The notes under the pieces: model-generated | Database searches by the model: none | What the model was told of the DNA's origin: nothing | What the model saw: only the letters and a program-made list of their open reading frames with translations | NCBI RefSeq assembly: GCF_018332655.1 | Contig: NZ_BOQL01000036.1 | Coordinates: forward strand, 62,001-126,000 | Length of the DNA: 64,000 nt | Direction: 5' to 3' | Origin: Actinoplanes auranticolor | Lineage (GTDB): Bacteria; Actinomycetota; Actinomycetes; Mycobacteriales; Micromonosporaceae | In this document: piece after piece, positions 1 to 64,000 of the stretch | How positions within the stretch are numbered: position 1 is the first letter of the stretch | Layout of the letters: each line of letters starts with the position of its first letter | Position numbers and translations under genes: made by a program

Positions 1-329
1 CGCACGCGCACTACGCGGGCAATCTGGTCGACGGCGCGTACTCGCTGGGGTTGTTCGGCGATGTCGCCACCGAGGTGTGCATCCGGCTCGACGGGGACGA
101 GGGGTTGTTCGCGTCGTACTCCGACGTGCAGTTCACGGCGCCGGTGCAGGCCGGTGACGTGCTGGAGGTGACCGCGACGGTGACGCGGATGGGCACCCGG
201 TCGCGGACGATCGACTTCCGGTCGGTGGTGGTGTGCCGGGGTACGGGCGGGTCGGCGGCGGCGGTGCTGGCCGAGCCGATCGTCGCGGTGACCGCCACGG
301 GCACGGTGGTCGTGCCGGCCAGGGGATGA
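1..329 (+). CDS. kal: 3-aminobutyryl-CoA ammonia-lyase (Kal-like), 3' part
   Basis: Partial at the left edge; the frame is open from base 3. About 108 C-terminal residues of a hotdog-fold protein remain, beginning HAHYAGNLVDGA and continuing LFGDVATEV. That pattern recalls Kal, which deaminates L-3-aminobutyryl-CoA to crotonyl-CoA in the lysine 5,6-aminomutase fermentation pathway. The stop overlaps the start of the next gene by four bases (ATGA), so the two are translationally coupled. The neighbour is a MutL-like protein that typically accompanies B12-dependent aminomutases, which supports the pathway assignment. The alternative is another hotdog dehydratase or thioesterase; the upstream pathway genes are outside the window. 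Confidence 0.75.
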   Translation, partial: HAHYAGNLVDGAYSLGLFGDVATEVCIRLDGDEGLFASYSDVQFTAPVQAGDVLEVTATVTRMGTRSRTIDFRSVVVCRGTGGSAAAVLAEPIVAVTATGTVVVPARG

Positions 330-1603
330 CCTTCGCGGTCTGTGTCGACGTCGGGTCGACGTACACCAAGGGCTGCCTGGTCGATCTGGACGACGGGCGG
401 CTGGTGCGGCGCTCGGAGGTGCCGACGACGTCCGGCTCGGATGTGCTGACCGGTCTCGACGCCGCCGTGGCCGCGCTGGGCGGCACGGGCGAGGTGTTCG
501 TGTGCTCGTCGGCCGGTGGCGGGCTGCGGCTGGCCGTGATCGGCTACGAGTCGCTGGTCACCGCCGAGGCCGGGCACCGGGTCGGCCTGTCGGCCGGCGC
601 GCAGGTGGTGCACGTGGCCGCGGGTCGGCTCGACGGCCGGGCGGTGGCGGCGCTGCGCGCGGCCCGTCCGGATGTGATCCTGCTGGTCGGTGGCACCGAC
701 GGCGGCGACGGTGAGGTGCTGCTGCACAACGCGGGCCGGCTGGGCACCTCGCGGCTGCGGGTGCCGGTGGTGCTGGCCGGCAACGCCGACGTGCGGGAAC
801 AGGCCGCCGCGGTGCTGACCGGGCGGGGCATCCCGGTGACCGTGACGGGCAACGTGCTGCCCCGCATCGGGGTGCTGGACCCGGGTCCGGCGCGGCTGGC
901 GATCCGGCAGGTGTTCCTGCGGCACGTGATCGGCGGCAAGCGGCTGTCGCGGGGGTCGCGGTTCGCGTCGCTGGTGCGCGCGGCGACCCCGGACGCGGTG
1001 CTGGCCGGGGTGGAGCTGCTGGCCGACCGCAGCGGCGCCGGGGTGCTGGTCGTCGACGTCGGTGGCGCCACCACGGACGTGTACTCGGCGCTGGTGCCGG
1101 ACGCCGAGGCCGAGACGGGCCCGCGCCGCGACGTGGCCGGGACGCTGTGGCGCTCGCGGACCGTCGAGGGCGACCTGGGTGTCGGAGTCGGTGCGGGCGG
1201 GGTGGTGGCGGCCGCGGCGGCGGAGAAGCTGCCGGTGCCCGACATCGCCGGTGGCCGGCCGTACGACGCGGCCACGGACCGGCAGCTGGCGGCGACGGCG
1301 GCGATGATCGCGTTGCGGCGCCACGCGCGGGGTTCGTCGGCGGGGCCGGGCCAGCCGCGCACCGGCGGCCGGGATCTGCGGGACGTGCGGCTGGTGGTGG
1401 GTTCCGGCGGGGTGTTGCGCCACGGCGGCGGCGACGCGGTCCTGGACGCGGTGCTGGGTGACACGGCCGGTGGCTGGGCGGCGCCGGCGGGGGCTCGGCG
1501 GGCCGTCGACACCGAGTACGTGCTGGCCGCGGCGGGGCTGCTCGCCGCCGAGCATCCGCGGGCGGCGGCCGCTCTGGTTGACGCGCTGTGGTCCTGCGGG
1601 TGA
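326..1603 (+). CDS. MutL/GlmL-like ATPase associated with B12-dependent aminomutase
   Basis: 425 residues of the actin/Hsp70-like ATPase fold. The N-terminal phosphate-1 loop is DVGSTYTKG (residues about 8-16) and the phosphate-2 loop DVGGATTDV lies near residue 245. The MutL/GlmL family occurs beside glutamate mutase or lysine 5,6-aminomutase and is thought to help maintain or reactivate the cobalamin enzyme; it is unrelated to the mismatch-repair MutL. The ATG at 326 is chosen because it overlaps the kal stop. A longer reading from 233 would run through kal and is rejected. Second gene of a truncated lysine-degradation operon. Confidence 0.8.
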   Translation: MTFAVCVDVGSTYTKGCLVDLDDGRLVRRSEVPTTSGSDVLTGLDAAVAALGGTGEVFVCSSAGGGLRLAVIGYESLVTAEAGHRVGLSAGAQVVHVAAGRLDGRAVAALRAARPDVILLVGGTDGGDGEVLLHNAGRLGTSRLRVPVVLAGNADVREQAAAVLTGRGIPVTVTGNVLPRIGVLDPGPARLAIRQVFLRHVIGGKRLSRGSRFASLVRAATPDAVLAGVELLADRSGAGVLVVDVGGATTDVYSALVPDAEAETGPRRDVAGTLWRSRTVEGDLGVGVGAGGVVAAAAAEKLPVPDIAGGRPYDAATDRQLAATAAMIALRRHARGSSAGPGQPRTGGRDLRDVRLVVGSGGVLRHGGGDAVLDAVLGDTAGGWAAPAGARRAVDTEYVLAAAGLLAAEHPRAAAALVDALWSCG

Positions 1604-2063
1604 ACGGCAGGGACACGCCCGGGAAATGCGACACGCCCGGACACGGGGACACCGGTTGACAGACGGCCGGGGGTGCGACGTACCGTCTTCAAGTCCTCAT
1701 CCGGGAAGCGGCTGTTGTTCGCTTCGTTCCTTCGCCCACTGGCCACGCCCGCACCCGCACCCCGGGGTGCCCGCGTACGCCAGGTCCAGGGGGTGGGGGT
1801 CGGCGGGGCGGCGCGGACCGGCCGCGCTGTTCCGGTGTCGGTCAGGGCGACTCGTGGCCAGTAGACAACGGCACGTCGGGGGCAGCCAGCCCGCGCCGCG
1901 TCGGTCCGAAGGTCACGCGCCGTCGTGTCGCACCGGGCCCGGACGGATCTCAAGGTGCAATCGGGGCGCGGCTCGCGGGCCGCGCCCCGACGTATGTGCG
2001 CCGCCCGGTGTGCGGGAAGTGTGTGCGACAGTTTTGTGACCACCGACAGGTAGCCTTCCGCGG
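1604..2063. other. Intergenic region mutL - lnt
   Basis: 460 bases without a credible gene. It contains one strong hairpin (1961-1990, listed separately) and a possible sigma-70-like -35 (TTGACA, 1656-1661) followed 19 bases on by TACCGT (1681-1686). A 63-codon open frame at 1673-1864 has no family features and is not called. Confidence 0.5.
1961..1990. terminator. GC-rich hairpin, possible terminator
   Basis: Perfect 12-bp inverted repeat: TCGGGGCGCGGC, 6-base loop, GCCGCGCCCCGA. There is no T tract, which is common for actinobacterial terminators. It lies between the mutL-like gene and lnt, about 75 bases before lnt. Confidence 0.5.
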
Positions 2064-3688
2064 GTGGATTTATTGACGCTTCAGCCAACGCCCGCGCCGG
2101 CGCCGGACCCGGTCGCCGCGGCCGCGCCCCGGCCGCTGCGCCTGTGGGTGTCTGTGCTGCTCGCGCTGGCCGCCGGGGTGGCCCTGCTGGTGTCGTTCCC
2201 CCCGTACGGGCTGTGGTGGCTGGCGCCGGTGGCCGTGGCGGTACTGGCCGCGGCAACACACCGCCGCCGGCTGCGCGGCGGCGCCGGGATCGGCATGATC
2301 GCCGGGCTGGTGTTCTTCGTGCCGCTGCTGGACTGGACGAACCTGACCGCGGGCTGGCTGCCGTGGATCCTGCTGTCGTCGGCCCAGGCCGCTACCTGGC
2401 GCTGCTCGGCCTGGCCGGGGCGTGGCTGTCGCCGCTGCACGACCGGCTGCGGGGTCTGTGGCCGCTGACCGCCGGGCTGCTGTGGGTGGCACAGGAGGCA
2501 CTGCGGGACCGGGCGCCGTTCGGCGGGTTCCCGTGGGGACGGCTGGCGTTCAGCCAGGGCGACGCCCCGTCGGTGCGCCTGGCGGTGCTCGGCGGCGCGC
2601 CGCTGGTGACCTTCGCGGTCGGGATCGCCGGGGGCGCCCTGGTCGCGCTGGCCTGGCGGCGCTGGGGCAGTCCCCGCACGTGGCTGCCGGCGGCCGGGTT
2701 CGCCGTCGTGGCCGCCGCGATGATGGCCGGGCCCGCACTGGTGCCGGTGGCCCAGCCCGGCGCGGCGACCCGCACGGTCGCGATCGTGCAGGGCAACGTG
2801 CCGCGGCTCGGGCTGGACTTCAACGCCCAACGGGCGGCGGTGCTGCTCAACCACGTCCGGGCGACGGAGAAACTCGCCGAGGACGTCCGCGCCGGCCGTC
2901 AGCGGCAGCCGCAGCTGGTGATCTGGCCGGAGAACGCCAGCGACATCGACCCGCTGCGCAACCCCGACGCGGCGCAGCAGATCGCCGGGGCGGCCACCGC
3001 GATCGGCGTGCCGATCCTGCTCGGGGCGGTGCTGCGCAGCGACGTCGAGGGCGAGATCCGCAACGCCGGCATCCTGTGGCAGCCGGTCACCGGCCCCGAC
3101 CTGGAGCAGATCTACATCAAGCGGCACCCGGTGCCGTTCGCCGAGTACATGCCGCTGCGCCCGATCGCCCGGGTGGTCAGCGACAAGGTCGACCTGGTGA
3201 AGAACATGGTCCCCGGGGACACCCCCGGCGTCGTCCGGACCCCGGCGGCGACCATCGGTGACGTCATCTGTTTCGAGGTCGCCTACGACTCGATCGTGCG
3301 GGACACGGTCACCGGCGGGGCGCAGATCCTGGCCGTGCAGACCAACAACGCCACCTTCAACGAGGCCGAGGCCCGCCAGCAGCTGGCCATGGTGCAGCTG
3401 CGCGCGGTCGAGCACGGCCGGGAGGCGCTGATGGTGTCGACGGTCGGAGTGTCCGCTTTTGTCGGCACGGCCGGTCAGGTGTACTCGTCCACCGGTTTCA
3501 ACGAGCCGGGTGTGGTCCTGCGTGACATGCGGGTGGACGGACCGCGTACGCTGGCGACTCGTTCGGGGCATTGGCCGGAGCTGGCGGCCGTGGCCCTGGC
3601 CGTGCTCGTCCTCGTGGCGGCAGCCCCCATGAGGCGGCGCCGGCGCGGCGACCGGGCGGCCGCAGAGTCGACGACGGAGGAACGGTGA
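2064..3688 (+). pseudogene. lnt: Apolipoprotein N-acyltransferase, frameshifted
   Basis: Lnt transfers the third acyl chain to lipoproteins at the membrane. The N-terminal membrane part (GTG 2064, VSFPPYGLWWL motif) reads to about 2390, where the frame ends in junk. The rest, beginning YLALLGLAGAWLSPL, continues in the frame shifted by one base, consistent with a single-base deletion near 2388-2394. The C-terminal nitrilase-like domain looks intact: WPENASD (catalytic Glu region), KRHPVPF with the lysine, and GDVICFEVAY with the cysteine. Codon 3 is TTA, a rare bldA-type leucine codon. It overlaps ppm1 (GTGA), the same order as the Lnt-Ppm1 fusion of mycobacteria. A sequencing error is as likely as a true pseudogene. 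Confidence 0.8.
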
Positions 3689-4494
3689 GCGACGCGAACC
3701 CGACGGTCTCGGGCGCGGAAGGATACCCGGGGGTCGGACGTGTCCTCGTGGTCATCCCGACCTACAACGAGGCGGACAACATCCGGCTGATCACGCGGCG
3801 GGTCCGCGAGGCCGTGCCGAGCGTCGACATCCTCGTCGCCGACGACAACTCGCCCGACGGCACCGGCGACATCGCCGACGAGATCTCCGCCGCCGACGAC
3901 CACGTCTTCGTGTTGCACCGCGCCGGTAAGGAAGGCCTCGGCGCCGCCTACGTCGCCGGGTTCGCCTGGGCCAAGAACAAGGGCTACGACGCGGTCGTGG
4001 AGATGGACGCGGACGGCTCGCACGCCCCCGAGGAGCTGCACAAGCTGCTCGACGTGCTGCGCGACACCGACGCGGTGCTGGGCACCCGGTACATCCCCGG
4101 TGGCAGCGTGCACAACTGGCCGCTGCACCGGCTGCTGCTCTCGCGCGGCGGCAACATCTACATCCGGATGGCGCTGGGCATGCCGTTCAAGGACGCCACC
4201 GGCGGCTACCGGGCGTACCGGATGGCCGTGCTCGACGCGATCGACGTCGCCGCGGTCGCCTCGACCGGCTACTCGTTCCAGGTGGAGCTGGCCTGGCGCA
4301 CCTACCGGCAGGGTTTCCGGATGGCTGAGGTGCCGATCACGTTCACCGAGCGCGAACACGGCGTCAGCAAGATGAGCGGCAACATTTTCAAGGAACAGCT
4401 GCTCAGGGTCACTGTGTGGGGGGTGTCGGCGCGCAAGGACGCCGTCCTGTCCCGGCTCGGGCGCAAGCCGCGGCAGGGTTCGACCTGGCCGTGA
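3685..4494 (+). CDS. ppm1: Polyprenol monophosphomannose synthase (GT2, Ppm1-type)
   Basis: 269 residues. The enzyme moves mannose from GDP-mannose to polyprenyl phosphate, giving the donor for lipoglycan and protein mannosylation on the cytoplasmic face. The GT-A signature VVIPTYNEADNI starts near residue 20, DDNSPDGT follows, and the metal-binding DXD-like MDADGS is near residue 110. GTG 3685 is chosen from a GGAGGAAC ribosome site and a four-base overlap with lnt. Mycobacterial Ppm1 fuses an Lnt-like domain to this catalytic domain; here they are separate coupled genes. No membrane anchor is seen in this protein. Confidence 0.92.
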   Translation: MSDANPTVSGAEGYPGVGRVLVVIPTYNEADNIRLITRRVREAVPSVDILVADDNSPDGTGDIADEISAADDHVFVLHRAGKEGLGAAYVAGFAWAKNKGYDAVVEMDADGSHAPEELHKLLDVLRDTDAVLGTRYIPGGSVHNWPLHRLLLSRGGNIYIRMALGMPFKDATGGYRAYRMAVLDAIDVAAVASTGYSFQVELAWRTYRQGFRMAEVPITFTEREHGVSKMSGNIFKEQLLRVTVWGVSARKDAVLSRLGRKPRQGSTWP

Positions 4495-4552
4495 CCGGGC
4501 ATCGGCGTGTCATGCTTGCCGTGGGCGTCGAAGGGACGCCGGAAGGTTGTGG

Positions 4553-5089
4553 ATGATGCGCCGAAGTCTGGCTCTGCTGCCGCTGGGGCTGCTCCTGCTC
4601 GCGGTGGCCGAGATCCTCGTGTTCGTGGCCGTGGTGCATGCGCTCGGCGCCGGCTGGGCGCTGCTGATCATCGCGGCGTCGAGTGTGGCCGGGCTGGCGC
4701 TGTTGCGCCGGGAGGGCATCCGCGGCTGGCGCGCGTTCCGGGCCGCCGCCGAGGCCGGCCGCCCGCCGGGCCCGCAGGTGAGCAACTCCCTGGTCGGTCT
4801 GCTCGGTGCGCTGCTGCTGGCCGTGCCCGGCTTCATCTCCGCGGTCGCCGGGCTGCTGCTGGTCCTGCCGCCCGGGCGGATCCTGGCCCGCCGCGGCGTG
4901 GAACGCGCCACCGAGCGGCGGGTGTCGGCGGCGGTCGCCGGTGACCTGTTCGGCCCCCGCCACGTGCGGGTGCGCCAGTCCGCCCCGGTCGACGAGCCGG
5001 CCACCGATGCCCCGTCCGCGCCCGCGTCGTTCGGCGCCCCCGGGCAGATCGTGCAGGGCGAGGTCGTCGAAGGCGAGATCGTCCGCTAG
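4553..5089 (+). CDS. fxsA: FxsA-family membrane protein
   Basis: 178 residues. FxsA proteins are small inner-membrane proteins; the E. coli member suppresses phage F exclusion. Hydrophobic segments lie at about residues 6-28, 32-48 and 80-105, with the typical cytoplasmic loop LLRREGIRGWRAFR between them and a hydrophilic tail. ATG 4553 is favoured over the upstream TTG because GGAAGG sits six bases before it. It is followed by a strong bidirectional hairpin and the convergent rbpA. Its function in actinobacteria is unknown. Confidence 0.85.
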   Translation: MMRRSLALLPLGLLLLAVAEILVFVAVVHALGAGWALLIIAASSVAGLALLRREGIRGWRAFRAAAEAGRPPGPQVSNSLVGLLGALLLAVPGFISAVAGLLLVLPPGRILARRGVERATERRVSAAVAGDLFGPRHVRVRQSAPVDEPATDAPSAPASFGAPGQIVQGEVVEGEIVR

Positions 5090-5111
5090 GACAACCCGGC
5101 ACGCACACAGA

Positions 5112-5144
5112 ATCGCCGTCCCGCTCGCTGAGCGGGACGGCGAT
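5112..5144. terminator. Bidirectional terminator between fxsA and rbpA
   Basis: Perfect 14-bp inverted repeat, ATCGCCGTCCCGCT and its complement, around a 5-base loop (CGCTG). It sits between two convergent genes, so it can serve both. Confidence 0.85.
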
Positions 5145-5162
5145 CGACGTTGCTACCTGCGG

Positions 5163-5501
5163 TCAGCGACCCCGGCGGGTGCGGACCTCCTGAAGCCGTT
5201 CGTTGAGGATGTCCTCCAGCTCCGAGATCGACCGGCGCTCGAGCAGCATGTCCCAGTGGGTACGCGGCGGCTTCGCCTTCTTCTGCTCCGGCTCGTTGCC
5301 GTCGACCAGTCGTGCGACGCTGCCGTCGAACTTGCACTCCCAGGTGATCGGCACCTCGGCGTCGACGGCGAACGGCACCTCGAACTGGTGACCCTTCACG
5401 CACAGGTACTCGCGGGTCTGCCGGGGCGCCAGCTCCGTGTTGCGGTCGGACTCGTAGCTGACTGCGCCTAGACGGCTGCCACGCAGCATGCGTTCGCCCA
5501 T
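5163..5501 (-). CDS. rbpA: RNA polymerase-binding protein RbpA
   Basis: 112 residues, the usual length. RbpA binds RNA polymerase and the principal sigma factor, stabilises the open complex, and is confined to actinobacteria. Diagnostic stretches are MLRGSRLGAVSYE at the N terminus, the core-domain CVKGHQF, and the C-terminal sigma-interacting helix THWDMLLERRSISELEDIL. Two cysteines (CVKGH and WECKFDG) mark the Zn-type core fold. It is convergent with fxsA. No sigma-R type promoter (GGAAT/GTT) was found in the 200 bases upstream. Confidence 0.97.
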   Translation of the reverse strand: MGERMLRGSRLGAVSYESDRNTELAPRQTREYLCVKGHQFEVPFAVDAEVPITWECKFDGSVARLVDGNEPEQKKAKPPRTHWDMLLERRSISELEDILNERLQEVRTRRGR

Positions 5502-5653
5502 GATCGGCTTTCCCCTCGCTCGTGGTGCTGCTTCCGTTGGTGTAACGAAAGGGGCGGTCGCGAGATTCCTGCCGCGACCGCCGTATGTCGACGGTGTTAA
5601 CGCTTCGAGCGTAACCGCCCGGGTCCCCTATCGGCCGACTCAGCCCCGTCCTG

Positions 5654-5673
5654 AAGTGGACCTTGGTCCACTT
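5654..5673. promoter_or_regulatory. 20-bp palindrome, operator-like
   Basis: AAGTGGACC, TT, then GGTCCACTT, perfect over nine bases per arm. It lies about 150 bases upstream of rbpA and 40 bases beyond the end of the coiled-coil gene. The loop is too tight for a good terminator, so a dimeric repressor site is more likely. Confidence 0.4.
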
Positions 5674-5712
5674 TACGGGACTTTGCGAGATCTGCGGATA
5701 GCGCGATGTCGG

Positions 5713-7023
5713 TCACCGCGCCTGAGCGACGGCCGGTCCGGCGGTCCCGGTGCCCTGTCCGCCGCCGTGCTCGCCGTGCTGCCCGCCCGCCGAGTCGGCT
5801 CCCGCTCCGGCGGCCGACCCGTTGCCGGAGCCGTTGCCCGGCGTCTGGGCCGGGACTGCCCGGGCCGGGCCGAGCGACGCCAGCGCCGAAGCCAGGTCGC
5901 TGACCTGCGCCGACAGCTGAGCCACCCGGGTGTGCGCGGCATCCGCGTCGCTGCGGGCCGCGACGAGCGCCGCCCGCTCCTGATCCAGGCTACGCCGCAG
6001 CGCCTCGACTTCCCGCGCGGCGCGCTCGGCGTTTTCGGCTTCCCGGACCGCGTCGGCGCGCGCGGCAGTGAGATCGCGCACTGCCTGCTGCGCTTCGACC
6101 CGGGCGGCGTCCCGCTCGCGGCCCAGTGCCTCACTCCGCTGCCCGGCCGCCGCAAGATCACGGCCCAACACGTCGCCCTGCTCGCGGACCGCAGCGAGGT
6201 CACGAGCCAACGCCTCGCCCTGCTCGCGCGCGGCGGCCAGGTCACGGGTCACCGTCTGCACGCTCACCTCAGCGGCCTGCGCGTCGCGGCGCGCGGCTTC
6301 CAGTTCCCGGGCCCGGGCCTCGGCATCACGGCGGACGCTGTCCAGCTCGCGGGCCTGCGTTTCGAGCTCACGGCGGACCGCGACCGTCTCCGCCCGGGCC
6401 CGGTCCCGCTCCGTCTCGGCCTGCTCCCGCAGCGCGGCAGCGGCACTGGCAGCGGCCTGCGCCTCGTCCCGGCCGGCGACAGCCAGCCGGGCGTCCTGGG
6501 CCGCGGCCTCGGCCAGCCGCCGGGCCTGCATCGCCGCCTGCTGCGCGTCGTCACGCTCGGCCCGCGCGACCGCGGCCTCCTGCGCCGCGGCCCCGGCCGC
6601 CTCGGCGGCCCGGTCGGCGTCGCGGCGGGCGTCGTCGCGCTCGGTGTGCGCGGCGGCGATCTGCCGGGAGGTCTCCGCCCGCACCTCGGCCACCTGGCGC
6701 TCCACCCCGGCGGGCGACATCTCGGCGTGCAGGGCCTCGCTGAGCGTGCCGACGAGCTGGTCGAGCCGGTCGACGGCCTCCCAGGTCCGGGCCACCTGCC
6801 CGGCGAGCCCGGGCGAGGACCGGTGCCGCATCCGCACGTTGCGCGAAGCCCGCTGGCACTCGCCGTCGTTGTCGCGGCAGTAGCGGAACGGCCGGCCGGC
6901 GGCGGCCCGCTGCGGCACCGGCCGCCCACAGTGGGCACACGGGCGCGTCTCGGGCACCGGATCGCCGGCCGCCGGGCCGGTCATCAGCGGGTCGCTCGTC
7001 AGGGAAGTGTCGTCATCCACCAT
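5713..7023 (-). CDS. Zinc-finger plus long coiled-coil protein
   Basis: 436 residues, family not recognised. Near residues 29-56 is a compact cysteine cluster (CAHCGRPVP, then YCRDNDGECQ) that suggests a zinc ribbon. Residues about 75-385 are a nearly continuous Ala/Glu/Arg-rich coiled coil with heptad-like repeats such as RDLAAAREQGEALARDLAAV. The C-terminal 50 residues are Gly/Ser/Gln-rich and probably disordered. The layout (small nucleic-acid-binding head, long alanine-rich coil) resembles KfrA-like or SMC-like DNA organisers, but no ATPase motif is present. It is divergent from the VOC gene at 7178. Confidence 0.75.
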   Translation of the reverse strand: MVDDDTSLTSDPLMTGPAAGDPVPETRPCAHCGRPVPQRAAAGRPFRYCRDNDGECQRASRNVRMRHRSSPGLAGQVARTWEAVDRLDQLVGTLSEALHAEMSPAGVERQVAEVRAETSRQIAAAHTERDDARRDADRAAEAAGAAAQEAAVARAERDDAQQAAMQARRLAEAAAQDARLAVAGRDEAQAAASAAAALREQAETERDRARAETVAVRRELETQARELDSVRRDAEARARELEAARRDAQAAEVSVQTVTRDLAAAREQGEALARDLAAVREQGDVLGRDLAAAGQRSEALGRERDAARVEAQQAVRDLTAARADAVREAENAERAAREVEALRRSLDQERAALVAARSDADAAHTRVAQLSAQVSDLASALASLGPARAVPAQTPGNGSGNGSAAGAGADSAGGQHGEHGGGQGTGTAGPAVAQAR

Positions 7024-7177
7024 CGCGGACCGACCCTAACGTCCACCACCGGCAACGTCCCGCCACCGCGCCGGACCACCGCCACGTTCCCGCGCGCACC
7101 GGCCGTTCGGGGGCATACCGCCGCCGTTCGGCCATTTCCATGGGCGTCATGATGCCGGCGAGGGCTAGGAAGAGCAC

Positions 7178-7891
7178 ATGAGCAACGAAGTCACCGTCCC
7201 CCTGCTGCCCTGCGCCTCCCTCGACGACATGGTCGCCTTCTACGAGGTGCTGGGCTTTCGCACCACGTACCGCCAGCGCAAGCCGAACCCGTACGCGGCG
7301 ATGCGGCGGGAGGACCTGAATCTGCACTTCTTCGAGATGGCCGGCTTCGACCCGGCGCAGTCCTACGGTTCGTGCCTGGTGCTGACCTCCGACATCGGCG
7401 AGCTGCACCGGGCGTTCGCGGCGGGGATGCGGGCCGCCTACGGCAAGGTGCTGGTCGCCGGCACGCCGCGGATGACCCGTCCGCGGCCGCGCAAGAACTA
7501 CGACGGGATGAGTGGCTTCAGCGTCGTCGACCCCGGCGGGAACTGGATCCGCGTCGTGCAGCACGGCCAAGCCGAGCCGGCACCGGCGCCGGTGGGACGC
7601 CTCGCCAAGGACCTGGCCAACGCTGTCGTGCTGGCCGACTCCAAAGGGGACCCCGGCCAGGCCGCCCGCATCCTCGACAGTGCCCTGGCCCGCCCCGGCG
7701 ACGACGACGATCCGGTGACGCGGGTGGAGGTCCTGGTCTACCGGGCCGAGGTGGCGCTGGTTCTGGACGACCCGGCCACCGCGGCCGCGATGCTCACCCG
7801 CGCCCGCAGCGTGCCGCTGAGCCCGGACCAGACCGCCCGGGCGGCCACCGCCCTCGACACCGCAGCCGACCTGACCGCCGCCCTGCCCTGA
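7178..7891 (+). CDS. VOC/glyoxalase-family protein with C-terminal helical repeat
   Basis: 237 residues. Residues about 5-125 form a vicinal-oxygen-chelate domain of the bleomycin-resistance/glyoxalase type (MVAFYEVLGFRTTYRQ at the start, VVDPGGNWIRVVQ at the end). Residues about 140-237 are helical and TPR-like (RILDSALARPGDDDD, VLVYRAEVALVLDD), an unusual extension for this family. An AGGAAGAG ribosome site precedes the ATG. The ligand is unknown; such domains bind drugs or metals, so a drug-binding role is only a guess. Confidence 0.8.
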   Translation: MSNEVTVPLLPCASLDDMVAFYEVLGFRTTYRQRKPNPYAAMRREDLNLHFFEMAGFDPAQSYGSCLVLTSDIGELHRAFAAGMRAAYGKVLVAGTPRMTRPRPRKNYDGMSGFSVVDPGGNWIRVVQHGQAEPAPAPVGRLAKDLANAVVLADSKGDPGQAARILDSALARPGDDDDPVTRVEVLVYRAEVALVLDDPATAAAMLTRARSVPLSPDQTARAATALDTAADLTAALP

Positions 7892-7910
7892 AACCGGCCG
7901 TCCTGAGCCC

Positions 7911-8705
7911 TCAGCCGCCGAAGAACTCCTTGACCACCGGGGCGATCGCCGCCGGCTTGACCAAGTGGGTCTGTCCCGGCAGCGTGCGGTACTCGGCCTT
8001 GGGCAACGCCTCGCTGAGCGCCCGGGCCGCGTTGCGCATGTAGACCGGGCTCTTGCCCCCGTCCATCACCAGCGCCGGGACCGTCACGCCGGACCAGCGC
8101 TGCGGGTCCAGCGGCACGCCACGGCCGGTGTCGCCGAGCAGGCGCAGGTCGTAGGGCAGCGTGGGGGCCGCCGCCTTGATCTTGCGGAACGGGGGGAGCA
8201 GCGCCAGGATCTGCACCGCGAAGCCGGGCATGTCGACCGAGCGCAGGAACTTCTTGACCGCGGCGCCGGTGTCGCCGGCGGCGATCAGCGCCTCGGTCTC
8301 GGCGAGGAACGTGTCCGGGCGGGGTGCGTGCGTGTCGTCGACGATGAACGGCGGTTCGTAGAGGGCGATGCCGCTGAAGCCGGGCAGGTGGTGGGCGGCG
8401 TCGGCGGCCAGGACCGCTCCGGAGGAGCAGCCGAGCAGGTACGCCGTACCGCCGGCCGCCGCGAGCAGCGCGGCCAGGTCCTCGATCTCGCGCTGCGGTG
8501 ACCAGGGCAGGGTGTTGCCGCTGTCGCCGCGGCCGCGACGGTCGTAGAGGTACACGGTGTAGGTGTCGGCGAGCGCGGCGGCCAGCCCGCGTGCCGGGCC
8601 CTGCCCGCGGTAGCACATGGCGCCGTCGACCAGGATCAGGGCCGGGCCGGTGCCGGTGGTCTCGTACGCGATGGTCGTGCCGTCGGCGGAGGTGACGGTA
8701 GGCAT
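7911..8705 (-). CDS. Alpha/beta hydrolase
   Basis: 264 residues. The nucleophile elbow is GCSSGA near residue 95. The oxyanion region is LVDGAMCYRG near residue 30 instead of the usual HG motif, and a C-terminal histidine lies in LPGQTHLVKP. YDRRGRGDSGN is the typical strand-4 region. It lies in an operon-like run with the SRPBCC and HTH genes upstream on the same strand (13-base gap). A co-occurring set of ArsR-type HTH, SRPBCC and alpha/beta hydrolase is common in actinobacteria, but the substrate is not known. Confidence 0.85.
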   Translation of the reverse strand: MPTVTSADGTTIAYETTGTGPALILVDGAMCYRGQGPARGLAAALADTYTVYLYDRRGRGDSGNTLPWSPQREIEDLAALLAAAGGTAYLLGCSSGAVLAADAAHHLPGFSGIALYEPPFIVDDTHAPRPDTFLAETEALIAAGDTGAAVKKFLRSVDMPGFAVQILALLPPFRKIKAAAPTLPYDLRLLGDTGRGVPLDPQRWSGVTVPALVMDGGKSPVYMRNAARALSEALPKAEYRTLPGQTHLVKPAAIAPVVKEFFGG

Positions 8706-8717
8706 GGTGGTGGTCCT

Positions 8718-9437
8718 TCAGTCGTGGCTGTCGAGGGAGTCCAGGAAGGCGGGCCAGTTCCGGTGATCCGCGGGGGAGAACAGCGCGTGCGCCACGACCA
8801 GGGAGCCGTGGAAGCCGCGCAGGAAGCGGTAGATGGCGTCCGGTCCGCGCACGGCCAGCGTGTGCGGGTTGGTGAACGACACGACGCCGTCCGGGATCAT
8901 CGCGGTGTGCACCGGGTCGCCGGCGCGGGGCGCAGTGCCCAGGCCCAGGGCCCGGTGCAGGGCCTGCCAGGTGCGGGGCCAGTCGGTGACCGGCGGGCCG
9001 AAGGCGGTGAGCGGGCTCGCGAGGCGGCCGGGGAACCAGCGCAGGCATTCAGTCAGCGTGTGGAAGAACAGTTCGGTGCCGTACCGCATGGCCTCGTACT
9101 CCTCGGCCCAGTCGTCGCCGGGCAGGAATCCGCTGGTCACCGTGCGCAGGACGGTGGCCGCGCCGGCGCGGCCCTCGATCAGATACTCGTAGGCGACGAA
9201 GCGCCCGTCCTCGCCGGTCTCATGGCGGTACGCGAACCGGTGCGGTGGCTGCGCGACGGTGACGGTGCCCGCCGGCATCGCGCCCGCGCCGAACGAGGTG
9301 CGGACCGTCTCGCCGTCGATCTCGGTGCGCCCGACGAACCAGGAGCTGATCCCGGGCCCGGTGGCGACCGCGTCCCACACCTGCTCGGGGGTGGCCGGCA
9401 CGTCGGCGTCCAGGCGGGCCTCGAAGTCCTTGCCCAT
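8718..9437 (-). CDS. SRPBCC (AHSA1-like) domain protein
   Basis: 239 residues. The N-terminal half is a START-like hydrophobic-pocket domain (VPATPEQVWDAVATGPGIS, then SSWFVGRTEIDG). The C-terminal half is a second helical or SRPBCC-like segment with WPAFLDSLDSHD at the end. The ATG at 9437 shares one base with the stop of the upstream HTH gene, showing translational coupling. Such AHSA1-like proteins are usually controlled by an adjacent ArsR-type regulator. The ligand is unknown. Confidence 0.85.
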   Translation of the reverse strand: MGKDFEARLDADVPATPEQVWDAVATGPGISSWFVGRTEIDGETVRTSFGAGAMPAGTVTVAQPPHRFAYRHETGEDGRFVAYEYLIEGRAGAATVLRTVTSGFLPGDDWAEEYEAMRYGTELFFHTLTECLRWFPGRLASPLTAFGPPVTDWPRTWQALHRALGLGTAPRAGDPVHTAMIPDGVVSFTNPHTLAVRGPDAIYRFLRGFHGSLVVAHALFSPADHRNWPAFLDSLDSHD

Positions 9438-10027
9438 CAGCGCTGCTCCCGGGTCACGGTCGGGTGCACGGCCACGACCAGCCGGTGGCTGCGCCCGTTC
9501 GGCGCGTCCTCGTCGTGGAAGCGGCTCACCAGCGCGGTGACCGCCACGGTCAGCTCCTCGGCGAACGCGGCCCGCTCGGCCGCGCTGGCGAAGCGGATCT
9601 CGCCGTCGATGGCGAACGTCGCGACCTTCTGCCGGGTCTTGCCGGCGCCGGTGATCAGTTCGCCGACGTCGCGGACCAGGCGGGCGGCGACCGCGAGCAG
9701 CCAGCGCGCCGAGAGCCGGTCCGGCGCCCGGGACGGATCCGGGGCGACGGCGGCCATCGCGGTGGGGGAGATGACGTACGAGGCGGCGGTGGCCTGCAGC
9801 ACCCGCTCGGTGACGTTGCCCTTGCGGCGTTCCTCGACCAGCTCCAGCAGCCCGTGCTGTTCCAGGGTGCGCAGGTGGTAGTTGACCTTCTGCCGGGGCA
9901 GGCCGACCTGCGCGGCGAGCATCGTCGCCGAGCCCGGCACGGCCAGCGCGGCCAGCAGCCGGCTGCGGATCGGGTCCAGGCTGACCTCGGCCGCGGCCGG
10001 GTCCTCGATGACTGCGACGTCTTCCAT
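9437..10027 (-). CDS. ArsR-like winged-helix transcriptional regulator
   Basis: 196 residues. The N-terminal winged helix has [18 protein letters not shown], then the recognition helix [18 protein letters not shown] longer C-terminal domain (residues 90-196) probably senses a ligand. No metal-binding CXC motif is visible, so it is not a classical ArsR metal sensor. ATG 10027 is preferred to the GTG nine bases upstream because GGGAG lies at the right distance. It is divergent from the phosphotransferase gene; an AT-rich inverted repeat between them is the likely operator. Confidence 0.85.
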
Positions 10028-10045
10028 GGCGCCCACTCTCCCACC

Positions 10046-10061
10046 GACAAAAAAGTTTGTC
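10046..10061. promoter_or_regulatory. Operator-like inverted repeat in divergent promoter
   Basis: GACAAA, AAAG, TTTGTC: a perfect 6-bp-arm repeat in an unusually AT-rich patch between the ArsR-like gene and the divergent phosphotransferase gene. It ends about 20 bases from the GTG at 10081 and 19 bases from the regulator start, so binding could control both. Confidence 0.5.
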
Positions 10062-10080
10062 CAGGGGTACGCTCACCGGC

Positions 10081-11112
10081 GTGCGCACCCCTCCCGACGA
10101 CCTGGTGACCGAGCCCGGCACCGCCCAGGAGCTGCCCCACAACGCCGGCAACGGCGCCACCGGCGGCATCTGGCGGGTACGCCGCGACGGCACCGACGCG
10201 GTACTGAAGATCTCCACGCCCGGCCGCAGCGACGCGGCGCCGCACCTGCAGGCCTCCGACGAGCCCGGGCACTGGAACTACTGGCGGCGTGAGCTGCTGG
10301 CGTACCGCAGCGGGCTGGCGTACACCGCCTTCGCCGACGCCGGGCTGAGCGCGCCCGCCCTGCTCGGCACCGAGGAACGCGCCGACGGCTCCGTGGCCAT
10401 GTGGCTCGAGCACGTCACCGGCACGGCCGGCACCGCCTGCGGCAGCGCCGACCTGGGCGAGGTCGCGTACCGGATGGGGGCCGGGCAGGCCCGCTGGCTC
10501 GGCCGCCCGCCCACCGACGCCTGGCTGGCCCGCGACTTCCTGCGCGACTACACCAGCGCCCAGCCGGTCAGCGCCGAACCCGACTGGGACCATCCCGCCG
10601 CGGTCGCCGGCTGGCCCCCGCAGCTGCGGCAGGAACTGCGCACGCTGTGGCACCGGCGCACCCGGCTGCTCGCCGCCGCCGACACGCTGCCGCGCACGCT
10701 GTGCCACCACGACCTGTGGCCGATGAACCTGATCATCGGTACGGCCGGGCCGGTCCTGCTGGACTGGGCGTTCACCGGGCCGGGCGCGATCGGTGAGGAC
10801 GTGGCCAACCTGACCCTGGACACGTTCTTCGACGGGCTGATCGACATCAACCTGATCGACGACGTGACGGCCGCGGTCGCCGACGGCTACCGGCGCGGGC
10901 TGGGCGGCGTGCTGGACGACACGACGATCAGCCGGGCGATCAAGCTGACCGGCGCGGCGAAGTACTACTGGCTGGCGCCGCGGATGCTGATCGCCGCCGC
11001 CCAGGGCAGGAACCGCGGCGCCTACGACTCCCGGGACACCGCCGAGGTCTTCGCCGGCCGGGCCCCGGTGCTGGCCCAGGTGACCCGCTGGGCCCGCGAA
11101 GCCCTGGACTGA
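10081..11112 (+). CDS. Aminoglycoside phosphotransferase-family protein
   Basis: 343 residues of the APH/choline-kinase fold. The catalytic loop is [12 protein letters not shown] (Brenner motif HxDxxxxN) near residue 215, and the metal-binding aspartate follows in [10 protein letters not shown]-terminally, [18 protein letters not shown] supplies the ATP-binding lysine. GTG 10081 is chosen because it follows the divergent operator; no clear ribosome site is seen, so a leaderless transcript is possible. The substrate may be an antibiotic or a small metabolite. Confidence 0.85.
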
Positions 11113-11128
11113 CCCCCGCTGACGGCGG

Positions 11129-11965
11129 CTATCGCGGCAGACCGAGCATGGCGCGTTCGTAGCCGGTGGTCACCTTGGCGTCGACGAAGGTCCACCCCGT
11201 GACGTCCCCGACCACCTCACGCACGGCGGTGACAGCGTGGCGCGCGGTGTGCGGGTCCGACTGGGAGGCGGCCACGTCGACCGACCAGAAGATGTCGTCC
11301 GCCCAGAACGCCACGCTGCAGTACCCGTCGCCGAGCCGGACGCGCACATCCGGGTACGTCACGCCGCTCTCGTCGTCGACGCTGTGGCCGACGCGAGCGT
11401 GGATCCCTTGCGCCGCGAGCCTGCCGACGATGTCCGCCGCCCAGCGTCCGGCGCCGGGTGGCGGATGAAAGTCCAGGCTCGTCGAGAGGCGCCCGTCCCG
11501 GGTGAAGGATGCCTGGAACCGCAGGCCGGACCAGTCCAGCTCACGCTCGCTCCCGGCCCGGACCACCTTCTGCCGCAACCAGTCCGGCAGGTGCTCCTCG
11601 TCCCGGGGGAACAGCGCGAGGTCGTCGACGTACGTCTCGTCGTCCCGGGGCAGGTACCACGCGGGCTCGGTGTCGTAGCCGAACCGGGTCGCGGCCCGCA
11701 GATCCGGCGTCACGTCCACCTCCACGCTGAACCACGTTCCCGCCCCCGGGACGTACATCAGCCGGCGAAGCTCGAACAGGGGAGAGATGGAGCCGTCCGG
11801 CGGGAAGTCCTCCAGCTGGTCGCCGCCGCGGTACACGCTGCGGCCGAACTCCGCGGAGCCGGACAGCGCCCGGAACTCCAACACCGCCCGGTCCCACGGC
11901 TGGTCGAGATCCGCCACCCCCAGCCGCGCGACCTCGTCGACGATGCGCGCCTCCTCCGGCGACAT
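11129..11965 (-). CDS. YezG/DUF600-like protein
   Basis: 278 residues. The central part has the pattern of the YezG (DUF600) immunity-protein family: RRLMYVPGAGTWFSVEVDV, followed by YVDDLALFPRDEEHLPDWL. The second half (residues 165-278) repeats a similar beta-rich topology and may be a divergent second domain. YezG relatives neutralise contact-dependent toxins in other bacteria, but no toxin gene is adjacent here. It ends 17 bases from the convergent phosphotransferase gene. Confidence 0.6.
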   Translation of the reverse strand: MSPEEARIVDEVARLGVADLDQPWDRAVLEFRALSGSAEFGRSVYRGGDQLEDFPPDGSISPLFELRRLMYVPGAGTWFSVEVDVTPDLRAATRFGYDTEPAWYLPRDDETYVDDLALFPRDEEHLPDWLRQKVVRAGSERELDWSGLRFQASFTRDGRLSTSLDFHPPPGAGRWAADIVGRLAAQGIHARVGHSVDDESGVTYPDVRVRLGDGYCSVAFWADDIFWSVDVAASQSDPHTARHAVTAVREVVGDVTGWTFVDAKVTTGYERAMLGLPR

Positions 11966-11970
11966 CACCG

Positions 11971-12549
11971 CTACCCGGCCGGGGGGAACGACACGTGCCA
12001 GCGGCTGGTGCGATGGGTCAGCCGGATCAGCGACAACGGCGCCACGTCCAGCTGCCACACCGCCGCGTCCGGCAGCCCCAGCGCGTGCGTCAGCGCCGCC
12101 CGGATCACCACCGGATGCGCGACCGCGACCGTGCGCTGCTCCCGCTGCGAATCCAGCCACGCGCCGGCCCGCTGCCGCACGGCCGTCAGCGACTCGCCGC
12201 CGTGCGGGGCCGCGCCCGGATCGCTCAGCCAGGTTTGCAGGCCGTCCGGATCGGTGCCGGCCACGTCGCCCAGGCCCAGCCCGCTCCACGTGCCGTAACC
12301 CGGGTCGGCCAGAGCCTTCTCCACCACCGGGTCGTCGTGGCCCAGCGCCCGCGCGGTCTGCAACGCCGCCTGCGACGGCGCGCACACCCACAGATCGCCG
12401 CGGCCGCCGAGGTCGGCCGGACCGTCCGGGTCGCACAGGGCGAGAGCGGCCCGCAGGCCGCCCTCGTCGAGATCGTCGTCGTCACCACCGAAGACCGCCC
12501 GGCGCAGCGACGGCGTGGTGGCCGCGGCGAGCAGCCGTACGCCGCTCAC
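11971..12549 (-). CDS. Histidine-phosphatase-fold protein of the cbt operon, catalytic RHG lost
   Basis: 192 residues of the phosphoglycerate-mutase-like fold. The second-histidine motif is present (VAVAHPVVIRAAL, about residue 145) as is the GGESL segment. The first strand, which should carry the phosphorylated histidine in RHG, reads LLAAATTPSLR, so the nucleophile is missing and phosphatase activity is doubtful. The gene overlaps cbtA by four bases and lies under the cobalamin riboswitch. It may have a binding or regulatory role in cobalt or cobalamin metabolism. Confidence 0.8.
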   Translation of the reverse strand: MSGVRLLAAATTPSLRRAVFGGDDDDLDEGGLRAALALCDPDGPADLGGRGDLWVCAPSQAALQTARALGHDDPVVEKALADPGYGTWSGLGLGDVAGTDPDGLQTWLSDPGAAPHGGESLTAVRQRAGAWLDSQREQRTVAVAHPVVIRAALTHALGLPDAAVWQLDVAPLSLIRLTHRTSRWHVSFPPAG

Positions 12550-13337
12550 CCGGCCACAGCTTCAGCCCCGGCCCGCTCGGCCGGCACCTCGCGGCCCAGC
12601 CGGTGCAGCAGCGCGGCGAAGGCCAGCCCGAGCGCCACCCACAACGTGACCTGGGTGCCCAGCGAGGCCAGCCGGAACGTCCACAGCAGGCTCGCCGGGA
12701 ACGTGTCGGGGACCTCGTCGAACGAGGGCAGCAGCACATAGCCGATCGCGACCACCACCAGGAACCCCGCCAGCGCCGCCGTGGCCCGCAGCCACTCCGG
12801 CGCACCCGCGCGCAGCGACCGGGACGCCAGCACCCCGGCCCAGACCGCGACCATGCCGATCACCACGATCGACAGCCAGCCGATGGTGCGCTGGTTGATC
12901 GTCGCCGGATCGCCGACCGCGGGCGGATTGGCCGGATACTTCACGAACGGCACCAGCACGATGCCCAGCAGAGCGGCCCCGGCCAGGCCGAACGCCGCGC
13001 GGGTGTCGCTGGAGGTGCGCAGCCGCCGGCGCAGCAACGTGTACGCCGTCGCGAGCAACCCGCCCATCGCCACGCCGTACAGGGCGGTGGCCAGGAACAG
13101 CCCGCCCTTCTGGCCGTTGCGCGAGACGAGCTCCTCGTCGTGGTGTCCGTCGTCGGCCGCCCCGGCGGTGTCCGCGTGGGCCGCGGCCTCCTCGATGGCG
13201 ATCGCGGCGTCGATCCGGCTCTCACCGGTGGCGTACGCGAAGACGCCCGCCAGCAGACCCGCGATCAGGCCGGCCAGCAGGCCCCGCAGCAGGATGGCGC
13301 CGTAGGAGGGGGTGGTGCGGGCCGAGCTCAGTGACAC
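12546..13337 (-). CDS. cbtA: CbtA-family cobalt transporter subunit
   Basis: 263 residues with five to six predicted membrane segments (first at about residues 15-38, LLAGLIAGLLAGVFAYATG). CbtA is a predicted cobalt transporter found with CbtB under B12 riboswitches. The periplasmic-type loop DGHHDEELVSRNGQKGG supplies a histidine pair; NQRTIGWLSIVVIGM and LPSFDEVPDTFPASLLW are typical of the family. Its start overlaps the cbtB stop by ten bases. Expression should be repressed by adenosylcobalamin through the upstream riboswitch. Confidence 0.92.
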   Translation of the reverse strand: MSLSSARTTPSYGAILLRGLLAGLIAGLLAGVFAYATGESRIDAAIAIEEAAAHADTAGAADDGHHDEELVSRNGQKGGLFLATALYGVAMGGLLATAYTLLRRRLRTSSDTRAAFGLAGAALLGIVLVPFVKYPANPPAVGDPATINQRTIGWLSIVVIGMVAVWAGVLASRSLRAGAPEWLRATAALAGFLVVVAIGYVLLPSFDEVPDTFPASLLWTFRLASLGTQVTLWVALGLAFAALLHRLGREVPAERAGAEAVAG

Positions 13338-13534
13338 GGCACGCCGAGCAGGTGACGGCCGTCGTGCATGAGCTCGTGCAGGTACATGCCGCTCTGCGAG
13401 ACCGCGCCCTGGTCGAAGGCGACCAGGTAGGCCAGCAGCAGGAGCAGGGTGACGGCGCTGACGGCGGTCCAGAGCACCCGCGGTGAGACAGCGGGCGGGT
13501 TCAGCGGGCGTACCGACTGAGTGGGGTTCGACAT
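13328..13534 (-). CDS. cbtB: CbtB-family small cobalt transporter subunit
   Basis: 68 residues: one membrane helix (VLWTAVSAVTLLLLLAYLVA) and a histidine-rich C terminus, HELMHDGRHLLGVPCH, the proposed cobalt-binding tail of CbtB. ATG 13534 has a GGAGG site 11 bases upstream. It is the first gene of the riboswitch-controlled operon cbtB-cbtA-phosphatase. Confidence 0.93.
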   Translation of the reverse strand: MSNPTQSVRPLNPPAVSPRVLWTAVSAVTLLLLLAYLVAFDQGAVSQSGMYLHELMHDGRHLLGVPCH

Positions 13535-13555
13535 GACTGGGTCAGACCTCCTACC

Positions 13556-13700
13556 GGGATGACGCGTCCCGTTCAACAGGCCTGCGTACGTGTGAGCGTC
13601 CTGACTCACGGAACCCCGGGGGAATCCGTTCACAGTGGCGCGACCGCACCGGATTCTCACCGGTTTCCCTCACGACGCCGCAGATGGTCCCCACAACCTA
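13556..13700 (-). promoter_or_regulatory. Cobalamin riboswitch
   Basis: Read on the minus strand, the leader shows the conserved order of a B12 aptamer: GGGAAACCGGTG (13659-13670), then AATCCGG, then the B12 box CGCCACTGTG (13631-13640), and downstream GAGTCAGGACGCTC. The ribosome site of cbtB (GGAGG) follows within 30 bases, so translational control is likely. Boundaries are approximate. Confidence 0.93.
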
Positions 13701-13805
13701 GCGGCGCCCGCCGGAGCCGGTCAATCGAGCCCGCGGTGCGCCGGGTCACCGCCGCCGGGCCCGGCTCGGTAACATCCAAGCCGGTCGTGGTGCGGGGGAG
13801 TGGCG

Positions 13806-15020
13806 ATGAGGTTGCCCGGGGTGACGGCGGCGCTGGGGGCGCTGACCGCGGCGGTCGCCGTGCTGCTGCCGGCCGTGCCCGCCCAGGCCCGGGCCTTCGT
13901 CTGCCCCACCCTGCCCGGTGCGGCCAAGGTCAGCGCGGCCAAGCCGTACGAGACGCAGCTGTTCGCCCCCGACCGCCTCGCCCCGTTCGCCACCGGCGCC
14001 GGCGTGCGGGTCGCGGTCATCGACTCCGGCGTGGACGCCGGCCATCCGCAGCTGCGCGGCCGGGTCGCCGCCGGCCGTGACTTCCTGCACGGCGACGCGT
14101 CCGGGCGCCAGGACTGCGTCGGGCACGGCACGGCCGTGGCCAGCCTCATCGCCGCCGAGCCGGTCGAGGGCGCCGGCCTGCGCGGGCTGGCCCCGGACGC
14201 GACCGTCGTGCCGGTGCGCGTCAGCGAGCAGACCGACACCGACCGGAACGCCGGCGAGCCGGTCAGCCCGGCCAAGTTCGCCACCGCCATCGACTGGGCG
14301 GTCGACGAGGGCGGCGCCGACGTCATCAACATGTCGCTGGTGATGACCACCGACGACAACCGCGTGCGGGCCGCCGTCGCCCGGGCCGTGGCCGCCGGGG
14401 TCGTCGTGGTCGCCGCGGCCGGCAACGACGGGCGGCCCGACGACGGCAACCCGCGGCCGTACCCGGCGTCCTATCCAGACGTGATCGGCGTCGGCGCGAT
14501 CGGCCCGAACGGGGTGGCCGGCGACTTCTCCCAGCACGGCGACTACGTGGACGTGATGGCCCCCGGCGTCGCGGTCACCTTCGCCGCCCGCCGCTCCGGG
14601 CACACCCAGGGCGACGGCACCAGCTACGCGACACCGTTCGTGGCCGCCACCGCCGCGCTGCTCAAGCAGCGGTTCCCGTCGCTGACCTCGGCCCAGGTGA
14701 CCCGGCGGATCCTGGCCACCACCGACCCGGCCCCCGGCGGGCGGCGCAGCGAGCTGTACGGCTTCGGCGTGCTGAACCCGTACCGGGCGCTGACCGAGAC
14801 CCTCGGGCCGGAGAGCCCGCCGCCGCCGGCACCGGCGGTCGTGCACACCGAGGACCCCGCCACGGTGGCCCTGGCCGTCCGGCGCGACCGCGCGCAGGAG
14901 CTGTCCCTGCTGGTCGCGGCCATCGGCGCCGGCGTGGTGGTGCTGGTCGTGGTGGCCGCCGCCGCCGTGCGCCGGGGCCGTCGCCGCGGCTGGCGCCCGC
15001 CCGACCCCGAGATCCCCTGA
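13806..15020 (+). CDS. Type VII secretion-associated serine protease (mycosin-like)
   Basis: 404 residues of the subtilisin S8 family. There is an N-terminal signal peptide (hydrophobic to about residue 27, ending VPAQARA). The catalytic triad is visible: Asp in VAVIDSGVD (about 74), His in GHGTAVAS (about 107) and Ser in GTSYATPF (about 275). A proline-rich linker and a C-terminal membrane helix (about 368-390) with a basic tail anchor it in the membrane, as in mycosins. ATG 13806 has GGGGGAG five bases upstream. No ESX structural genes are in this window, so it is an orphan or works at a distance. Confidence 0.9.
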   Translation: MRLPGVTAALGALTAAVAVLLPAVPAQARAFVCPTLPGAAKVSAAKPYETQLFAPDRLAPFATGAGVRVAVIDSGVDAGHPQLRGRVAAGRDFLHGDASGRQDCVGHGTAVASLIAAEPVEGAGLRGLAPDATVVPVRVSEQTDTDRNAGEPVSPAKFATAIDWAVDEGGADVINMSLVMTTDDNRVRAAVARAVAAGVVVVAAAGNDGRPDDGNPRPYPASYPDVIGVGAIGPNGVAGDFSQHGDYVDVMAPGVAVTFAARRSGHTQGDGTSYATPFVAATAALLKQRFPSLTSAQVTRRILATTDPAPGGRRSELYGFGVLNPYRALTETLGPESPPPPAPAVVHTEDPATVALAVRRDRAQELSLLVAAIGAGVVVLVVVAAAAVRRGRRRGWRPPDPEIP

Positions 15021-15039
15021 CCCAGGAGAGGTGGGTGGC

Positions 15040-15927
15040 ATGGACATCCGGGAGATCACCGTCGCCGACGAGGACGCCGGCCCGTACGGCATCACCACCG
15101 GCCCCGACGGCGCGCTGTGGCTGACCCTCGTCCACGCCGGACGGATCGCCCGGCTCAGCACCACCGGCGAGCTGCGCACCTACGACCTGGGCGCCCCGGC
15201 CTGCCGGCCGAGCCTGATCACCGCCGGCCCGGACGGCGCGCTGTGGTTCACCCGCACCCAGGACGACCGCATCGGCCGGATCACCACCGACGGCGAGCTC
15301 AGCGAGTTCGCGTTGCCGGCGCCGGGCTGCGGGCCGTACGGCATCACCGCCGGCCCCGACGGCGCGCTCTGGTTCACCGAGATGAACGCCGACCGGATCG
15401 GGCGCCTCACCCCCGCCGGCGACCTGCGCGAATTCACCCTGCCGGTCTCGCAGGCGTTCGTCTCGACCATCACCACCGGCCCCGACGGCGCCCTGTGGTT
15501 CACCCTCAACCAGGCGAACGCGGTCGGCCGGATCACCACCGACGGCACGGTCACCGTGCACGGGCTGCCCACCCCGGCCGCCGCCCCGGTCGGCATCACC
15601 GCCGGCAGCGACGCGCTCTGGTGCGTCGAGATCGGCGCCGGGCAGGTCGCCCGGATCACCACCGACGGCTCGGTGAGCGAGTTCGCGCTGCCCGACCGCG
15701 CCTGCCGCCCGCACGCGATCGTCGCGGGCGACGACGGCTGCTGGCTCACCGAATGGGGCGCCAACCGCGTCGCCCACCTCAGCGCCGACGGCACGGTCAC
15801 CGAGCACGAACTGCCCAGCCCGAAGTCCGAGCCGCACGGCCTGACCATCGGCCCGGACGGCGACCTGTGGGTGGCGCTGGAGATCGGCAAGGTCGCGGTG
15901 CTGACCAGCGCGGCGGCGGCCCGATGA
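15040..15927 (+). CDS. vgb: Virginiamycin B (streptogramin B) lyase-like beta-propeller
   Basis: 295 residues forming a seven-bladed propeller; repeats of GPDGALWFT and RIGRITTDG recur about every 42 residues. Vgb linearises streptogramin B antibiotics by an elimination reaction. The catalytic region is conserved: the histidine in RPHAIVAG (about residue 228) and the Glu-His pair in SEPHGLTIG (about 268-270). ATG 15040 lies eight bases after AGGAGAGG. It is coupled by a four-base overlap to the next gene. Many chromosomal homologues exist, so actual resistance is inferred. Confidence 0.85.
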   Translation: MDIREITVADEDAGPYGITTGPDGALWLTLVHAGRIARLSTTGELRTYDLGAPACRPSLITAGPDGALWFTRTQDDRIGRITTDGELSEFALPAPGCGPYGITAGPDGALWFTEMNADRIGRLTPAGDLREFTLPVSQAFVSTITTGPDGALWFTLNQANAVGRITTDGTVTVHGLPTPAAAPVGITAGSDALWCVEIGAGQVARITTDGSVSEFALPDRACRPHAIVAGDDGCWLTEWGANRVAHLSADGTVTEHELPSPKSEPHGLTIGPDGDLWVALEIGKVAVLTSAAAAR

Positions 15928-16454
15928 GCACCGAGCAGGACGTGCGGGCCTGGCTGCGCGAGCGCGGCGCCGAGAGCATCGAGCACCCCGGCGGCACCCT
16001 CTACGCCCACCTGGGCCGCGTCCACGACCGGCTCGGTGCGCTGGGCCACGACCCGCAGGTGCAGCTGGCCGGGCTGGCCCACGCCGTCTACGGCACCGAC
16101 GGTTTCGACCTGAGGTTGCTGGCCGTCGCGGACCGGGCCGTGCTGCGCGAGCTGGTCGGCGAGCGCGCCGAGAACCTGGTCTACCTGTACGGCGCCTGCG
16201 ACCGTTCCCGCACCTGGCCGGCCCTGCCCGACACCCGCCAGGTCCGGGACCGCTTCACCGGCGGCAGCCACGCCCTGGCCCCCGAGCAGGTCCGCCCGTT
16301 CACCGACCTGAGCATCGTCAACGAGCTCGACGTCGCCGAGCAGGATCCCACCTTCGTCACCCGGCACGGCGCCTACTTCCGCGCCCTGTTCGCCGCCTGG
16401 GCGCCCCTGGCCTCCCCGGCCGTGCTCGCGGAGGCCCGCCGCATCCTGGGCTGA
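15924..16454 (+). CDS. DUF6817-like protein
   Basis: 176 residues. It looks like the small alpha-helical DUF6817 type: WLRERGAESIEHPGGTLYAHL, then LAGLAHAVYGTDGF. Histidines spaced as in HD-like domains (HLGRVHDRL, LAHAVYG) hint at a metal site. Its start overlaps the vgb-like stop (ATGA), so both are one transcription unit. Function unknown; it could modify a small molecule or simply travel with the lyase. Confidence 0.65.
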   Translation: MSTEQDVRAWLRERGAESIEHPGGTLYAHLGRVHDRLGALGHDPQVQLAGLAHAVYGTDGFDLRLLAVADRAVLRELVGERAENLVYLYGACDRSRTWPALPDTRQVRDRFTGGSHALAPEQVRPFTDLSIVNELDVAEQDPTFVTRHGAYFRALFAAWAPLASPAVLAEARRILG

Positions 16455-16525
16455 GCCTTCGATGGCCGGAATCGTCATGGTCGTGGCGTGGACGCCACCG
16501 CCGTCACCCCCCGATCATCGACGTC

Positions 16526-17476
16526 ATGGGGGACCGCCGCATCGCCGCCGTCGTCTACGACGGCTTTCAGCTGCTCGACCTGGCCGGCCCGGCCGACGTG
16601 TTCGCCACCGCGGCGCTGATCGCCCGCGGCGGCTACCGCCTCGACGTGGCGGCCGCCGAGGCCGGCCCGGTCCGCGCCCACAACGGCGTCACCACCACCG
16701 CGGTCGCCTTCGACGACCTCACCGACATCGACACCCTGCTGGTCACCGGCGGGCTGTCCGCGCCGCAGCACCTGCACCTGGCCGGCCCGATCGCCGGGCT
16801 GGCCGCCCGCGCCCGGCGGGTCGCCTCGGTGTGCAACGGCGCCCTGCTGCTGGCCGAGGCCGGGCTGCTCGACGGGCGCCGCGCGACCACGCACTGGCTG
16901 GTCGCCGAGGACCTGGCCGCGGCCTATCCACGGGTCGAGGTCGACGCCGACCCGATCTACGTGCGCGACGGCACGGTGTGGACCTCGGCCGGGGTCACCG
17001 CCGGCATCGACCTCGCGCTGGCGCTGGTGGCCGACGACCACGGCACCGCCCTGGCCGCCGACGTCGCCCGCGGCCTGGTCGTCTACCTGCACCGCCCGGG
17101 CGGGCAGAGCCAGTTCAGCACGCCGATGCGCACCGGCGTCCCCCGCAGCGAGCCCCTGCGCGAGCTGCGCGCCTACATCGACGCGAACCCGGCCGCGGAC
17201 CTGAGCGTGCCGGCGCTGGCCCGGCGCGCGGCGATGAGCGAACGGCACTTCTCCCGCGTCTTCACCCGCGAGATCGGCATGTCACCCGGGCGCTACGTCG
17301 AGCACAGCCGCGCCGACGCCGCCCGCCGCCTGCTGGAGTCCAGCGACGCGCCGCTGGCCCGGGTCGCCCGCGACTGCGGCCTGGGCCTGCCCGAGACCCT
17401 GTACCGCACCTTCCGGCGCCGCTGGCGGATCTCCCCGGCCGACTACCGCCGCCGGTTCCAGCACAGAGAGGCCTGA
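16526..17476 (+). CDS. GlxA-type regulator: DJ-1/PfpI domain plus AraC HTH
   Basis: 316 residues. Residues 5-180 form a DJ-1/PfpI amidotransferase-like domain with the elbow cysteine in SVCNGALLL (about 103). Residues about 205-310 carry the two AraC helix-turn-helices (LARRAAMSERHFSRVFTRE, then LGLPETLYRTFRRRW). Members activate small-molecule catabolic genes. It is followed after three bases by a stand-alone DJ-1 protein, a possible target or partner. Confidence 0.9.
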   Translation: MGDRRIAAVVYDGFQLLDLAGPADVFATAALIARGGYRLDVAAAEAGPVRAHNGVTTTAVAFDDLTDIDTLLVTGGLSAPQHLHLAGPIAGLAARARRVASVCNGALLLAEAGLLDGRRATTHWLVAEDLAAAYPRVEVDADPIYVRDGTVWTSAGVTAGIDLALALVADDHGTALAADVARGLVVYLHRPGGQSQFSTPMRTGVPRSEPLRELRAYIDANPAADLSVPALARRAAMSERHFSRVFTREIGMSPGRYVEHSRADAARRLLESSDAPLARVARDCGLGLPETLYRTFRRRWRISPADYRRRFQHREA

Positions 17477-17479
17477 GAC

Positions 17480-18097
17480 ATGCACGTCGCCATCCCGCTC
17501 TACCCCCGGTTCACCGCCCTGGACGCCGTCGGCCCGTACACGGTGCTGGGCTTCGCCCCGCAGGTCAGCGTGACCTTCGTGGCGGCGCAGCCCGGCCCGG
17601 TCACCGACGACCTCGGCAGCCTGACCCTGACGGCCACCGCCGGCTACGCCGACCTGCCGCACCCCGACGTCATCGTCGTGCCCGGCGGCCCCGGCACCGC
17701 CGAGGCGATGCGCGACCCGCAGCTGCGGGACTGGCTCCTGGCCGCCCGGCCCCGATGGATGACCTCGGTCTGCAGCGGCTCGTTCGTGCTGGCCGCGGCC
17801 GGGCTGCTGGACGGGCGCCGGGCCACCAGCCACTGGGGCTGGCGCGACGGGCTCGCCGCGTTCGGGGCGCAGCCGGTCGGGCAGCGCGTCGTCACCGACG
17901 GCCCGGTGATCACCGCCGCGGGCGTCTCGGCCGGCATCGACATGGCCCTGACCCTGCTCGCACGCGAGCGCGACGACCGGACCGCGCAGGCCGTCCAGCT
18001 GGCCATGGAGTACGACCCGGACCCGCCGTTCACCGCCGGCTCGCCGCACTCGGCGCCGGACGGCCTGGCCGAGCAGGCACTGGCCCTGATCCGCTGA
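17480..18097 (+). CDS. DJ-1/PfpI-family protein, isonitrile-hydratase-like
   Basis: 205 residues. The nucleophile elbow is SVCSGSFVLAAAG with cysteine near residue 95, and GLLDGRRATSHW follows as in isonitrile hydratase relatives. An acidic N-terminal residue (DAVGPYTVLG) is placed to activate the cysteine. GAGAGGCC precedes the ATG and the GlxA-type regulator lies immediately upstream on the same strand. The substrate is not known; isonitriles or small aldehydes are plausible. Confidence 0.85.
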   Translation: MHVAIPLYPRFTALDAVGPYTVLGFAPQVSVTFVAAQPGPVTDDLGSLTLTATAGYADLPHPDVIVVPGGPGTAEAMRDPQLRDWLLAARPRWMTSVCSGSFVLAAAGLLDGRRATSHWGWRDGLAAFGAQPVGQRVVTDGPVITAAGVSAGIDMALTLLARERDDRTAQAVQLAMEYDPDPPFTAGSPHSAPDGLAEQALALIR

Positions 18098-18152
18098 GCG
18101 TGGGCGCCACATCGGTGGAGGCGCCGGGCCTGGCCGCCTACCGTGTCCCGCT

Positions 18153-18749
18153 GTGGACATCAGCGGAGAGGCCGACGAGCGCTTCGGCGCGGTGGCCGAC
18201 GTCTTCACCCGGGCCTTCGACGACGGGGAGGAGCTCGGCGCGGGCGTCACCGTGTACGCCGGCGGCCGCAAGGTGGTGGAGCTGTGGGGCGGCGTCGCCG
18301 ACGAGCGTACCGGCCGGGCGTGGACCCGCGACACCGTCGTACCGGTGTTCTCCTGCGCCAAGGCCGTCGTGAGCATCTGCACCCACCTGCTTGCCCAGCA
18401 GGGCCGCCTCGACCTCGACGCACCGGCTCGGTGAGCTGATCCGGCGGATCACCGGGCTGACCCCGGGCGCCTACTTCCGCGCGGCCGTCGCCGTCGAGCG
18501 TGGCGTGCGGACCTGGATCGGCGTACCCCGCGAGGAACTCGGCGGGCTCGCCCGCCTGAGCGAGGCGCCGGGCCGCCCGCCGATGCCCGGCCCGGAGACG
18601 CTGATCATGCGGATGGTCACCATGAACGGCGCGTTCGCCTTCCCCGGCCTGGACGAACCGCACGGCTGGAACGATCCCGCCCTGCTCACCGCCGAGATCC
18701 CCGGCGCGGGCGCCGCCTCGTCGCCGCCGTCCGCGACGCCCTCGGCTAG
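18153..18749 (+). pseudogene. Serine hydrolase (EstB/beta-lactamase-like) with two internal deletions
   Basis: Remnant of a class C-type esterase/beta-lactamase-fold gene. The first 92 codons read well and include the SxxK nucleophile motif SCAKAVVS; the frame then stops at 18434. Homology resumes in the next frame at HRLGELIRRITGLTPG and runs to PALLTAEIPGAG. It switches back to the first frame for the last residues, RRLVAAVRDALG, with stop TAG at 18747-18749. The pieces keep gene order but lack most of the middle (including the Tyr-x-Asn region) and part of the C-terminal half, so two deletions are inferred. It overlaps the convergent lyase gene by four bases. Confidence 0.8.
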
Positions 18750-19600
18750 AGCTGTTCGAGCGCCGCCTCGACACTGCCGGCGCCGGCCGGCAGCAACGGC
18801 AGCCGTACGGCGGCAGTCGGAATCCGCCCCTGCGCGTGCAGCACGCCCTTGATGACCGTCGGATTCGGCTCGGCGAACAACGCCAGCGCCAGCCCGGTCA
18901 GCCGATGACCCACCGCCCGCGCCGCGACCGCGTTGCCGGCCCGCCACGAACGCACCAGCTCGGCGAAGCGATCCGTGGCCACGTGCGCCGAGGCCAGGAT
19001 GCCGCCGTGCGCCCCCAGCGCCAGCAGCGGCGAAACGAACGCGTCGTCGCCGCCCAGCACCGCGAACCCGGCGGGCGGATCGGCCATCAGCTCCACCGTC
19101 GCCGCGTCGATGCCGCCCGCCGCCAGTTTCACCCCGGCCACCTTCGGGATCGCCGCGAGCCGGCGCAGCGTCGCGGCCGGCACCACCTGCCCGGTCCGGT
19201 ACGGCACGTGGTAGACGAGGACCGGCACCGGGCTCGCCGCGGCCAGCGCCTCGAAGTACGCGACCACACCCGCCTCCCCGGGCCGGACGAACGGCGGCAC
19301 CAGGCTCAGCACGGCACCGGCCGCGGGCTGGTCCCGGACCGCGCGGACCGCCTCGACCGAGTTCGCCCCGATCACCAGGGTCGCGTCGCGCTCGCGGCAG
19401 ACCCGCGCCACCACGTCCAGCACCGCCCGCTGCTCCTGCGCACTCAACGACGACGGTTCCCCGGTCGTGCCCAGCGCCACCAGACCGGCGGCACCGTCGG
19501 CCAGCACCTGCCGGGCCAGCGACTCCAACGCGTCCAGGGCCACCGACCCGTCGGCGCCGAACGGGGTGATCAGCGGAACGTACACACCGGTGAAGGTCAT
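18746..19600 (-). CDS. Dihydrodipicolinate synthase/N-acetylneuraminate lyase-family enzyme
   Basis: 284 residues of the class I aldolase DapA family. The GTTGEPSSL pyruvate-binding motif is near residue 45, the catalytic tyrosine in VYHVPYRTG near 135 and the Schiff-base lysine in VAGVKLAAGG near 160. ATG 19600 is used; upstream extension would run through the divergent regulatory region. A divergent LysR gene with palindromes in the 71-base gap suggests substrate-inducible catabolism and not housekeeping DapA. The substrate cannot be named. Confidence 0.88.
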   Translation of the reverse strand: MTFTGVYVPLITPFGADGSVALDALESLARQVLADGAAGLVALGTTGEPSSLSAQEQRAVLDVVARVCRERDATLVIGANSVEAVRAVRDQPAAGAVLSLVPPFVRPGEAGVVAYFEALAAASPVPVLVYHVPYRTGQVVPAATLRRLAAIPKVAGVKLAAGGIDAATVELMADPPAGFAVLGGDDAFVSPLLALGAHGGILASAHVATDRFAELVRSWRAGNAVAARAVGHRLTGLALALFAEPNPTVIKGVLHAQGRIPTAAVRLPLLPAGAGSVEAALEQL

Positions 19601-19612
19601 GAGCCCAGCCTC

Positions 19613-19656
19613 TGGCACCCAATGCCATAAGGTCCAGTTCACATTTCTGCGCAGAA
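19613..19656. promoter_or_regulatory. LysR operator region (two dyads)
   Basis: Two palindromes in the lyase-LysR divergent gap: TGGCA-N5-TGCCA (19613-19627), with the interrupted dyad shape of LysR boxes, and the perfect 12-bp TTCTGCGCAGAA (19645-19656). They fit regulatory and activation sites of the adjacent LysR protein. Confidence 0.55.
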
Positions 19657-19671
19657 CCGTAAGCTCAGCTG

Positions 19672-20559
19672 ATGCTGGATGTCCGGCGCCTGCGCCTGCT
19701 CTGCGACCTCGCCCGCCTCGACACGATCAACGCTGTCGCGCAGGCGCACATGTACACGCCGTCCGCGGTCTCCCAGCAGCTGTCGGCCCTGGAACGCGAA
19801 GTCGGCCTGCCGCTGCTGGAACGCACCGGCCGGCGCGTCGCCCTCACCCCGGCCGGCCGGGTCCTGGTCCAGCACGGCGAGAGCGTGCTGGCCGCGCTGG
19901 AGCAGACGACCACCGCGATAGCCGCGCTGGCCACCGGCCTGTCCGGGCCGCTGCGCATCGGCGCGTTCCCCACCGCGGTCCGCACCCTGCTGCCGGCCAC
20001 CCTGGTCGCTCTGGCCGAACGCCACCCCGGGCTGGAACTCATGGTCACCGAGCTGGACCCGGCGGCCGTCCCGGACGCGCTGCGCGAGCACCGGCTCGAC
20101 GTGGGCCTGCTGCACGACTACGACGTCGTCCCGGTCAAGCCCGACCCGATGCTCGACGCCGTGCCGCTGCTGGACGAGACGGTCTACCTGGCGCTGCCGT
20201 CCACCGGCGCGGGATCGCTGCGGGACCAGCGCGACGCGGACTGGATCATGGCGAGCCCCGGGACGCTGTGCCACGACGTGACTCTGCACGTGTGCCGGGC
20301 GGCGGGCTTCACACCCCGGGCCCGGCACCAGGCCGACGACTTCACCACGGTGCTCGCGCTGGTCGCCGCCGGCCAGGGCGTGTCGCTGGTGCCCGAACTG
20401 GCCACAGCGAACCCACCCACCGGCGTCTGGCTCGTGCCGTTGCAGACGCGCCGGCGGACCCGGATCGCGTACCGTCGCGGCGCCGCGACCCACCCGGCGG
20501 TGGCCGCCTTCATCACCGCCATCCGCGCCGCCAGCAGCGGATTCGGCGACCCGCGCTGA
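19672..20559 (+). CDS. LysR-family transcriptional regulator
   Basis: 295 residues. The N-terminal winged HTH (LRLLCDLARLDTINAVAQA, then YTPSAVSQQLSALEREVG) is followed by the periplasmic-binding-like effector domain from about residue 90. It is transcribed away from the DapA-like lyase with two palindromes between, so it most likely controls that gene and itself. Confidence 0.92.
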   Translation: MLDVRRLRLLCDLARLDTINAVAQAHMYTPSAVSQQLSALEREVGLPLLERTGRRVALTPAGRVLVQHGESVLAALEQTTTAIAALATGLSGPLRIGAFPTAVRTLLPATLVALAERHPGLELMVTELDPAAVPDALREHRLDVGLLHDYDVVPVKPDPMLDAVPLLDETVYLALPSTGAGSLRDQRDADWIMASPGTLCHDVTLHVCRAAGFTPRARHQADDFTTVLALVAAGQGVSLVPELATANPPTGVWLVPLQTRRRTRIAYRRGAATHPAVAAFITAIRAASSGFGDPR

Positions 20560-20611
20560 AATCCCCGGTTCGCTGCAACCAGCGGGCCGCCCGGCGGCGA
20601 CGCAAAGCTGA

Positions 20612-21757
20612 TCAGCCGCGCAGCAAGGCGTTGAGCCGGGCGGCCTGCCGGGTGAGGTGCTCGCGTTCAGCGAGGCTGGCCGCGTCCTCGGCCGCCGCGG
20701 CGTAAAGCCGCGCCGCGGCGACCCGGTCACCGTCACGCTCGTGCAGGTACGCCGCGACGGCCGCGTGGCGCGGCAACGCGGGGTCCAGCTCGGCCAGGGC
20801 GGCGAGTCCCGCGCGCGGACCGTCGGCCTCACCGACCGCGACAGCCCGGTTGAGGCGGGCGACCGGGCTGCCGGTGAGGCGCACCAGCTCGTCGTACCAC
20901 TCGACGATCTGCACCCAGTCGGTCTCCTCAGCCGTACGGGCGTCGGCATGCAGCGCGGCGATGGCCGCCTGGGCCTGGAACTCACCCAGCCGGTCGCGGG
21001 CCAGAGCCGCCTGGAGCACGTCGACGCCCTCGGTGATCAGCCGGGTGTTCCACCGGCTGCGGTCCTGCTCGACGAGCGGCACCAGCCGGCCGCCGGGCCC
21101 GATGCGCGCCCGGCGGCGGGCGTGGTGCAGCAGCATGAGCGCGAGCAGTCCCGCGACCTCCTCGTCCAGGGTGCGGGCGGCCAGTTCGCGGGTGAGCCGG
21201 ATCGCCTCGCCCGCGAGGTCCACGTCACCGGAGTAGCCCTCGTTGAAGACCAGATACAGCACCCGCAGCACGGTGGCGAGGTCGCCGGGCTGATCGAACC
21301 GCACGCCCGAGACGGTCCGCTTGGCCCGGCTGATCCGCTGGGCCATGGTCGCCTCCGGCACGAGGTACGCCTGCGCGATCTGGCGGGTGCTCAGCCCGCC
21401 GACCGCCCGCAACGTGAGCGCCACCGCCGACGCCGGGGTCAGCGACGGGTGCGCGCACAGGAAGTACAGCTGGAGCGTGTCGTCGGCCGCCTTGCCGGGA
21501 CCGGACGGCGGCTCGGCCTCGACGCGTACCTCGCGGTGCCGCCGGGACGCGTCGGCGCGGGTCGCGTCGAGGAACTTGCGCCAGGCCACGGTGACCAGCC
21601 AACCCTTGGGGTCGCGGGGCGGGTCGCCGGGCCATCCGCGTACGGCTTCGAGCAGGGCGTCCTGCACGGCGTCCTCGGCCGCGGCGAAGTCGGCTCCCCG
21701 CCGGACCAGAACGCCGATCACCGCGGGGGTGAGGCTGCGCAGCAGGGCCTCGTCCAC
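20612..21757 (-). CDS. ECF42-type RNA polymerase sigma factor
   Basis: 381 residues. Sigma region 2 is at residues 5-70 (FAAAEDAVQDALLEAVRGW), region 4 at about 100-165 (LRAVGGLSTRQIAQAYLVPE), and a long C-terminal TPR-like DUF6596 extension follows, which defines ECF42. Members of this group sit next to DGPF/YCII genes, exactly as here, and the extension is thought to replace an anti-sigma factor. GTG 21757 has GGAG six bases upstream and lies three bases after the YCII stop. Confidence 0.9.
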   Translation of the reverse strand: MDEALLRSLTPAVIGVLVRRGADFAAAEDAVQDALLEAVRGWPGDPPRDPKGWLVTVAWRKFLDATRADASRRHREVRVEAEPPSGPGKAADDTLQLYFLCAHPSLTPASAVALTLRAVGGLSTRQIAQAYLVPEATMAQRISRAKRTVSGVRFDQPGDLATVLRVLYLVFNEGYSGDVDLAGEAIRLTRELAARTLDEEVAGLLALMLLHHARRRARIGPGGRLVPLVEQDRSRWNTRLITEGVDVLQAALARDRLGEFQAQAAIAALHADARTAEETDWVQIVEWYDELVRLTGSPVARLNRAVAVGEADGPRAGLAALAELDPALPRHAAVAAYLHERDGDRVAAARLYAAAAEDAASLAEREHLTRQAARLNALLRG

Positions 21758-21760
21758 ATC

Positions 21761-22168
21761 TCACTCCGTGATGGTCTCGGGCTCACCGTAGGCCGGGCGC
21801 AGTTCGAGCCACTCGTGGATCGGCTTCCCGCCCGCCCCCGGCGCCGCGGACAACTCGGCGGCCAGCTCCAGCGCCCGCTCGTAGCTGTCGACGTCGATCA
21901 TCATCCAGCCGGCGATCAGGTCCTTGGTCTCGGCGAACGGGCCGTCGGTGACCGGCGGGCGCCCCTCGCCGTCGGAGCGCACGAACGTGCCCTGCGGGGA
22001 GAGCGCCTGCTCGCTGACGAACTCGCCGGTGCTCTCGAGCCGGGCGGCGAAGTCGCGCATGTACTGCAGGTGGGCGGACACCTCCTCCGGGGTCCACTGG
22101 TCCATGGGCACGTCGTTGGGCGGCGCCGGTGCGCCGCGGTAGTGCTTGAGCAGCAGATATCTGGCCAT
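21761..22168 (-). CDS. YCII/DGPF-domain protein
   Basis: 135 residues. Family marks are MARYLLLKHYRG at the start, DGPFAETKDLIAGWMMIDVDS in the middle (DGPF motif) and the C-terminal HEWLELRPA. ATG 22168 follows AAGGAG by six bases. It forms a two-gene operon with the ECF42 sigma factor, a known association of unknown physiological role. Confidence 0.92.
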   Translation of the reverse strand: MARYLLLKHYRGAPAPPNDVPMDQWTPEEVSAHLQYMRDFAARLESTGEFVSEQALSPQGTFVRSDGEGRPPVTDGPFAETKDLIAGWMMIDVDSYERALELAAELSAAPGAGGKPIHEWLELRPAYGEPETITE

Positions 22169-22202
22169 CATCGTCTCCTTGAGGCAGTAGGGCCCATTGT
22201 GC

Positions 22203-22700
22203 TCAGACCCGCTGCCTCTCCTCACGCTGACGCACCAGTTCCTCGACGGCGCTGGGCAACGTCGTCTCGAAGTCGATCAGTTTGGCCCAGGTCGGCGTCA
22301 CCACGATGCGGACCATGCCGTCGTACAGCGAGCGGACCTCCGCCTCCCACTGCACCCGCTGCTCGGCGGTCATCGTGTACGAGCCGTTCATCTGCAGGTA
22401 CTCCTGCGGGATGCCGTCGACGACGTCGAGCTCGGCCCGGCCGCGGATGAGCAGGATCTTCGGCGGGTGCACCTCGGTGTCGACGGTCAGCGCGACCGCC
22501 GGGTCGGCCCGCAGCGACGCGAGCTTCGGGGCGTTCTTGGTGGTGCACATGACGATGTGCGAGCCGTTCCAGGTGAACGCGATGGGCACGTTGCGGGGCG
22601 TGCCGTCCTTGGCGACGTACGCCAGGCGGGTCAGATCGCGGGCCAGCAGTTCCTGGCTGAGCGGGCGGTGCAGCACCTCGGTGATCTCGTCCGGTCGCAT
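22203..22700 (-). CDS. Pyridoxamine-5'-phosphate-oxidase-fold flavin/F420-binding protein
   Basis: 165 residues of the split beta-barrel family: RLAYVAKDGTPRNVPIAFTW, then KLASLRADPAVALTVDTE. Such actinobacterial proteins bind F420, FMN or heme. No disulfide or signal peptide is seen, so it is cytoplasmic. It is separated from the YCII gene by 34 bases on the same strand but has its own ribosome site, so co-transcription is uncertain. Confidence 0.8.
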   Translation of the reverse strand: MRPDEITEVLHRPLSQELLARDLTRLAYVAKDGTPRNVPIAFTWNGSHIVMCTTKNAPKLASLRADPAVALTVDTEVHPPKILLIRGRAELDVVDGIPQEYLQMNGSYTMTAEQRVQWEAEVRSLYDGMVRIVVTPTWAKLIDFETTLPSAVEELVRQREERQRV

Positions 22701-24522
<1,822 letters not shown>

Positions 24523-24552
24523 GCCCCCTGCGTCACGCCGGCACGGCGATGG

Positions 24553-25124
24553 TCAGTACGCCGGCGTGACGATGAGGTAGCCCGCCGCGATCGGCACGCT
24601 GCGCGGCTGCTTCTTCTCCGCGCCGAGGCGTTCGTAGAGCGTGCCGAGGCGGCGGCGGACCCGATCACCACGGGCGACGCCGGCGATGATCAACAGTGCG
24701 CGGGTGGTACCGACGTCGGCGTTGACGATGCGTTCGATGGCGATGAAGTACGGAAAGGCGTTGGGCAGGTCCGCCCCGGTCATGACCAGACCGAGCTGGG
24801 CTGCGGTCAGCGGGTTGACCCAGCCGGGCACGGTGACGGCCGGGCGGACCCGTGCCCGCAGGCGGCGGATGCCGGCCACCGCCAGTGCCACGGCCGCCAC
24901 CCGCCGTACCCAGACGAGGCTGTTGCCGGCGGCGTCGGCGCCGATGTAGACGATGGCCCCGAGTCCGAGCACGGTGAGGTAGGCGCCGGCCACGAACCCG
25001 GCCGCCGCCCGTACGGGATGGGCCATGGGGGCGAGCAGCAGCAACGCCACCCGGCGATCGTGGCGGGATTCAGCGCGTCGAGCAGAGCCGGGCCGGCGAT
25101 CCCGGCGAGCAGGGCGGCGCTCAC
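24553..25124 (-). pseudogene. GAP/Sap-family membrane protein, frameshifted and shortened
   Basis: The N terminus (LLAGIAGPALLDALNPATIA) reads from ATG 25124 in one frame. From about 25053 the homologous sequence VALLLLAPMAHPVRAAAGFV continues in another frame. Further on, LGLVMTGADLPNAFPYFIA is well conserved, but the next membrane segment is missing before ARGDRVRRRLGTLYERLG and the C-terminal helix is cut short. GAP proteins are six-helix membrane proteins linked to glycopeptidolipid export in mycobacteria. At least one frameshift and one deletion are inferred. Confidence 0.7.
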
Positions 25125-25390
25125 GGCTGCAGGCCCAGGTGGTCCACTTCGCCGGACCCTGGGTGGCCGGGCCGTCGGAGTCGGCCAGCGCGCCCACGGA
25201 TCGGCGCCGAGCCGGCCCGAACGCGGAAGCTCCTCAGCCGCCCGCTCCCGCCACCGCCGCCTGGCCAGATTAACGAATTACTATTAACGGCAATACACTA
25301 ATTGGCTCGCTCACATGGAATCGGACAAAACATCGCTACATCATAATGACAGTTATGTGGTGCTTCCACACTAGTTGTATGGTGTAGTGC
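25125..25390. other. AT-rich intergenic boundary of an acquired segment
   Basis: Base composition drops sharply at about 25265-25390 (runs such as TTAACGAATTACTATTAACG and ATCATAATGACAG), very unlike the surrounding sequence. It precedes the phage-type endonuclease gene and probably carries its promoter. No terminal repeat was identified. Confidence 0.5.
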
Positions 25391-25825
25391 ATGGGGGAAG
25401 AGTTCGTCCTGTGCGGACGATGTGGGGAGACGAAGCCGCGGTCGGCGTTCTACGACCTTCGGCACACCACTCAACCGAGACGGCCGTGCAAGACGTGCAT
25501 CTCGGAGAGCAAGCGAGCCCGGTACGCCACCAACGGAGGCGACCGAATCTCGCACGCTCAGGTATTACGGGACAAATATCAGCTAACGCCCGCAGACTAC
25601 GACGCGATGCTGGCGGAGCAGGACGGCTTGTGCGCGATCTGCGGCAAGGCCGAACGGGTTCTGGGTCGCGGCGGCCGGCCTCGCCGGTTGGCGGTCGACC
25701 GTGACCACCGCACAGGGGCAGTGCGCCAGCTGCTATGCCACCGATGCAATCTGGTCACGTGGGCCGTGGAAGACAATCCCGGCCTGCTGGATGCGGTACA
25801 CGCCTACCTCACGAGGCATCGCTGA
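25391..25825 (+). CDS. Recombination endonuclease VII-family HNH nuclease
   Basis: 144 residues. The N-terminal zinc ribbon (CGRCGETKPRSAFY, then CKTCISESK) is followed by the treble-clef HNH core of phage T4 endonuclease VII: YDAMLAEQDGLCAICGKAE, VDRDHRTGAVRQLLCHRCN. The DH and final asparagine are the catalytic residues. T4 endo VII resolves branched DNA; host relatives are usually phage remnants. Codon use is atypical (TTA, AAA, TAT, CTA codons) and the upstream DNA is AT-rich, both signs of transfer. Confidence 0.9.
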   Translation: MGEEFVLCGRCGETKPRSAFYDLRHTTQPRRPCKTCISESKRARYATNGGDRISHAQVLRDKYQLTPADYDAMLAEQDGLCAICGKAERVLGRGGRPRRLAVDRDHRTGAVRQLLCHRCNLVTWAVEDNPGLLDAVHAYLTRHR

Positions 25826-25839
25826 CTCAGACGCTGGTG

Positions 25840-26098
25840 CCAACGTGCGGAGTCTGGAACCGACGGTCGGCCGGTAGCCGCTCGTGTGAGCATGCCTGGG
25901 CCACCGCGCGCACCAAACTCCACCGCTTTCCGCGAGACATCGCCGGCAGCGCCACCCAGCCGTCGGCCACTTCCCGGACCCGCGCTCCGAGGGTTCCCTC
26001 CGCGTCGACCTGCGCCCGCAGCCCGGCCTCGACCGCCTTGCGCCGCCGCGCCCCGAGCGGCAGGACGCTGACGGGAACACCGGTGCCGCAGGCCGGTG
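25840..26098 (-). pseudogene. Threonyl-tRNA synthetase C-terminal relic
   Basis: A minus-strand frame reads VPVSVLPLGARRRKAVEAGL, then RAQVDAEGTLGARVRE, matching the anticodon-binding domain of the intact thrS at 44537 (VQISVVPLGAQQRKAA, IEAGLRAQVDGEGTLGARVRE) with a deletion between the two blocks. Further on AVAQACSHERLP resembles AVAAARSHELLP at the end of that enzyme. Only this domain survives, with more internal deletions and no start codon. It lies between endonuclease VII and an MFS gene and overlaps neither. Confidence 0.7.
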
Positions 26099-26204
26099 CC
26101 GGTGGTCACCGACACATGGCCGTCGACGTCACCGACAAACCATTCAGCCGGCCTTTGACGGATCGCCGGCCCTCTTTCCTGCGCGGCCTCCGACGGCCGG
26201 CTAC

Positions 26205-27452
26205 CTAGTTCCGCCGTGCCCCGAACGCTACGAAGGGAATCACTGCGAGTGCCAGTAGGCCGCCGACGATGGACAGAGTGGCGTAGCTGGTGGCGGCCAT
26301 GACCATGCCGCTCGCGAGGCCCCCGCCGGCGCCGGCGAGGGCGACGCTGACGTCGATGGTGCCTTGGGTCTTGGCGCGGGTGTGGTTGGGCGCGTTGTCG
26401 GTGATCATGGCGGTGCCGGCGACCAGGCCGAGGTTCCAGCCGAGCCCGAGCAGGGCCAGTGCCAGGGTCAGCAGCACGACAGAGTCCTCGGGTGTGGTGG
26501 CTGCCACGACGCCGGAGGCGAGCAGGGTGATGCCGGCGGCGACAGCGACCGGGATGCGGCCGATGCGGTCGACGAGGATGCCGGTGATCGGCGAGGGCAG
26601 GTACATGGCGCCGATGTGCACGGCGATGACCAGACCGGTGGCGTGCAGGTCGTGGCCGTGGGCGCGCATGTGGACCGGGGTCATGGTCATCACGGCAACC
26701 ATCACCAGCTGGGTCAGGACCATGGTGACCGTCCCGGCGGTGACGGTGCCGGCGAAACGGCGACCGCGGTCACGTCCGGTGCCCGCGGTAGTGGCGGCTG
26801 GTGGTAGTGCGGTGCGGGAGAACAGCAGCGGGTCGGGGCGTAGCAGCAGGAACAGGATGGTGCCGGCGATGGCGTAGGCGATCGCGGCAAGAGCGAACAG
26901 TCCGGCCAGCGCCGGGATGCCCCAGTGTTCGGCGAGTGTGCCGGCGGGGCCGACGAGGTTGGGACCGGCGACGGCGCCGATGGTGGTGGCGACCAGGACG
27001 GAGCTGATGGCCCGGCCGCGGCGGGAGGGGTGGGCCAGATCGGTGCCGGCGTAGCGGGCCTGCAGGTTGGTGGCGGTGCCGGCACCGTAGACGAGCAGTG
27101 AGGCGAGCAGCAGCAGAACGTTGTCCAGGGTGGCGGCGAGGACCACACCGGCGCCGCCGAGGGCTCCGGTGGCGTATCCCGCGGCGAGGCCGGCGCGGCG
27201 GCCGAGTCGCTGCGACAGGCGTCCGACGAGCAGTGCGGCTGCCGCGGATCCGGCGGTGAACAGTGCGGTGGGTAGTCCGGACAGGGTGGTGGTGCCGAGC
27301 ATGTCGGCGGCGAGCAAGGCACCGACAGTAGCGCCGGCGGCCAGGCCGGCGCCGCTGAACACCTGGGAGCCCATGACGACCGCGAGGGTGCGCCGCTGGA
27401 CGGCATCCTGTTGTTCAGCTGTCGCGGTGACGGGGGTATCGGTGGAAGTCAT
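26205..27452 (-). CDS. MFS transporter
   Basis: 415 residues with 12 predicted membrane helices. The cytoplasmic loop motif between helices 2 and 3 is VGRLSQRLGRRAGLA, and a second GILVDRIGRIPVAVAAG appears at the start of the second half. ATG 27452 follows AAGGAA by eight bases, and the first 38 bases overlap the upstream MFS gene, so they are co-transcribed. The substrate is unknown; the operon also carries a persulfide dioxygenase/rhodanese protein, so export of a sulfur compound is possible. Confidence 0.88.
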   Translation of the reverse strand: MTSTDTPVTATAEQQDAVQRRTLAVVMGSQVFSGAGLAAGATVGALLAADMLGTTTLSGLPTALFTAGSAAAALLVGRLSQRLGRRAGLAAGYATGALGGAGVVLAATLDNVLLLLASLLVYGAGTATNLQARYAGTDLAHPSRRGRAISSVLVATTIGAVAGPNLVGPAGTLAEHWGIPALAGLFALAAIAYAIAGTILFLLLRPDPLLFSRTALPPAATTAGTGRDRGRRFAGTVTAGTVTMVLTQLVMVAVMTMTPVHMRAHGHDLHATGLVIAVHIGAMYLPSPITGILVDRIGRIPVAVAAGITLLASGVVAATTPEDSVVLLTLALALLGLGWNLGLVAGTAMITDNAPNHTRAKTQGTIDVSVALAGAGGGLASGMVMAATSYATLSIVGGLLALAVIPFVAFGARRN

Positions 27453-28695
27453 GACGGGGAGTGTTCCTTGCTGTTGCGGGATGGGTCTCGTACATGCGGG
27501 CGGCGACGAGCAGCCCGGAGGCGGCGGTGAGGGCGGCGACGGTCCAGACGGCGGCGCGGATGCCGGCGAGGTCGGCGACGATCCCGGCGAGCAGGGCACC
27601 GACGGCGAAGCCGCCGTCACGCCAGAGCCGGTAGACGCCGACGGCGCGGGCCCGCCAGCCGGGGTGGGCGACATCCGAGATCGACGCGAGCAGGGTCGGG
27701 TAGACCGCTGCCGTGCCCGCGCCGAGCAGTACCGCGGCCAGCGACCACATCCCGGAAGTGTCGGCGACCGCGAAGATCGCGAGGGCGGCGGCTTGGGCGA
27801 GCATGCCGGTGACGATGAACGGTTTGCGGCCGTACCGGTCGGAGGCGGGGCCGGTGACGAGTTGGCCGAGGCCCCACACGGCGGGGTAGAGGGCGGCGAG
27901 GACGCCGATCTGGGTGAGCGACAGCCCGGCGGCCGCGAACATGAGGGGGAACAGTCCCCAGGCCAGGCCGTCGTTGAGGTTGTTGACCATGCCGGCCTGG
28001 CTGGCCGAGGACAGGGCCGGTTCACGCCAGCTGGTCAGCGCGAACACCTGTGACGTGGCCAGGTCACCGCCGGCGGTGGCGCGGGTGGCGGCCTCCTGGC
28101 GAGCGTGGCCGCGGGTCTCGCGGACGAAGAACAGCGACAGGCCGAGCCCGAGGGCGATATAGGCGGCGGTGAGCAGGAACGGCACTGGGCGTAGCCCGTG
28201 CTGCGCGGCGAGGGCTCCGGTGGCCATCGCGGTGGCGGCGACGGCGAGGTAGCCGGCGGCCTCGTTCAAGCCCATGGCGAGGCCGCGACGTTCCGGGCCG
28301 GCGAGGTCGATCTTCATGATGACGGTGGTGGACCAGGCCAGGCCCTGGTTGACGCCGAGCAGCATGTTCGCGGCGACGATCCAGCCCCAGTTCGGTGCCC
28401 AGATCAGCATGGCGGGGATCGGGATGGCGGCCAGCCAGCCGGCGAGCAGGACGGGTTTGCGGCCGTACCGGTCGGACAGGGTGCCGGCGAAGAAGTTGGT
28501 GGCGGCTTTGGTGATGCCGAACGCCAGGATGTAGGTCAGCGCCGCGGTGTAGCCGTCGAGGTGGAACTCGCGTTCAGCCAGTGGGGTGAGCACGGTGCGT
28601 TCGGAGCCCAGCACGCCGCCGACGAGGGCGTTGACGACGACGAGCAGGGTGAACTGGGCGGCGTTGGCGGCCAACCCCAGCCGGATGGTGGTCAC
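27415..28695 (-). CDS. MFS transporter
   Basis: 426 residues, 12 predicted helices. The loop motif is GTLSDRYGRKPVLLAG in the first half and GPASDRYGRKPFIVTG in the second. NEAAGYLAVAATAMATG and the proline-free central helices fit drug/H+ antiporters. GTG 28695 has AAAGGA in place. It is followed directly (overlapping) by the second MFS gene and preceded by a cysteine desulfurase stub and the persulfide dioxygenase gene on the same strand. Confidence 0.88.
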   Translation of the reverse strand: MTTIRLGLAANAAQFTLLVVVNALVGGVLGSERTVLTPLAEREFHLDGYTAALTYILAFGITKAATNFFAGTLSDRYGRKPVLLAGWLAAIPIPAMLIWAPNWGWIVAANMLLGVNQGLAWSTTVIMKIDLAGPERRGLAMGLNEAAGYLAVAATAMATGALAAQHGLRPVPFLLTAAYIALGLGLSLFFVRETRGHARQEAATRATAGGDLATSQVFALTSWREPALSSASQAGMVNNLNDGLAWGLFPLMFAAAGLSLTQIGVLAALYPAVWGLGQLVTGPASDRYGRKPFIVTGMLAQAAALAIFAVADTSGMWSLAAVLLGAGTAAVYPTLLASISDVAHPGWRARAVGVYRLWRDGGFAVGALLAGIVADLAGIRAAVWTVAALTAASGLLVAARMYETHPATARNTPRHDFHRYPRHRDS

Positions 28696-28756
28696 GGTCC
28701 TTTCTCCTCGATGGTGCCGGGGTTGCACCACATCTCCTCGTCTCGTGGCCGGGCGG

Positions 28757-28930
28757 TCATGAATGGTGCCGAGAGGTGGATCGCCGCCGCGCGCAGGCTT
28801 CAGCACATGCCCGCGGGGTGACGCGAGGGTCAGGCTGCGTCGAGCGCGGGTCGACCGGGGTGGTGGCGTTGTGGTCCAGGTAGACCGGCATCCCGGCAAG
28901 CCCGGTACGGCTGGTGGCGTTGCCGGTCAT
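28757..28930 (-). pseudogene. Cysteine desulfurase 5' stub
   Basis: 57 residues. VYLDHNATTPVDPR is the invariant N terminus of NifS/IscS-type cysteine desulfurases, but after about 30 residues the sequence loses all similarity and ends. The pyridoxal lysine and the active-site cysteine are gone. Its ATG overlaps the stop of the rhodanese gene (ATGA), so the original gene was the second in the sulfur operon. A large deletion is inferred. Confidence 0.7.
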
Positions 28931-30273
28931 TGCTGCTCCAGCGGGGTGCCGGTGGCCTGCGCCCAGCCGTGGGCGCCGCCGTCGAGGACCGAGACGGCCG
29001 GGTGACCGGCGCGCTGCAACAGAGTCGCGGCGGTCATGGCACGTTCGCCGTGCCCGCACATCACCACGGTCGGCTCCGGCGCGATCCGGTCAGCGCCGGC
29101 GGGGAGGCCACCGAGCTCGATGTGGAGGGCGTGCGGGAGGTGCCCGGCGGCGTATTCGCTGTCCTGGCGGATGTCGAGCACCGCTCCGCCGACCTGGTCG
29201 GGGGAGACCAGCGGGGTCCTGGCGAGCGTGCCGCCGGCGGCGGTCCACGCGCCGACGCCGCCGGCGAGTTCACCGATCAGGGTGTCGACGCCGATGTTCA
29301 GCGCCGGCCACAGGATGTCGGCCGGGTCCTGGTCCGGGTTGCGGACGATGACGATCGGGATGCTGGGCTCGATGATCCAGCCGAGCCAGGTGGCGAACTG
29401 GTCGCGCAACGCGATCGCGACCGCACCGGGGATGTGCCCGGCCGCGACGTCGGCGACCGGGCGCACGTCGACGATGAGCGCGCCCGCGGCGGCGGCACGG
29501 CGGACCTGCTCGACGGACAGGCTCGGCAGGACCGGGGCGGTGCGTACGACGGGGGGACCTTGCCGGTTGATCTCGCCGAGCCGGCGGAAGTAGGCCGGGT
29601 AGGAACCGAGCGAGGCCAGCAGCCGGGCGGCGAACGTATCGGCATCGGGTGCCGTCAGCAGCGGGTTCCCGGCCTTCTCGGCGCCGATGGTGCTGGTGCG
29701 CGCGGCGCCGGGCACGGCCGAGCAGAACGAGCCGCCGCCGTGGGTGGGCCACACCGCGGTCGCGTCGGGCAGAGCGGCGAGCCGGTGCAGCGAGGCGTAC
29801 TGGGCATGGGCGAGTTCCCGGGTGCGTTCGTCGCCGAGCAGGTCGGTCCGCGCGGCCGACCCGACGATCAGCGAGCCGCCGGTGAACACCCCCACCGGCG
29901 TGTTCCCGTCCAGGAGTAGGAACGACAGGTGTTCGTCGGTGTGCCCGGGAGTGGCGAGCGCCCGCAGGGTGAGGCCGCCGAGGTCGACGTCGTCGCCGTC
30001 GGCCAGGCCCCGGTGCTCGAAGGCGCGTGCACCGGCGGTCGAGGCGAGGATCTGCGCGCCGTCGGTGGCGGCCAGCTGCACCGCACCGGACAGGAAGTCG
30101 GCGTGCAGATGGGTGTCGGCCGCCCACGTGATGCTAAGCCCGCACCGGTCGGCTGCGGCGCGCAGTGCGCGCAGGTCGCGAGGGGCGTCCACGGCTAGGG
30201 CGCGGCCGTCGCCGACGTCGAGCAGGTAGGCGCTGTTGCCCAAGCCTTCGTCGATCAGTGGCACCAGGTGCAT
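28927..30273 (-). CDS. Persulfide dioxygenase-rhodanese fusion (MBL fold plus two rhodanese domains)
   Basis: 448 residues. Residues 1-240 are a metallo-beta-lactamase domain with THLHADFLSGA (metal-binding HxHxD) and a second histidine in TPGHTDEH, the pattern of ETHE1/CstB persulfide dioxygenases. Rhodanese domain 1 (about 255-350) has lost its cysteine loop (IVIVRNPDQD). Domain 2 (about 360-448) keeps it (VVMCGHGERA). CstB-type enzymes oxidise low-molecular-weight persulfides and release thiosulfate. It is divergent from the ArsR-rhodanese gene, its probable regulator. Confidence 0.88.
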   Translation of the reverse strand: MHLVPLIDEGLGNSAYLLDVGDGRALAVDAPRDLRALRAAADRCGLSITWAADTHLHADFLSGAVQLAATDGAQILASTAGARAFEHRGLADGDDVDLGGLTLRALATPGHTDEHLSFLLLDGNTPVGVFTGGSLIVGSAARTDLLGDERTRELAHAQYASLHRLAALPDATAVWPTHGGGSFCSAVPGAARTSTIGAEKAGNPLLTAPDADTFAARLLASLGSYPAYFRRLGEINRQGPPVVRTAPVLPSLSVEQVRRAAAAGALIVDVRPVADVAAGHIPGAVAIALRDQFATWLGWIIEPSIPIVIVRNPDQDPADILWPALNIGVDTLIGELAGGVGAWTAAGGTLARTPLVSPDQVGGAVLDIRQDSEYAAGHLPHALHIELGGLPAGADRIAPEPTVVMCGHGERAMTAATLLQRAGHPAVSVLDGGAHGWAQATGTPLEQQ

Positions 30274-30314
30274 GACACCCTCCCTCGTGTGTGGCGATCA
30301 CCCTCGCGATCTCC

Positions 30315-30338
30315 TACACTATTCCATGAAACATTGGA
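30315..30338. promoter_or_regulatory. Putative promoter/operator of the sulfur regulator
   Basis: A TACACT hexamer (30315-30320) resembles a -10 box for the plus-strand regulator. It is followed at 30323-30338 by TCCATG-AAA-CATTGGA, an imperfect dyad in AT-rich context that overlaps the ribosome site region. It is a reasonable ArsR-type binding site in the divergent gap. Confidence 0.4.
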
Positions 30339-30349
30339 GGATGCGCAAG

Positions 30350-31006
30350 ATGGGTGACCCCGCTAACAAGGCAACGCTGTTCGACGCGCTGGCCCGCGTC
30401 GGTAAGGCCCTCGGCAGTGGCAAGCGCCTGGAACTGCTGGACCTGCTGGCGCAGGGCGAACGCAGCGTCGAGCACCTCGCCACCGCGGCCGGGCTGGGCC
30501 TGACCACTTGCTCGGCGCACCTGCAGGCGCTGCGCCAGGCAGGTCTGGTCGCGACCCGTCGTGACGGCACGAAGATCCACTACCGACTGGCCGGACCCGA
30601 CGTAGCCGCCCTCTACGCCCTGCTGCGTGACGTCGCCGGCGCCCGCAACGCCGAAGCGGCCGCCGCCCGTGACGCCTACCTCGGCCCTGCCGACACCGAG
30701 GCCGTCGACCGCGACGAACTGCGCCGCCGCCTCGCCGCCGGAGACGTGATCGCCGTGGACGTGCGCCCGGCCGAGGAGTACGCCGCCGGCCACATCCCCG
30801 GCGCCGTCTCCATCCCCCTGGATCAGCTCGCCGAGCGGATCACCGAACTGCCCGCCGACGTCGAGGTCGTCGCCTACTGCCGGGGCGCCTACTGCGTGCT
30901 CTCCCACGAGGCGGTCCGGCTGCTCACCGACCACGGCCGCCCGGCGGTGCGGCTCGCCGACGGCATGCTCGAATGGCGCCGCGACCAGCTGCCGATCGTC
31001 GCGTGA
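30350..31006 (+). CDS. ArsR-family regulator fused to a rhodanese domain
   Basis: 218 residues. The winged helix is residues 5-95 (KRLELLDLLAQGERSVEHLA, then TTCSAHLQALRQAGLVATR). The rhodanese domain is at 110-218 with the active loop YCRGAYCVLS, holding a reactive cysteine and a second one four residues on. This architecture suits a sulfane-sulfur or persulfide sensor. ATG 30350 is chosen over two earlier in-frame ATGs because GGAGG is nine bases upstream. It is divergent from the persulfide dioxygenase operon and coupled (GTGA) to a TusA-like gene. Confidence 0.88.
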   Translation: MGDPANKATLFDALARVGKALGSGKRLELLDLLAQGERSVEHLATAAGLGLTTCSAHLQALRQAGLVATRRDGTKIHYRLAGPDVAALYALLRDVAGARNAEAAAARDAYLGPADTEAVDRDELRRRLAAGDVIAVDVRPAEEYAAGHIPGAVSIPLDQLAERITELPADVEVVAYCRGAYCVLSHEAVRLLTDHGRPAVRLADGMLEWRRDQLPIVA

Positions 31007-31280
31007 GGCCGGTCGTCCTCGACGGCGGCGACCGCCGCTGCGTGCTGCTCTTGCTCGAACTGCGCCGGCTGATCACCACCGTGCCCGCAGACACGGTCAT
31101 CCACCTGATCGCCACCGACCCGGCCGCACCGCTGGACCTGCCGGTTGGTGCCACCTGACCGGCCACACCTACCTCGGACCCGTGCCCGGCGAACGCCCCA
31201 CCTACGGAGTGCAGCCGGTCGGCGCGGCGGTGCTCACCGATCCGCGGTCGCCGTGGCGACCTGCGCCAGCCGGCCCATGA
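31003..31280 (+). pseudogene. TusA/SirA-like sulfur carrier, frameshifted
   Basis: GTG 31003 overlaps the stop of the ArsR-rhodanese gene. The first 47 codons (VLDGGDRRCVLLLLELRRL, then HLIATDPAAPLDLP) look like the N-terminal half of a TusA-fold protein with its cysteine. At about 31144 the frame breaks; in the next frame the expected continuation WCHLTGHTYLGPVPGERPTY runs to a stop at 31280. One base appears lost. The last 47 bases overlap the convergent MarR gene. A sequencing error cannot be excluded. Confidence 0.65.
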
Positions 31281-31710
31281 CCGTGTCCATGGTGGCCACG
31301 AACTGCCGCACCTGCTCCTCCGACAGTCCGGCGAACAGATAGGCCGAGTGCCGCTCGTACTCCGCGGCCAGCCCGGCGGTCACCGCTTTGCCCTGATCGG
31401 TCAGCTGCACCAGCAGCGCCCGCCGATCGTCGGGGTGCGCGGTGCGCCGCACGAAGCCGGACTCCTCCAGTCCGTCGACCAGGGCGGTGATATTGCGCGC
31501 CGTCACCCCGATCGCCTTCGCCAGCGCGCGCTGCGTCTGCGGGCCGCCCCGGTGCACCAGCCACACCACCGTCGCCCGGGCCCGGCTCAACCCGTGCGCC
31601 GCAAGCCCCGCCTCCATGTACTGCTGCACCGACGCCGCGAACCCGAACACCCGCTCCAGCACGGCCGGGAATTCGGGACAACCGGCCGACAGATTGTGTA
31701 TGCCATTCAC
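31234..31710 (-). CDS. MarR-family transcriptional regulator
   Basis: 158 residues. The winged helix is LVHRGGPQTQRALAKAIG, then ARNITALVDGLEESGFVRR, and the wing DDRRALLVQLTDQGK. There is no OhrR-type N-terminal cysteine. It is divergent from the methyltransferase gene across a 55-base gap containing an AT-rich GTATAC core, the probable operator and promoter. Confidence 0.92.
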   Translation of the reverse strand: MNGIHNLSAGCPEFPAVLERVFGFAASVQQYMEAGLAAHGLSRARATVVWLVHRGGPQTQRALAKAIGVTARNITALVDGLEESGFVRRTAHPDDRRALLVQLTDQGKAVTAGLAAEYERHSAYLFAGLSEEQVRQFVATMDTVMGRLAQVATATADR

Positions 31711-31765
31711 TATGTATACCCTCCGGTGGGTAGCGTACCGATCCCGAACCGTTGGAGACGAGCCG

Positions 31766-32410
31766 ATGCGACATCCGATCTTCGCCCGCGTCTATGAGAA
31801 GCTCAGCGTGCAGATGGACCGCGCCGGAGCCGCCGAACACCGCCGCACCCTGGTAGCGGGACTGCATGGGCGGGTGATCGAGGTCGGCGCCGGCAACGGC
31901 CTGATGTTCGCCCACTACCCGGCCACGGTGACCGAGGTCCTCGCCGTCGAGCCGGAACCCCGCCTTCGTGCCACCGCTGAGGCCGCCGCCCGGTCCGCGC
32001 CGGTGCCGATCCGGGTCATCGACGGCGTCGCCGACGCGCTGCCCGCCGGCGACGGCGAGTTCGACGCCGCCGTCACTGCGTTTGTGCTGTGCACCGTGCC
32101 CGACCAGCCGGCCGCGCTCGCCGAGATCCGCCGGGCCCTACGCCCTGGCGGCCAACTACGGTTCCTCGAACACGTCCGCGCCGAACGGCCCGGCGCGCTG
32201 CGCCGCGCCCAGAAGATCGCCGACGCCACCCTCTGGCCGCTGCTGCTCGGCGGTTGCCACACCAGCCGCGACACCGTCGCCGCCATCACCGCCGCCGGAT
32301 TCACCCTGGACCACCTCGACCGGTTCCCATTCCCACCGAACGGCCCGACCAGCCCCGCCTCCCCGCATAGCCGTGGCGTCGCCACTTTGCCCTCCGGTGG
32401 CCTGCGGTGA
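31766..32410 (+). CDS. Class I SAM-dependent methyltransferase
   Basis: 214 residues. Motif I is VIEVGAGNGLMFAHY (about residues 35-50), motif II carries an acidic end in LAVEPEPRLR, and motif post-II reads DAAVTAFVLCTVPD. LRPGGQLRFLEHVRAE is the usual post-motif loop, as in UbiE/phospholipid methyltransferases. GGAG precedes ATG 31766. Its stop overlaps the mycoredoxin start (GTGA). The adjacent divergent MarR gene probably regulates it. Confidence 0.88.
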   Translation: MRHPIFARVYEKLSVQMDRAGAAEHRRTLVAGLHGRVIEVGAGNGLMFAHYPATVTEVLAVEPEPRLRATAEAAARSAPVPIRVIDGVADALPAGDGEFDAAVTAFVLCTVPDQPAALAEIRRALRPGGQLRFLEHVRAERPGALRRAQKIADATLWPLLLGGCHTSRDTVAAITAAGFTLDHLDRFPFPPNGPTSPASPHSRGVATLPSGGLR

Positions 32411-32655
32411 GCCAGGCCGAGGTGACTGTCTACAGCCGGCCCGGCTGCCCCTACTGCTACCTGCTACGCCGCGGACTTCGCCGCCGCGGCGTCACCTTCA
32501 CCGAGATCGACATCTGGCAGAACCCGCAAGCCGCCGCCGCGGTCCGGGCCGTCGCCGACGGCAACGAAACCGTGCCCACCGTGCACATCGCCGGCCACTG
32601 GCTGGTCAACCCCCGTGCCAGCAACGTCCAGCGCCTCGCCACCTCAGAAGACTGA
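32407..32655 (+). CDS. Mycoredoxin-like glutaredoxin
   Basis: 82 residues. The redox centre CPYC follows TVYSRPG at residues 14-17; ETVPTVHIAGHWLVNP is the cis-proline strand. Mycoredoxin-1 reduces mycothiol mixed disulfides in actinobacteria. GTG 32407 overlaps the methyltransferase stop. It lies at the end of the sulfur-related block, consistent with thiol redox homeostasis. Confidence 0.9.
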   Translation: MSQAEVTVYSRPGCPYCYLLRRGLRRRGVTFTEIDIWQNPQAAAAVRAVADGNETVPTVHIAGHWLVNPRASNVQRLATSED

Positions 32656-32737
32656 GCCGCAGTCCCGCAACTCGGGTGAGCCAGCCATTGATGGGCTTGT
32701 CTTGACCCGCCGCTCCGTTAGCCGTAGCTTACCGTTC

Positions 32738-33478
32738 GTGGCAGCTTACCGAGCGGGTGATGGCTGGGACGTGCTTGCTGACCCGTCCCGGCGTTCCATC
32801 GTCACCTGCCTGGCCGATCGGCCGCGGGCTGTCGGTGAACTCGCCGATGACCTGGCGATCAGCCGGCCCGCGGTGTCGCAGCATCTGAAGGTGCGCAAAG
32901 ACGCCGGCCTGGTCACCGACGAGGCGGCCGGCACCCGCCGGGTCTACCGGCTCAACCCGGCCGGGGTCGACGGCAACGCGAGCGAGGAGAAAGTCATGGC
33001 AGAGCCAGCGGCCGTAGTGGTCCAGCGGCAAATCGTCATCGAAGCACCGTTTGAACGTGCCTTCGTCGTGTTCACCGAGCGGTTCGGCGACTTCAAGCCG
33101 CCGGGACACAACCTGCTCGGCACGCCGATCGCCGAGACCGTGTTCGAGCGGAAGGTCGGCGGCTACATCTACGACCGTGCCACCGACGGCACCGAGTGCC
33201 GCTGGGCCCGGATGCTCGCCTACGAGCCCCCGGACCGGGTCGTGTTCAGCTGGGACATCAGCCCGCAATGGCAGGGGAAGACCGATTCCGGCAACACCAG
33301 CGAGGTCGAGGTCCGGTTCATCGCCGAGACCCCGCACCGCACCCGCGTCGAACTCGAACACCGCCACCTCGACCGGCACGGCCCCGGCTGGGAGTCCGTC
33401 CGCGATGGCGTCGCCCACGACGAGGGATGGCCGCTCTACCTAGCCCGCTACGCCGCTCTGTTCACCCAGGACCTGTGA
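32738..33478 (+). CDS. ArsR winged helix joined in frame to an SRPBCC (AHSA1) domain
   Basis: 246 residues. Residues 1-75 are an ArsR-type HTH (WDVLADPSRRSIVTCLADR, SRPAVSQHLKVRKDAGLV). From residue 87 an AHSA1-type START domain follows (IVIEAPFERAFVVFTERFG, then YEPPDRVVFSWDI). These are usually two genes; here the usual C-terminal part of ArsR is missing. An internal ATG at 32996 with GAGGAG seven bases upstream may still start the SRPBCC protein alone. An in-frame deletion fusion is the simplest reading. GTG 32738 is the best N-terminal start. Confidence 0.75.
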   Translation: MAAYRAGDGWDVLADPSRRSIVTCLADRPRAVGELADDLAISRPAVSQHLKVRKDAGLVTDEAAGTRRVYRLNPAGVDGNASEEKVMAEPAAVVVQRQIVIEAPFERAFVVFTERFGDFKPPGHNLLGTPIAETVFERKVGGYIYDRATDGTECRWARMLAYEPPDRVVFSWDISPQWQGKTDSGNTSEVEVRFIAETPHRTRVELEHRHLDRHGPGWESVRDGVAHDEGWPLYLARYAALFTQDL

Positions 33479-33918
33479 TGCCGCCGATCACCGTGAGCGC
33501 TGAGATCGACCGTCCTGCTCTGGACGTATTCGTCTACGCCACCGACCCGACCCGCTTCCACGAATGGCAGAACGGAGTCGTCGACGGAAACCTCGACTCC
33601 CCGGGTGAACCCGAACCGGGTGCGATCTGCCGCACCACCCGGCGCATCGGCGGCGCCAATCGGACGAGCGCCTCCGAGATCTCGCACTTCAGCCCACCGA
33701 CAACGTGGGGCATCCGCGGCATTGACGGCCCCATCAGAGCCACCGTCGACCTCACCGTCGAATCCCTCAGCACCCACCGATCGCGGCTGACCATCGCCGT
33801 CGACTTCGAAGGTCACGGCATCGGCAGGATCCTTGTTCCCATGGTGGTGCGCCGCGAAGCCCGCAGAGAGATGCCGGGAAACCTGGCAAAGCTGAAGCAT
33901 CTCATCGAAAGCGGATGA
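33478..33918 (+). CDS. SRPBCC-family protein
   Basis: 146 residues. START-like fold: ITVSAEIDRPALDVFVYATD, then FHEWQNGVV, and a C-terminal helix REMPGNLAKLKHLIES. The ATG shares one base with the stop of the ArsR-AHSA1 gene, so it is translationally coupled. Polyketide cyclase/dehydrase-type small-ligand binding is expected; the ligand is unknown. Confidence 0.85.
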   Translation: MPPITVSAEIDRPALDVFVYATDPTRFHEWQNGVVDGNLDSPGEPEPGAICRTTRRIGGANRTSASEISHFSPPTTWGIRGIDGPIRATVDLTVESLSTHRSRLTIAVDFEGHGIGRILVPMVVRREARREMPGNLAKLKHLIESG

Positions 33919-33939
33919 ACCAGTGATGACCTGGCGTGG

Positions 33940-34461
33940 GTGGTCGACGCGTGCACCTTGCCCGCAGCCGCGCGGCCGCTGCGGCCGGCGGAGTTCGACA
34001 GCCTGTTCGCTACCGGGCTGCGAGATCAGCAGCGGCTGTCACCGCCGGCGTGGCGGTGGCGCCTCGATCTGGCCGCCCCAGACCTGACCGGCCGGGAAAC
34101 GTCGTGCTGCTCCGTTTCTCACCGTTGCCTTCGCCCGGACCGCGACGCGGTGTCCCTGGGCGTGTGTGTGCCGGCCGCCCATGTCGTCGTCCTGGACGTG
34201 CTCGCCGGCCGGGCGGTCACCGGGACGCGCCGCAGCCACTGCTGCGGCCGCGTTGTGGGTGTCCACGACCGGACGCAGGCGTTCGACCAGCAGCTTGAAG
34301 ACCGGATCGATGATCAGCGCTCCGAGGCGGTGGCCACGGCGTCCACGGCCAGGCATGGTTGCCGACGGGTGAAGCAGGTATCCGGCGGCGACCAGCAGGA
34401 CGAGTTCGCGCTGCCGCGCTCACCGCCGTGTCACGACTGCGCGACCTGGGTTCAGATGTAG
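33940..34461 (+). CDS. Small conserved protein (ETSCCS type), 3' end uncertain
   Basis: Up to 173 residues. Residues 1-100 have a coherent pattern, CTLPAAARPLRPAEFDSLF, then GRETSCCSVSHR and VCVPAAHVVVLDVLAGRA, that I associate with an unnamed actinobacterial family of about 100 residues. After about 34235 the reading loses plausibility, so the genuine gene probably ended there and the tail is run-on. The double cysteine suggests metal or thiol chemistry. The start is uncertain (GTG 33937 or 33940). Function unknown. Confidence 0.45.
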   Translation: MVDACTLPAAARPLRPAEFDSLFATGLRDQQRLSPPAWRWRLDLAAPDLTGRETSCCSVSHRCLRPDRDAVSLGVCVPAAHVVVLDVLAGRAVTGTRRSHCCGRVVGVHDRTQAFDQQLEDRIDDQRSEAVATASTARHGCRRVKQVSGGDQQDEFALPRSPPCHDCATWVQM

Positions 34462-34564
34462 GAGACACGTCCACGCCCAGGTCGCCACCGGTGGTGATGT
34501 CGGATGTCAGTAGTTCGTAATGACTCGCGATCTTCCAGCCCGCCGGTGTCTGCTCTTTAATTTG

Positions 34565-34591
34565 CCCTAACCGCTGCCGCAGCCATTAGGG
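34565..34591. promoter_or_regulatory. Operator-like dyad before the DoxX-like gene
   Basis: CCCTAA (34565-34570) and TTAGGG (34586-34591) flank an inner GCTGC-CGCAGC, giving a nearly symmetric 27-base element that ends seven bases before ATG 34598 and overlaps its ribosome site (AGGGACGG). The preceding 60 bases are AT-rich (CTCTTTAATTTG). Likely repressor site for the following five-gene run. Confidence 0.45.
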
Positions 34592-34597
34592 ACGGTC

Positions 34598-35143
34598 ATG
34601 GTCGCGCAAACTGTTACGCCGCAACCTGCGGCGCCACCGCTGGACTCACGTCTCAACCGGGGGCTGATCGTCGTGATCCGGGTCGGGCTGGCATTGCTGT
34701 GGATTCAGAACGCATCGTGGAAGACGCCACCGGACTTCGGCCGAGGCGATCCGCCCGGTGGGTTGTTCAAGTTCACCTCGTACGCGGTGGAGTTCCCGGT
34801 CCTTGGTCCGTATGCATGGTTGACCGAGCATGTCGTACTGCCGAACTTCAGTTTCTTCGGCTGGACGACCCTGCTCGTCGAGGCGTCCCTCGGCGCGTTT
34901 CTGCTGATCGGATTGGCCACCCGACTGTGGGCGCTGGTGGGCATCGGACAGACTCTGGCCATCACTTTGTCGGTGCTCAACGCACCCCACGAGTGGCCCT
35001 GGTCGTACTTGCTGATGCTGCTGATGCACGCTGCGGTGTTCGCCACGGCAGCCGGTCGCGTCGCCGGCATCGACGGCGTGCTGCGGCCACGCTGGCGGCG
35101 CTCACGAACCAAGCCGGCGCGGCTGCTGGTGCGTGCCTCGTGA
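34598..35143 (+). CDS. DoxX/DoxD-like membrane protein
   Basis: 181 residues, four membrane helices (about 22-40, 85-108, 112-130 and 140-158). VIRVGLALLWIQNASWKTPPDF opens the DoxX-like fold and LLIGLATRLWALVGIGQTL is typical of the family. Relatives include the small subunit of archaeal thiosulfate:quinone oxidoreductase, and in actinobacteria they support membrane oxidoreductase complexes. It is first in a tightly packed run (GTGA overlap with the next gene). Confidence 0.8.
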   Translation: MVAQTVTPQPAAPPLDSRLNRGLIVVIRVGLALLWIQNASWKTPPDFGRGDPPGGLFKFTSYAVEFPVLGPYAWLTEHVVLPNFSFFGWTTLLVEASLGAFLLIGLATRLWALVGIGQTLAITLSVLNAPHEWPWSYLLMLLMHAAVFATAAGRVAGIDGVLRPRWRRSRTKPARLLVRAS

Positions 35144-35535
35144 GCGCCTACTCCAGCCTCGACCGGACGGCGGCGACGCTCGGCGTCGTGGCCATGACCG
35201 GTGCGGCGTTCGTGTTCCTGCGCGGCACATTCGAGTTCGTCCAGATACGCGGTGCCGGGGTGGCGGTGTCGCTGCTGTTGGGGGCGCTGGCCGTGACCGC
35301 CGGCCGACTCGCCCGCCCGGTGCTGGCGCTGATCGCCGGCGTCGGGTTCCTGGTGGCCGCCGTGATCCAGGTCGCGCGTTGGGCCGACGGCGGTAACGAA
35401 CTAGGTGGTGACGGCTCCACCGTGGCGTGGTGGCTCGGCCTCGGAGTCGGCCTGATCACGGTGGGCATCACCGACCGGCTCTGGCCGGTGCCCTCGGCAC
35501 GTCTCGACAACGTCCATGAGGAAGGCAACCGATGA
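35140..35535 (+). CDS. Four-helix membrane protein
   Basis: 131 residues, helices at about 12-30, 38-55, 60-78 and 98-116 (LGVVAMTGAAFVFLRGTFEF, VSLLLGALAVTAGRLARP). No family recognised. GTG 35140 overlaps the DoxX-like stop and its own stop overlaps the next start (ATGA), so it belongs to the same operon and may form a complex with the DoxX-like protein. Confidence 0.75.
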   Translation: MSAYSSLDRTAATLGVVAMTGAAFVFLRGTFEFVQIRGAGVAVSLLLGALAVTAGRLARPVLALIAGVGFLVAAVIQVARWADGGNELGGDGSTVAWWLGLGVGLITVGITDRLWPVPSARLDNVHEEGNR

Positions 35536-36653
35536 ATCTCTCCGAACGACTGGAGCCGGTGCTGGCCGCTGCCCGCGGCGCGTCTACCCAGGTCGACTCC
35601 GAGGGCCGTTTCCCGATCGAGGCGGTGACCGCGCTGCGCGACAGCGGCCTGCTCGGCCTGACCCTGCCCACCGACATCGGCGGCCTCGGCGCAGGACCAG
35701 TCGAGCTGGTCGATGTGTTGCGCCGGCTTTCCGCTGAGTGTGGATCGACCGCCATGGTCTACCTGATGCACATCAGCGCCACGATGGCGACCGCGGCGGC
35801 TTCACCGTCGGGCCGTCCCGACCTGCTCAAGCGATTGGCCGGTGGAGAGCTGCTGGCCACGTTGGCGCTGTCGGAGGCCGGTTCGCGCTCACACTTCTGG
35901 GCCCCGACATCGCAGGGCGAGACGACCGACGACGGGATTCTGCTGACGGTCCGCAAGAGCTGGGTGACCTCTGCCGGGTACGCCGACCTGTACGTGGTGT
36001 CCACCCGAACCCCGGGCGCGTCGCAGGAACAGTGCGACCTGTACGTCGTGCCCGCCGACGCTGACGGCGTCCAGGTCACCGGCGCCTGGCGGGGCCTCGG
36101 GCTACGCGGCAATGCCTCGGCGCCCATGACCTTCGGCCTCACCGTGTCGGCCGGCGACCGGCTCGGCGACGCCGGTACGGGTCTGGACCTGATGCTGCAA
36201 GCCGTGCTGCCGTGGTTCAACCTGGGCAACGCCGCCGTCAGCGTCGGGCTGGCCCGTGCCGCGCTGGACGCCGCCACCCGGCACGTCACCGGCGCGAAGT
36301 TGGAACACCTCGGCGACACGCTGGCGGCTCTGCCGACGATCCGGGCCGCGCTGGCCAAGGCCGCGCTGGAGCTGGCCGCCACCACGGCGTACGTCGATGC
36401 CGCGGCCGTCAGTGTGGCTACGCCGGACGAGACGACGATGCTGCAGGTTCTGGGGGTCAAGGCGGTTGCCAACGACGCCGCGCTGCACGTCACCGACGCC
36501 GCGATGCGCATGTGCGGCGGTGCGGCGTTCTCGGCCCACCTCCAGATCGACCGCTACTTCCGCGACGCCCGCGCCGGGCACGTCATGGCCCCCACCGCCG
36601 ACGTGCTCTACGACTTCTACGGCAAAGCCCTCACCGGCCAACCCCTGTTCTGA
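35532..36653 (+). CDS. Acyl-CoA dehydrogenase-fold flavoprotein
   Basis: 373 residues with the full ACAD layout: N-terminal helical domain (LRDSGLLGLTLPTDIGGLGA), middle beta domain (ALSEAGSRSHFWAPTSQ, VRKSWVTSAGYADLYVV) and C-terminal helices (DAAMRMCGGAAFSAHLQIDRYFRDARAG). The usual catalytic glutamate (YEG type) is not seen; VMAPTADVLYDFYG replaces it, as in flavin monooxygenases of the DszC/SfnC kind. It could oxygenate or desulfurise a substrate instead of oxidising acyl-CoA. Coupled to its neighbours by ATGA upstream. Confidence 0.85.
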   Translation: MNLSERLEPVLAAARGASTQVDSEGRFPIEAVTALRDSGLLGLTLPTDIGGLGAGPVELVDVLRRLSAECGSTAMVYLMHISATMATAAASPSGRPDLLKRLAGGELLATLALSEAGSRSHFWAPTSQGETTDDGILLTVRKSWVTSAGYADLYVVSTRTPGASQEQCDLYVVPADADGVQVTGAWRGLGLRGNASAPMTFGLTVSAGDRLGDAGTGLDLMLQAVLPWFNLGNAAVSVGLARAALDAATRHVTGAKLEHLGDTLAALPTIRAALAKAALELAATTAYVDAAAVSVATPDETTMLQVLGVKAVANDAALHVTDAAMRMCGGAAFSAHLQIDRYFRDARAGHVMAPTADVLYDFYGKALTGQPLF

Positions 36654-36725
36654 CGCCACTGACCCGCCCGTCTTGACCACTGTCTCCTTCCGTCCTGGCC
36701 GAAGTACACCGAAAGGCTCGTTACC

Positions 36726-37535
36726 GTGAATCAACCCCTGCTGGTGGGCGCCGTCGCTTACACCCCGAACGTCGTACCGATCTGGGAAGGCATCCGCGAC
36801 TACTTCGCCGGCGGCCCGGCCGAGATGGACTTCGTGCTGTTCTCCAACTACGGACGTCAGGTCGACGCGCTGCTCGCCGGACACGTCGACATCGCCTGGA
36901 ACACCAACCTGGCCTGGGTCCGAACGGTGATGCAGACCGACGGCGCATGCCGTGCCCTGGCCATGCGCGACACCGACGCCACCTTCGCCACCGTCTTCGT
37001 CACCCGCACCGGGGCCGGCCTGCGCAGTTTGGATGATCTCAAGGGACGCCGTCTCGCCCTCGGCTCCCGCGACTCCGCGCAGGCAGCCGTCCTGCCGGTG
37101 CACTACCTACGACAGGCCGGTATCGCCGACGACGTCGAACTCCTCCGCATCGACAGTGACCTCGGCAAGCACGGTGACACGGGACGCAGCGAACTCGACG
37201 CCATCCGGGCGGTTCTCGACGACCGGGCCGACGCCGCCGCGCTGGGCATCACCACCTGGGAGGCGATCGGTCGCGACGAGCTGATGCCCGGCGCCCTGCA
37301 GGAGTTCTGGCGATCGCCGCAATACTCGCACTGCAACTTCACCACCCTGCCGTCCGTGCCTGCCGAACGCACCGACCCGTGGGTAGCGCAGCTGATGGCG
37401 ATGTCCTGGGACGACCCCCACCATCGCCGCATCCTCGAGCTGGAGGGTCTGCGCCGGTGGGTGCCGCCGAGGCTGGAAGGCTACGAGTCGCTGTTCGACG
37501 CCGTCCGCGACCAGCAGGTCTCGGCACGCTGGTGA
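36726..37535 (+). CDS. PhnD-like substrate-binding protein without signal peptide
   Basis: 269 residues of the phosphate/phosphonate-binding (type 2 periplasmic) fold: VGAVAYTPNVVPIWEGIRDYF, then LLAGHVDIAWNTNLAWV and SLDDLKGRRLALGSRDSAQA. It starts directly with the first beta strand, so it has no signal peptide or lipobox and should be cytoplasmic. No ABC permease or ATPase is nearby. It overlaps the radical SAM gene by four bases (GTGA). It may bind a small anionic substrate or intermediate for the enzymes of this operon. Confidence 0.8.
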   Translation: MNQPLLVGAVAYTPNVVPIWEGIRDYFAGGPAEMDFVLFSNYGRQVDALLAGHVDIAWNTNLAWVRTVMQTDGACRALAMRDTDATFATVFVTRTGAGLRSLDDLKGRRLALGSRDSAQAAVLPVHYLRQAGIADDVELLRIDSDLGKHGDTGRSELDAIRAVLDDRADAAALGITTWEAIGRDELMPGALQEFWRSPQYSHCNFTTLPSVPAERTDPWVAQLMAMSWDDPHHRRILELEGLRRWVPPRLEGYESLFDAVRDQQVSARW

Positions 37536-38524
37536 GCCGCATCGTGCTCGACCTCGTGGAGCGGCTCGGCATGACGCCGGTGGGCGGCATCGTCGAGCTG
37601 CCCGCCGCCGCCGCCGATCTACCGATCGTGTCGGCCTGGTGTGCCCACAGCGGTAACGAGCTGGTCTCCACCGCCGGTGGACTCGCCGTGGTGCGCCGGG
37701 GACGCGTCGACGAGGGACCGGCGGTGCGCGATGTCGCCACCGAGCACCGTCCCGGGAGCCGGCTGTGGCTCTACACCAACTTCGACTGCAACCTGGCATG
37801 TGACTACTGCTGTTCCCGGTCATCACCGAAGGCGCCCCGCCGTGCCCTGGGCCTCGACCGGATCACCCGTCTGGTGACCGAGGGCGCCGCCGCCGGAGTC
37901 CGGGAGGTGTTCCTGACCGGCGGTGAACCGTTCCTGCTACCCGACATCGACGCCGTCGTACAAGCCTGCACCGACCGGCTACCCACCACGCTGCTGACCA
38001 ACGGCATGCTCTGGCGCGGCCGCCGCCTGCAACTGCTCCGGGCCATGCCCCGCGACCGACTCGCCCTACAGATCAGCTTGGACTCCGCCACCGCCACCCA
38101 GCACGACCGGCACCGCGGAGACGGCAGTTGGCAGCGCGCCATGACCGGCATCCGCCTCGCCCTCGACGAAGGTTTCCGCGTCCGCGTCGCCGCGACCGTC
38201 ACGGCCTACGACAGCGCCGAGACCACCGCCCTGCACGACCTGCTCGACGGTCTGGGCATCACCCGCGACGACCAGCTCATCCGGCCGGTCGCCCACCGCG
38301 GCTTCGCCGACGACGGCGTCGACCTGACCGTCGAAACCCTGCTACCCGAGATCACCGTCACCGCCGACGGTGTGTACTGGCATCCAGTCGCCGCCGACCA
38401 CCCCGACCAACTCGTCACCACCGAGCTGTTCCCCTTCGCCCATGCCCTCGACGAGGTAATCCGCCGTTTCACCACCTACCGGCACGCCGCCGACACCGCA
38501 GCCAGCCGATTCCCGTGCGCCTGA
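37532..38524 (+). CDS. Radical SAM protein with TusA-like N-terminal region
   Basis: 330 residues. The [4Fe-4S] motif CNLACDYC (CxxxCxxC) is near residues 88-95, and the SAM-binding GGEP in VFLTGGEPFLLP is near 130. The N-terminal 60 residues (LDLVERLGMTPVGGIVEL, LPIVSAWCAHSGNELVS) resemble a TusA/SirA sulfur-carrier fold with one cysteine. No SPASM cysteine cluster is present at the C terminus (one cysteine in SRFPCA). GTG 37532 overlaps the PhnD-like stop. Radical-based sulfur insertion or peptide modification is conceivable. Confidence 0.82.
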   Translation: MSRIVLDLVERLGMTPVGGIVELPAAAADLPIVSAWCAHSGNELVSTAGGLAVVRRGRVDEGPAVRDVATEHRPGSRLWLYTNFDCNLACDYCCSRSSPKAPRRALGLDRITRLVTEGAAAGVREVFLTGGEPFLLPDIDAVVQACTDRLPTTLLTNGMLWRGRRLQLLRAMPRDRLALQISLDSATATQHDRHRGDGSWQRAMTGIRLALDEGFRVRVAATVTAYDSAETTALHDLLDGLGITRDDQLIRPVAHRGFADDGVDLTVETLLPEITVTADGVYWHPVAADHPDQLVTTELFPFAHALDEVIRRFTTYRHAADTAASRFPCA

Positions 38525-38969
38525 CGCCAACCGCCCGACCATCCCGACGTCCAGGAACGTCACCGGCCGGCCACCCCTGCGCTTCACCGGCACTACCCTG
38601 AGGGCAGGGGCGACGCCGCGGTCCTGCCCGGCAAGGCCACCCTGCTGACCCGCCGTTGCTGGAGCGGCTCCGCTCATCCCTGGGAGACTCGACCCAAAAT
38701 AGGGATACTGACGTTCGATGTTCTGAGTGAAACCGCCTGGTGGGTGACTCGCCCTGGTCAGCGCCGCGTAGCGCCGGCCAGGGAGATCCGACGGCCGCTG
38801 GCAGCGGTATTCTGTTCGCCCCGATGCCGTACGAGGACATGGCGGAGGAGGTCACTCCTCACCTCGGGTCGTTCGGGCCAGAGTTTGCCGAGGGCGTACC
38901 ACCGGGTTGTCTGCGTTCGCGCCGACGTACCCCTGGGGTTGGTTGAAGGTCGCCGGCGGCGACTGCCGG
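38525..38969. other. Gene-free region after the radical SAM operon
   Basis: 445 bases. Several short frames exist on both strands but none has recognisable motifs or a ribosome site. A local AT-rich patch at 38695-38730 (CCAAAATAGGGATACTGACG) might hold a promoter. It may contain eroded coding sequence; I see no repeat or hairpin of note. Confidence 0.4.
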
Positions 38970-39491
38970 TCAGGTCGCGTCGCCCCTCCGGGAGTTGACC
39001 ACGGTGAGCAGGCACTGCGCCATGCCGATCGCTTCGAGCAGCGTCAGCACCGGCGCACCGACGTCGAGCACCAGGTTCGCCGACCGCATCGACAAGGCGC
39101 TGCTCGTGGTCACCAGCGTGGCCACCGGGCGACCCGACCGGTCGGTGATGGTGAAATGCTGGGCACTGCGGTCGCCGTCGGTCGTGAAGACCCGGCCGTC
39201 CGGCAGAGTCACCGTCCCCCGCCGGCGACCCGCATAGTCGATCAGGTAATCCAGGATGACCTCGGAACGCGGTCCGACCAGCCGGTGATGGTCGTTCGCG
39301 AAGCTGGTGGCGGCACCGGTGGCGAGCAGCGTCGTAGCTCCGCCATCAAGAACGTCGAACTGGTGCCGCTTGGACACGAACTTCCGGCGCAGCACCGCCA
39401 CCGGAGTTCCGTCCCCCAGGGTGACCGCGGCAGTACGCCGGAGCGGGGACAGCAGGGGCAGCAGGAGCCGGCCGGTGAAGATCGAGTGCAT
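38970..39491 (-). CDS. LURP-one/scramblase-like (Tubby C2) protein
   Basis: 173 residues. The sequence is beta-rich with the pattern of LURP-one-related proteins: KRHQFDVLDGGATTLL, then RSEVILDYLIDYAGRR, VFTTDGDRSAQHFTITDRSGRPVA and a hydrophobic C-terminal segment (MRSANLVLDVGAPVLTLLEAIGMA). It follows the membrane-protein gene on the same strand with a 24-base gap. Function unknown. Confidence 0.6.
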   Translation of the reverse strand: MHSIFTGRLLLPLLSPLRRTAAVTLGDGTPVAVLRRKFVSKRHQFDVLDGGATTLLATGAATSFANDHHRLVGPRSEVILDYLIDYAGRRRGTVTLPDGRVFTTDGDRSAQHFTITDRSGRPVATLVTTSSALSMRSANLVLDVGAPVLTLLEAIGMAQCLLTVVNSRRGDAT

Positions 39492-39515
39492 GGCGCCATC
39501 CTGGTCGATGGGCGA

Positions 39516-39986
39516 TCAGCGATTGCACCAGGCCCGGGCCGAAGCGGTGCGGAGCAGCAGCCCGCTGACGAGCAGGGCCAGCACTGCCAGCAGCCCACCC
39601 AGGATCCCCACGACGACAACGGGTTCGACCGGCGGCGTGATCAGCGACCCGAGCCGCGGCCCGAACAGCAGCATCGTCCCGGCACCACCGAGAAAAGCAA
39701 GCCCGACGCCCACGGCGAATCGCTGGGCCACCCGCCACACGGTCGGGCCCCCGCGCCGGAGGCCACGGAGCAGGACACCGACGGCCACCGTGCAGCCGCC
39801 CAGGGCGAGCCAGTTCCCGGCGCCGCCGACCTCGGCCAGGAGCGCGATGTCAACGGCAAGCACGTACACCCACCAGAACGCGAACAGCAGCACGCTGGCG
39901 GTGATGCTGGGCGGTCGCCGCCCGGTGGCCGCCGGGCCGGGGCGCAACGACTCACTGATCATCGCCGGATCATACGGACCGGTCAC
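39516..39986 (-). CDS. Four-helix membrane protein
   Basis: 156 residues with four hydrophobic helices (about 30-50, 56-75, 85-108 and 122-145), e.g. VLLFAFWWVYVLAVDIALLA. No family recognised. The GTG at 39986 is used, but the ATG nine codons in could be the start. It is transcribed with the LURP-one-like gene. Confidence 0.6.
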   Translation of the reverse strand: MTGPYDPAMISESLRPGPAATGRRPPSITASVLLFAFWWVYVLAVDIALLAEVGGAGNWLALGGCTVAVGVLLRGLRRGGPTVWRVAQRFAVGVGLAFLGGAGTMLLFGPRLGSLITPPVEPVVVVGILGGLLAVLALLVSGLLLRTASARAWCNR

Positions 39987-40381
39987 CAGGGAAAGCCTCG
40001 TGGCGTCACATGACCGCTACGGCACCACCCGCTCCTGACCGGCGTCCGAGGCGGTGAGCAGGCGAGACCTGATCGACGTAGCGGTCACGGTCCTCCTCGG
40101 TGGCGGGCGGCGTCCCCCGCGCGACGTGCGCCAGCTACGCATAACCGAGGTACGCGGTCAGGCGCTTGAGGACTGGGGCCCTCGCGACGATGGCCTCTTG
40201 AAGCAAGAAACAAGCCGGTAGGGCGTGACGACGCTATTTCGTTCCTCCGCGGCCGCCGCGTTGTCATCGGCCCGGAATCAGCAGCACCGCTGGTCAGGAT
40301 CGATACACCGCGGGGCGGTGGCACGCGGCGTCGCGGCTACGGCTGGGCCTGTCCGTTGGCGCTGCCGGTGCTCGGTGCCGG
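39987..40381. other. Gene-free region upstream of TetR gene end
   Basis: 395 bases between the membrane protein (minus) and the TetR gene (minus). Short open frames are present on both strands without motifs. A stretch such as GCAAGAAACAAGCC is locally AT-richer. Nothing else is recognised. Confidence 0.4.
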
Positions 40382-40993
40382 CTACGCCTTCCCCGGTGTC
40401 AAAGCGCCCAGGACGATTGTCGTAGCCGCGTGGGTGGTGGCCGTAAGCGTGCCCTGGTCCCGCCCGATGCGTTCGGCCGCGGACCGCATGACACCGGACA
40501 ACAGCTCCACCGTCAGGGCGACGTCGTCGACATCGCGGAACTCACCCCGTGCGATGCCGTCCCGGACGACCTTCTCCAGCTCGACCACGACCGCATGGAA
40601 CGGCGAGTCCGGCCCTTTCGGCGCCGCGACGTCCGGCAGCGCGGCGCCCGGCCGGAAGATCAGCTGCAGCAACCGGTCGGTGAAAGCCACCAGCACCAGC
40701 TCGATGATCTCGCGCAGCCGCTGCGCCGCAGGCTCGTCCACGCGGGCGGCGATCTCCGTCACCCGTACGGTCGTGGGCCGGCCGGCTCGCTCGGTCAGGG
40801 CCACGACCAGCCCGGTCTTTTCCCGGCCGTAGTTGTAGAGCGTGTTGCGCGCCAGCCCGGCCCGGGTCGCTATGTGGCCCATCGTGATGGTGTCGTAGTC
40901 GCGTTCGGCCAGGAGTTCCCGTAAGGCCGCGGCCAGATCGGTCCACACCATCTCGTGGTGTTCCTCAATGCTGGCTCCCCGGATCCGCGGCAT
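40382..40993 (-). CDS. TetR-family transcriptional regulator
   Basis: 203 residues. The HTH is at residues 20-65 (LAERDYDTITMGHIATRAGLA, RNTLYNYGREKTGLVVALT), with an all-helical effector domain after it (IIELVLVAFTDRLLQLIF). It is upstream of nothing on its own strand; the SnoaL gene lies 69 bases away, also on minus. The strong inverted repeat at 41522-41556 is a candidate binding site. Confidence 0.92.
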   Translation of the reverse strand: MPRIRGASIEEHHEMVWTDLAAALRELLAERDYDTITMGHIATRAGLARNTLYNYGREKTGLVVALTERAGRPTTVRVTEIAARVDEPAAQRLREIIELVLVAFTDRLLQLIFRPGAALPDVAAPKGPDSPFHAVVVELEKVVRDGIARGEFRDVDDVALTVELLSGVMRSAAERIGRDQGTLTATTHAATTIVLGALTPGKA

Positions 40994-41062
40994 GGGGGCA
41001 TCCTCCCTTACCGGGCCGGGCCGACCGATCCCGGTTGATCCCGGACGGGCGTGCCGCCACTG

Positions 41063-41500
41063 TCAGCCCGCCTGCATGGCAGCCAGCAGGTGAGCGTTCT
41101 CCTGGTGCGCCGCCGTCAGCTTGACGCGGCTCAGCCGCCAGCCGTCCGGCGTGCGCACCGCCTCGTTGTCGTAGAAGCCGACCACCAGCCACCGGTCCAG
41201 CTGGCCCGGCAGCCAGTGCTCGGCCCGTACGTGCGTGTGGATCGTCGCCCGGTCACCGTCGATCGTGATGACGTGGCCGGTGATCGCGTGGTGCGTCGCG
41301 GCGAAGGCCGAGAACGTCCCGGCCAGGCTCTGCGCGTAGACGTCGACCGGCAACGTCATCTCCGGGATGCCGGCGACCGACTCGAAGTCGAGGGTGACCG
41401 GGTCGGTGAAGACGAGCCGGGGTAGTTCGGTGAACTGCTTCAGGTCAGCGATGTCGGCGTACCGGCTCATCAGCTCGAAGATCTCCGCGCGATCATCCAT
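41063..41500 (-). CDS. SnoaL-like (NTF2-fold) protein
   Basis: 145 residues. FELMSRYADIADLKQFTEL, then FAATHHAITGHVITIDGDRA and GFYDNEAVRTPDGWRLSRVKL are the usual SnoaL_4 landmarks. The family includes polyketide cyclases and steroid isomerase-like enzymes as well as ligand binders. A perfect 13-bp-arm inverted repeat precedes it, so it is probably repressed by the neighbouring TetR-type protein. Confidence 0.85.
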   Translation of the reverse strand: MDDRAEIFELMSRYADIADLKQFTELPRLVFTDPVTLDFESVAGIPEMTLPVDVYAQSLAGTFSAFAATHHAITGHVITIDGDRATIHTHVRAEHWLPGQLDRWLVVGFYDNEAVRTPDGWRLSRVKLTAAHQENAHLLAAMQAG

Positions 41501-41521
41501 GTCGGCTCCTCACAGTTTTGA

Positions 41522-41556
41522 CGACGACCTGTCGCAAACGATACGACAGGTCGTCG
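41522..41556. promoter_or_regulatory. 35-bp operator-like inverted repeat
   Basis: CGACGACCTGTCG, nine bases (CAAACGATA), then CGACAGGTCGTCG, perfect over 13 bases per arm. Each arm itself contains a CGAC-N2-GTCG half-dyad, so it could bind a pair of dimers as TetR-family QacR/CprB-type repressors do. It lies just upstream of the SnoaL gene and downstream of the SDR remnant. Confidence 0.6.
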
Positions 41557-41583
41557 CAAAAAGACAGCGAGGAGTCGTTGTCC

Positions 41584-42279
41584 TCAGACGCTCGTGTATC
41601 CGCCGTCGATGAACCACTCGGCGCCGTTGACGTGCGTAGCGCTGCCCGAGGCCAGGAGCAGGGCCGCCGACGCGACGTCGTCCGGGTCGCCGAGCTGCCC
41701 GGTCGGTAGCGCGCTCTCCATCACCGTGGCGAAATCGCCCTGCTGGTCCTCGGGGACGAGGCCGAGCAGGCCGGGGGTCCGGACCGCCCCCGGGCTGAGC
41801 ACGTTGACCCGGAAACCGTTCTCCCGGGTGTTGAGCGTCCAGCTGCGGGCGAAGTTGCGCAGCGCCGCCTTGGTCGCGCCGTAGACCTCCATGCCCCGGC
41901 TGGGGCGCACGGACGTGCTCGACCCGATGAGGATCACCGAGGCCCCCCGCGACAGCAGGGGCATCGCCTTCTGCACCCCGAAGACCGCGCCCTTGACGTT
42001 CGTGGCGAACATGCTGTCGAACTGTTCCTCGGTGATGTCCCCGAGTACGGCCGGCACCGCGCCGCCCGCGTTGGCCACCAGGACGTCGATCCGGCCCGCG
42101 CGCCGCCTGATGACCTCGTACAGGGCGTCGAGCTCGGCCAGGTTCCCCACGTCACACCGCACCCCGACAGCCTGCGGTCCGAGCTCCGCGGCCGTCGCGT
42201 CGATCTTGGCCTGACGGCGGCCGGTGAAGAAGACCGACGCCCCCTCGGCGACGAACCGCCGCGCGATGGCCAGCCCGAT
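41584..42279 (-). pseudogene. Short-chain dehydrogenase lacking its N terminus
   Basis: From IGLAIARRFVAEGASVFFTG onward it is a typical SDR: CDVGN, NAG in VLVANAGGAVP, catalytic Ser in LIGSSTSV, YGATK (Tyr-x-x-x-Lys), and INGxEW-like VNGAEWFIDGGY at the end. The first strand and most of TGxxxGIG are missing: sequence before residue Ile at 42279 is unrelated and no start codon fits. The break coincides with the 5' end of the TetR remnant in the opposite direction, so one deletion removed both gene starts. Confidence 0.75.
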
Positions 42280-42645
42280 GACGACGAGCAGGCGTTCGAG
42301 CGACTCAGCGCCTATCTGCTGGGTCACGCGACCGCCTGTGCCGAGCGCCGCCAGCACGGCTGCCTGGTGGCCAAGGCCACGGCCGAGCTGACCGAGCACG
42401 ACGAGGTGGTCTCGGCTCGCTCGCTGATCACCTTCGAGAACGTTCAGCTGGCCCTCGCCGCCGGCCTCGAAGCCTGTCAGCGCAACGGCGACATCGACCC
42501 CGCCGCTGATGCGCGGCAACTCGCCGGCCTGCTGCTGGCCGTGCACCGGGGCATCGAGGCCCTCGGCAAGGCCGGGTTCGACGAGAACGCCCTGCGGAGC
42601 ATGGCGGAGACGGCCCTGGCCGCTCTCCCGCGTCCACCCCGGTAG
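42280..42645 (+). pseudogene. TetR-family regulator lacking the DNA-binding domain
   Basis: An open frame from 42280 encodes the C-terminal ligand-binding half of a TetR protein (FERLSAYLLGHATACAERR, then LAAGLEACQRNGDIDPAADA, LAGLLLAVHRGIEALGKAG). The helix-turn-helix is absent and no start codon with a ribosome site exists at the junction. It abuts the truncated SDR head to head, as TetR-SDR pairs usually do, confirming that the promoter region and both 5' ends were deleted together. Confidence 0.75.
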
Positions 42646-42659
42646 CGCACGCGCCCGAA

Positions 42660-43580
42660 TCAGGTCGTCGTGCTGCGACCGCGAGCTGTCGGTGTGGCGC
42701 CGACCAGCAGTTCCTTCGCCGACCGGATGAACTCGGTGACCAGCGGGTCGGTGTCGGTGGTCCGGGTGGCGACGACCACGTGGCAGGGTTCGATCCCGTC
42801 GAGCGCAACGGTGGCCAGGCCGGGCCGCAGGCTGGAGCGCCGGTCGCCGGCCGGGACGACGGCGATGGCGGTGCCCTCGGCGATGGCCTCGAGCTTGTCC
42901 TCGTAGGTCTCGGCCAAGGTGGGGCCCACCGGCGCCGGTCCGCTGCCCGGACGGGGTTCGAGCCGCCAGAACGAGGTCCATGGCTCACCCATGCCGGTGC
43001 AGCCCACCAGTGGTTCGGCGGCGATGTCGTCGGCCGTGACCGACTCCTTCCCGGCGAGGCGGTGCGACGCGGGCACGAGCAGCACGCGGTCTTCGGCGTA
43101 CAGCACCGTCACGTCGATGTCATCGGCCGCGAGTGGCAGCGGTGTGCGGGTGACCAGGGCGTCGACCTGCCGATCGAGCAGTGCGGAGGCGTCCGGCGAG
43201 CTGAGGTGACGGGTACGGACGTGGGCGCCGGGATACCGGTGGCGCAGGTTGCGTACCGCGGGTGTGATGACCAGATCGTCGGCGTACCCGATGGTGATCG
43301 TGCGCTCCGGCGCGGCTGCCCGGGCGGTGCGGACCGCCTGCTGAGCGCGGTGCAGCAGCTGCTGGGCCTGGGGCAGGAAGGCCGCGCCGGCGGCGGTGAG
43401 GCGGCTGCCCTGAGTGGTGCGTTCCAGCAGGCGTACGCCCAGCGTGTTCTCCAGGCGCTGGATCTGGCGGCTCAGTGAGGGCTGGGCGACCCGCAGCTCC
43501 TCGGCCGCCCGGGCGAAGTTCAGGTGCTCGGCGACGACCGTGAAGTACCGGACCAGCCGCAGGTCCAGATCAGGCAGCAT
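42660..43580 (-). CDS. LysR-family transcriptional regulator
   Basis: 306 residues. The HTH is LRLVRYFTVVAEHLNFARAA, then AQPSLSRQIQRLENTLGVRL. The effector domain runs from about residue 90 (TITIGYADDLVITPAVRNL). It is divergent from the intact SDR at 43675 with a 94-base gap, and probably activates it. Confidence 0.92.
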   Translation of the reverse strand: MLPDLDLRLVRYFTVVAEHLNFARAAEELRVAQPSLSRQIQRLENTLGVRLLERTTQGSRLTAAGAAFLPQAQQLLHRAQQAVRTARAAAPERTITIGYADDLVITPAVRNLRHRYPGAHVRTRHLSSPDASALLDRQVDALVTRTPLPLAADDIDVTVLYAEDRVLLVPASHRLAGKESVTADDIAAEPLVGCTGMGEPWTSFWRLEPRPGSGPAPVGPTLAETYEDKLEAIAEGTAIAVVPAGDRRSSLRPGLATVALDGIEPCHVVVATRTTDTDPLVTEFIRSAKELLVGATPTARGRSTTT

Positions 43581-43674
43581 GCCCCCAGGCTAGTGCGGCG
43601 TTATGCGTTTCCGGCATGACGGCGTACGAAACGGGTCTTGGACGGCCGTGCCGGCCCGCTGCTGTCATTGCCGC

Positions 43675-44547
43675 ATGACCTTGAACATCCCTGATCAGAC
43701 CGGCCGGACCGCCATCGTCACCGGCGGCAGCAGTGGCATCGGCCGGGCCACCGCGGCGGCCCTGGCCGCGAAAGGCGCACGGGTCATCCTCGCCGTACGC
43801 GACCAGACCCGCGGCCGTGCGGCCGCCGCCGAGATCGGCGGACGCGCCGAGTCACGCTCGCTCGACCTCGGGTCGCTGGCCTCGGTGCGGGAGTTCGCCC
43901 GCACGGTCGACGGACCCGTCGACTACCTGATCAACAACGCCGGAGCGATGACCGCCACCTTGCGGCACACCGCCGACGGTTTCGAGAGCCAGCTCGGCGT
44001 CAACCATCTCGGGCACTTCGCGTTGGCGAACCTGCTCCTGGACCGGATCACCCGGCGGGTGGTCACCGTGTCGTCCGCCAACTACCGCGGCGCCCACATC
44101 GACTTGGCGGACCTGCAGTGGCAGCGACGGCCCTATCGGCCGTTCGGTGCTTACGGGCAGAGCAAGCTGGCCAATCTGCTGTTCACCCGGGAACTGCAGC
44201 GCCGCCTGACCGGTGCCGGCTCGGCGGTCCTGGCCACCGCGGCTCACCCCGGCTGGGCGGCTACCGGGTTCACCATGGCCACGGGCCGGCGCCTCCTGGA
44301 CCGCACCCTCGCGCTGGGAACGCGGCTGCTGGCCCAGGGCCCCGACGGCGGGGCCCGGCCGACCCTGCTGGCCACCGTCGGCGACGTCCCCGGCGCCGGC
44401 TTCTGCGGACCGAGCCGGTTCGGGGTACGCGGCCCCGCCGTCCTCGAAGAACTGTCCGGCGCGGCCCTCGACGATGACACCGCGCGAAAGCTCTGGGAGG
44501 TCTCCGAACGCCTCACCGGAGTCCGGTTCTCCCTGGCTACGGCCTGA
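43675..44547 (+). CDS. Short-chain dehydrogenase/reductase
   Basis: 290 residues. The cofactor site is TGGSSGIGRATAAALAAKG (residues about 15-33); NNAG is in YLINNAGAMTATL; the catalytic tyrosine and lysine are in YGQSKLANLLFTREL. The pattern with SSANYRGAH and WAATGF resembles the retinol dehydrogenase-like/WWOX SDR group. ATG 43675 is chosen, with only a weak ribosome site, so the transcript may be leaderless. It converges on thrS and the two coding ends overlap by 11 bases. Confidence 0.88.
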   Translation: MTLNIPDQTGRTAIVTGGSSGIGRATAAALAAKGARVILAVRDQTRGRAAAAEIGGRAESRSLDLGSLASVREFARTVDGPVDYLINNAGAMTATLRHTADGFESQLGVNHLGHFALANLLLDRITRRVVTVSSANYRGAHIDLADLQWQRRPYRPFGAYGQSKLANLLFTRELQRRLTGAGSAVLATAAHPGWAATGFTMATGRRLLDRTLALGTRLLAQGPDGGARPTLLATVGDVPGAGFCGPSRFGVRGPAVLEELSGAALDDDTARKLWEVSERLTGVRFSLATA

Positions 44548-45766
44548 CCACCAGCGGCAGCAGCTCGTGCGAGCGCGCCGCCGCCACCGCACTGATCAGT
44601 GCGACCGCCCGCGCGTACCCCATCGGCGGCAACTGCCGTCCGTCGCGCAGCCGCAGCGCCACCTGGGCGTCGGCCTCCTCCCGCGGCCCGATCACCGCCA
44701 CGTACGGGATCCTGCGCCGGGCGGCCTCCCGGACCCGCGCCCCGAGGGTGCCCTCGCCGTCGACCTGGGCCCGCAGCCCCGCCTCGATCGCCTCGCGGGC
44801 GAAGTCGTCGGCGGCCTTGCGCTGCTGCGCCCCGAGCGGCACCACGCTGATCTGCACCGGCGAGTACCAGACCGGGAACACTCCGGCGTGCAGCTCCAGC
44901 AGGGTGGCGAACAGCCGCTCCATCGAGCCGACCAGGCTGCGGTGCACCATCACCGGGCGGGCCTTCGCGCCGGAGGCGTCGGTGTAGGCCAGGTCGAACC
45001 GGGCCGGCTGGTGAAAGTCGATCTGGATGGTCGACAGGGTGGATTCGCGGCCGGCCGGATCGGCGATCTGGATGTCGATCTTCGGGCCGTAGAAGGCGGC
45101 TTCGCCCTCGACCGCCGCGTAGGGGACCTGAGCGGCGTCGAGGGCCTCGCGCAGCAGCCGTTCGGCCTGGTCCCAGTCGGCGTCCGCGCCGGCGTACTTG
45201 CCGCCGGCGCCGCGCAGCGACAGCTGGTAGGACGACACCTTCAGGCCGAGCGCGGCGTGGGCCCGGCCGATCTGTTCCAGCACGGCGGAGACTTCCCGGC
45301 CGACCTGGGCCACCGGGCAGAAGGTGTGCGCGTCGTTGAGCCAGATCGAGCGGACCCGGCTGAGCCCGCCGAGGACCCCGGAGCGTTCGGCGCGGTACAT
45401 GCCGCCGATCTCGGCGATCCGCAATGGCAGATCACGGTACGAACGGGCCCGCGCCTTGAAGATCAGCGCGTGGTGCGGGCACAGGCTGGGCCGCAGCACG
45501 AGTTCGTCGCCGAGGTGCATGGGCGGGAACATGTCGTCGGCGAAGTTGCGCCAGTGCCCGGACAGCTCGTACATCTGCCGTTTGCCCAGCACCGGCGAGT
45601 AGACGTGCTGGTAGCCGGCGCGCCGTTCGAGTTCGCGCAGGTAGGACTCGACCTCGTAGCGGGCGGCGGCGCCGGCCGGCAACCAGAGCGGCAGGCCGGC
45701 GCCGATCAGCGGGTCGGAGTCGAAGATGTCGAGCTCGCGTCCGAGTTTGCGGTGGTCGACGTTCAT
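44537..45766 (-). CDS. thrS: Short threonyl-tRNA synthetase (catalytic plus anticodon domains only)
   Basis: 409 residues, against 640-690 for full-length ThrRS. The TGS and editing (N2) domains are absent. Class II motif 2 appears as GGMYRAERSGVLGGLSRVRS, the zinc ligands as LCPHH (Cys), NDAHTFC (His) and VMVHRSLVGS (His), and motif 3 with GSMERLFATL. The C-terminal anticodon-binding domain is PVQISVVPLGAQQRKA onward. The wild-type NCPGH reads LCPHH here. Such short extra copies occur in actinobacteria and may be resistance or stress isoforms. It has an attenuator-like leader (separate entries). Confidence 0.9.
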   Translation of the reverse strand: MNVDHRKLGRELDIFDSDPLIGAGLPLWLPAGAAARYEVESYLRELERRAGYQHVYSPVLGKRQMYELSGHWRNFADDMFPPMHLGDELVLRPSLCPHHALIFKARARSYRDLPLRIAEIGGMYRAERSGVLGGLSRVRSIWLNDAHTFCPVAQVGREVSAVLEQIGRAHAALGLKVSSYQLSLRGAGGKYAGADADWDQAERLLREALDAAQVPYAAVEGEAAFYGPKIDIQIADPAGRESTLSTIQIDFHQPARFDLAYTDASGAKARPVMVHRSLVGSMERLFATLLELHAGVFPVWYSPVQISVVPLGAQQRKAADDFAREAIEAGLRAQVDGEGTLGARVREAARRRIPYVAVIGPREEADAQVALRLRDGRQLPPMGYARAVALISAVAAARSHELLPLVVRP

Positions 45767-45774
45767 GGGGTTCT

Positions 45775-45809
45775 CCTGGGTGGTTGCCGGGTCCCGGCAA
45801 CCACCCAGG
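45775..45809 (-). promoter_or_regulatory. Hairpin overlapping the thrS ribosome site
   Basis: On the minus strand CCTGGGTGGTTGCCGGG pairs with its complement (arms 17 bases; realistic stem 14 bp plus a GGGACCC loop). Its 3' arm ends in the AGG of the thrS Shine-Dalgarno AGGAG (45773-45777), nine bases before the ATG, so the hairpin can block translation start. Confidence 0.65.
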
Positions 45810-45815
45810 GACAGC

Positions 45816-45849
45816 GACGCGGCCCCGGGCGGATGCCCGGGGCCGCGTC
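45816..45849 (-). terminator. Putative attenuator terminator hairpin of thrS leader
   Basis: Perfect 15-bp stem (GACGCGGCCCCGGGC and complement) with a four-base loop, 13 bases after the leader-peptide stop. There is no U tract, as is usual in this group. It lies where a transcription attenuator terminator would be expected. Confidence 0.6.
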
Positions 45850-45862
45850 GTCGCAGATCAGA

Positions 45863-45919
45863 TCAGCGCGATGCTCCGCCGGGTCGTCCCGGCGTCGTCG
45901 TCACAGACCTGAGGTTCAT
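45863..45919 (-). CDS. thrS leader peptide with three tandem Thr codons
   Basis: 18 residues: MNLRSVTTTPGRPGGASR. Codons 7-9 are ACG ACG ACG. Immediately after them a small stem (CGCCGGG/CCCGGCG, 45877-45894) could act as a pause hairpin. The ATG coincides with the expected transcription start of the promoter at 45926-45955 (leaderless). The stop is followed by the terminator hairpin. The arrangement mimics ribosome-mediated attenuators of amino-acid operons: when charged tRNA-Thr is scarce the ribosome stalls and thrS is read through. Confidence 0.6.
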   Translation of the reverse strand: MNLRSVTTTPGRPGGASR

Positions 45920-45925
45920 GCGGTC

Positions 45926-45955
45926 ACGGTACGGGCGCGCGACCGCCGGCGGCAA
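45926..45955 (-). promoter_or_regulatory. Promoter of thrS leader
   Basis: Minus-strand TTGCCG (45950-45955) and TACCGT (45926-45931) with 18-base spacing. Transcription would begin six to seven bases on, at or next to the leader ATG at 45919. Confidence 0.5.
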
Positions 45956-45988
45956 AGCGTTTTATGGTGAGCGAAGTGCGCAGGGTAC

Positions 45989-46018
45989 TTGACAGCACAC
46001 TGAGAGTCGTTGTATCTC
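45989..46018 (+). promoter_or_regulatory. Promoter of hsp20
   Basis: TTGACA (45989-45994) and TATCTC (46013-46018) with 18 bases between. It is placed just before the HAIR operator and is divergent from the thrS promoter. Confidence 0.6.
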
Positions 46019-46025
46019 AGAGGAA

Positions 46026-46046
46026 GTTGAGTCGGCAGGACTCAAG
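46026..46046 (+). promoter_or_regulatory. HAIR element (HspR-binding site)
   Basis: GTTGAGT-N7-ACTCAAG matches the HAIR consensus (CTTGAGT-N7-ACTCAAG) at 13 of 14 positions. It lies between the hsp20 promoter and start, where bound HspR would block transcription until heat shock. Confidence 0.88.
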
Positions 46047-46081
46047 AACCCTGGTGAGGGAGCACCAAGGAGGAGATGACC

Positions 46082-46507
46082 ATGCTCATGCGCACGGATC
46101 CGTTCCGCGACGTCGACCGCATGTTCGCCCGGCTCGCCGGCACCGCGACGGGCCCCGCGGTGATGCACGTCGACGCCGAGCGCGACGGTGACTGGTTCCA
46201 CGTCTACTTCGATCTGCCGGGCGTCGACCCCGGGTCCATCGATCTGACGGTCGAGCGCAACGTGCTGTCCGTCCGCGCCCAGCGGCAGCGCACCCACCGC
46301 GACGGCGTGGAGAGCGTCATCGCCGAGCGGCCGATGGGGGTCTTCACCCGGCAGCTGTTCCTCGGCGACACACTGGACACCGACAAGCTCGAGGCCGAGT
46401 ACGACAGCGGCGTGCTGCACCTGCGCATCCCCGTCTCGGACAGCGCCAAGCCGCGCCGGATCAGCGTGGCCGCCGGCTCCGGAACCCCACGGCAGATCAA
46501 GGGCTGA
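46082..46507 (+). CDS. Small heat shock protein (Hsp20)
   Basis: 141 residues. The alpha-crystallin domain spans about 28-120 (WFHVYFDLPGVDPGSIDLTVERN, then YDSGVLHLRIPV, the conserved GVL-x-IP end). The N terminus MLMRTDPFRDVDRMF is typical of actinobacterial Hsp18. ATG 46082, six bases after AAGGAGGAG, is chosen over the ATG that immediately adjoins the ribosome site. Regulated by HspR through the HAIR element. It is followed after five bases by a STAS gene. Confidence 0.92.
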   Translation: MLMRTDPFRDVDRMFARLAGTATGPAVMHVDAERDGDWFHVYFDLPGVDPGSIDLTVERNVLSVRAQRQRTHRDGVESVIAERPMGVFTRQLFLGDTLDTDKLEAEYDSGVLHLRIPVSDSAKPRRISVAAGSGTPRQIKG

Positions 46508-46512
46508 GCACC

Positions 46513-46833
46513 ATGCGCATCGACACCCACCTGGTCAACGACGGGGTGATCCGGCTGGCCGTGTCCGGCGAGCTCGACCTGGGCACCGCCGACCTGCTCA
46601 CCGACGCGGTCGGCGAGGTGCTCACCACGGCCCGCCCGGCTGAGGTGATCATCGACCTGGCCGGGCTGAGCCTGTGCGACTCGACCGGCGTCGACGCGCT
46701 GCTGCGGGCCCGGGCCGACGCTGCCGCGCAGGCAGTACAGCTGACGGTGATCAACCCGCGCGGGATCGTGCGGCGGGTGCTGGACCTCACCGGCACGCTG
46801 GACCGGCTCACCGGGGTGCCCGCCCTGCTCTGA
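46513..46833 (+). CDS. STAS-domain anti-sigma factor antagonist
   Basis: 106 residues: a single STAS domain (LAVSGELDLGTADLLTDAV) with the phosphorylatable serine in LCDSTGVDAL. SpoIIAA/RsbV-like proteins release sigma factors from anti-sigma kinases. It lies five bases after hsp20, so it is probably heat-shock co-regulated, which links the general stress sigma pathway to HspR. Confidence 0.9.
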   Translation: MRIDTHLVNDGVIRLAVSGELDLGTADLLTDAVGEVLTTARPAEVIIDLAGLSLCDSTGVDALLRARADAAAQAVQLTVINPRGIVRRVLDLTGTLDRLTGVPALL

Positions 46834-46856
46834 ACCCGGCTGTCTGACCGCAACCC

Positions 46857-46891
46857 GACACCGCCCGGCACGACGCGCGCCGGGCGGTGTC
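46857..46891 (+). terminator. Terminator after hsp20-STAS operon
   Basis: Perfect 13-bp stem (GACACCGCCCGGC and complement) with a nine-base loop, 24 bases after the STAS stop and before the sulfatase gene. Confidence 0.75.
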
Positions 46892-46956
46892 CGCGCCGGT
46901 GGGTACAGTTCGCAGTCGTCAGGGGGCTCCACCGCAGCTGGGTAAGGATCGTCGGG

Positions 46957-48636
46957 TTGTCGTTGTTTACGCGCTTGCGCCGGCGCCGCGTCATCGCCGC
47001 GGCGCTCACCGTCCTGGCCGCGGTTCTGGTCTTCCTCGCGCTGGTCGTGCCCAACCAGATCACCCGGCTGCCGCCCGGCGCGTCGGTCCCGGCCGCGTTC
47101 GTGCGCATCCCGTTGGAGGCGCTGGCCGCGCTCGCGCTGCTGCTGGCGTTGCCGGCCCGCGCCCGCCGGGCCGCCGCCGGAGTGCTCGGCGCCGGGCTGG
47201 GGCTGCTGACCGTCATCAAGGTCATCGACATGGGCTTCTTCACGGTGCTGGCCCGGTCGTTCGACCCGGTGCTGGACTGGCCGCTGTTCGCCGACGGCTA
47301 CCGCTTCCTCAAGGGCTCGATCGGCCGGACCGGGGCCATCGCCACGGTCGCCGGGGCGATCCTGCTCGCGGTGGCCGTGCTGGTCCTGATGACGCTGGCG
47401 GTGCGCCGGCTGGCCACGGTCGCGGCGGCGCACCGTACCGCCAGCACCCGCGGCATCGCCGCGGCCAGCCTCGCCTGGCTGGCCTGCGCCCTGCTGGGCA
47501 CCTCCTTCGTGCCCGGGGTGTACGTGGCCTCCGACACCGCGGCCGTGCTCGCCCACGACAACGTGCTGAAAGTGCCGGCCGCGGTGCAGGACCGGCGCGC
47601 GTTCGCCGCCGAGGCCCGCGACGACGCGTTCCGGAACGTGCCCGCCGAGCAGTTGCTGACCGGGCTGCGCGGCAAGGACGTGGTGGTCGCCTTCATCGAG
47701 AGCTACGGGCGGTCCGCGATCGAGGATCCGAAGCTCAACCAGCGCGTCGACGCGACCCTGGCCGAGGGTTCCCGGCAGCTCACCGCGGACGGGTTCGCCG
47801 CCCGCAGCGGCTTCCTGACCTCGCCGACCACCGGCGGGGGCAGCTGGCTGGCCCACTCCACGTTCCAGTCCGGGGTGTGGATCGACAACGAGCAGCGCTA
47901 CCGCAGCCTGGTCTCCGGCGACCGGCTGACGCTGACCGGCGCCTTCCGCAAGACGGCGGCCTGGCAGACGGTCGGGGTCGAGCCCGGCATCACCTACGCC
48001 TGGCCGGAGGGGCAGTTCTACGGCTTCGACCGCGTCTACGACTCGCACACCCTGGGCTACCGCGGCCCGGCGTTCAGCTGGGCGACGATGCCCGACCAGT
48101 TCACCATCAAGTCGTTCACCGACCGCGAGTACACCCGGCCCGGCCGGGACCCGCTGATGGCCGAGATCACCTTCGTGTCCAGCCACACCCCGTGGGCGCC
48201 GCTGCCGGCGCTGCTCGACTGGGACGAGGTCGGCGACGGATCGGTCTACACCGCCCAGCAGCGCGGCGCGCCCTCGGCGGGTGAGGTGTGGAAGGACGCC
48301 GCGCGGGTCCGGGAGGCGTACGCCAAGTCGATCAAGTACTCGATCGACACCGTCGTCTCCTGGGCGCGCGAGTACGGCGACGACAACCTGGTCCTGGTGA
48401 TGCTGGGCGACCACCAGCCGGCCCCGATCGTGGTCGGCGACACCGCCAGCCGTGACGTGCCGATCAGCATCGTGGCCCGCGACCCGGCCGTGCTGGACCG
48501 CATCGCGGGCTGGGGCTGGACCGACGGGCTCGAGCCGGCCCCGCAGGCGCCGGTCTGGCCGATGAACGCGTTCCGCGACAAGTTCCTGACCGCGTTCGGC
48601 CCGTCCGGCGATCCGCCGGCCCCGCCCAGGCGCTGA
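46957..48636 (+). CDS. LTA-synthase-like membrane sulfatase-fold protein
   Basis: 559 residues. The N terminus has four to five membrane helices (about 12-30, 45-62, 68-88, 120-145 and 165-190). The extracellular alkaline-phosphatase-superfamily domain starts at KDVVVAFIESYGRSAIE (metal-binding Glu) and ends with GDHQPAP (metal-binding Asp-His). Lipoteichoic-acid-synthase relatives transfer phosphoglycerol or phosphoethanolamine to surface glycans. The predicted nucleophile region (TTGGGSWLAHSTFQSG) is present. A TTG start with AAGGA eight bases upstream is used. Confidence 0.8.
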   Translation: MSLFTRLRRRRVIAAALTVLAAVLVFLALVVPNQITRLPPGASVPAAFVRIPLEALAALALLLALPARARRAAAGVLGAGLGLLTVIKVIDMGFFTVLARSFDPVLDWPLFADGYRFLKGSIGRTGAIATVAGAILLAVAVLVLMTLAVRRLATVAAAHRTASTRGIAAASLAWLACALLGTSFVPGVYVASDTAAVLAHDNVLKVPAAVQDRRAFAAEARDDAFRNVPAEQLLTGLRGKDVVVAFIESYGRSAIEDPKLNQRVDATLAEGSRQLTADGFAARSGFLTSPTTGGGSWLAHSTFQSGVWIDNEQRYRSLVSGDRLTLTGAFRKTAAWQTVGVEPGITYAWPEGQFYGFDRVYDSHTLGYRGPAFSWATMPDQFTIKSFTDREYTRPGRDPLMAEITFVSSHTPWAPLPALLDWDEVGDGSVYTAQQRGAPSAGEVWKDAARVREAYAKSIKYSIDTVVSWAREYGDDNLVLVMLGDHQPAPIVVGDTASRDVPISIVARDPAVLDRIAGWGWTDGLEPAPQAPVWPMNAFRDKFLTAFGPSGDPPAPPRR

Positions 48637-48684
48637 GGCGGTAATCCGGTGGAGCGGGGCCCGGGCGCCCTCTACGGTCGGCGC

Positions 48685-49041
48685 ATGAGCACACGCACCA
48701 TCCGGGTCACCGTCCGCGGCGCCTTCGCCGGTCTCACCGACGGCCAACGCGCCGAGCTGCTGTCCCGCGCGGCCGAGCACGATGTGGCGTTCGCCGCGTA
48801 CACCGCCGAGGGGTCGCTGACCTACGACATCGCGGCCCGGCCGTTCTTCACCTTCCGCTTCGCCGGCACGGTCGAGCAGGAGCAGGACATCCCGGCCGTG
48901 GTGACCCGCGCCGAGTCCGCCGCCGCGGCGTACCTGAGCGGGCGCGGCTACGGCTTCAAGGACCTCAGCTCGCAGGCGGTCGACATGGCACAGATCCCGC
49001 TGGGCAAGCGCGGCCGCAGACTCGCCGCCCGCGGCGACTAG
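48685..49041 (+). CDS. DUF6204-family protein
   Basis: 118 residues. The pattern VTVRGAFAGLTDGQRAELL, HDVAFAAYTAEGSLTYD and KDLSSQAVDMAQIPLGKRGRR is typical of a widespread actinobacterial family of unknown role (DUF6204). It converges with the aldo/keto reductase gene (four-base overlap of ends). Cytoplasmic. Confidence 0.8.
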   Translation: MSTRTIRVTVRGAFAGLTDGQRAELLSRAAEHDVAFAAYTAEGSLTYDIAARPFFTFRFAGTVEQEQDIPAVVTRAESAAAAYLSGRGYGFKDLSSQAVDMAQIPLGKRGRRLAARGD

Positions 49042-49913
49042 AGCGTCGCCAGCTGCGCGGCGGTGAGGCGCAGCGCGCCCGCGGCGACGTTCTCCCGCAG
49101 GTGCCCCACGCTGCTCGTGCCCGGGATCACCAGCACGTGCGGGCCCTGGTGCAGCGCCCACGCCAGGCGTACCTGTCCGGTGGTGGCCCCGTGGGCGGCC
49201 GCGACCGCCCGCACCGCCTCGTTGCTCTCCTGGCCGGCGCCTTTCTCGCGGGCGTCGCCGGCCAGGCTGAAGAACGGCACGAAGGCGAGGCCGCGCTCGC
49301 CGCAGATCCGCACGAGCTCGTCCTGGCTGCGGCGGTAGTCCAGGCCGTAGCTGTTCTGCACGCAGGCGACCGGGGCGATCGCCTGGGCCTCGTCGAGGTG
49401 GGCCGGTGTCGCCGCGGACAGGCCGAGGTGGCGGATCAGGCCCTGCTCACGCAGGGCGGCCAGCGCGGCGAACTCCTCGGCGCAGCTGCCGTGCCCGGGC
49501 CCGCGCAGCCGCAGGTTGACCAGGTCGAGGTGGTCGCGGCGCAGGCGGCGCAGGTTCTCCTCGACCTGCGCGCGCAGCTGCGCCGCGCTGCGCGCCCAGC
49601 CCTGCTCGCCCGGGCCGACCTTGGTCGCGATGAGCAGATCGTCCGGGTACGGCCACAGCGCTGCCCGGATCAGCTCGGTGGCGTAACGCTTGTCCCCGGT
49701 GCCGACCTGCAGGGTGCCGCCGGGGGAGACGTAGAACGCGGCGGTGTCGATGTGGTTGACGCCCAGTTCCACCGCGTGCCGCAGCACCCGTACGGCCGAG
49801 CCCGGGTCCTGCTCGACGGTCAGGCGCATCGACCCGAAGCCCAGCCGGCGCACGGTGTGCCCGGCCAGCGTGAACGTCCCGGCGGCCGCGGCGTTGATCT
49901 CGTCGGTGGGCAT
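49038..49913 (-). CDS. Aldo/keto reductase
   Basis: 291 residues of the (beta/alpha)8 NADPH-dependent family. The catalytic Asp and Tyr are in HIDTAAFYVSPG, the lysine in LLIATKVGPGE. The fourth tetrad residue (His) should be in LDLVNLRLRG but is Asn-Leu, so activity could be altered. The C-terminal NADPH loop is VLVIPGTSSVGHLREN. No operon partner is obvious; it is adjacent to the KAS III gene on the same strand. Confidence 0.88.
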   Translation of the reverse strand: MPTDEINAAAAGTFTLAGHTVRRLGFGSMRLTVEQDPGSAVRVLRHAVELGVNHIDTAAFYVSPGGTLQVGTGDKRYATELIRAALWPYPDDLLIATKVGPGEQGWARSAAQLRAQVEENLRRLRRDHLDLVNLRLRGPGHGSCAEEFAALAALREQGLIRHLGLSAATPAHLDEAQAIAPVACVQNSYGLDYRRSQDELVRICGERGLAFVPFFSLAGDAREKGAGQESNEAVRAVAAAHGATTGQVRLAWALHQGPHVLVIPGTSSVGHLRENVAAGALRLTAAQLATL

Positions 49914-49930
49914 CGCGCCAACCTAGCGGA

Positions 49931-50947
49931 TCACTGCTCGGTGGCGATCACATCCACCTGCGGCCACGTCATCATCGCCGAGGCCCAGGTGAGGCCCCCG
50001 CCGAACGAGGTCGCCAGCAGCCGGTGCCCGGCCTGCAGGGCCTCGTCGCGGCAGGCGTCGCCCAGCGCGAGCGGGATGGACGCCGCGCCGGTGTTGCCGA
50101 CCGTGGCGACGTTGCCGATGCACCGCTCGGGCGGCACGCCGATCTGCTCGGCGACCCGGTCCAGGATCCGCTGGTTGGCCTGGTGGGCGACGAAGCGGTC
50201 GACGTCGGCGACGGTGTGGCCGGCGGCGCGCAGCACCTTCAGCGCCGAGGCGGTCATGTGCTCGACGGCCCGCCGGTACACCTCCTGGCCGGACACGGCC
50301 CAGTACGGGTCGCCGGGATCCGTCGCGGTGCGGGCCCGCTGGCGGCTGCCGCCGGCCTCGATGCGGATCAGGTCGGCGGCGGCGCCGTCGCTGCCCAGGT
50401 CGAACGGGCCGATCGCACCGGGCTCGCCGGTCTCACCGGCGCGCAGCACGACCGCGCCGGCCCCGTCGCCGAACAGGATCGCCGGGCCGCGGGCCTCCGG
50501 CGTGTGCTCCAGGAAGTACGAGTTGGTCTCCGCGCCGATCAGCAGGACCCGCTCGGCGATGCCCGCCGCGATCAGCCCGGCGCAGGTGGCCAGGCCGTAG
50601 ACGAAGCCGCTGCACACCGCCGCGATGTCGAACGCGGCGGCCGGGGCGACCCCGACCCGCCAGGCGACCTCGGGGGCGGTGGCCGGGCTGAGCCGGTCCG
50701 GGGTCGTGGTGGCGACCACGACCGCGTCCACGGCGTCGGTCTGCGCCGACTTGAGCGCGTTGCGGGCGGCGGTGGTGGCCAGGTCAGCCGTGGTGGTGCC
50801 CGGGTCCACGACGCGGCGCTGGGCGATGCCGGTGCGCCGGCGGATCCACTCGTCGCTGACGCCGAGGGCCGGCGCCAGTTCGGCGTTGGACACCGTGCGG
50901 CCGGGCACCGCGGTGCCCAGCCCTTGCAGTACGGCGACTCTGCTCAC
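49931..50947 (-). CDS. fabH: Beta-ketoacyl-ACP synthase III (FabH/KAS III-like)
   Basis: 338 residues. The Cys-His-Asn triad is visible: Cys in AAVCSGFVYGL (about 110), His in FVAHQANQRI (about 250), Asn in VGNTGAASIP (about 280). GTG 50947 follows AAGGAGAGAT, a good ribosome site. FabH starts fatty acid synthesis by condensing acetyl-CoA or branched acyl-CoA with malonyl-ACP. It is a stand-alone copy without other fab genes, so it may be a secondary or polyketide-starter KAS III. Confidence 0.9.
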   Translation of the reverse strand: MSRVAVLQGLGTAVPGRTVSNAELAPALGVSDEWIRRRTGIAQRRVVDPGTTTADLATTAARNALKSAQTDAVDAVVVATTTPDRLSPATAPEVAWRVGVAPAAAFDIAAVCSGFVYGLATCAGLIAAGIAERVLLIGAETNSYFLEHTPEARGPAILFGDGAGAVVLRAGETGEPGAIGPFDLGSDGAAADLIRIEAGGSRQRARTATDPGDPYWAVSGQEVYRRAVEHMTASALKVLRAAGHTVADVDRFVAHQANQRILDRVAEQIGVPPERCIGNVATVGNTGAASIPLALGDACRDEALQAGHRLLATSFGGGLTWASAMMTWPQVDVIATEQ

Positions 50948-51166
50948 ATCTCTCCTTCGGCGGGGTGGTCCGGTGCCGGTGACGCGACCACCAGCATCGG
51001 CTCCGTCTCGCGATACCCGCACCTCGTCACCGCACACCGCCGGGGGAAATCCGCCGTTCGAGTTGCTAGCCGGGGTCGCGCAGCACCTCGCCCACCGTAT
51101 GTCGGGCGGTCCTGGCAGGCACAAGCGCTACCAGTGGGTAGTTTTCCTGAGTAACCAGACCGACAC

Positions 51167-51706
51167 TCAGCGTGCCAATTCTGGTTCCCCGGCTTGCCGG
51201 TCGCGCACGTGCACGTGCCCCTCCAGCGGATACGGATCACACGCCGCCAGGGTCCGCTCGTACGGGTAACCGCTCTTGACGGCGACCCGGCACGAGGCGG
51301 TGTTGTCCACCTGATGCAGCAGCTGCAGCCGCAGCAGGCCGGGAAACGTGCCGAACGCCCACCGCGTCAGCGAGCCGAGCGCCTGCGGGGCGATCCCGCG
51401 GCCCCGGGCGTACGCGGCGGTCCAGTAGCCCACCTCAGCGTCCTCGGCAGCCGGATCAGGACGTTTCAGCGCGACGTTGCCGACCAGCTTGCCCGCGTCG
51501 TCGAGCACGGCGAAGCTGTACCGGCTGCCCGTGCGCCGCCCGGCGTGCTGCACCCCGAGCCACTGCTGGGCCTCGGCGGCATCGGCGGCCCGCACCCTGG
51601 TCCAGCGGTGCAGCAGCGGGTCACCCACCGCGGTGATCAACGCGGCCGCGTCGTCGTCCCGCCACGGCCGCAGGACCAGGCCCGCCACCGGCCCCGGATC
51701 GTTCAC
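51167..51706 (-). CDS. GNAT-family N-acetyltransferase
   Basis: 179 residues of the RimJ/RimL type: LVLRPWRDDDAAAL at the start, VGYWTAAYARGRGIAPQAL as the acetyl-CoA motif A (Q/RxxGxG/A equivalent RGRGIA) and LQLLHQVDNTASCRVAVKSGY as motif B. Substrate unknown; its stop overlaps the upstream VOC stop-start region by four bases, so the two form an operon. Confidence 0.88.
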   Translation of the reverse strand: MNDPGPVAGLVLRPWRDDDAAALITAVGDPLLHRWTRVRAADAAEAQQWLGVQHAGRRTGSRYSFAVLDDAGKLVGNVALKRPDPAAEDAEVGYWTAAYARGRGIAPQALGSLTRWAFGTFPGLLRLQLLHQVDNTASCRVAVKSGYPYERTLAACDPYPLEGHVHVRDRQAGEPELAR

Positions 51707-52092
51707 GGCGTGCTCAGGCCACGCTCGACAGCGCTGCGCTCGACGCAGAACTCGTTGCCCTCCGGGTCGCGCATGGTGACCCAGCCCATCCCGTCGGGGG
51801 CCCGGTGATCCTCGAAGATGCTCGCGCCCGCCGCCAGCAGCCGCTCCACGGTCTCGTCGCGGGTGCCGGCCGGCGGCTCGATGTCCAGGTGCACCCGGTT
51901 CTTGACCACCTTGGCGTCGTCGACCCGGATGAACAGCAGACCGGGCGCGTCCGGCACCCGCGCGGTGATCAGCACCTCGTCGTCGTCGGGCTCCTCGTCG
52001 GGCAGGTAACCGGTCACCTCGATCCAGAACCGGGCCAGCGCGTGCGGGTCGTGGCAGTCGATCGTGATGTGGCGCACAGGGTTCAACGACAT
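51703..52092 (-). CDS. VOC-family protein
   Basis: 129 residues. HITIDCHDPHALARFWIEVTGY and GMGWVTMRDPEGNEFCVER are the two betaalphabetabetabeta ends of a glyoxalase/bleomycin-resistance-like domain. It overlaps the acetyltransferase by four bases. Ligand unknown. Confidence 0.88.
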   Translation of the reverse strand: MSLNPVRHITIDCHDPHALARFWIEVTGYLPDEEPDDDEVLITARVPDAPGLLFIRVDDAKVVKNRVHLDIEPPAGTRDETVERLLAAGASIFEDHRAPDGMGWVTMRDPEGNEFCVERSAVERGLSTP

Positions 52093-52154
52093 GGCGGGCA
52101 GCGTAACCGGCGGCGGCGAAACCCGGCGGCCCCGCTCCCGGGCGGCAACGCCCC

Positions 52155-52625
52155 CTACGCGCCGCTGAGATGCGCCTCGATCGCCTCCACCACCAGGGCG
52201 TGGTCGTCGGCCTGCGGCAACCCCGACACCGTCACCACGCCGACCACCCCCACGTCCGGCACCCGCACCGGGAACGCCCCGCCGTGCGCGGCGTAGTCGG
52301 CCGGGTCCACCCCGTACTTGGCGTCCAGCGCGTCACCCTTGGCCGCCAGCCGCCGCCCGACCAGGAACGACGACGCGGCGAAGCGCTCCACCACGCGTAC
52401 CTTGCGGGCGATCCACACGTCGTTGTCGGCCGTGCTGCCCGGCAGCGCCGCGTGGAACAGCTGCTGCGTGCCCCGGCGGATGTCCACCGCCACCGGCAGC
52501 TCCCGGGTCGTCGCCAGATCGACCAGCAGGCTGCCCAGATGCCACGCGTCCGCGTTGTCGAACCGGGCGAACGTCAGGCGCTGCTCCTGCTCCTCGAGCC
52601 GGGTGATGAGATCGTCGTCGGTCAT
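52155..52625 (-). CDS. UPF0303/HbpS-like heme-degrading domain protein
   Basis: 156 residues. RRGTQQLFHAALPGSTADNDVW, then KYGVDPADYAAHGGAFPVRV and GVVGVVTVSGLPQADDHALV fit the heme-degrading (HbpS-like) family, whose Streptomyces member senses heme and redox stress. No signal peptide is seen, so this one is cytoplasmic. An alternative start nine bases upstream (ATG 52634) exists. A tandem 18-bp repeat lies immediately upstream. Confidence 0.8.
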   Translation of the reverse strand: MTDDDLITRLEEQEQRLTFARFDNADAWHLGSLLVDLATTRELPVAVDIRRGTQQLFHAALPGSTADNDVWIARKVRVVERFAASSFLVGRRLAAKGDALDAKYGVDPADYAAHGGAFPVRVPDVGVVGVVTVSGLPQADDHALVVEAIEAHLSGA

Positions 52626-52635
52626 GGCGCCCATT

Positions 52636-52671
52636 GTCCGGCAAAGATCACCGGTCCGGCAAAGATCACCC
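52636..52671. repeat. Tandem 18-bp direct repeat
   Basis: GTCCGGCAAAGATCACCG is repeated directly once more, with the last base changed (G to C). It sits in the 5' region of the HbpS-like gene and could be a slipped duplication or a direct-repeat regulator site. Confidence 0.6.
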
Positions 52672-52755
52672 GCGACCACGGCTGCGCCGCAGCCAGATCC
52701 CCAGCGACCCCAGGATCACGAACACCGTCACGGCACAGCACACCACTTTGAACAC
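52666..52755 (-). CDS. Possible 29-residue membrane microprotein
   Basis: GTG 52755 to TGA, single hydrophobic helix (VVCCAVTVFVILGSLGIWL) with a basic tail RRSRGRG. GAGGGG lies 10 bases before the GTG. It sits between the HbpS-like and EEP genes on the minus strand. Real gene status uncertain; small Cys-containing membrane peptides exist in actinobacteria. Confidence 0.35.
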   Translation of the reverse strand: MFKVVCCAVTVFVILGSLGIWLRRSRGRG

Positions 52756-52791
52756 AGCCGCCACCCCTCATCCCGGCTAAGGTCTTACCCC

Positions 52792-53583
52792 GTGCGCCTG
52801 GCCACCTTCAACCTGCTGCACGGCAGGTCCCTGTCCGACGGCAACGTACACGCCGACCGCGTCGCCGCCGCCGTGGCCGACCTGGACGCCGACGTGCTGG
52901 GCCTCCAGGAGGTCGACCGCGCCCAGCCCCGCAGCGGCCTGCTCGACCTCACCGCCATCGCCGCCGAGGCCATGGGCGCACCCGCGCACCGCTTCGCCGC
53001 GGCCGTCGTGGGCACCCCGGGGGAGAAGTGGCAGCCCTGGCGCTCCGACGACGACAACGCCCACCCCCTGTACGGCATCGCCCTGATCAGCCGCTGGCCC
53101 GTGCTGCGCTGGCAGATCACCCAGCTGCCGGCCGCGCCGGTGCGCTCACCGGTGTGGATCCCCGGGCCCGGCGGCGGGCTGATGATGCTCAAGGACGAAC
53201 CCCGCGTGCTCATCGCCGCCGTCATCGACGCCCCCACCGGCCCGATGACCGTGGCCAACACCCACCTGTCGTTCGTCCCCGGCTGGAACGTACGCCAGCT
53301 GCGCGCCGCCGTACGCGCCCTGCGTGGCCTGCCCGCACCCCGGATCCTGCTCGGCGACCTCAACATGCCCTCCGGCCCGGTCCGCGCCTTCTCCGGCTGG
53401 CGCCCGCTGGCCCGCAAGGCCACCTACCCCAGCCCCGCCCCGCGCGCCCAGCTCGACCACATCCTGGCCGACCCGCGCGGCGCCGGCCTGCTCGGCCCGG
53501 TCCTGCAGGTCCGCACCCCCGCCGTCGGCGTCTCCGACCACCGGCCCCTGGTCGTGCACCTGGACCCGCCCCCGGCCGACTGA
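52792..53583 (+). CDS. Endonuclease/exonuclease/phosphatase-family hydrolase
   Basis: 263 residues. EEP-fold landmarks: LATFNLLHG at the N terminus (Asn metal ligand), LGLQEVDRAQ (Glu), NTHLSFVPGWN (His), ILLGDLNMPSG (Asp-x-Asn) and GVSDHRPLVVHL (Asp-His). GTG 52792 is only 12 bases after a -10-like TAAGGT, so the message is probably leaderless. Substrates range from phosphodiesters to nucleic acids; no signal peptide. Confidence 0.87.
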   Translation: MRLATFNLLHGRSLSDGNVHADRVAAAVADLDADVLGLQEVDRAQPRSGLLDLTAIAAEAMGAPAHRFAAAVVGTPGEKWQPWRSDDDNAHPLYGIALISRWPVLRWQITQLPAAPVRSPVWIPGPGGGLMMLKDEPRVLIAAVIDAPTGPMTVANTHLSFVPGWNVRQLRAAVRALRGLPAPRILLGDLNMPSGPVRAFSGWRPLARKATYPSPAPRAQLDHILADPRGAGLLGPVLQVRTPAVGVSDHRPLVVHLDPPPAD

Positions 53584-53587
53584 CCCC

Positions 53588-53614
53588 TGTCACAACGACC
53601 GCGCACCCGGTGTC
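53588..53614 (+). promoter_or_regulatory. ECF41-type promoter
   Basis: TGTCACA (53588-53594), 16 bases, then TGTC (53611-53614), close to the ECF41 consensus TGTCACA-N16-CGTC. It precedes the oxidoreductase-sigJ operon and implies autoregulation by the ECF41 sigma factor encoded downstream. Confidence 0.75.
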
Positions 53615-53652
53615 TTGAGGGCAGAACCCAACAGGAACCCGGAGGAAACATC

Positions 53653-54813
53653 ATGACGGACAGCACCGAAGTCCTGGTCATCGGCGGCGGCTACGCCGGA
53701 GTCATGGCAGCCGACCGGCTCACCCGCCGCGACGACGTCCGGGTGCGGCTGATCAACCCCCGCCCGGTCTTCGTCGAACGGATCCGCCTGCACCAGCTGG
53801 CCGGCGGCACCCACGACGCGCTCGTCGACTACCGCCGGGTCCTCAGCCCCGGCGTACAGCTCGTCGTCGACACCGTGACCCGCATCGACGCGGCCGCGCG
53901 CAGCGTGACCCTCGCCGACGGCGAAACCCTGCGCTACGACTACCTCGTCTACGCGGTCGGCAGCGGCAGCGCCGACCCCCGCGTACCCGGAGCCGCCGAG
54001 CACGCCTACCCGATCGCCGGCCTGGAGGACGCGCAACGGCTGCGCCCGGTCCTCGACGCCGCACCCGCCGGGGCCCCGGTGACCGTCGTCGGCGCCGGCC
54101 CCACCGGCATCGAGACCGCCGCCGAACTGGCCGGGACCGGCGCCACGGTGACCCTGGCCGGCGACGTGCTCGGCCCGTACCTGCACCCCCGGGGCCGCCG
54201 CTCGGTCGCCCGGCGGCTCGCCGAACTCGGCGTCACCGTGCTCGACGGCCCCGGCGCGACGGTGACGGCCGTGACCGGCGACACCGTCCGGCTGCGCGAC
54301 GGCCGCGAACTGCCCAGCAGCGTCACCATCTGGACCGCCGGCTTCGGCGTGCCCGACCTGGCCGCCCGCAGCGGCCTGAGCACCGACCCGCTGGGCCGCC
54401 TACGCACCGACGAGACCCTCACCAGCGTCGACGACCCCCGCATCGTCGCCGCCGGGGACTCCGCCGCCCCGTCCGACCTGCCGTACCGGATGAGCTGCCA
54501 GGCCGCCATGCAGCTGGGCCCACAGGCCGCCGGCACCGTGCTCAGCCGGATCGCCGGACAACAGCCCGCACCCGCCGAAGTCGGCTTCGCCGGCCAATGC
54601 CTCAGCCTGGGCCGGCGCGCCGGCCTCTTCCAAGTCGCCCGCCGCACCGACACCGCCACCGGGCTCCACCTCGGCGGCCGGCCCGGCGCCGGACTCAAGG
54701 AGCTCATCTGCCGCGGCATCATCTGGCAGCTGGCCTACGAGTCCCGCCACCCCGGCGCGCGCTCCTGGTGGGCCCGCAACGACCAGCGCTCGCGGATGCT
54801 CGCCCAGCGATGA
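53653..54813 (+). CDS. NAD(P)H-dependent FAD oxidoreductase (NDH-2-like)
   Basis: 386 residues. The FAD fingerprint VLVIGGGYAGVMAADRL is at residues 6-23, the NAD(P)H-binding VTVVGAGPTGIETAAELAG near 145, and the second FAD site DDPRIVAAGDSAA near 260. It is coupled to the ECF41 sigma gene by an ATGA overlap. ECF41 sigma factors are known to control such adjacent oxidoreductases or decarboxylases (COE module). Substrate unknown. Confidence 0.9.
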   Translation: MTDSTEVLVIGGGYAGVMAADRLTRRDDVRVRLINPRPVFVERIRLHQLAGGTHDALVDYRRVLSPGVQLVVDTVTRIDAAARSVTLADGETLRYDYLVYAVGSGSADPRVPGAAEHAYPIAGLEDAQRLRPVLDAAPAGAPVTVVGAGPTGIETAAELAGTGATVTLAGDVLGPYLHPRGRRSVARRLAELGVTVLDGPGATVTAVTGDTVRLRDGRELPSSVTIWTAGFGVPDLAARSGLSTDPLGRLRTDETLTSVDDPRIVAAGDSAAPSDLPYRMSCQAAMQLGPQAAGTVLSRIAGQQPAPAEVGFAGQCLSLGRRAGLFQVARRTDTATGLHLGGRPGAGLKELICRGIIWQLAYESRHPGARSWWARNDQRSRMLAQR

Positions 54814-55694
54814 GCGAACACGCCACCGAGAGCTTCCTGGCCCACCGCAACCTGCTCTTCACCGTCGCGTACGAGATGCTCGGCTCGGCCGCCGACGCCG
54901 AGGACGTGCTGCAGGAGACCTGGCTGCGGTGGGTCAAGGTCGACCCGGCCCGGGTGCACGACCCACGCTCCTACCTGGTCCGGATCACCACCCGCCAGGC
55001 CCTCAACCGGCTGCGCACCATGAAACGCCGCAAGGAGGCCTACGTCGGGCCCTGGCTGCCCGAACCGCTGCTGACCGCCCCCGACGTGGCCGAGGACGTC
55101 GAGCTGGCCGAGAGCGTGTCCATGGCGCTGATGCTCATCCTGGAAACCCTGTCACCGACCGAACGCGCCGTGTTCGTCCTGCGCGAGGCCTTCGACGTCA
55201 GCTACGACGAGATCGCCGCCGCCGTCGGCAAGAGCCCGGCCGCCGTACGCCAGATCGCCCACCGCGCCCGCCGGCACGTCGACGCCCGCCGTCCTCGCCA
55301 GCTGGTCTCCGCGGCCAGCAGCCGGGCGGTGCTGGCGGCGTTCCAGCGCGCCCTGGAGACCCGTGACCTGCAGGGCCTGCTCGACGTGCTCGCCCCGGAC
55401 GTCGTGCTGCTCAGCGACGGCGGGGGAGTCAAGCAGGCCGCCGTACGACCGGTCGTCGGCGCCGAGAAGGTGGTCCGTTTCGCGGCCGGCGGCCTCGGCA
55501 AGGTCCAGGGCCTGATCACCACCGAGCCGACCGTGGTCAACGGCAGCCCGGCCCTGCTCGTACGCCTCGACGGCGACCTCGACGGCATCATGGCCATCCG
55601 CGTCGAGGACGACCGCATCGCCGGGCTCTACTACGTCCGCAACCCGCAGAAGCTGACCCGGGTGACGGCGGAGACCACCCTCACCCACACCTAG
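54810..55694 (+). CDS. sigJ: ECF41-type RNA polymerase sigma factor (SigJ-like)
   Basis: 294 residues. Sigma region 2 (FLAHRNLLFTVAYEMLGSAADAED) and region 4 (LSPTERAVFVLREAFDVSYDE) are followed by a SnoaL-like C-terminal domain that acts as a fused modulator. Hallmarks of ECF41 are all present: WLPEPLL in the linker, DGGGVK and the NPQKL motif near the end. No anti-sigma gene is adjacent, as expected. Directed by its own promoter upstream of the oxidoreductase gene. Confidence 0.92.
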   Translation: MSEHATESFLAHRNLLFTVAYEMLGSAADAEDVLQETWLRWVKVDPARVHDPRSYLVRITTRQALNRLRTMKRRKEAYVGPWLPEPLLTAPDVAEDVELAESVSMALMLILETLSPTERAVFVLREAFDVSYDEIAAAVGKSPAAVRQIAHRARRHVDARRPRQLVSAASSRAVLAAFQRALETRDLQGLLDVLAPDVVLLSDGGGVKQAAVRPVVGAEKVVRFAAGGLGKVQGLITTEPTVVNGSPALLVRLDGDLDGIMAIRVEDDRIAGLYYVRNPQKLTRVTAETTLTHT

Positions 55695-55706
55695 GTTGTG
55701 CACAAC
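55695..55706. promoter_or_regulatory. OhrR-type operator
   Basis: Perfect palindrome GTTGTG-CACAAC, 25 bases before the OhrR-hydrolase start and one base after the sigJ stop (55694). The sequence resembles the TTGTGCACAA-like sites bound by actinobacterial OhrR. Confidence 0.6.
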
Positions 55707-55731
55707 TGAATCGCCTACTACCGTTCACCGC

Positions 55732-56667
55732 ATGGCAGGCACCGACGACACCACCGGACTCGAGCAGATGATCTGCTTCGAACTCCACGCCGCCTCCCGC
55801 GCCATCACCGGCCTCTACCGCCCCGCCCTCGACGCCCTCGGCCTCACCTACCCCCAGTACCTCGCCCTGCGCGTCATCTGGCACCGCGGCCGCCTCACCG
55901 TGCGCGACCTCGGCACCGCCCTGCACCTCGACAGCGGCACCCTCTCACCCCTGCTCAAACGCCTCGAACACCAAGGCCTCATCCGGCGCGAACGCGGCAC
56001 CGACGACGAACGCACCGTCTGGATCAGCCCCACCGACGCCGGCGCCGCCCTCGAACACCACGCCGCCGACATCCCCGAACGCCTCGCCTGCGCCCTCGAC
56101 CTTCGCGACGTCACCCTCGTCGGCTTCTCCATGGGCGGCGGCGAAGTAGCCCGCTACCTCGGCACCTACGGCAACGACCGGATCGCCCGCGCCGTCTTCG
56201 CCGGCGCCGTCCCGCCGTACCTCTACAAGAGCGACGACAACCCCGACGGCGCCCTCGACGACGCCACCATCAAAAGCTTCCAGCAAGGCGTCACCACCGA
56301 CCGGATCGCCTTCGTCGACGGCTTCGCCACCGATTTCTTCACCGTCGGCACCACTCTCAAGGTGAGCGACTCCCAGGTCCGCTACGCCCAGGAACTCGCC
56401 CACATCGCCTCACCCAAGGGCACCCTCGACTGCATCGCCGCCTTCGGCCTCACCGACTTCCGCGGCGACCTCGCCAAGATCGACGTACCGACCCTGGTCA
56501 TCCACGGCGACAGCGACGCCATCGTGCCCTTCGAACACAGCGGCAAACGCACCCACGAAGCCATCGCCGGCAGCCGCCTGGTCGTCATCAAGGACGGCCC
56601 GCACGGCATCAACGCCTCCCACCCCGCCGAGTTCAACGAAGCCCTGCTCAGCTTCCTGAACAGCTAA
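55732..56667 (+). CDS. OhrR-like MarR regulator fused to an alpha/beta hydrolase
   Basis: 311 residues. Residues 1-122 are an OhrR-type MarR protein: MICFELHAASRAITGLYRPAL with the peroxide-sensing cysteine, HLDSGTLSPLLKRLEHQGLI as the HTH, ending at ERLACALD. At about 56098 it passes straight into LRDVTLVGFSMGGGEVARYL, the C-terminal two thirds of a chloroperoxidase/arylesterase-like hydrolase with Ser in GFSMGGG, Asp in GDSDAIVPF and His in DGPHGIN. The hydrolase N terminus (about 80 residues) and the OhrR C terminus are missing, so an in-frame deletion fusion is inferred. Confidence 0.8.
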   Translation: MAGTDDTTGLEQMICFELHAASRAITGLYRPALDALGLTYPQYLALRVIWHRGRLTVRDLGTALHLDSGTLSPLLKRLEHQGLIRRERGTDDERTVWISPTDAGAALEHHAADIPERLACALDLRDVTLVGFSMGGGEVARYLGTYGNDRIARAVFAGAVPPYLYKSDDNPDGALDDATIKSFQQGVTTDRIAFVDGFATDFFTVGTTLKVSDSQVRYAQELAHIASPKGTLDCIAAFGLTDFRGDLAKIDVPTLVIHGDSDAIVPFEHSGKRTHEAIAGSRLVVIKDGPHGINASHPAEFNEALLSFLNS

Positions 56668-57620
56668 CCGGCCAGCTCACCCAGCGCGCGGTTGGTACGG
56701 TTCGCCCGTACCGCCGCGCGCTGCTGCGCCGCCGTCACCTCGATGTAACCCTGCGACGTCGTCAACGACGCATGCCCCAGCAACCGCATGATCTCCGAAG
56801 CGTTCGCCCCGTCCTCGGCCAGCCGCGTCGCGAACGTATGCCGCAACGCATGCAACTGCGCACCCCGCGGAACCCGATCGGTGATCCCCGCCCGCCGGTA
56901 ACACGACTCCACCAGATACTGCAGCCCACCCCGCTTCAGCGGCGCACCCTTACGATCCAGCAACAGCGGATCACCCGGCCGCAACCGCCCGAACCGCACC
57001 CGCCGGCTGTCCAGATAACGCTCCACCACCGCGTCCAGCTCAGGCTCGATCGGCACCGTCCGGGGCCGGCCGCCCTTACCCGCCACCTCGACCCGCCGCT
57101 CACCCGGACGCCCCAGCACCGAACCCGCCTTCAACGCCAGCAACTCCGACAGCCGGAGCCCGGCACACAGAGCCAACGCCAGCACCATGACGTCCCGCTC
57201 CGGCCACGGGTCACGCTGGCGCTCGTCGGGCTGGTTGACCGCCTGCAACAGCTGCTCCGGAGTGTCCTCACCGCGCAAGGGTTTGGGGGAGGGGACCGCC
57301 ATCCGGGGCTTACCCACCGCAGGCATCGGGTTGCCGGCGACGACGCCGTCCATCACCAGGAATCCGAAGAACGAATTCCAGCTCGACCAGCAGCGATAGA
57401 CCGAGGCGGGCGCCCGGCCGGCGGCGAAAGCAGCGAAGGCGGCGCGCAGGGCCTTGGGGGAGAGGTCACGCAGAGTGACGTCCTCACCGATGAGTCGCAG
57501 GACGGTGGTGAGATCCCGGCGGTAGGCCATCAGGGTGTGTTCCGACGGCTTCTGCACGGCTCTTGCGCCGAGGAAGTCTTCTATGAGAGTTTCTACCTTG
57601 GTGTCTTGTTCGTCCTGCAT
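56664..57620 (-). CDS. Tyrosine recombinase (XerC/D-like)
   Basis: 318 residues. The core-binding SAM-like domain is residues 5-100 (EDFLGARAVQKPSEHTLMAYRRD). Catalytic residues: Arg in AGLRLSELLALKAG, Lys in GKGGRPRTVPIE, HxxR in LHALRHTFATRLAEDG, His in LLGHASLTTSQ and Tyr in GYIEV. No accessory excisionase is adjacent. ATG 57620 lies inside a 26-bp dif-like inverted repeat and has no ribosome site. It ends overlapping the OhrR-hydrolase gene by four bases. Confidence 0.92.
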   Translation of the reverse strand: MQDEQDTKVETLIEDFLGARAVQKPSEHTLMAYRRDLTTVLRLIGEDVTLRDLSPKALRAAFAAFAAGRAPASVYRCWSSWNSFFGFLVMDGVVAGNPMPAVGKPRMAVPSPKPLRGEDTPEQLLQAVNQPDERQRDPWPERDVMVLALALCAGLRLSELLALKAGSVLGRPGERRVEVAGKGGRPRTVPIEPELDAVVERYLDSRRVRFGRLRPGDPLLLDRKGAPLKRGGLQYLVESCYRRAGITDRVPRGAQLHALRHTFATRLAEDGANASEIMRLLGHASLTTSQGYIEVTAAQQRAAVRANRTNRALGELAG

Positions 57621-57638
57621 AAGGAATATTATGCAGGA
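57613..57638. repeat. dif-like inverted repeat at recombinase start
   Basis: TCCTGCATAA, six-base spacer GGAATA, TTATGCAGGA: 10-bp perfect arms. The CATAA-N6-TTATG core and 11-6-11 architecture are those of XerCD dif sites. It overlaps the ATG of the tyrosine recombinase, so it could be its recombination site, an autorepression operator, or both. Confidence 0.6.
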
Positions 57639-57667
57639 AATACCCAGTCCGTGGGGTCTCGTTCCTG

Positions 57668-57690
57668 GCCGGGTTCGAGTCGAACCCGGC
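57668..57690. repeat. 23-bp inverted repeat plus extra half-site
   Basis: GCCGGGTTCGA, G, TCGAACCCGGC: 11-bp perfect arms; directly after it GCCGGGTTCG occurs again (57691-57700). It lies 48 bases upstream of the recombinase start. Candidate regulator or accessory recombinase binding sites. Confidence 0.5.
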
Positions 57691-58114
57691 GCCGGGTTCG
57701 GCTGCCTGTTGTCGGTGGAGTGCACGGTCCATTCGCGCCAGCCCAGCCAGCACGTCACGGCGTGCTCATGGTGGGGACGCTAAGGGCGGTCCGCCGTGAG
57801 CGCCCGGTTCGCGATCAACTCGTTCGCCGCCGTTTCCTGATGCCGCGATCATCCTTCCGCAACCGGCGTCCGATTTGGCGGTCGATCTCTGTGGCCCGCC
57901 GTGTGCCGCCGACGGTCCGCGGCGCGCTCGCCGTTCCGGGTTCTCCGGACGGCGTCGGCGCGCGGGTCCCGGTGTCAACGCCGAGTCGGGTGGGTTGCTC
58001 GTGGCCGGTCCAGGCGGGGGTTCATCGGCCGGTTCCACCAGACGGGTTCTCCTGAGGTTTCGCTTCGTGGTCAGCCGCCGTTTCGGCCTCTCCGACCCCC
58101 TCTTCCACGCTCAG

Positions 58115-58131
58115 ATTGACATAATGTCAAT
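58115..58131. promoter_or_regulatory. 17-bp AT-rich palindrome
   Basis: ATTGACAT, A, ATGTCAAT: perfect arms of eight. It stands out in the GC-rich gap and includes a -35-like TTGACA. Function unassigned. Confidence 0.4.
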
Positions 58132-58209
58132 TATCGACCGTCCGGATCGGCGCCGCGGCTCAAGGCTTCCCCGGGTACGTTGCCAGCCGGCCCAGCCGGC
58201 TCGCCCGGG

Positions 58210-59349
58210 CTATACGCCGCTGCCGACCGGGCTGCGTTCCCGGGTCGCCGCGGCGGTGGCCGGCCTCGCCCGCACCGGCTCGGCGCACAGCGGCGTGATC
58301 AGCGCCATGTCGTGCATCCGGCGGGCCAGCGGCCGCTCCACCCAGCGGTGCACGAGCCAGGCCAGGCTCAGCATCAGCACGGTGGTGGCGGCCACCAGCA
58401 CCCAGACGGGGACGGTGAGGTGCTCGTACGCGGTCCGGATGATCGTGTGCCCGAGCCGGGCGTGCAGCAGGTACAACGGATAGGTCAGCGCGCCGGCCAC
58501 GGTCAGCCATCGCCAGCGGATGCGGTCGGTGTGGCCCCGCGCGATCGCCAGGAGCACTGCGAAGCACAGCGTGACGATCACCATGGCCGGCCACGAGGGC
58601 GCCTTGAAGCCCGGGTTCATCTGCCCGAGCCGGTCCTCGACGCGGGCGAGGCAGACCAGCCAGGCGAAACCGGTGATGCCGTAGAGCAGCGGCGTGGGAC
58701 CGAACCGGTGGATCAGGTAGAGCGCGATGCCGCCGATGAAGTACGGCGCATAGTCGCTGATCACCAGCATGTTGAGCAGCGGACTGCCGAGCGACGGGGC
58801 GAGCACCGCGGCCGTCATCCACACCGTGCACAGCAGCGTCGCCCGCCGGTACGTGAGCCCGCGGAGCAGCACCAGCGCCATGATCAGGTAGAACTTCACC
58901 TCGATGAACAAGGTCCAGTAGACGCTGTCGACCGGGTCGTGCCCCAGCGGCTGCTGGAGCATGGTCAGGTTGACCAGGATGTCGACGATGCTCGGGCGGT
59001 CGGCGTCGCCGATCCCGCCCCTGAGCGGGTAGATGAGCGCGACGGTGCCGGTCAGGAGCACGGCCGCCCAGTAGGCGGGGTAGAGCCGGCTGACCCGGGA
59101 GGCGAAGAACTGCCCGACGCTGCGGCCCCAGCTGCTCATGCAGATCACGAAGCCGCTGATGAGGAAGAACAGCTCCACGCCGAGGAAGCCGTAGATGCTG
59201 ACGTGGACCGTCGTGGGCAGGAAGTACTCGGGCAGCCTGACGCCGTCGATCCGCCACGCCACGGTGTAGTGGTAGGCCAGGACGGCCAGGGCCGCGACGA
59301 GCCGCAGCCCGTCGAGCGCCGCCAGCCGGGTGCGCCCGCGCTCCACCAT
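58210..59349 (-). CDS. Membrane acyltransferase (OafA/YrhL-like, acyltransferase 3)
   Basis: 379 residues with about ten membrane helices. The signature is LDGLRLVAALAVLAYHY at the N terminus (His in the catalytic region), then FFLISGFVICMSSWGRSVGQF and the RLYPAYWAAV segment. The family O-acetylates surface polysaccharides or lipids. A basic cytoplasmic tail (residues 340-379) follows. It ends the run sigma - membrane protein - acyltransferase on the minus strand. Confidence 0.88.
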   Translation of the reverse strand: MVERGRTRLAALDGLRLVAALAVLAYHYTVAWRIDGVRLPEYFLPTTVHVSIYGFLGVELFFLISGFVICMSSWGRSVGQFFASRVSRLYPAYWAAVLLTGTVALIYPLRGGIGDADRPSIVDILVNLTMLQQPLGHDPVDSVYWTLFIEVKFYLIMALVLLRGLTYRRATLLCTVWMTAAVLAPSLGSPLLNMLVISDYAPYFIGGIALYLIHRFGPTPLLYGITGFAWLVCLARVEDRLGQMNPGFKAPSWPAMVIVTLCFAVLLAIARGHTDRIRWRWLTVAGALTYPLYLLHARLGHTIIRTAYEHLTVPVWVLVAATTVLMLSLAWLVHRWVERPLARRMHDMALITPLCAEPVRARPATAAATRERSPVGSGV

Positions 59350-59352
59350 GGG

Positions 59353-59964
59353 TCAGCCTCGAATCTTGGTGAGCTTGAGGGCGTACGCGTCGAACTGGCC
59401 GCCGCTGCCGATGAGGACCCGCACGGAGCCAGCCTCCGCCAGGGTGAACTCGTACTCCTCGACCACGCCGGAGTCCGCGCAGGAGAGGGTGTGCTGCTGT
59501 TCGATGTCGTTGTCCACCAGGATCGTGACCGGCAGCGGCGCCGGTCCCGAACAGCCCACGCGCAGGCGGTGGCGCCCGGCCTCGGCCGCCATCCCGACGT
59601 CCTCGGCGAAGTCGCTGACGACACCGGCGTGGTCGGCGCCGGGGACCAGGCGGCCGGCGATCTGAGCCTTGTTCGGCAGGCCCCGCCGGACCGCGCCCGA
59701 CGATTTCGGTAGGGGTTCGCCTGACACGAACGCCATGGTGGACGCGCTTGGCGGGGCTGCCGGGGTCACCGTGCCGTCGGTGCCGGACCGCTGGGCGTAC
59801 AGAAACGAGCCGCCCGCCGCGAGCAGCGCCGCGGCGGCCGTGGCCGCCTGCACGGTGGCCCGCCGATGCACCGTGCGCCGGGCGGCGTCGGCGCCGGGCG
59901 GCCGTACCCGGGGCAGGGCTTGCCGGCGCAGGTCGGCGAAGAGCGGGGTGAGGTCGTCAGGCAC
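59353..59964 (-). CDS. Single-pass membrane protein, possible anti-sigma factor
   Basis: 203 residues. A cytoplasmic N terminus (LFADLRRQALPRVRPPGADA) is followed by one membrane helix (about 38-58, AATAAAALLAAGGSFLYAQ) and an extracellular beta-rich domain (TILVDNDIEQQHTLSC, EYEFTLAEAGSVRVLIG). The gene overlaps the SigE-family sigma gene by eight bases, which is the usual position of its membrane anti-sigma partner, although no ZAS zinc motif is visible. GTG start at 59964. Confidence 0.65.
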   Translation of the reverse strand: MPDDLTPLFADLRRQALPRVRPPGADAARRTVHRRATVQAATAAAALLAAGGSFLYAQRSGTDGTVTPAAPPSASTMAFVSGEPLPKSSGAVRRGLPNKAQIAGRLVPGADHAGVVSDFAEDVGMAAEAGRHRLRVGCSGPAPLPVTILVDNDIEQQHTLSCADSGVVEEYEFTLAEAGSVRVLIGSGGQFDAYALKLTKIRG

Positions 59965-60469
59965 GGCGGACCTCCTGGTGGGCGGGCTGCTGCAGCTGGA
60001 CGGCGAGACCGGCGCGGCCGCGGTGCAGCCAGGACTTGACGGTGCCGACGGCGACGCCTTCCCGTTCGGCGATGTCGGCGATGCTCAGGTCGCCCAGGTA
60101 GTGCAGGACCATCGCGCGGCGCTGGGCGGCCGGCAGCGTGGCGAGGGCTTCCACCAGCTCGATCCGGTCGGTGGTGGGGCCCTCGACCTGTGGCTCCTGC
60201 AGCCGCTGCCGGCGCAGGAACGACAGTGCGGTGCGCGACCGGCGCCACCGGCTGACCGCGAGGTTCCACGCCACCCGCCGTACCCAGGCCACGGGGTCGT
60301 CGTACTGCGAGATCTTCGACCACCGGCGCAGCGCGCGGCAGAACGCCTCCTGGACCACGTCCTGGGCCTCCTGCTGGTCGCCGAAGTAGGCGTAGAGCTG
60401 CACCGTGAGGTCGGCGTACTGCGTGGCGTACACCGCGTCGAAGTCCGCGGGTGGGTCGGCCGCCGGCAT
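59957..60469 (-). CDS. SigE-family ECF RNA polymerase sigma factor
   Basis: 170 residues. Region 2 is FDAVYATQYADLTVQLYAYFGDQQEAQDV (only part quoted here reads FGDQQEAQDVVQEAFCRAL), region 4 is LPAAQRRAMVLHYLGDLSIAD and EGVAVGTVKSWLHRGRAGL. It is the SigE family commonly found in Streptomyces-like actinobacteria. The ATG at 60469 has GGGAG ten bases upstream. It probably directs a stress or envelope regulon together with the downstream membrane protein. Confidence 0.9.
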   Translation of the reverse strand: MPAADPPADFDAVYATQYADLTVQLYAYFGDQQEAQDVVQEAFCRALRRWSKISQYDDPVAWVRRVAWNLAVSRWRRSRTALSFLRRQRLQEPQVEGPTTDRIELVEALATLPAAQRRAMVLHYLGDLSIADIAEREGVAVGTVKSWLHRGRAGLAVQLQQPAHQEVRRA

Positions 60470-60876
60470 CGTCAGTCTCGCTCCCCTCGGAGGGCCCTCC
60501 GTGGTGGTGGTCACGGCAATACACGCGTTACCGACGATCAAGGTTGCAGGAGAATTCGGTACGGAGCGTGCGGGCCGGGATCCTACATCGGCGGGTCCAT
60601 GAGGCTGCGGGGAACGGCGGCGGGGCCGGTGGTGGATGCCGGGCTCGCGTACCGGGGTGTGCGCGGCCGCCGGGTGTCGGCCCGGGCCTTTATCAGCACG
60701 TCGGCCGGGGGTGCGGGTGTGCCGCCACTCCCCCTGTGCCGCGACTGCACCCCGGCCGGCACCGCGGCCGGGGCGTCGAGCGCACGATGCGCATCGCCTC
60801 CGTGTCGGCACGGAGCTTGCGCACTCCCCTGTGGCGGCGGGCGACTGCCGCCCTCCCCCGCGTGCCGGCGCTCGGC
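60470..60876. other. Gene-free region between sigma and UvrA2 genes
   Basis: 407 bases. It holds the hairpin at 60750-60773. A short AT-richer stretch (60515-60565) may carry the sigma-gene promoter. No credible gene is present. Confidence 0.45.
60750..60773. terminator. Hairpin downstream of UvrA2-like gene
   Basis: CCCCGGCC, eight-base loop, GGCCGGGG. It is about 100 bases past the UvrA2-like stop on the minus strand and may terminate that transcript. Confidence 0.4.
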
Positions 60877-63246
60877 TCAGCTGCCGACGTAGGCGGCGAG
60901 GTGTTCGCCGGTGAGGGTTGAGCGGGCGGCCACCAGGTCCGCCGGTGTGCCTTCGAAGACGATCTGGCCGCCGTCGTGGCCTGCTCCCGGTCCGAGGTCG
61001 ATGATCCAGTCGGCGTGGGCCATGACGGCCTGGTGGTGTTCGATCACGATGACCGATTTGCCGGAGTCGACGAGCCGATCGAGCAGGGCCAGCAGCTGTT
61101 CCACGTCGGCGAGGTGCAGGCCGGTGGTTGGTTCGTCGAGGACGTAGATGCCGCCGTTGCCGCCCATGTGGGTGGCGAGTTTGAGGCGTTGCCGTTCGCC
61201 ACCGGACAGGGTGGTCAGGGGCTGGCCGAGGCTGAGGTAGCCGAGGCCGACGTCGGCGAGGCGTTGCAGGATGGCGTGGGCGGCGGGGATGCGGGCCTCC
61301 CCCGCGCCGAAGAACTGTTCGGCTTCGGTGACCGACATGGCCAGGACCTGGCTGATGTCGCGGCCGCCGAGGTGGTATTCGAGGACGGCGGCCTGGAAGC
61401 GTTTGCCTTCGCATTCTTCGCAGGGGGTGGCGACGCCGGCCATCATCGCGAGGTCGGTGTAGATGACGCCGTTGCCGTTGCAGGTGGGGCAGGCGCCTTC
61501 GGAGTTGGCGCTGAACAGGGCGGGTTTGACGCCGTTGGCTTTGGCGAAGGCTTTGCGGATGGGTTCGAGCATGCCGGTGTAGGTGGCGGGGTTGCTGCGG
61601 CGGGAGCCGCGGATGGCGCCCTGGTCGACGGAGGTGACGCCGGCGCTGGGCGGGACGGAGCCGTGGATGAGCGAGCTCTTGCCGGAGCCGGCGACGCCGG
61701 TGATGACGCAGAGGACGCCGAGGGGGATGTCGACGTCGACGTTGCGCAGGTTGTTGGCGTCGGCGCCGCGGATCTCCAGGGTGCTGGTGGGTGTGCGGAC
61801 CGTTTTCTTGAGCGTGGCCCGGTCGTCGAAGTGCTGGCCGGTGACGGTGCCGCTGGTGCGCAGGTCGTCGACGGTGCCTTCGTAGCAGATGGTGCCGCCG
61901 GAGGTGCCGGCGCCGGGGCCGATGTCGACGACGTGGTCGGCGATGACGATGGTCTCGGGCTTGTGTTCGACGACCAGGACGGTGTTGCCCTTGTCGCGCA
62001 GGCGCAGGAGCAGGTTGTTCATGCGCTGGATGTCGTGCGGGTGCAGGCCGATGGTGGGTTCGTCGAAGACGTAGGTGACGTCGGTGAGGGCGGAGCCGAG
62101 GTGGCGGATCATTTTGACGCGTTGGGCCTCGCCGCCGGAGAGGGTGCCGGAGGGGCGGGCCAGGGAGAGGTAGCCGAGGCCGATCTCGACGAAGGAGGTG
62201 AGGGTGTGGTGCAGGGAGGTGAGCAGCGGTGCGACGGAGGGTTCGGTGAGGTCGCCGACCCAGGTGGCGAGGTCGCTGATCTGCATGGCGCAGGCGTCGG
62301 CGATGCTGATGCCTTTGATCTTGGAGGAGCGGGCGGCTTCGCTGAGCCGGGTGCCGTCGCATTCGGGGCAGGCGGTGAAGGTCACCACCCGTTCGACGAA
62401 GGCGCGGACGTGGGGCTGCATGGCTTCGACGTCCTTGCTCAGCATCGACTTCTGGATCGACGGGATGAGCCCGGTGTAGGTGAGGTTGATGCCCTCGATC
62501 TTGACCTTGGTGGGTTCTTTGTAGAGCAGGTCCTGCAGTTCCTTCTTGGTGTACTTGCGGATCGGCTTGTCCGGGTCGAAGAAGCCGCAGCCGCGGTAGA
62601 TGCGGCCGGACCAGCCGTCCATGCTGTAGCCGGGCACGGAGATGGCGCCCTCGTTGAGGGACTTGGTGTCGTCGTAGAGGGCGGACAGGTCGAAGTCGGT
62701 GACCGAGCCGCGGCCTTCGCAGCGGGGGCACATGCCGCCGGTGATGCTGAAGGTGCGGCGTTCCTTGACGGTCTGGCCGGCGCGTTCCATGGTGACCGCG
62801 CCGGCGCCGCTGATCGAGGCGACGTTGAAGGAGAACGCCTGGGGTGAGCCGATGTGCGGCCGGCCGAGCCGGCTGAACAGGATGCGCAGCATGGCGTTGG
62901 CGTCGGTGGCTGTGCCGACGGTGGAGCGGGGGTCGGCGCCGATGCGTTCCTGGTTGACGATGATGGCGGTGGTGAGACCTTCGAGTACGTCGACGTCGGG
63001 GCGGGCCAGGGTCGGCATGAAGCCCTGCAGGAAGGCGCTGTAGGTCTCGTTGATCAGGCGCTGGGACTCGGCGGCGATGGTGCCGAAGACCAGGGAGCTC
63101 TTGCCGGAGCCGGAGACGCCGGTGAAGACGGTGAGCCGGCGTTTGGGGATCTCGATGCTGACGTCTTTGAGGTTGTTCACCCGGGCGCCCCGCACGCGGA
63201 TCAGGTCGTGCCTGGTGGTGGTGCTCTGCTGCTGGCGGGTGCTCAT
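60877..63246 (-). CDS. UvrA2/DrrC-type ABC ATPase (short UvrA)
   Basis: 789 residues, versus about 950 for UvrA. Two ATPase modules are present: Walker A GVSGSGKSSL (about residue 45) and GVAGSGKSSL (about 510), with signatures LSGGEAQ and LSGGERQ. Zinc modules are CPRCEGRG, CPECDGTRL and CPTCNGNG plus CEECEG. The UvrB-interaction region is missing, as in UvrA2 and DrrC-like daunorubicin-resistance proteins. It may repair or protect DNA from intercalating drugs. The first Walker region begins at RGARVNNLKDVSIEIPKRRL. Confidence 0.9.
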   Translation of the reverse strand: MSTRQQQSTTTRHDLIRVRGARVNNLKDVSIEIPKRRLTVFTGVSGSGKSSLVFGTIAAESQRLINETYSAFLQGFMPTLARPDVDVLEGLTTAIIVNQERIGADPRSTVGTATDANAMLRILFSRLGRPHIGSPQAFSFNVASISGAGAVTMERAGQTVKERRTFSITGGMCPRCEGRGSVTDFDLSALYDDTKSLNEGAISVPGYSMDGWSGRIYRGCGFFDPDKPIRKYTKKELQDLLYKEPTKVKIEGINLTYTGLIPSIQKSMLSKDVEAMQPHVRAFVERVVTFTACPECDGTRLSEAARSSKIKGISIADACAMQISDLATWVGDLTEPSVAPLLTSLHHTLTSFVEIGLGYLSLARPSGTLSGGEAQRVKMIRHLGSALTDVTYVFDEPTIGLHPHDIQRMNNLLLRLRDKGNTVLVVEHKPETIVIADHVVDIGPGAGTSGGTICYEGTVDDLRTSGTVTGQHFDDRATLKKTVRTPTSTLEIRGADANNLRNVDVDIPLGVLCVITGVAGSGKSSLIHGSVPPSAGVTSVDQGAIRGSRRSNPATYTGMLEPIRKAFAKANGVKPALFSANSEGACPTCNGNGVIYTDLAMMAGVATPCEECEGKRFQAAVLEYHLGGRDISQVLAMSVTEAEQFFGAGEARIPAAHAILQRLADVGLGYLSLGQPLTTLSGGERQRLKLATHMGGNGGIYVLDEPTTGLHLADVEQLLALLDRLVDSGKSVIVIEHHQAVMAHADWIIDLGPGAGHDGGQIVFEGTPADLVAARSTLTGEHLAAYVGS

Positions 63247-63295
63247 GCGGGTCTCCTCGGTGCGGGGTGGCCGGGTGGGTCGGCGCCGTGGTGGG

Positions 63296-63706
63296 TCAGC
63301 GCAGTTGCTGGATGCGGATCATGTTGCCGGCGGGGTCGCGCAGGGCGCAGTCGCGGACGCCGTACGGCTGGTCGGTGGGTTCCTGGACGATGTCGGCGTC
63401 GCCGGCCTGGAGGCGTTCGAAGACGGCGTCGAGGTCCTTGGTGGCCAGGTTGATGCCGGCGTAGGTGCCTTTGGCCATCATCTCGGTGATGGTGCGGCGT
63501 TCGTCGTCGGTGATGCCCGGGTCGGCGGCCGGTGGGTGCAGGACGATGGAGGTGCCGGGTTGTCCGGCGGGGCCGACGGTGATCCAGCGCAGGCCGTTGT
63601 ATCCGACGTCGTTGCGGACCTCGAAGCCGAGGGTGTCGCGGTAGAACGCGAGGGCGGCGTCGGGGTCGTCGTGGGGCAGGTAGCTGCTGTGAATGACGAT
63701 GTCCAT
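63296..63706 (-). CDS. VOC-family protein
   Basis: 136 residues. SSYLPHDDPDAALAFYRDTLGF and RDCALRDPAGNMIRIQQ bracket a glyoxalase/bleomycin-resistance-type domain; VQEPTDQPYGVRD is typical. It lies between the UvrA2-like gene and an AraC-type regulator, all on the same strand and closely spaced, so they may be one unit regulated by the AraC protein. Ligand unknown. Confidence 0.88.
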   Translation of the reverse strand: MDIVIHSSYLPHDDPDAALAFYRDTLGFEVRNDVGYNGLRWITVGPAGQPGTSIVLHPPAADPGITDDERRTITEMMAKGTYAGINLATKDLDAVFERLQAGDADIVQEPTDQPYGVRDCALRDPAGNMIRIQQLR

Positions 63707-63711
63707 GGTGA

Positions 63712-64000
63712 TCAGGCTAGGTGCGCCGCGGTGGCGGCCGCTTCTCGATTCCTGATCGGTCTGGTGACCTGTCGGGTGACGCAGGAGGGCATGCCGGCGG
63801 TGGCACGGGCCGCCTCGCGCCGGTAGACGCTGGGCGGAACGCCGACCAGCTCGGTGAAGCGGGTGCTGAAGGTGCCCAGCGAGGAGCAGCCGACGGCGAA
63901 GCAGACGTCGGTGACGCTGAGGTCGCCGCGGCGCAGCATGGCCATGGCGCGTTCGATGCGGCGGGTCATGAGGTAGGCGTACGGCGATTCGCCGTAGGCG
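63712..64000 (-). CDS. AraC/XylS-family regulator, 5' end beyond window
   Basis: Incomplete at the right edge; about 95 C-terminal residues are present. The two helix-turn-helices are partly visible: SPYAYLMTRRIERAMAMLRRG, then SVTDVCFAVGCSSLGTFSTRFTELVG and PPSVYRRE, the AraC signature. It is followed by the VOC gene five bases on, which is its probable target. Confidence 0.9.
   Translation of the reverse strand, partial: AYGESPYAYLMTRRIERAMAMLRRGDLSVTDVCFAVGCSSLGTFSTRFTELVGVPPSVYRREAARATAGMPSCVTRQVTRPIRNREAAATAAHLA

Follow-up and report, generated by a model that had tools for sequence, protein, structure and literature searches.

A conserved Thr-codon leader ahead of short threonyl-tRNA synthetase genes of soil actinobacteria: a likely leaderless attenuator with pairing at the Shine-Dalgarno sequence

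How does an actinobacterium control a second, reduced threonyl-tRNA synthetase (ThrRS)? The 64-kb stretch of Actinoplanes auranticolor DNA analyzed here (the window) carries a short thrS whose product matches TIGR00418 at 426 bits, above the curated cut-off of 383.65, and has the domains PF00587 and PF03129 only, the N-terminal editing domains being absent. Its residues C96, H147, and H275, which we take to be the zinc ligands, are retained in the alignment. A full-length ThrRS is encoded on another contig of the same genome (656.6 bits, model positions 1 to 562 of 565), and the short ThrRS is therefore an extra copy. An earlier note on this DNA had read a threonine attenuator into the sequence upstream of the short gene, where we find the following features.

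44537..45766, minus strand: short ThrRS gene (thrS), 409 aa, catalytic core and anticodon domain only
45773..45777, minus strand: thrS Shine-Dalgarno (SD) sequence AGGAG, 6 nt 5' of the ATG
45775..45809, minus strand: P3, perfect hairpin of 17 bp with a loop of 1 nt, between P2 and thrS
45815..45850, minus strand: P2, hairpin of regions 3 and 4 and terminator candidate, 16 bp perfect, 4-nt loop
45863..45919, minus strand: leader ORF thrL, MNLRSVTTTPGRPGGASR*, 18 codons, ATG at 45919
45877..45894, minus strand: P1, pause-type stem of regions 1 and 2, CGCCGGG-ACGA-CCCGGCG, within the leader ORF
45893..45901, minus strand: Thr codons ACG ACG ACG (codons 7 to 9)
45926..45931, minus strand: -10 element TACCGT of the leaderless type, 6 nt 5' of the leader ATG
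45950..45955, minus strand: -35 element TTGCCG, read from the sequence
45959..45964, minus strand: WblC/WhiB7-like box TAAAAC, 5/6 to GAAAWY, 3 nt 5' of the -35 element

The promoter that the earlier note had placed ahead of the leader ATG is found at its coordinates, with 18 nt between TTGCCG and TACCGT and 6 nt from the -10 element to the ATG, as are the 18-codon ORF with its three ACG codons and the pause-type stem behind them. P1 directly follows the ACG run and takes in the third Thr codon as well as the Pro codon. The hairpin described as 15 bp long and 13 nt past the leader stop is indeed perfect but measures 16 bp and begins 12 nt past the stop, the outermost pair having been omitted. 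The note overlooked P3, in which the AGG of the SD sequence AGGAG is paired at the base of the stem; this overlap suggests that translation is controlled as well. The leader folds with a z-score of -11.4, none of 200 shuffles folding equally well, and perfect hairpins of at least 14 bp with loops of 1 to 8 nt occur at three places in the window, two of which are P2 and P3. The closest relative (L001, ThrRS 80% identical) lacks the 17-bp form of P3; strands that pair with the SD are common among the relatives. A leaderless plus Thr-run test, which looks for TANNNT 6 to 8 nt 5' of an ATG or GTG and a run of at least three Thr codons, is passed by thrL as the sole ORF of 8 to 40 codons on either strand of the window. 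Generic sigma-70 and U-run terminator scans returned no sites at the leader.

As a check, the earlier note had proposed comparing leaders upstream of short thrS genes in related genomes. We took such genes from a genome contig collection, 150 family genomes, and 394 class genomes, 62 of which carried a short thrS at an E value of 1e-100 or lower; one genome (G439) was left out because its contig ends 54 nt upstream of its short thrS, and family matches of ∼41% identity were full-length thrS, used as controls only. From 185 loci, including that of the window, 15 were excluded (14 at 22 to 39% identity and one duplicate). At 168 of the remaining 170 a Thr-run leader lies 5' of the gene, the other two (L006 and L175) being cut by contig ends, and L006 still shows region 2 and P2. 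The leader is thus found before short thrS in many soil actinobacteria, with hosts that include Amorphoplanes, Paractinoplanes, Streptomyces, Kribbella, Jiangella, and Frankia. An automatic rule that searched open frames for the codon word Thr-Thr-Pro accounted for 164 of the 170 loci, and inspection added four (L139, L160, L180, and L168). Removal of exact duplicates gave 162 leaders, many of them still close kin. A run of two Thr is present by construction of the rule; at least three consecutive Thr, which are not built into it, occur in 159 of the 162. In 145/162, the sequence that best matches an SD is AGGAGN or GGGAGN. Among 20 full-length thrS loci, 0 of 40 upstream strands pass the leaderless plus Thr-run test. 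The comparison bears the note out, in that the Thr-codon ORF, the spacing, and the hairpins go with the short thrS and are not found at the 20 full-length loci.

A covariance model was built from 57 leaders, that is, 63 cluster representatives minus six removed manually because their hairpins or lengths were unusual (L093, L120, L137, L159, L184, and L185). It gave 28 strong matches (49.6 to 78.8 bits) in 197 genomes, all just 5' of a short thrS, and the remaining matches scored 32.8 bits or lower. Since many of the 28 are the model's own source sequences or their kin, the search speaks to specificity and not to discovery. No strong match was obtained in one genome that has a short thrS (G300), the gene lying at a contig end (L175, 217 nt). 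In the genome of the window itself, the leader scored 71 bits and the next place 32.8, and the strong matches of the model, in this genome and in the 197, gave no convincing case of a thrL-type leader at another gene.

Because the leader ORF, its Thr codons, the spacing, and the hairpins track the short thrS, attenuation by shortage of Thr-tRNA is the best reading of the locus. We consider it likely, on the strength of sequence comparison, that thrL is a leaderless ribosome-mediated attenuator of an auxiliary, editing-domain-free ThrRS, and it probably switches this enzyme on when charged threonine tRNA runs short. The observation of the earlier note is real, and its interpretation is partly supported: attenuation by Thr-tRNA shortage stands as the best reading by comparison, but the role of P2 as a terminator finds no U-run to support it.

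The choice of Thr codon is narrow. ACG occupies the three Thr positions in 143, 159, and 162 of the 162 leaders, and the leader Pro codon is CCG in 161, while Thr codons in 33 window genes are 74% ACC and 22% ACG. At the first position the 162 leaders hold 16 synonymous and 3 non-synonymous variants, partly from related species, in a test of synonymous variation that has little power with ACG nearly fixed. We found no structural reason for ACG at the first two Thr codons; the run would fit the use of a minor isoacceptor.

TANNNT stands 6, 7, or 8 nt 5' of an in-frame leader ATG or GTG in 162/162, compared with a mean of 7.7 and a maximum of 11 when the upstream sequence was shuffled 20 times, the test permitting gaps of 4 to 10 nt and every in-frame start near the Thr run. 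In the excerpted text of PMC7157823, the WblC motif GAAAWY lies 3 nt 5' of the -35 element of promoters with a 16- to 19-bp spacer and a TANNNT -10 element. At this position GAAAWY is matched at 5/6 or better in 105/162 leaders, versus 0 to 8 in eleven control windows, and exactly in 44/162, versus 0 to 3; TKG is found at the -35 place in 43/162, versus 4 to 12 at control places. The window promoter shares with those of the WblC/WhiB7 regulon (PMC7157823) the position of the box, the spacer (18 bp here), and TANNNT; its box, at 5/6, differs at the first base, and WblC control is here a prediction from sequence. The same excerpt names thrS2, which we equate with short thrS by name only, as WblC activated in Streptomyces coelicolor, and, according to an excerpt of PMC10771440, the threonyl-tRNA synthetase gene SCO3778 has a sigma-E site in cells under ethanol stress. 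The genome of the window has six WhiB matches; one of them (L253, C42:175565-175714) carries the AT-hook PRGRPRK and is a candidate WblC/WhiB7.

Such a promoter could mean that the leader, like the wblC/whiB7 uORF, is a general sensor of translation stress caused by ribosome-targeting antibiotics, its Thr codons being incidental. The properly placed box, the AT-hook WhiB of the same genome, and the naming of thrS2 as WblC activated (PMC7157823, excerpt) all speak for this, but three Thr codons are kept in 159/162 leaders before a Thr enzyme while the preceding residues vary, which makes it an improbable account. More plausibly, WblC would provide a second input, acting at the promoter.

Pairing in the leader RNA was assessed on 120 of the 162 leaders that fit our segment rules (121 before one more filter); 41 or 42 were left out, their P2 or tail falling outside these rules. 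RNAalifold, run on a MAFFT alignment of the 57 leaders, gave only 7 pairs, all in P2 and 5 of them with two-sided changes, and did not recover P1, which was misaligned across length differences. Our analysis was accordingly based on pairing energies computed for each sequence: for 36 segment pairs, each leader's own segments were compared with segments swapped among 52 sequence clusters. The strongest covariation was that of the lower arms of P2 (E:G; t = -9.6, own partner better in 48/52 clusters), followed by the strand after P2 with the SD arm (H:I; t = -7.9, 41/52), and the apical 5' arm and loop of P2 with the same strand after P2 (F:H; t = -6.9, 43/52). The apical pair of P2 (F:G) covaries at t = -3.5 (38/52). 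Covariation of P1 (B:C) is weak (t = -2.1) because P1 hardly varies, and its pairing is stronger than shuffled in 52/52 clusters. Some pairs were worse with their own partner, for which we have no explanation: D:I (t = +4.4, the largest), E:F (+2.9), and A:G (+2.5).

The signals of E:G, H:I, and F:H persist with 40, 25, 15, or 10 clusters, F:H being better with its own partner in 34, 21, 14, and 10 of them, respectively. When the leaders were grouped by loop class, the own partner gave the better F:H pairing in 45 of 47 classes; for the P2 loop with one base on each side, this held in 39 of 47. In 92 of the 120 leaders, the two sets of bases with which the strand after P2 pairs to its two partners overlap by at least 30% of the smaller one, and the loop and SD pairings therefore mostly exclude each other. 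In 95 of 121 leaders, the SD is paired more often than when the upstream sequence is shuffled, with a modest mean shift (0.71 versus 0.62). In the window, the 5'-side version of the loop/anti-SD pairing is weak (-9.9 kcal/mol) and the 3'-side version stronger (-15.2 kcal/mol). Most likely, the leader carries an extra regulatory layer at the SD.

An RNA element need not involve a translated leader; E. coli thrS has an RNA operator bound by ThrRS itself. The hairpins could likewise be an operator bound by ThrRS, or a riboswitch such as guanidine-II, with the ORF untranslated. A sub-threshold Rfam guanidine-II match (29 bits against a cut-off of 32, E value of 0.00036 for 301 bases) points that way. 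However, the motif was not found in 12 relatives searched at E values up to 5, two ACGR-loop hairpins occur in only 2/162 leaders, an in-frame start keeps the promoter spacing, and the P2 loop varies together with the anti-SD strand, unlike a protein-binding loop, all of which makes this reading very improbable. The match itself (window 45843-45895, minus strand), formed by two ACGA-loop hairpins, we take to be chance, since it is not kept in relatives.

The P2 hairpin had been called terminator-like in the earlier note. As a transcription terminator of the usual kind it fares poorly: the window has no U-run, a loose count finds none in 130/162 relatives, and at least 5 T in 10 nt at the 3' end of P2 are found in 32/162 leaders. 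With no U-run terminator by scan either, we do not place thrL in the classical transcriptional subtype of attenuators. A GC-rich hairpin such as P2 may still terminate alone. Actinobacterial terminators do not always have a U-run.

The same data could instead be explained by control of translation only, P2 being no terminator and the position of the ribosome setting whether the anti-SD strand pairs with the loop and 5' arm of P2 or with the SD. The missing U-run in the window and most relatives is in keeping with this, as are the covarying pairings of SD arm and loop with their overlapping anti-SD bases in 92/120 leaders; for the leader of Streptomyces lividans TK24, the excerpted report gives one hairpin and no U-rich stretch (PMC8079986, Table 4, 2021). 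On the other side, the stem of P2 is, in our judgment, longer than would seem necessary for a translational switch, and in equilibrium folding a blocked P2 releases little SD. Terminators that lack U-runs in actinobacteria also take force from the first point. We regard translation-only control as possible, although doubtful.

For attenuation proper, a second structure has to compete with P2, and the earlier note had suggested folding the leader for mutually exclusive forms. With the Thr-codon region masked, as it would be by a halted ribosome, and the 3' arm of P2 absent, at least 4 pairs form between region 2 and the 5' arm of P2 in 120/120 intermediates, and in 80/120 when unmasked. This complementarity exceeds that of shuffles in 45 and 46 of 52 clusters. 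The 2:3 pairing is seen in folding of these intermediates but does not covary (C:E, t = 0.0; C:F, t = 1.3; 52 clusters), and C:E is worse with its own partner with 10 clusters (t = +3.4). The longest unbroken 2:3 helix in the window is 5 bp. As modeled by folding, a region 2:3 antiterminator is plausible.

When P2 was blocked in the equilibrium model, F:H pairs rose from 0.08 to 2.98 and H:I pairs fell from 9.05 to 7.09, and the SD was hardly freed (paired 0.70 to 0.67, with a decrease in 31/52 clusters). For the window, SD pairing went from 0.69 to 0.75 and F:H stayed at 0. Support for a relay from P2 to the SD comes from covariation rather than from simple energetics, the equilibrium model lending it little. 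A kinetic switch, or a pseudoknot of loop and strand that coexists with P2, would be compatible with the data.

We propose that attenuation at thrL would work as follows. A WblC-type promoter would start the RNA at the leader ATG, judging here from the -10 spacing. With ample Thr-tRNA, the ribosome would reach the leader stop, P2 would form, and transcription would mostly end there; in RNA that reads through, the SD would be sequestered by the strand that separates it from P2, a pairing that covaries. When Thr-tRNA is short, particularly, we infer, the ACG-reading isoacceptor, the ribosome would halt on ACG ACG ACG and cover the 5' arm of P1. Region 2 would be freed and, as folding predicts, pair with the 5' arm of P2 as an antiterminator, so that P2 would be delayed and thrS expressed. 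Complementarity also exists between the anti-SD strand and the top of P2 (its apical loop and upper 5' arm), and the two covary. In the weakest step of the scheme, this pairing would compete with SD sequestration and couple the state of P2 to the translation of thrS.

Tentatively, the two levels may form one switch, in which P2 would be both a terminator-like hairpin and a translation sensor, a single shared strand serving transcription and translation. A formed P2 would hide its loop and leave the next strand to close the thrS SD, a fail-safe for leaky GC-rich terminators, and a ribosome halted on the ACG codons would prevent P2, whose loop and arm would capture the anti-SD strand and open the SD.

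The logic proposed for thrL is that of the enterobacterial thr and trp leaders, attenuators in which 1:2, 2:3, and 3:4 pairings go with a run of regulatory codons. Unlike them, thrL is leaderless, has a GC-rich hairpin without a U-run, and adds pairing at the SD. Lopatovskaya et al. (2010) may have predicted related attenuators, and S. coelicolor trpRS1 is reportedly under attenuation. Ribosome-mediated attenuators are described for Streptomyces trpS and leuS in excerpts of PMC1262725 and PMC8079986, the former stating that conserved RNA structures were not seen upstream of threonine operons. These systems, trpRS1 included, likewise place a leader peptide with cognate codons before an aminoacyl-tRNA synthetase gene, and those of S. 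lividans are leaderless according to the excerpts; thrL differs from them in its amino acid and in the pairing of the P2 loop with the anti-SD strand.

The earlier note knew of no leaderless Thr attenuator of this kind. That claim of novelty does not hold, since a leaderless thrL, MKRVRPFLETTPGFVPAR, had been reported before thrS in S. lividans TK24, its start taken from 5'-end data (PMC8079986, excerpt). It likewise is a leaderless Thr leader before a Thr-tRNA ligase gene, so that the leader of the window is of the thrL type, and the C-terminal VPAR of the S. lividans peptide recurs in the Streptomyces leaders of our analysis. The S. lividans case covers one species and has two Thr codons, and its SLIV_19410 is equated with short thrS by name only; the excerpted account holds no switch model and no analysis of the SD or of a promoter box. 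In the same table (Table 4 of PMC8079986, excerpt), TTTPG, closely resembling the thrS leaders, occurs in the S. lividans metL leader ahead of metNIQ. The excerpts of PMC2965389 and PMC8269248 show no thrS leader, and in literature readable without a subscription we recognized no comparative study of the thrL-thrS leader. A second ThrRS beside a full one is also known from Anabaena, where T2 is stress expressed and impaired in editing (PMC4787780, excerpt); T2 is controlled by Zur (zinc) and has a degenerate editing domain, whereas the short ThrRS here has none, and a leader peptide is not mentioned in the excerpt.

Already known, then, is the basic form, a leaderless thrL before thrS, from one species, S. 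lividans. New are its wide conservation, the near-exclusive use of the minor codon ACG, and the WblC-type promoter, as well as the SD-sequestering pairing and the covarying contact between the apical loop of P2 and the anti-SD strand. In several actinobacterial families, an auxiliary tRNA synthetase is thereby tied to a leader with Thr codons and to a promoter of the stress type, which would link amino acid attenuation with the WblC antibiotic response. The leader offers a testable case for attenuators of GC-rich bacteria whose hairpins are without U-runs, and the covarying contact of loop and anti-SD strand makes a concrete prediction that is open to mutation.

Two further candidates were set aside. 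Rfam scans gave no T-box match and no other family above threshold at the leader, and an arrest peptide was ruled out by the residues before TTTP, which vary among leaders. Elsewhere in the window, an inverted repeat, TTGAGT-N7-ACTCAAG (46027-46046, plus strand), lies in the region from which the thrS leader and an Hsp20-like gene (46076-46507, plus strand), named from its ORF reading alone, diverge; the repeat resembles the HspR operator HAIR. A cobalamin riboswitch match is present at 13596-13668 on the minus strand, with 39.4 bits against an Rfam cut-off of 31.5.
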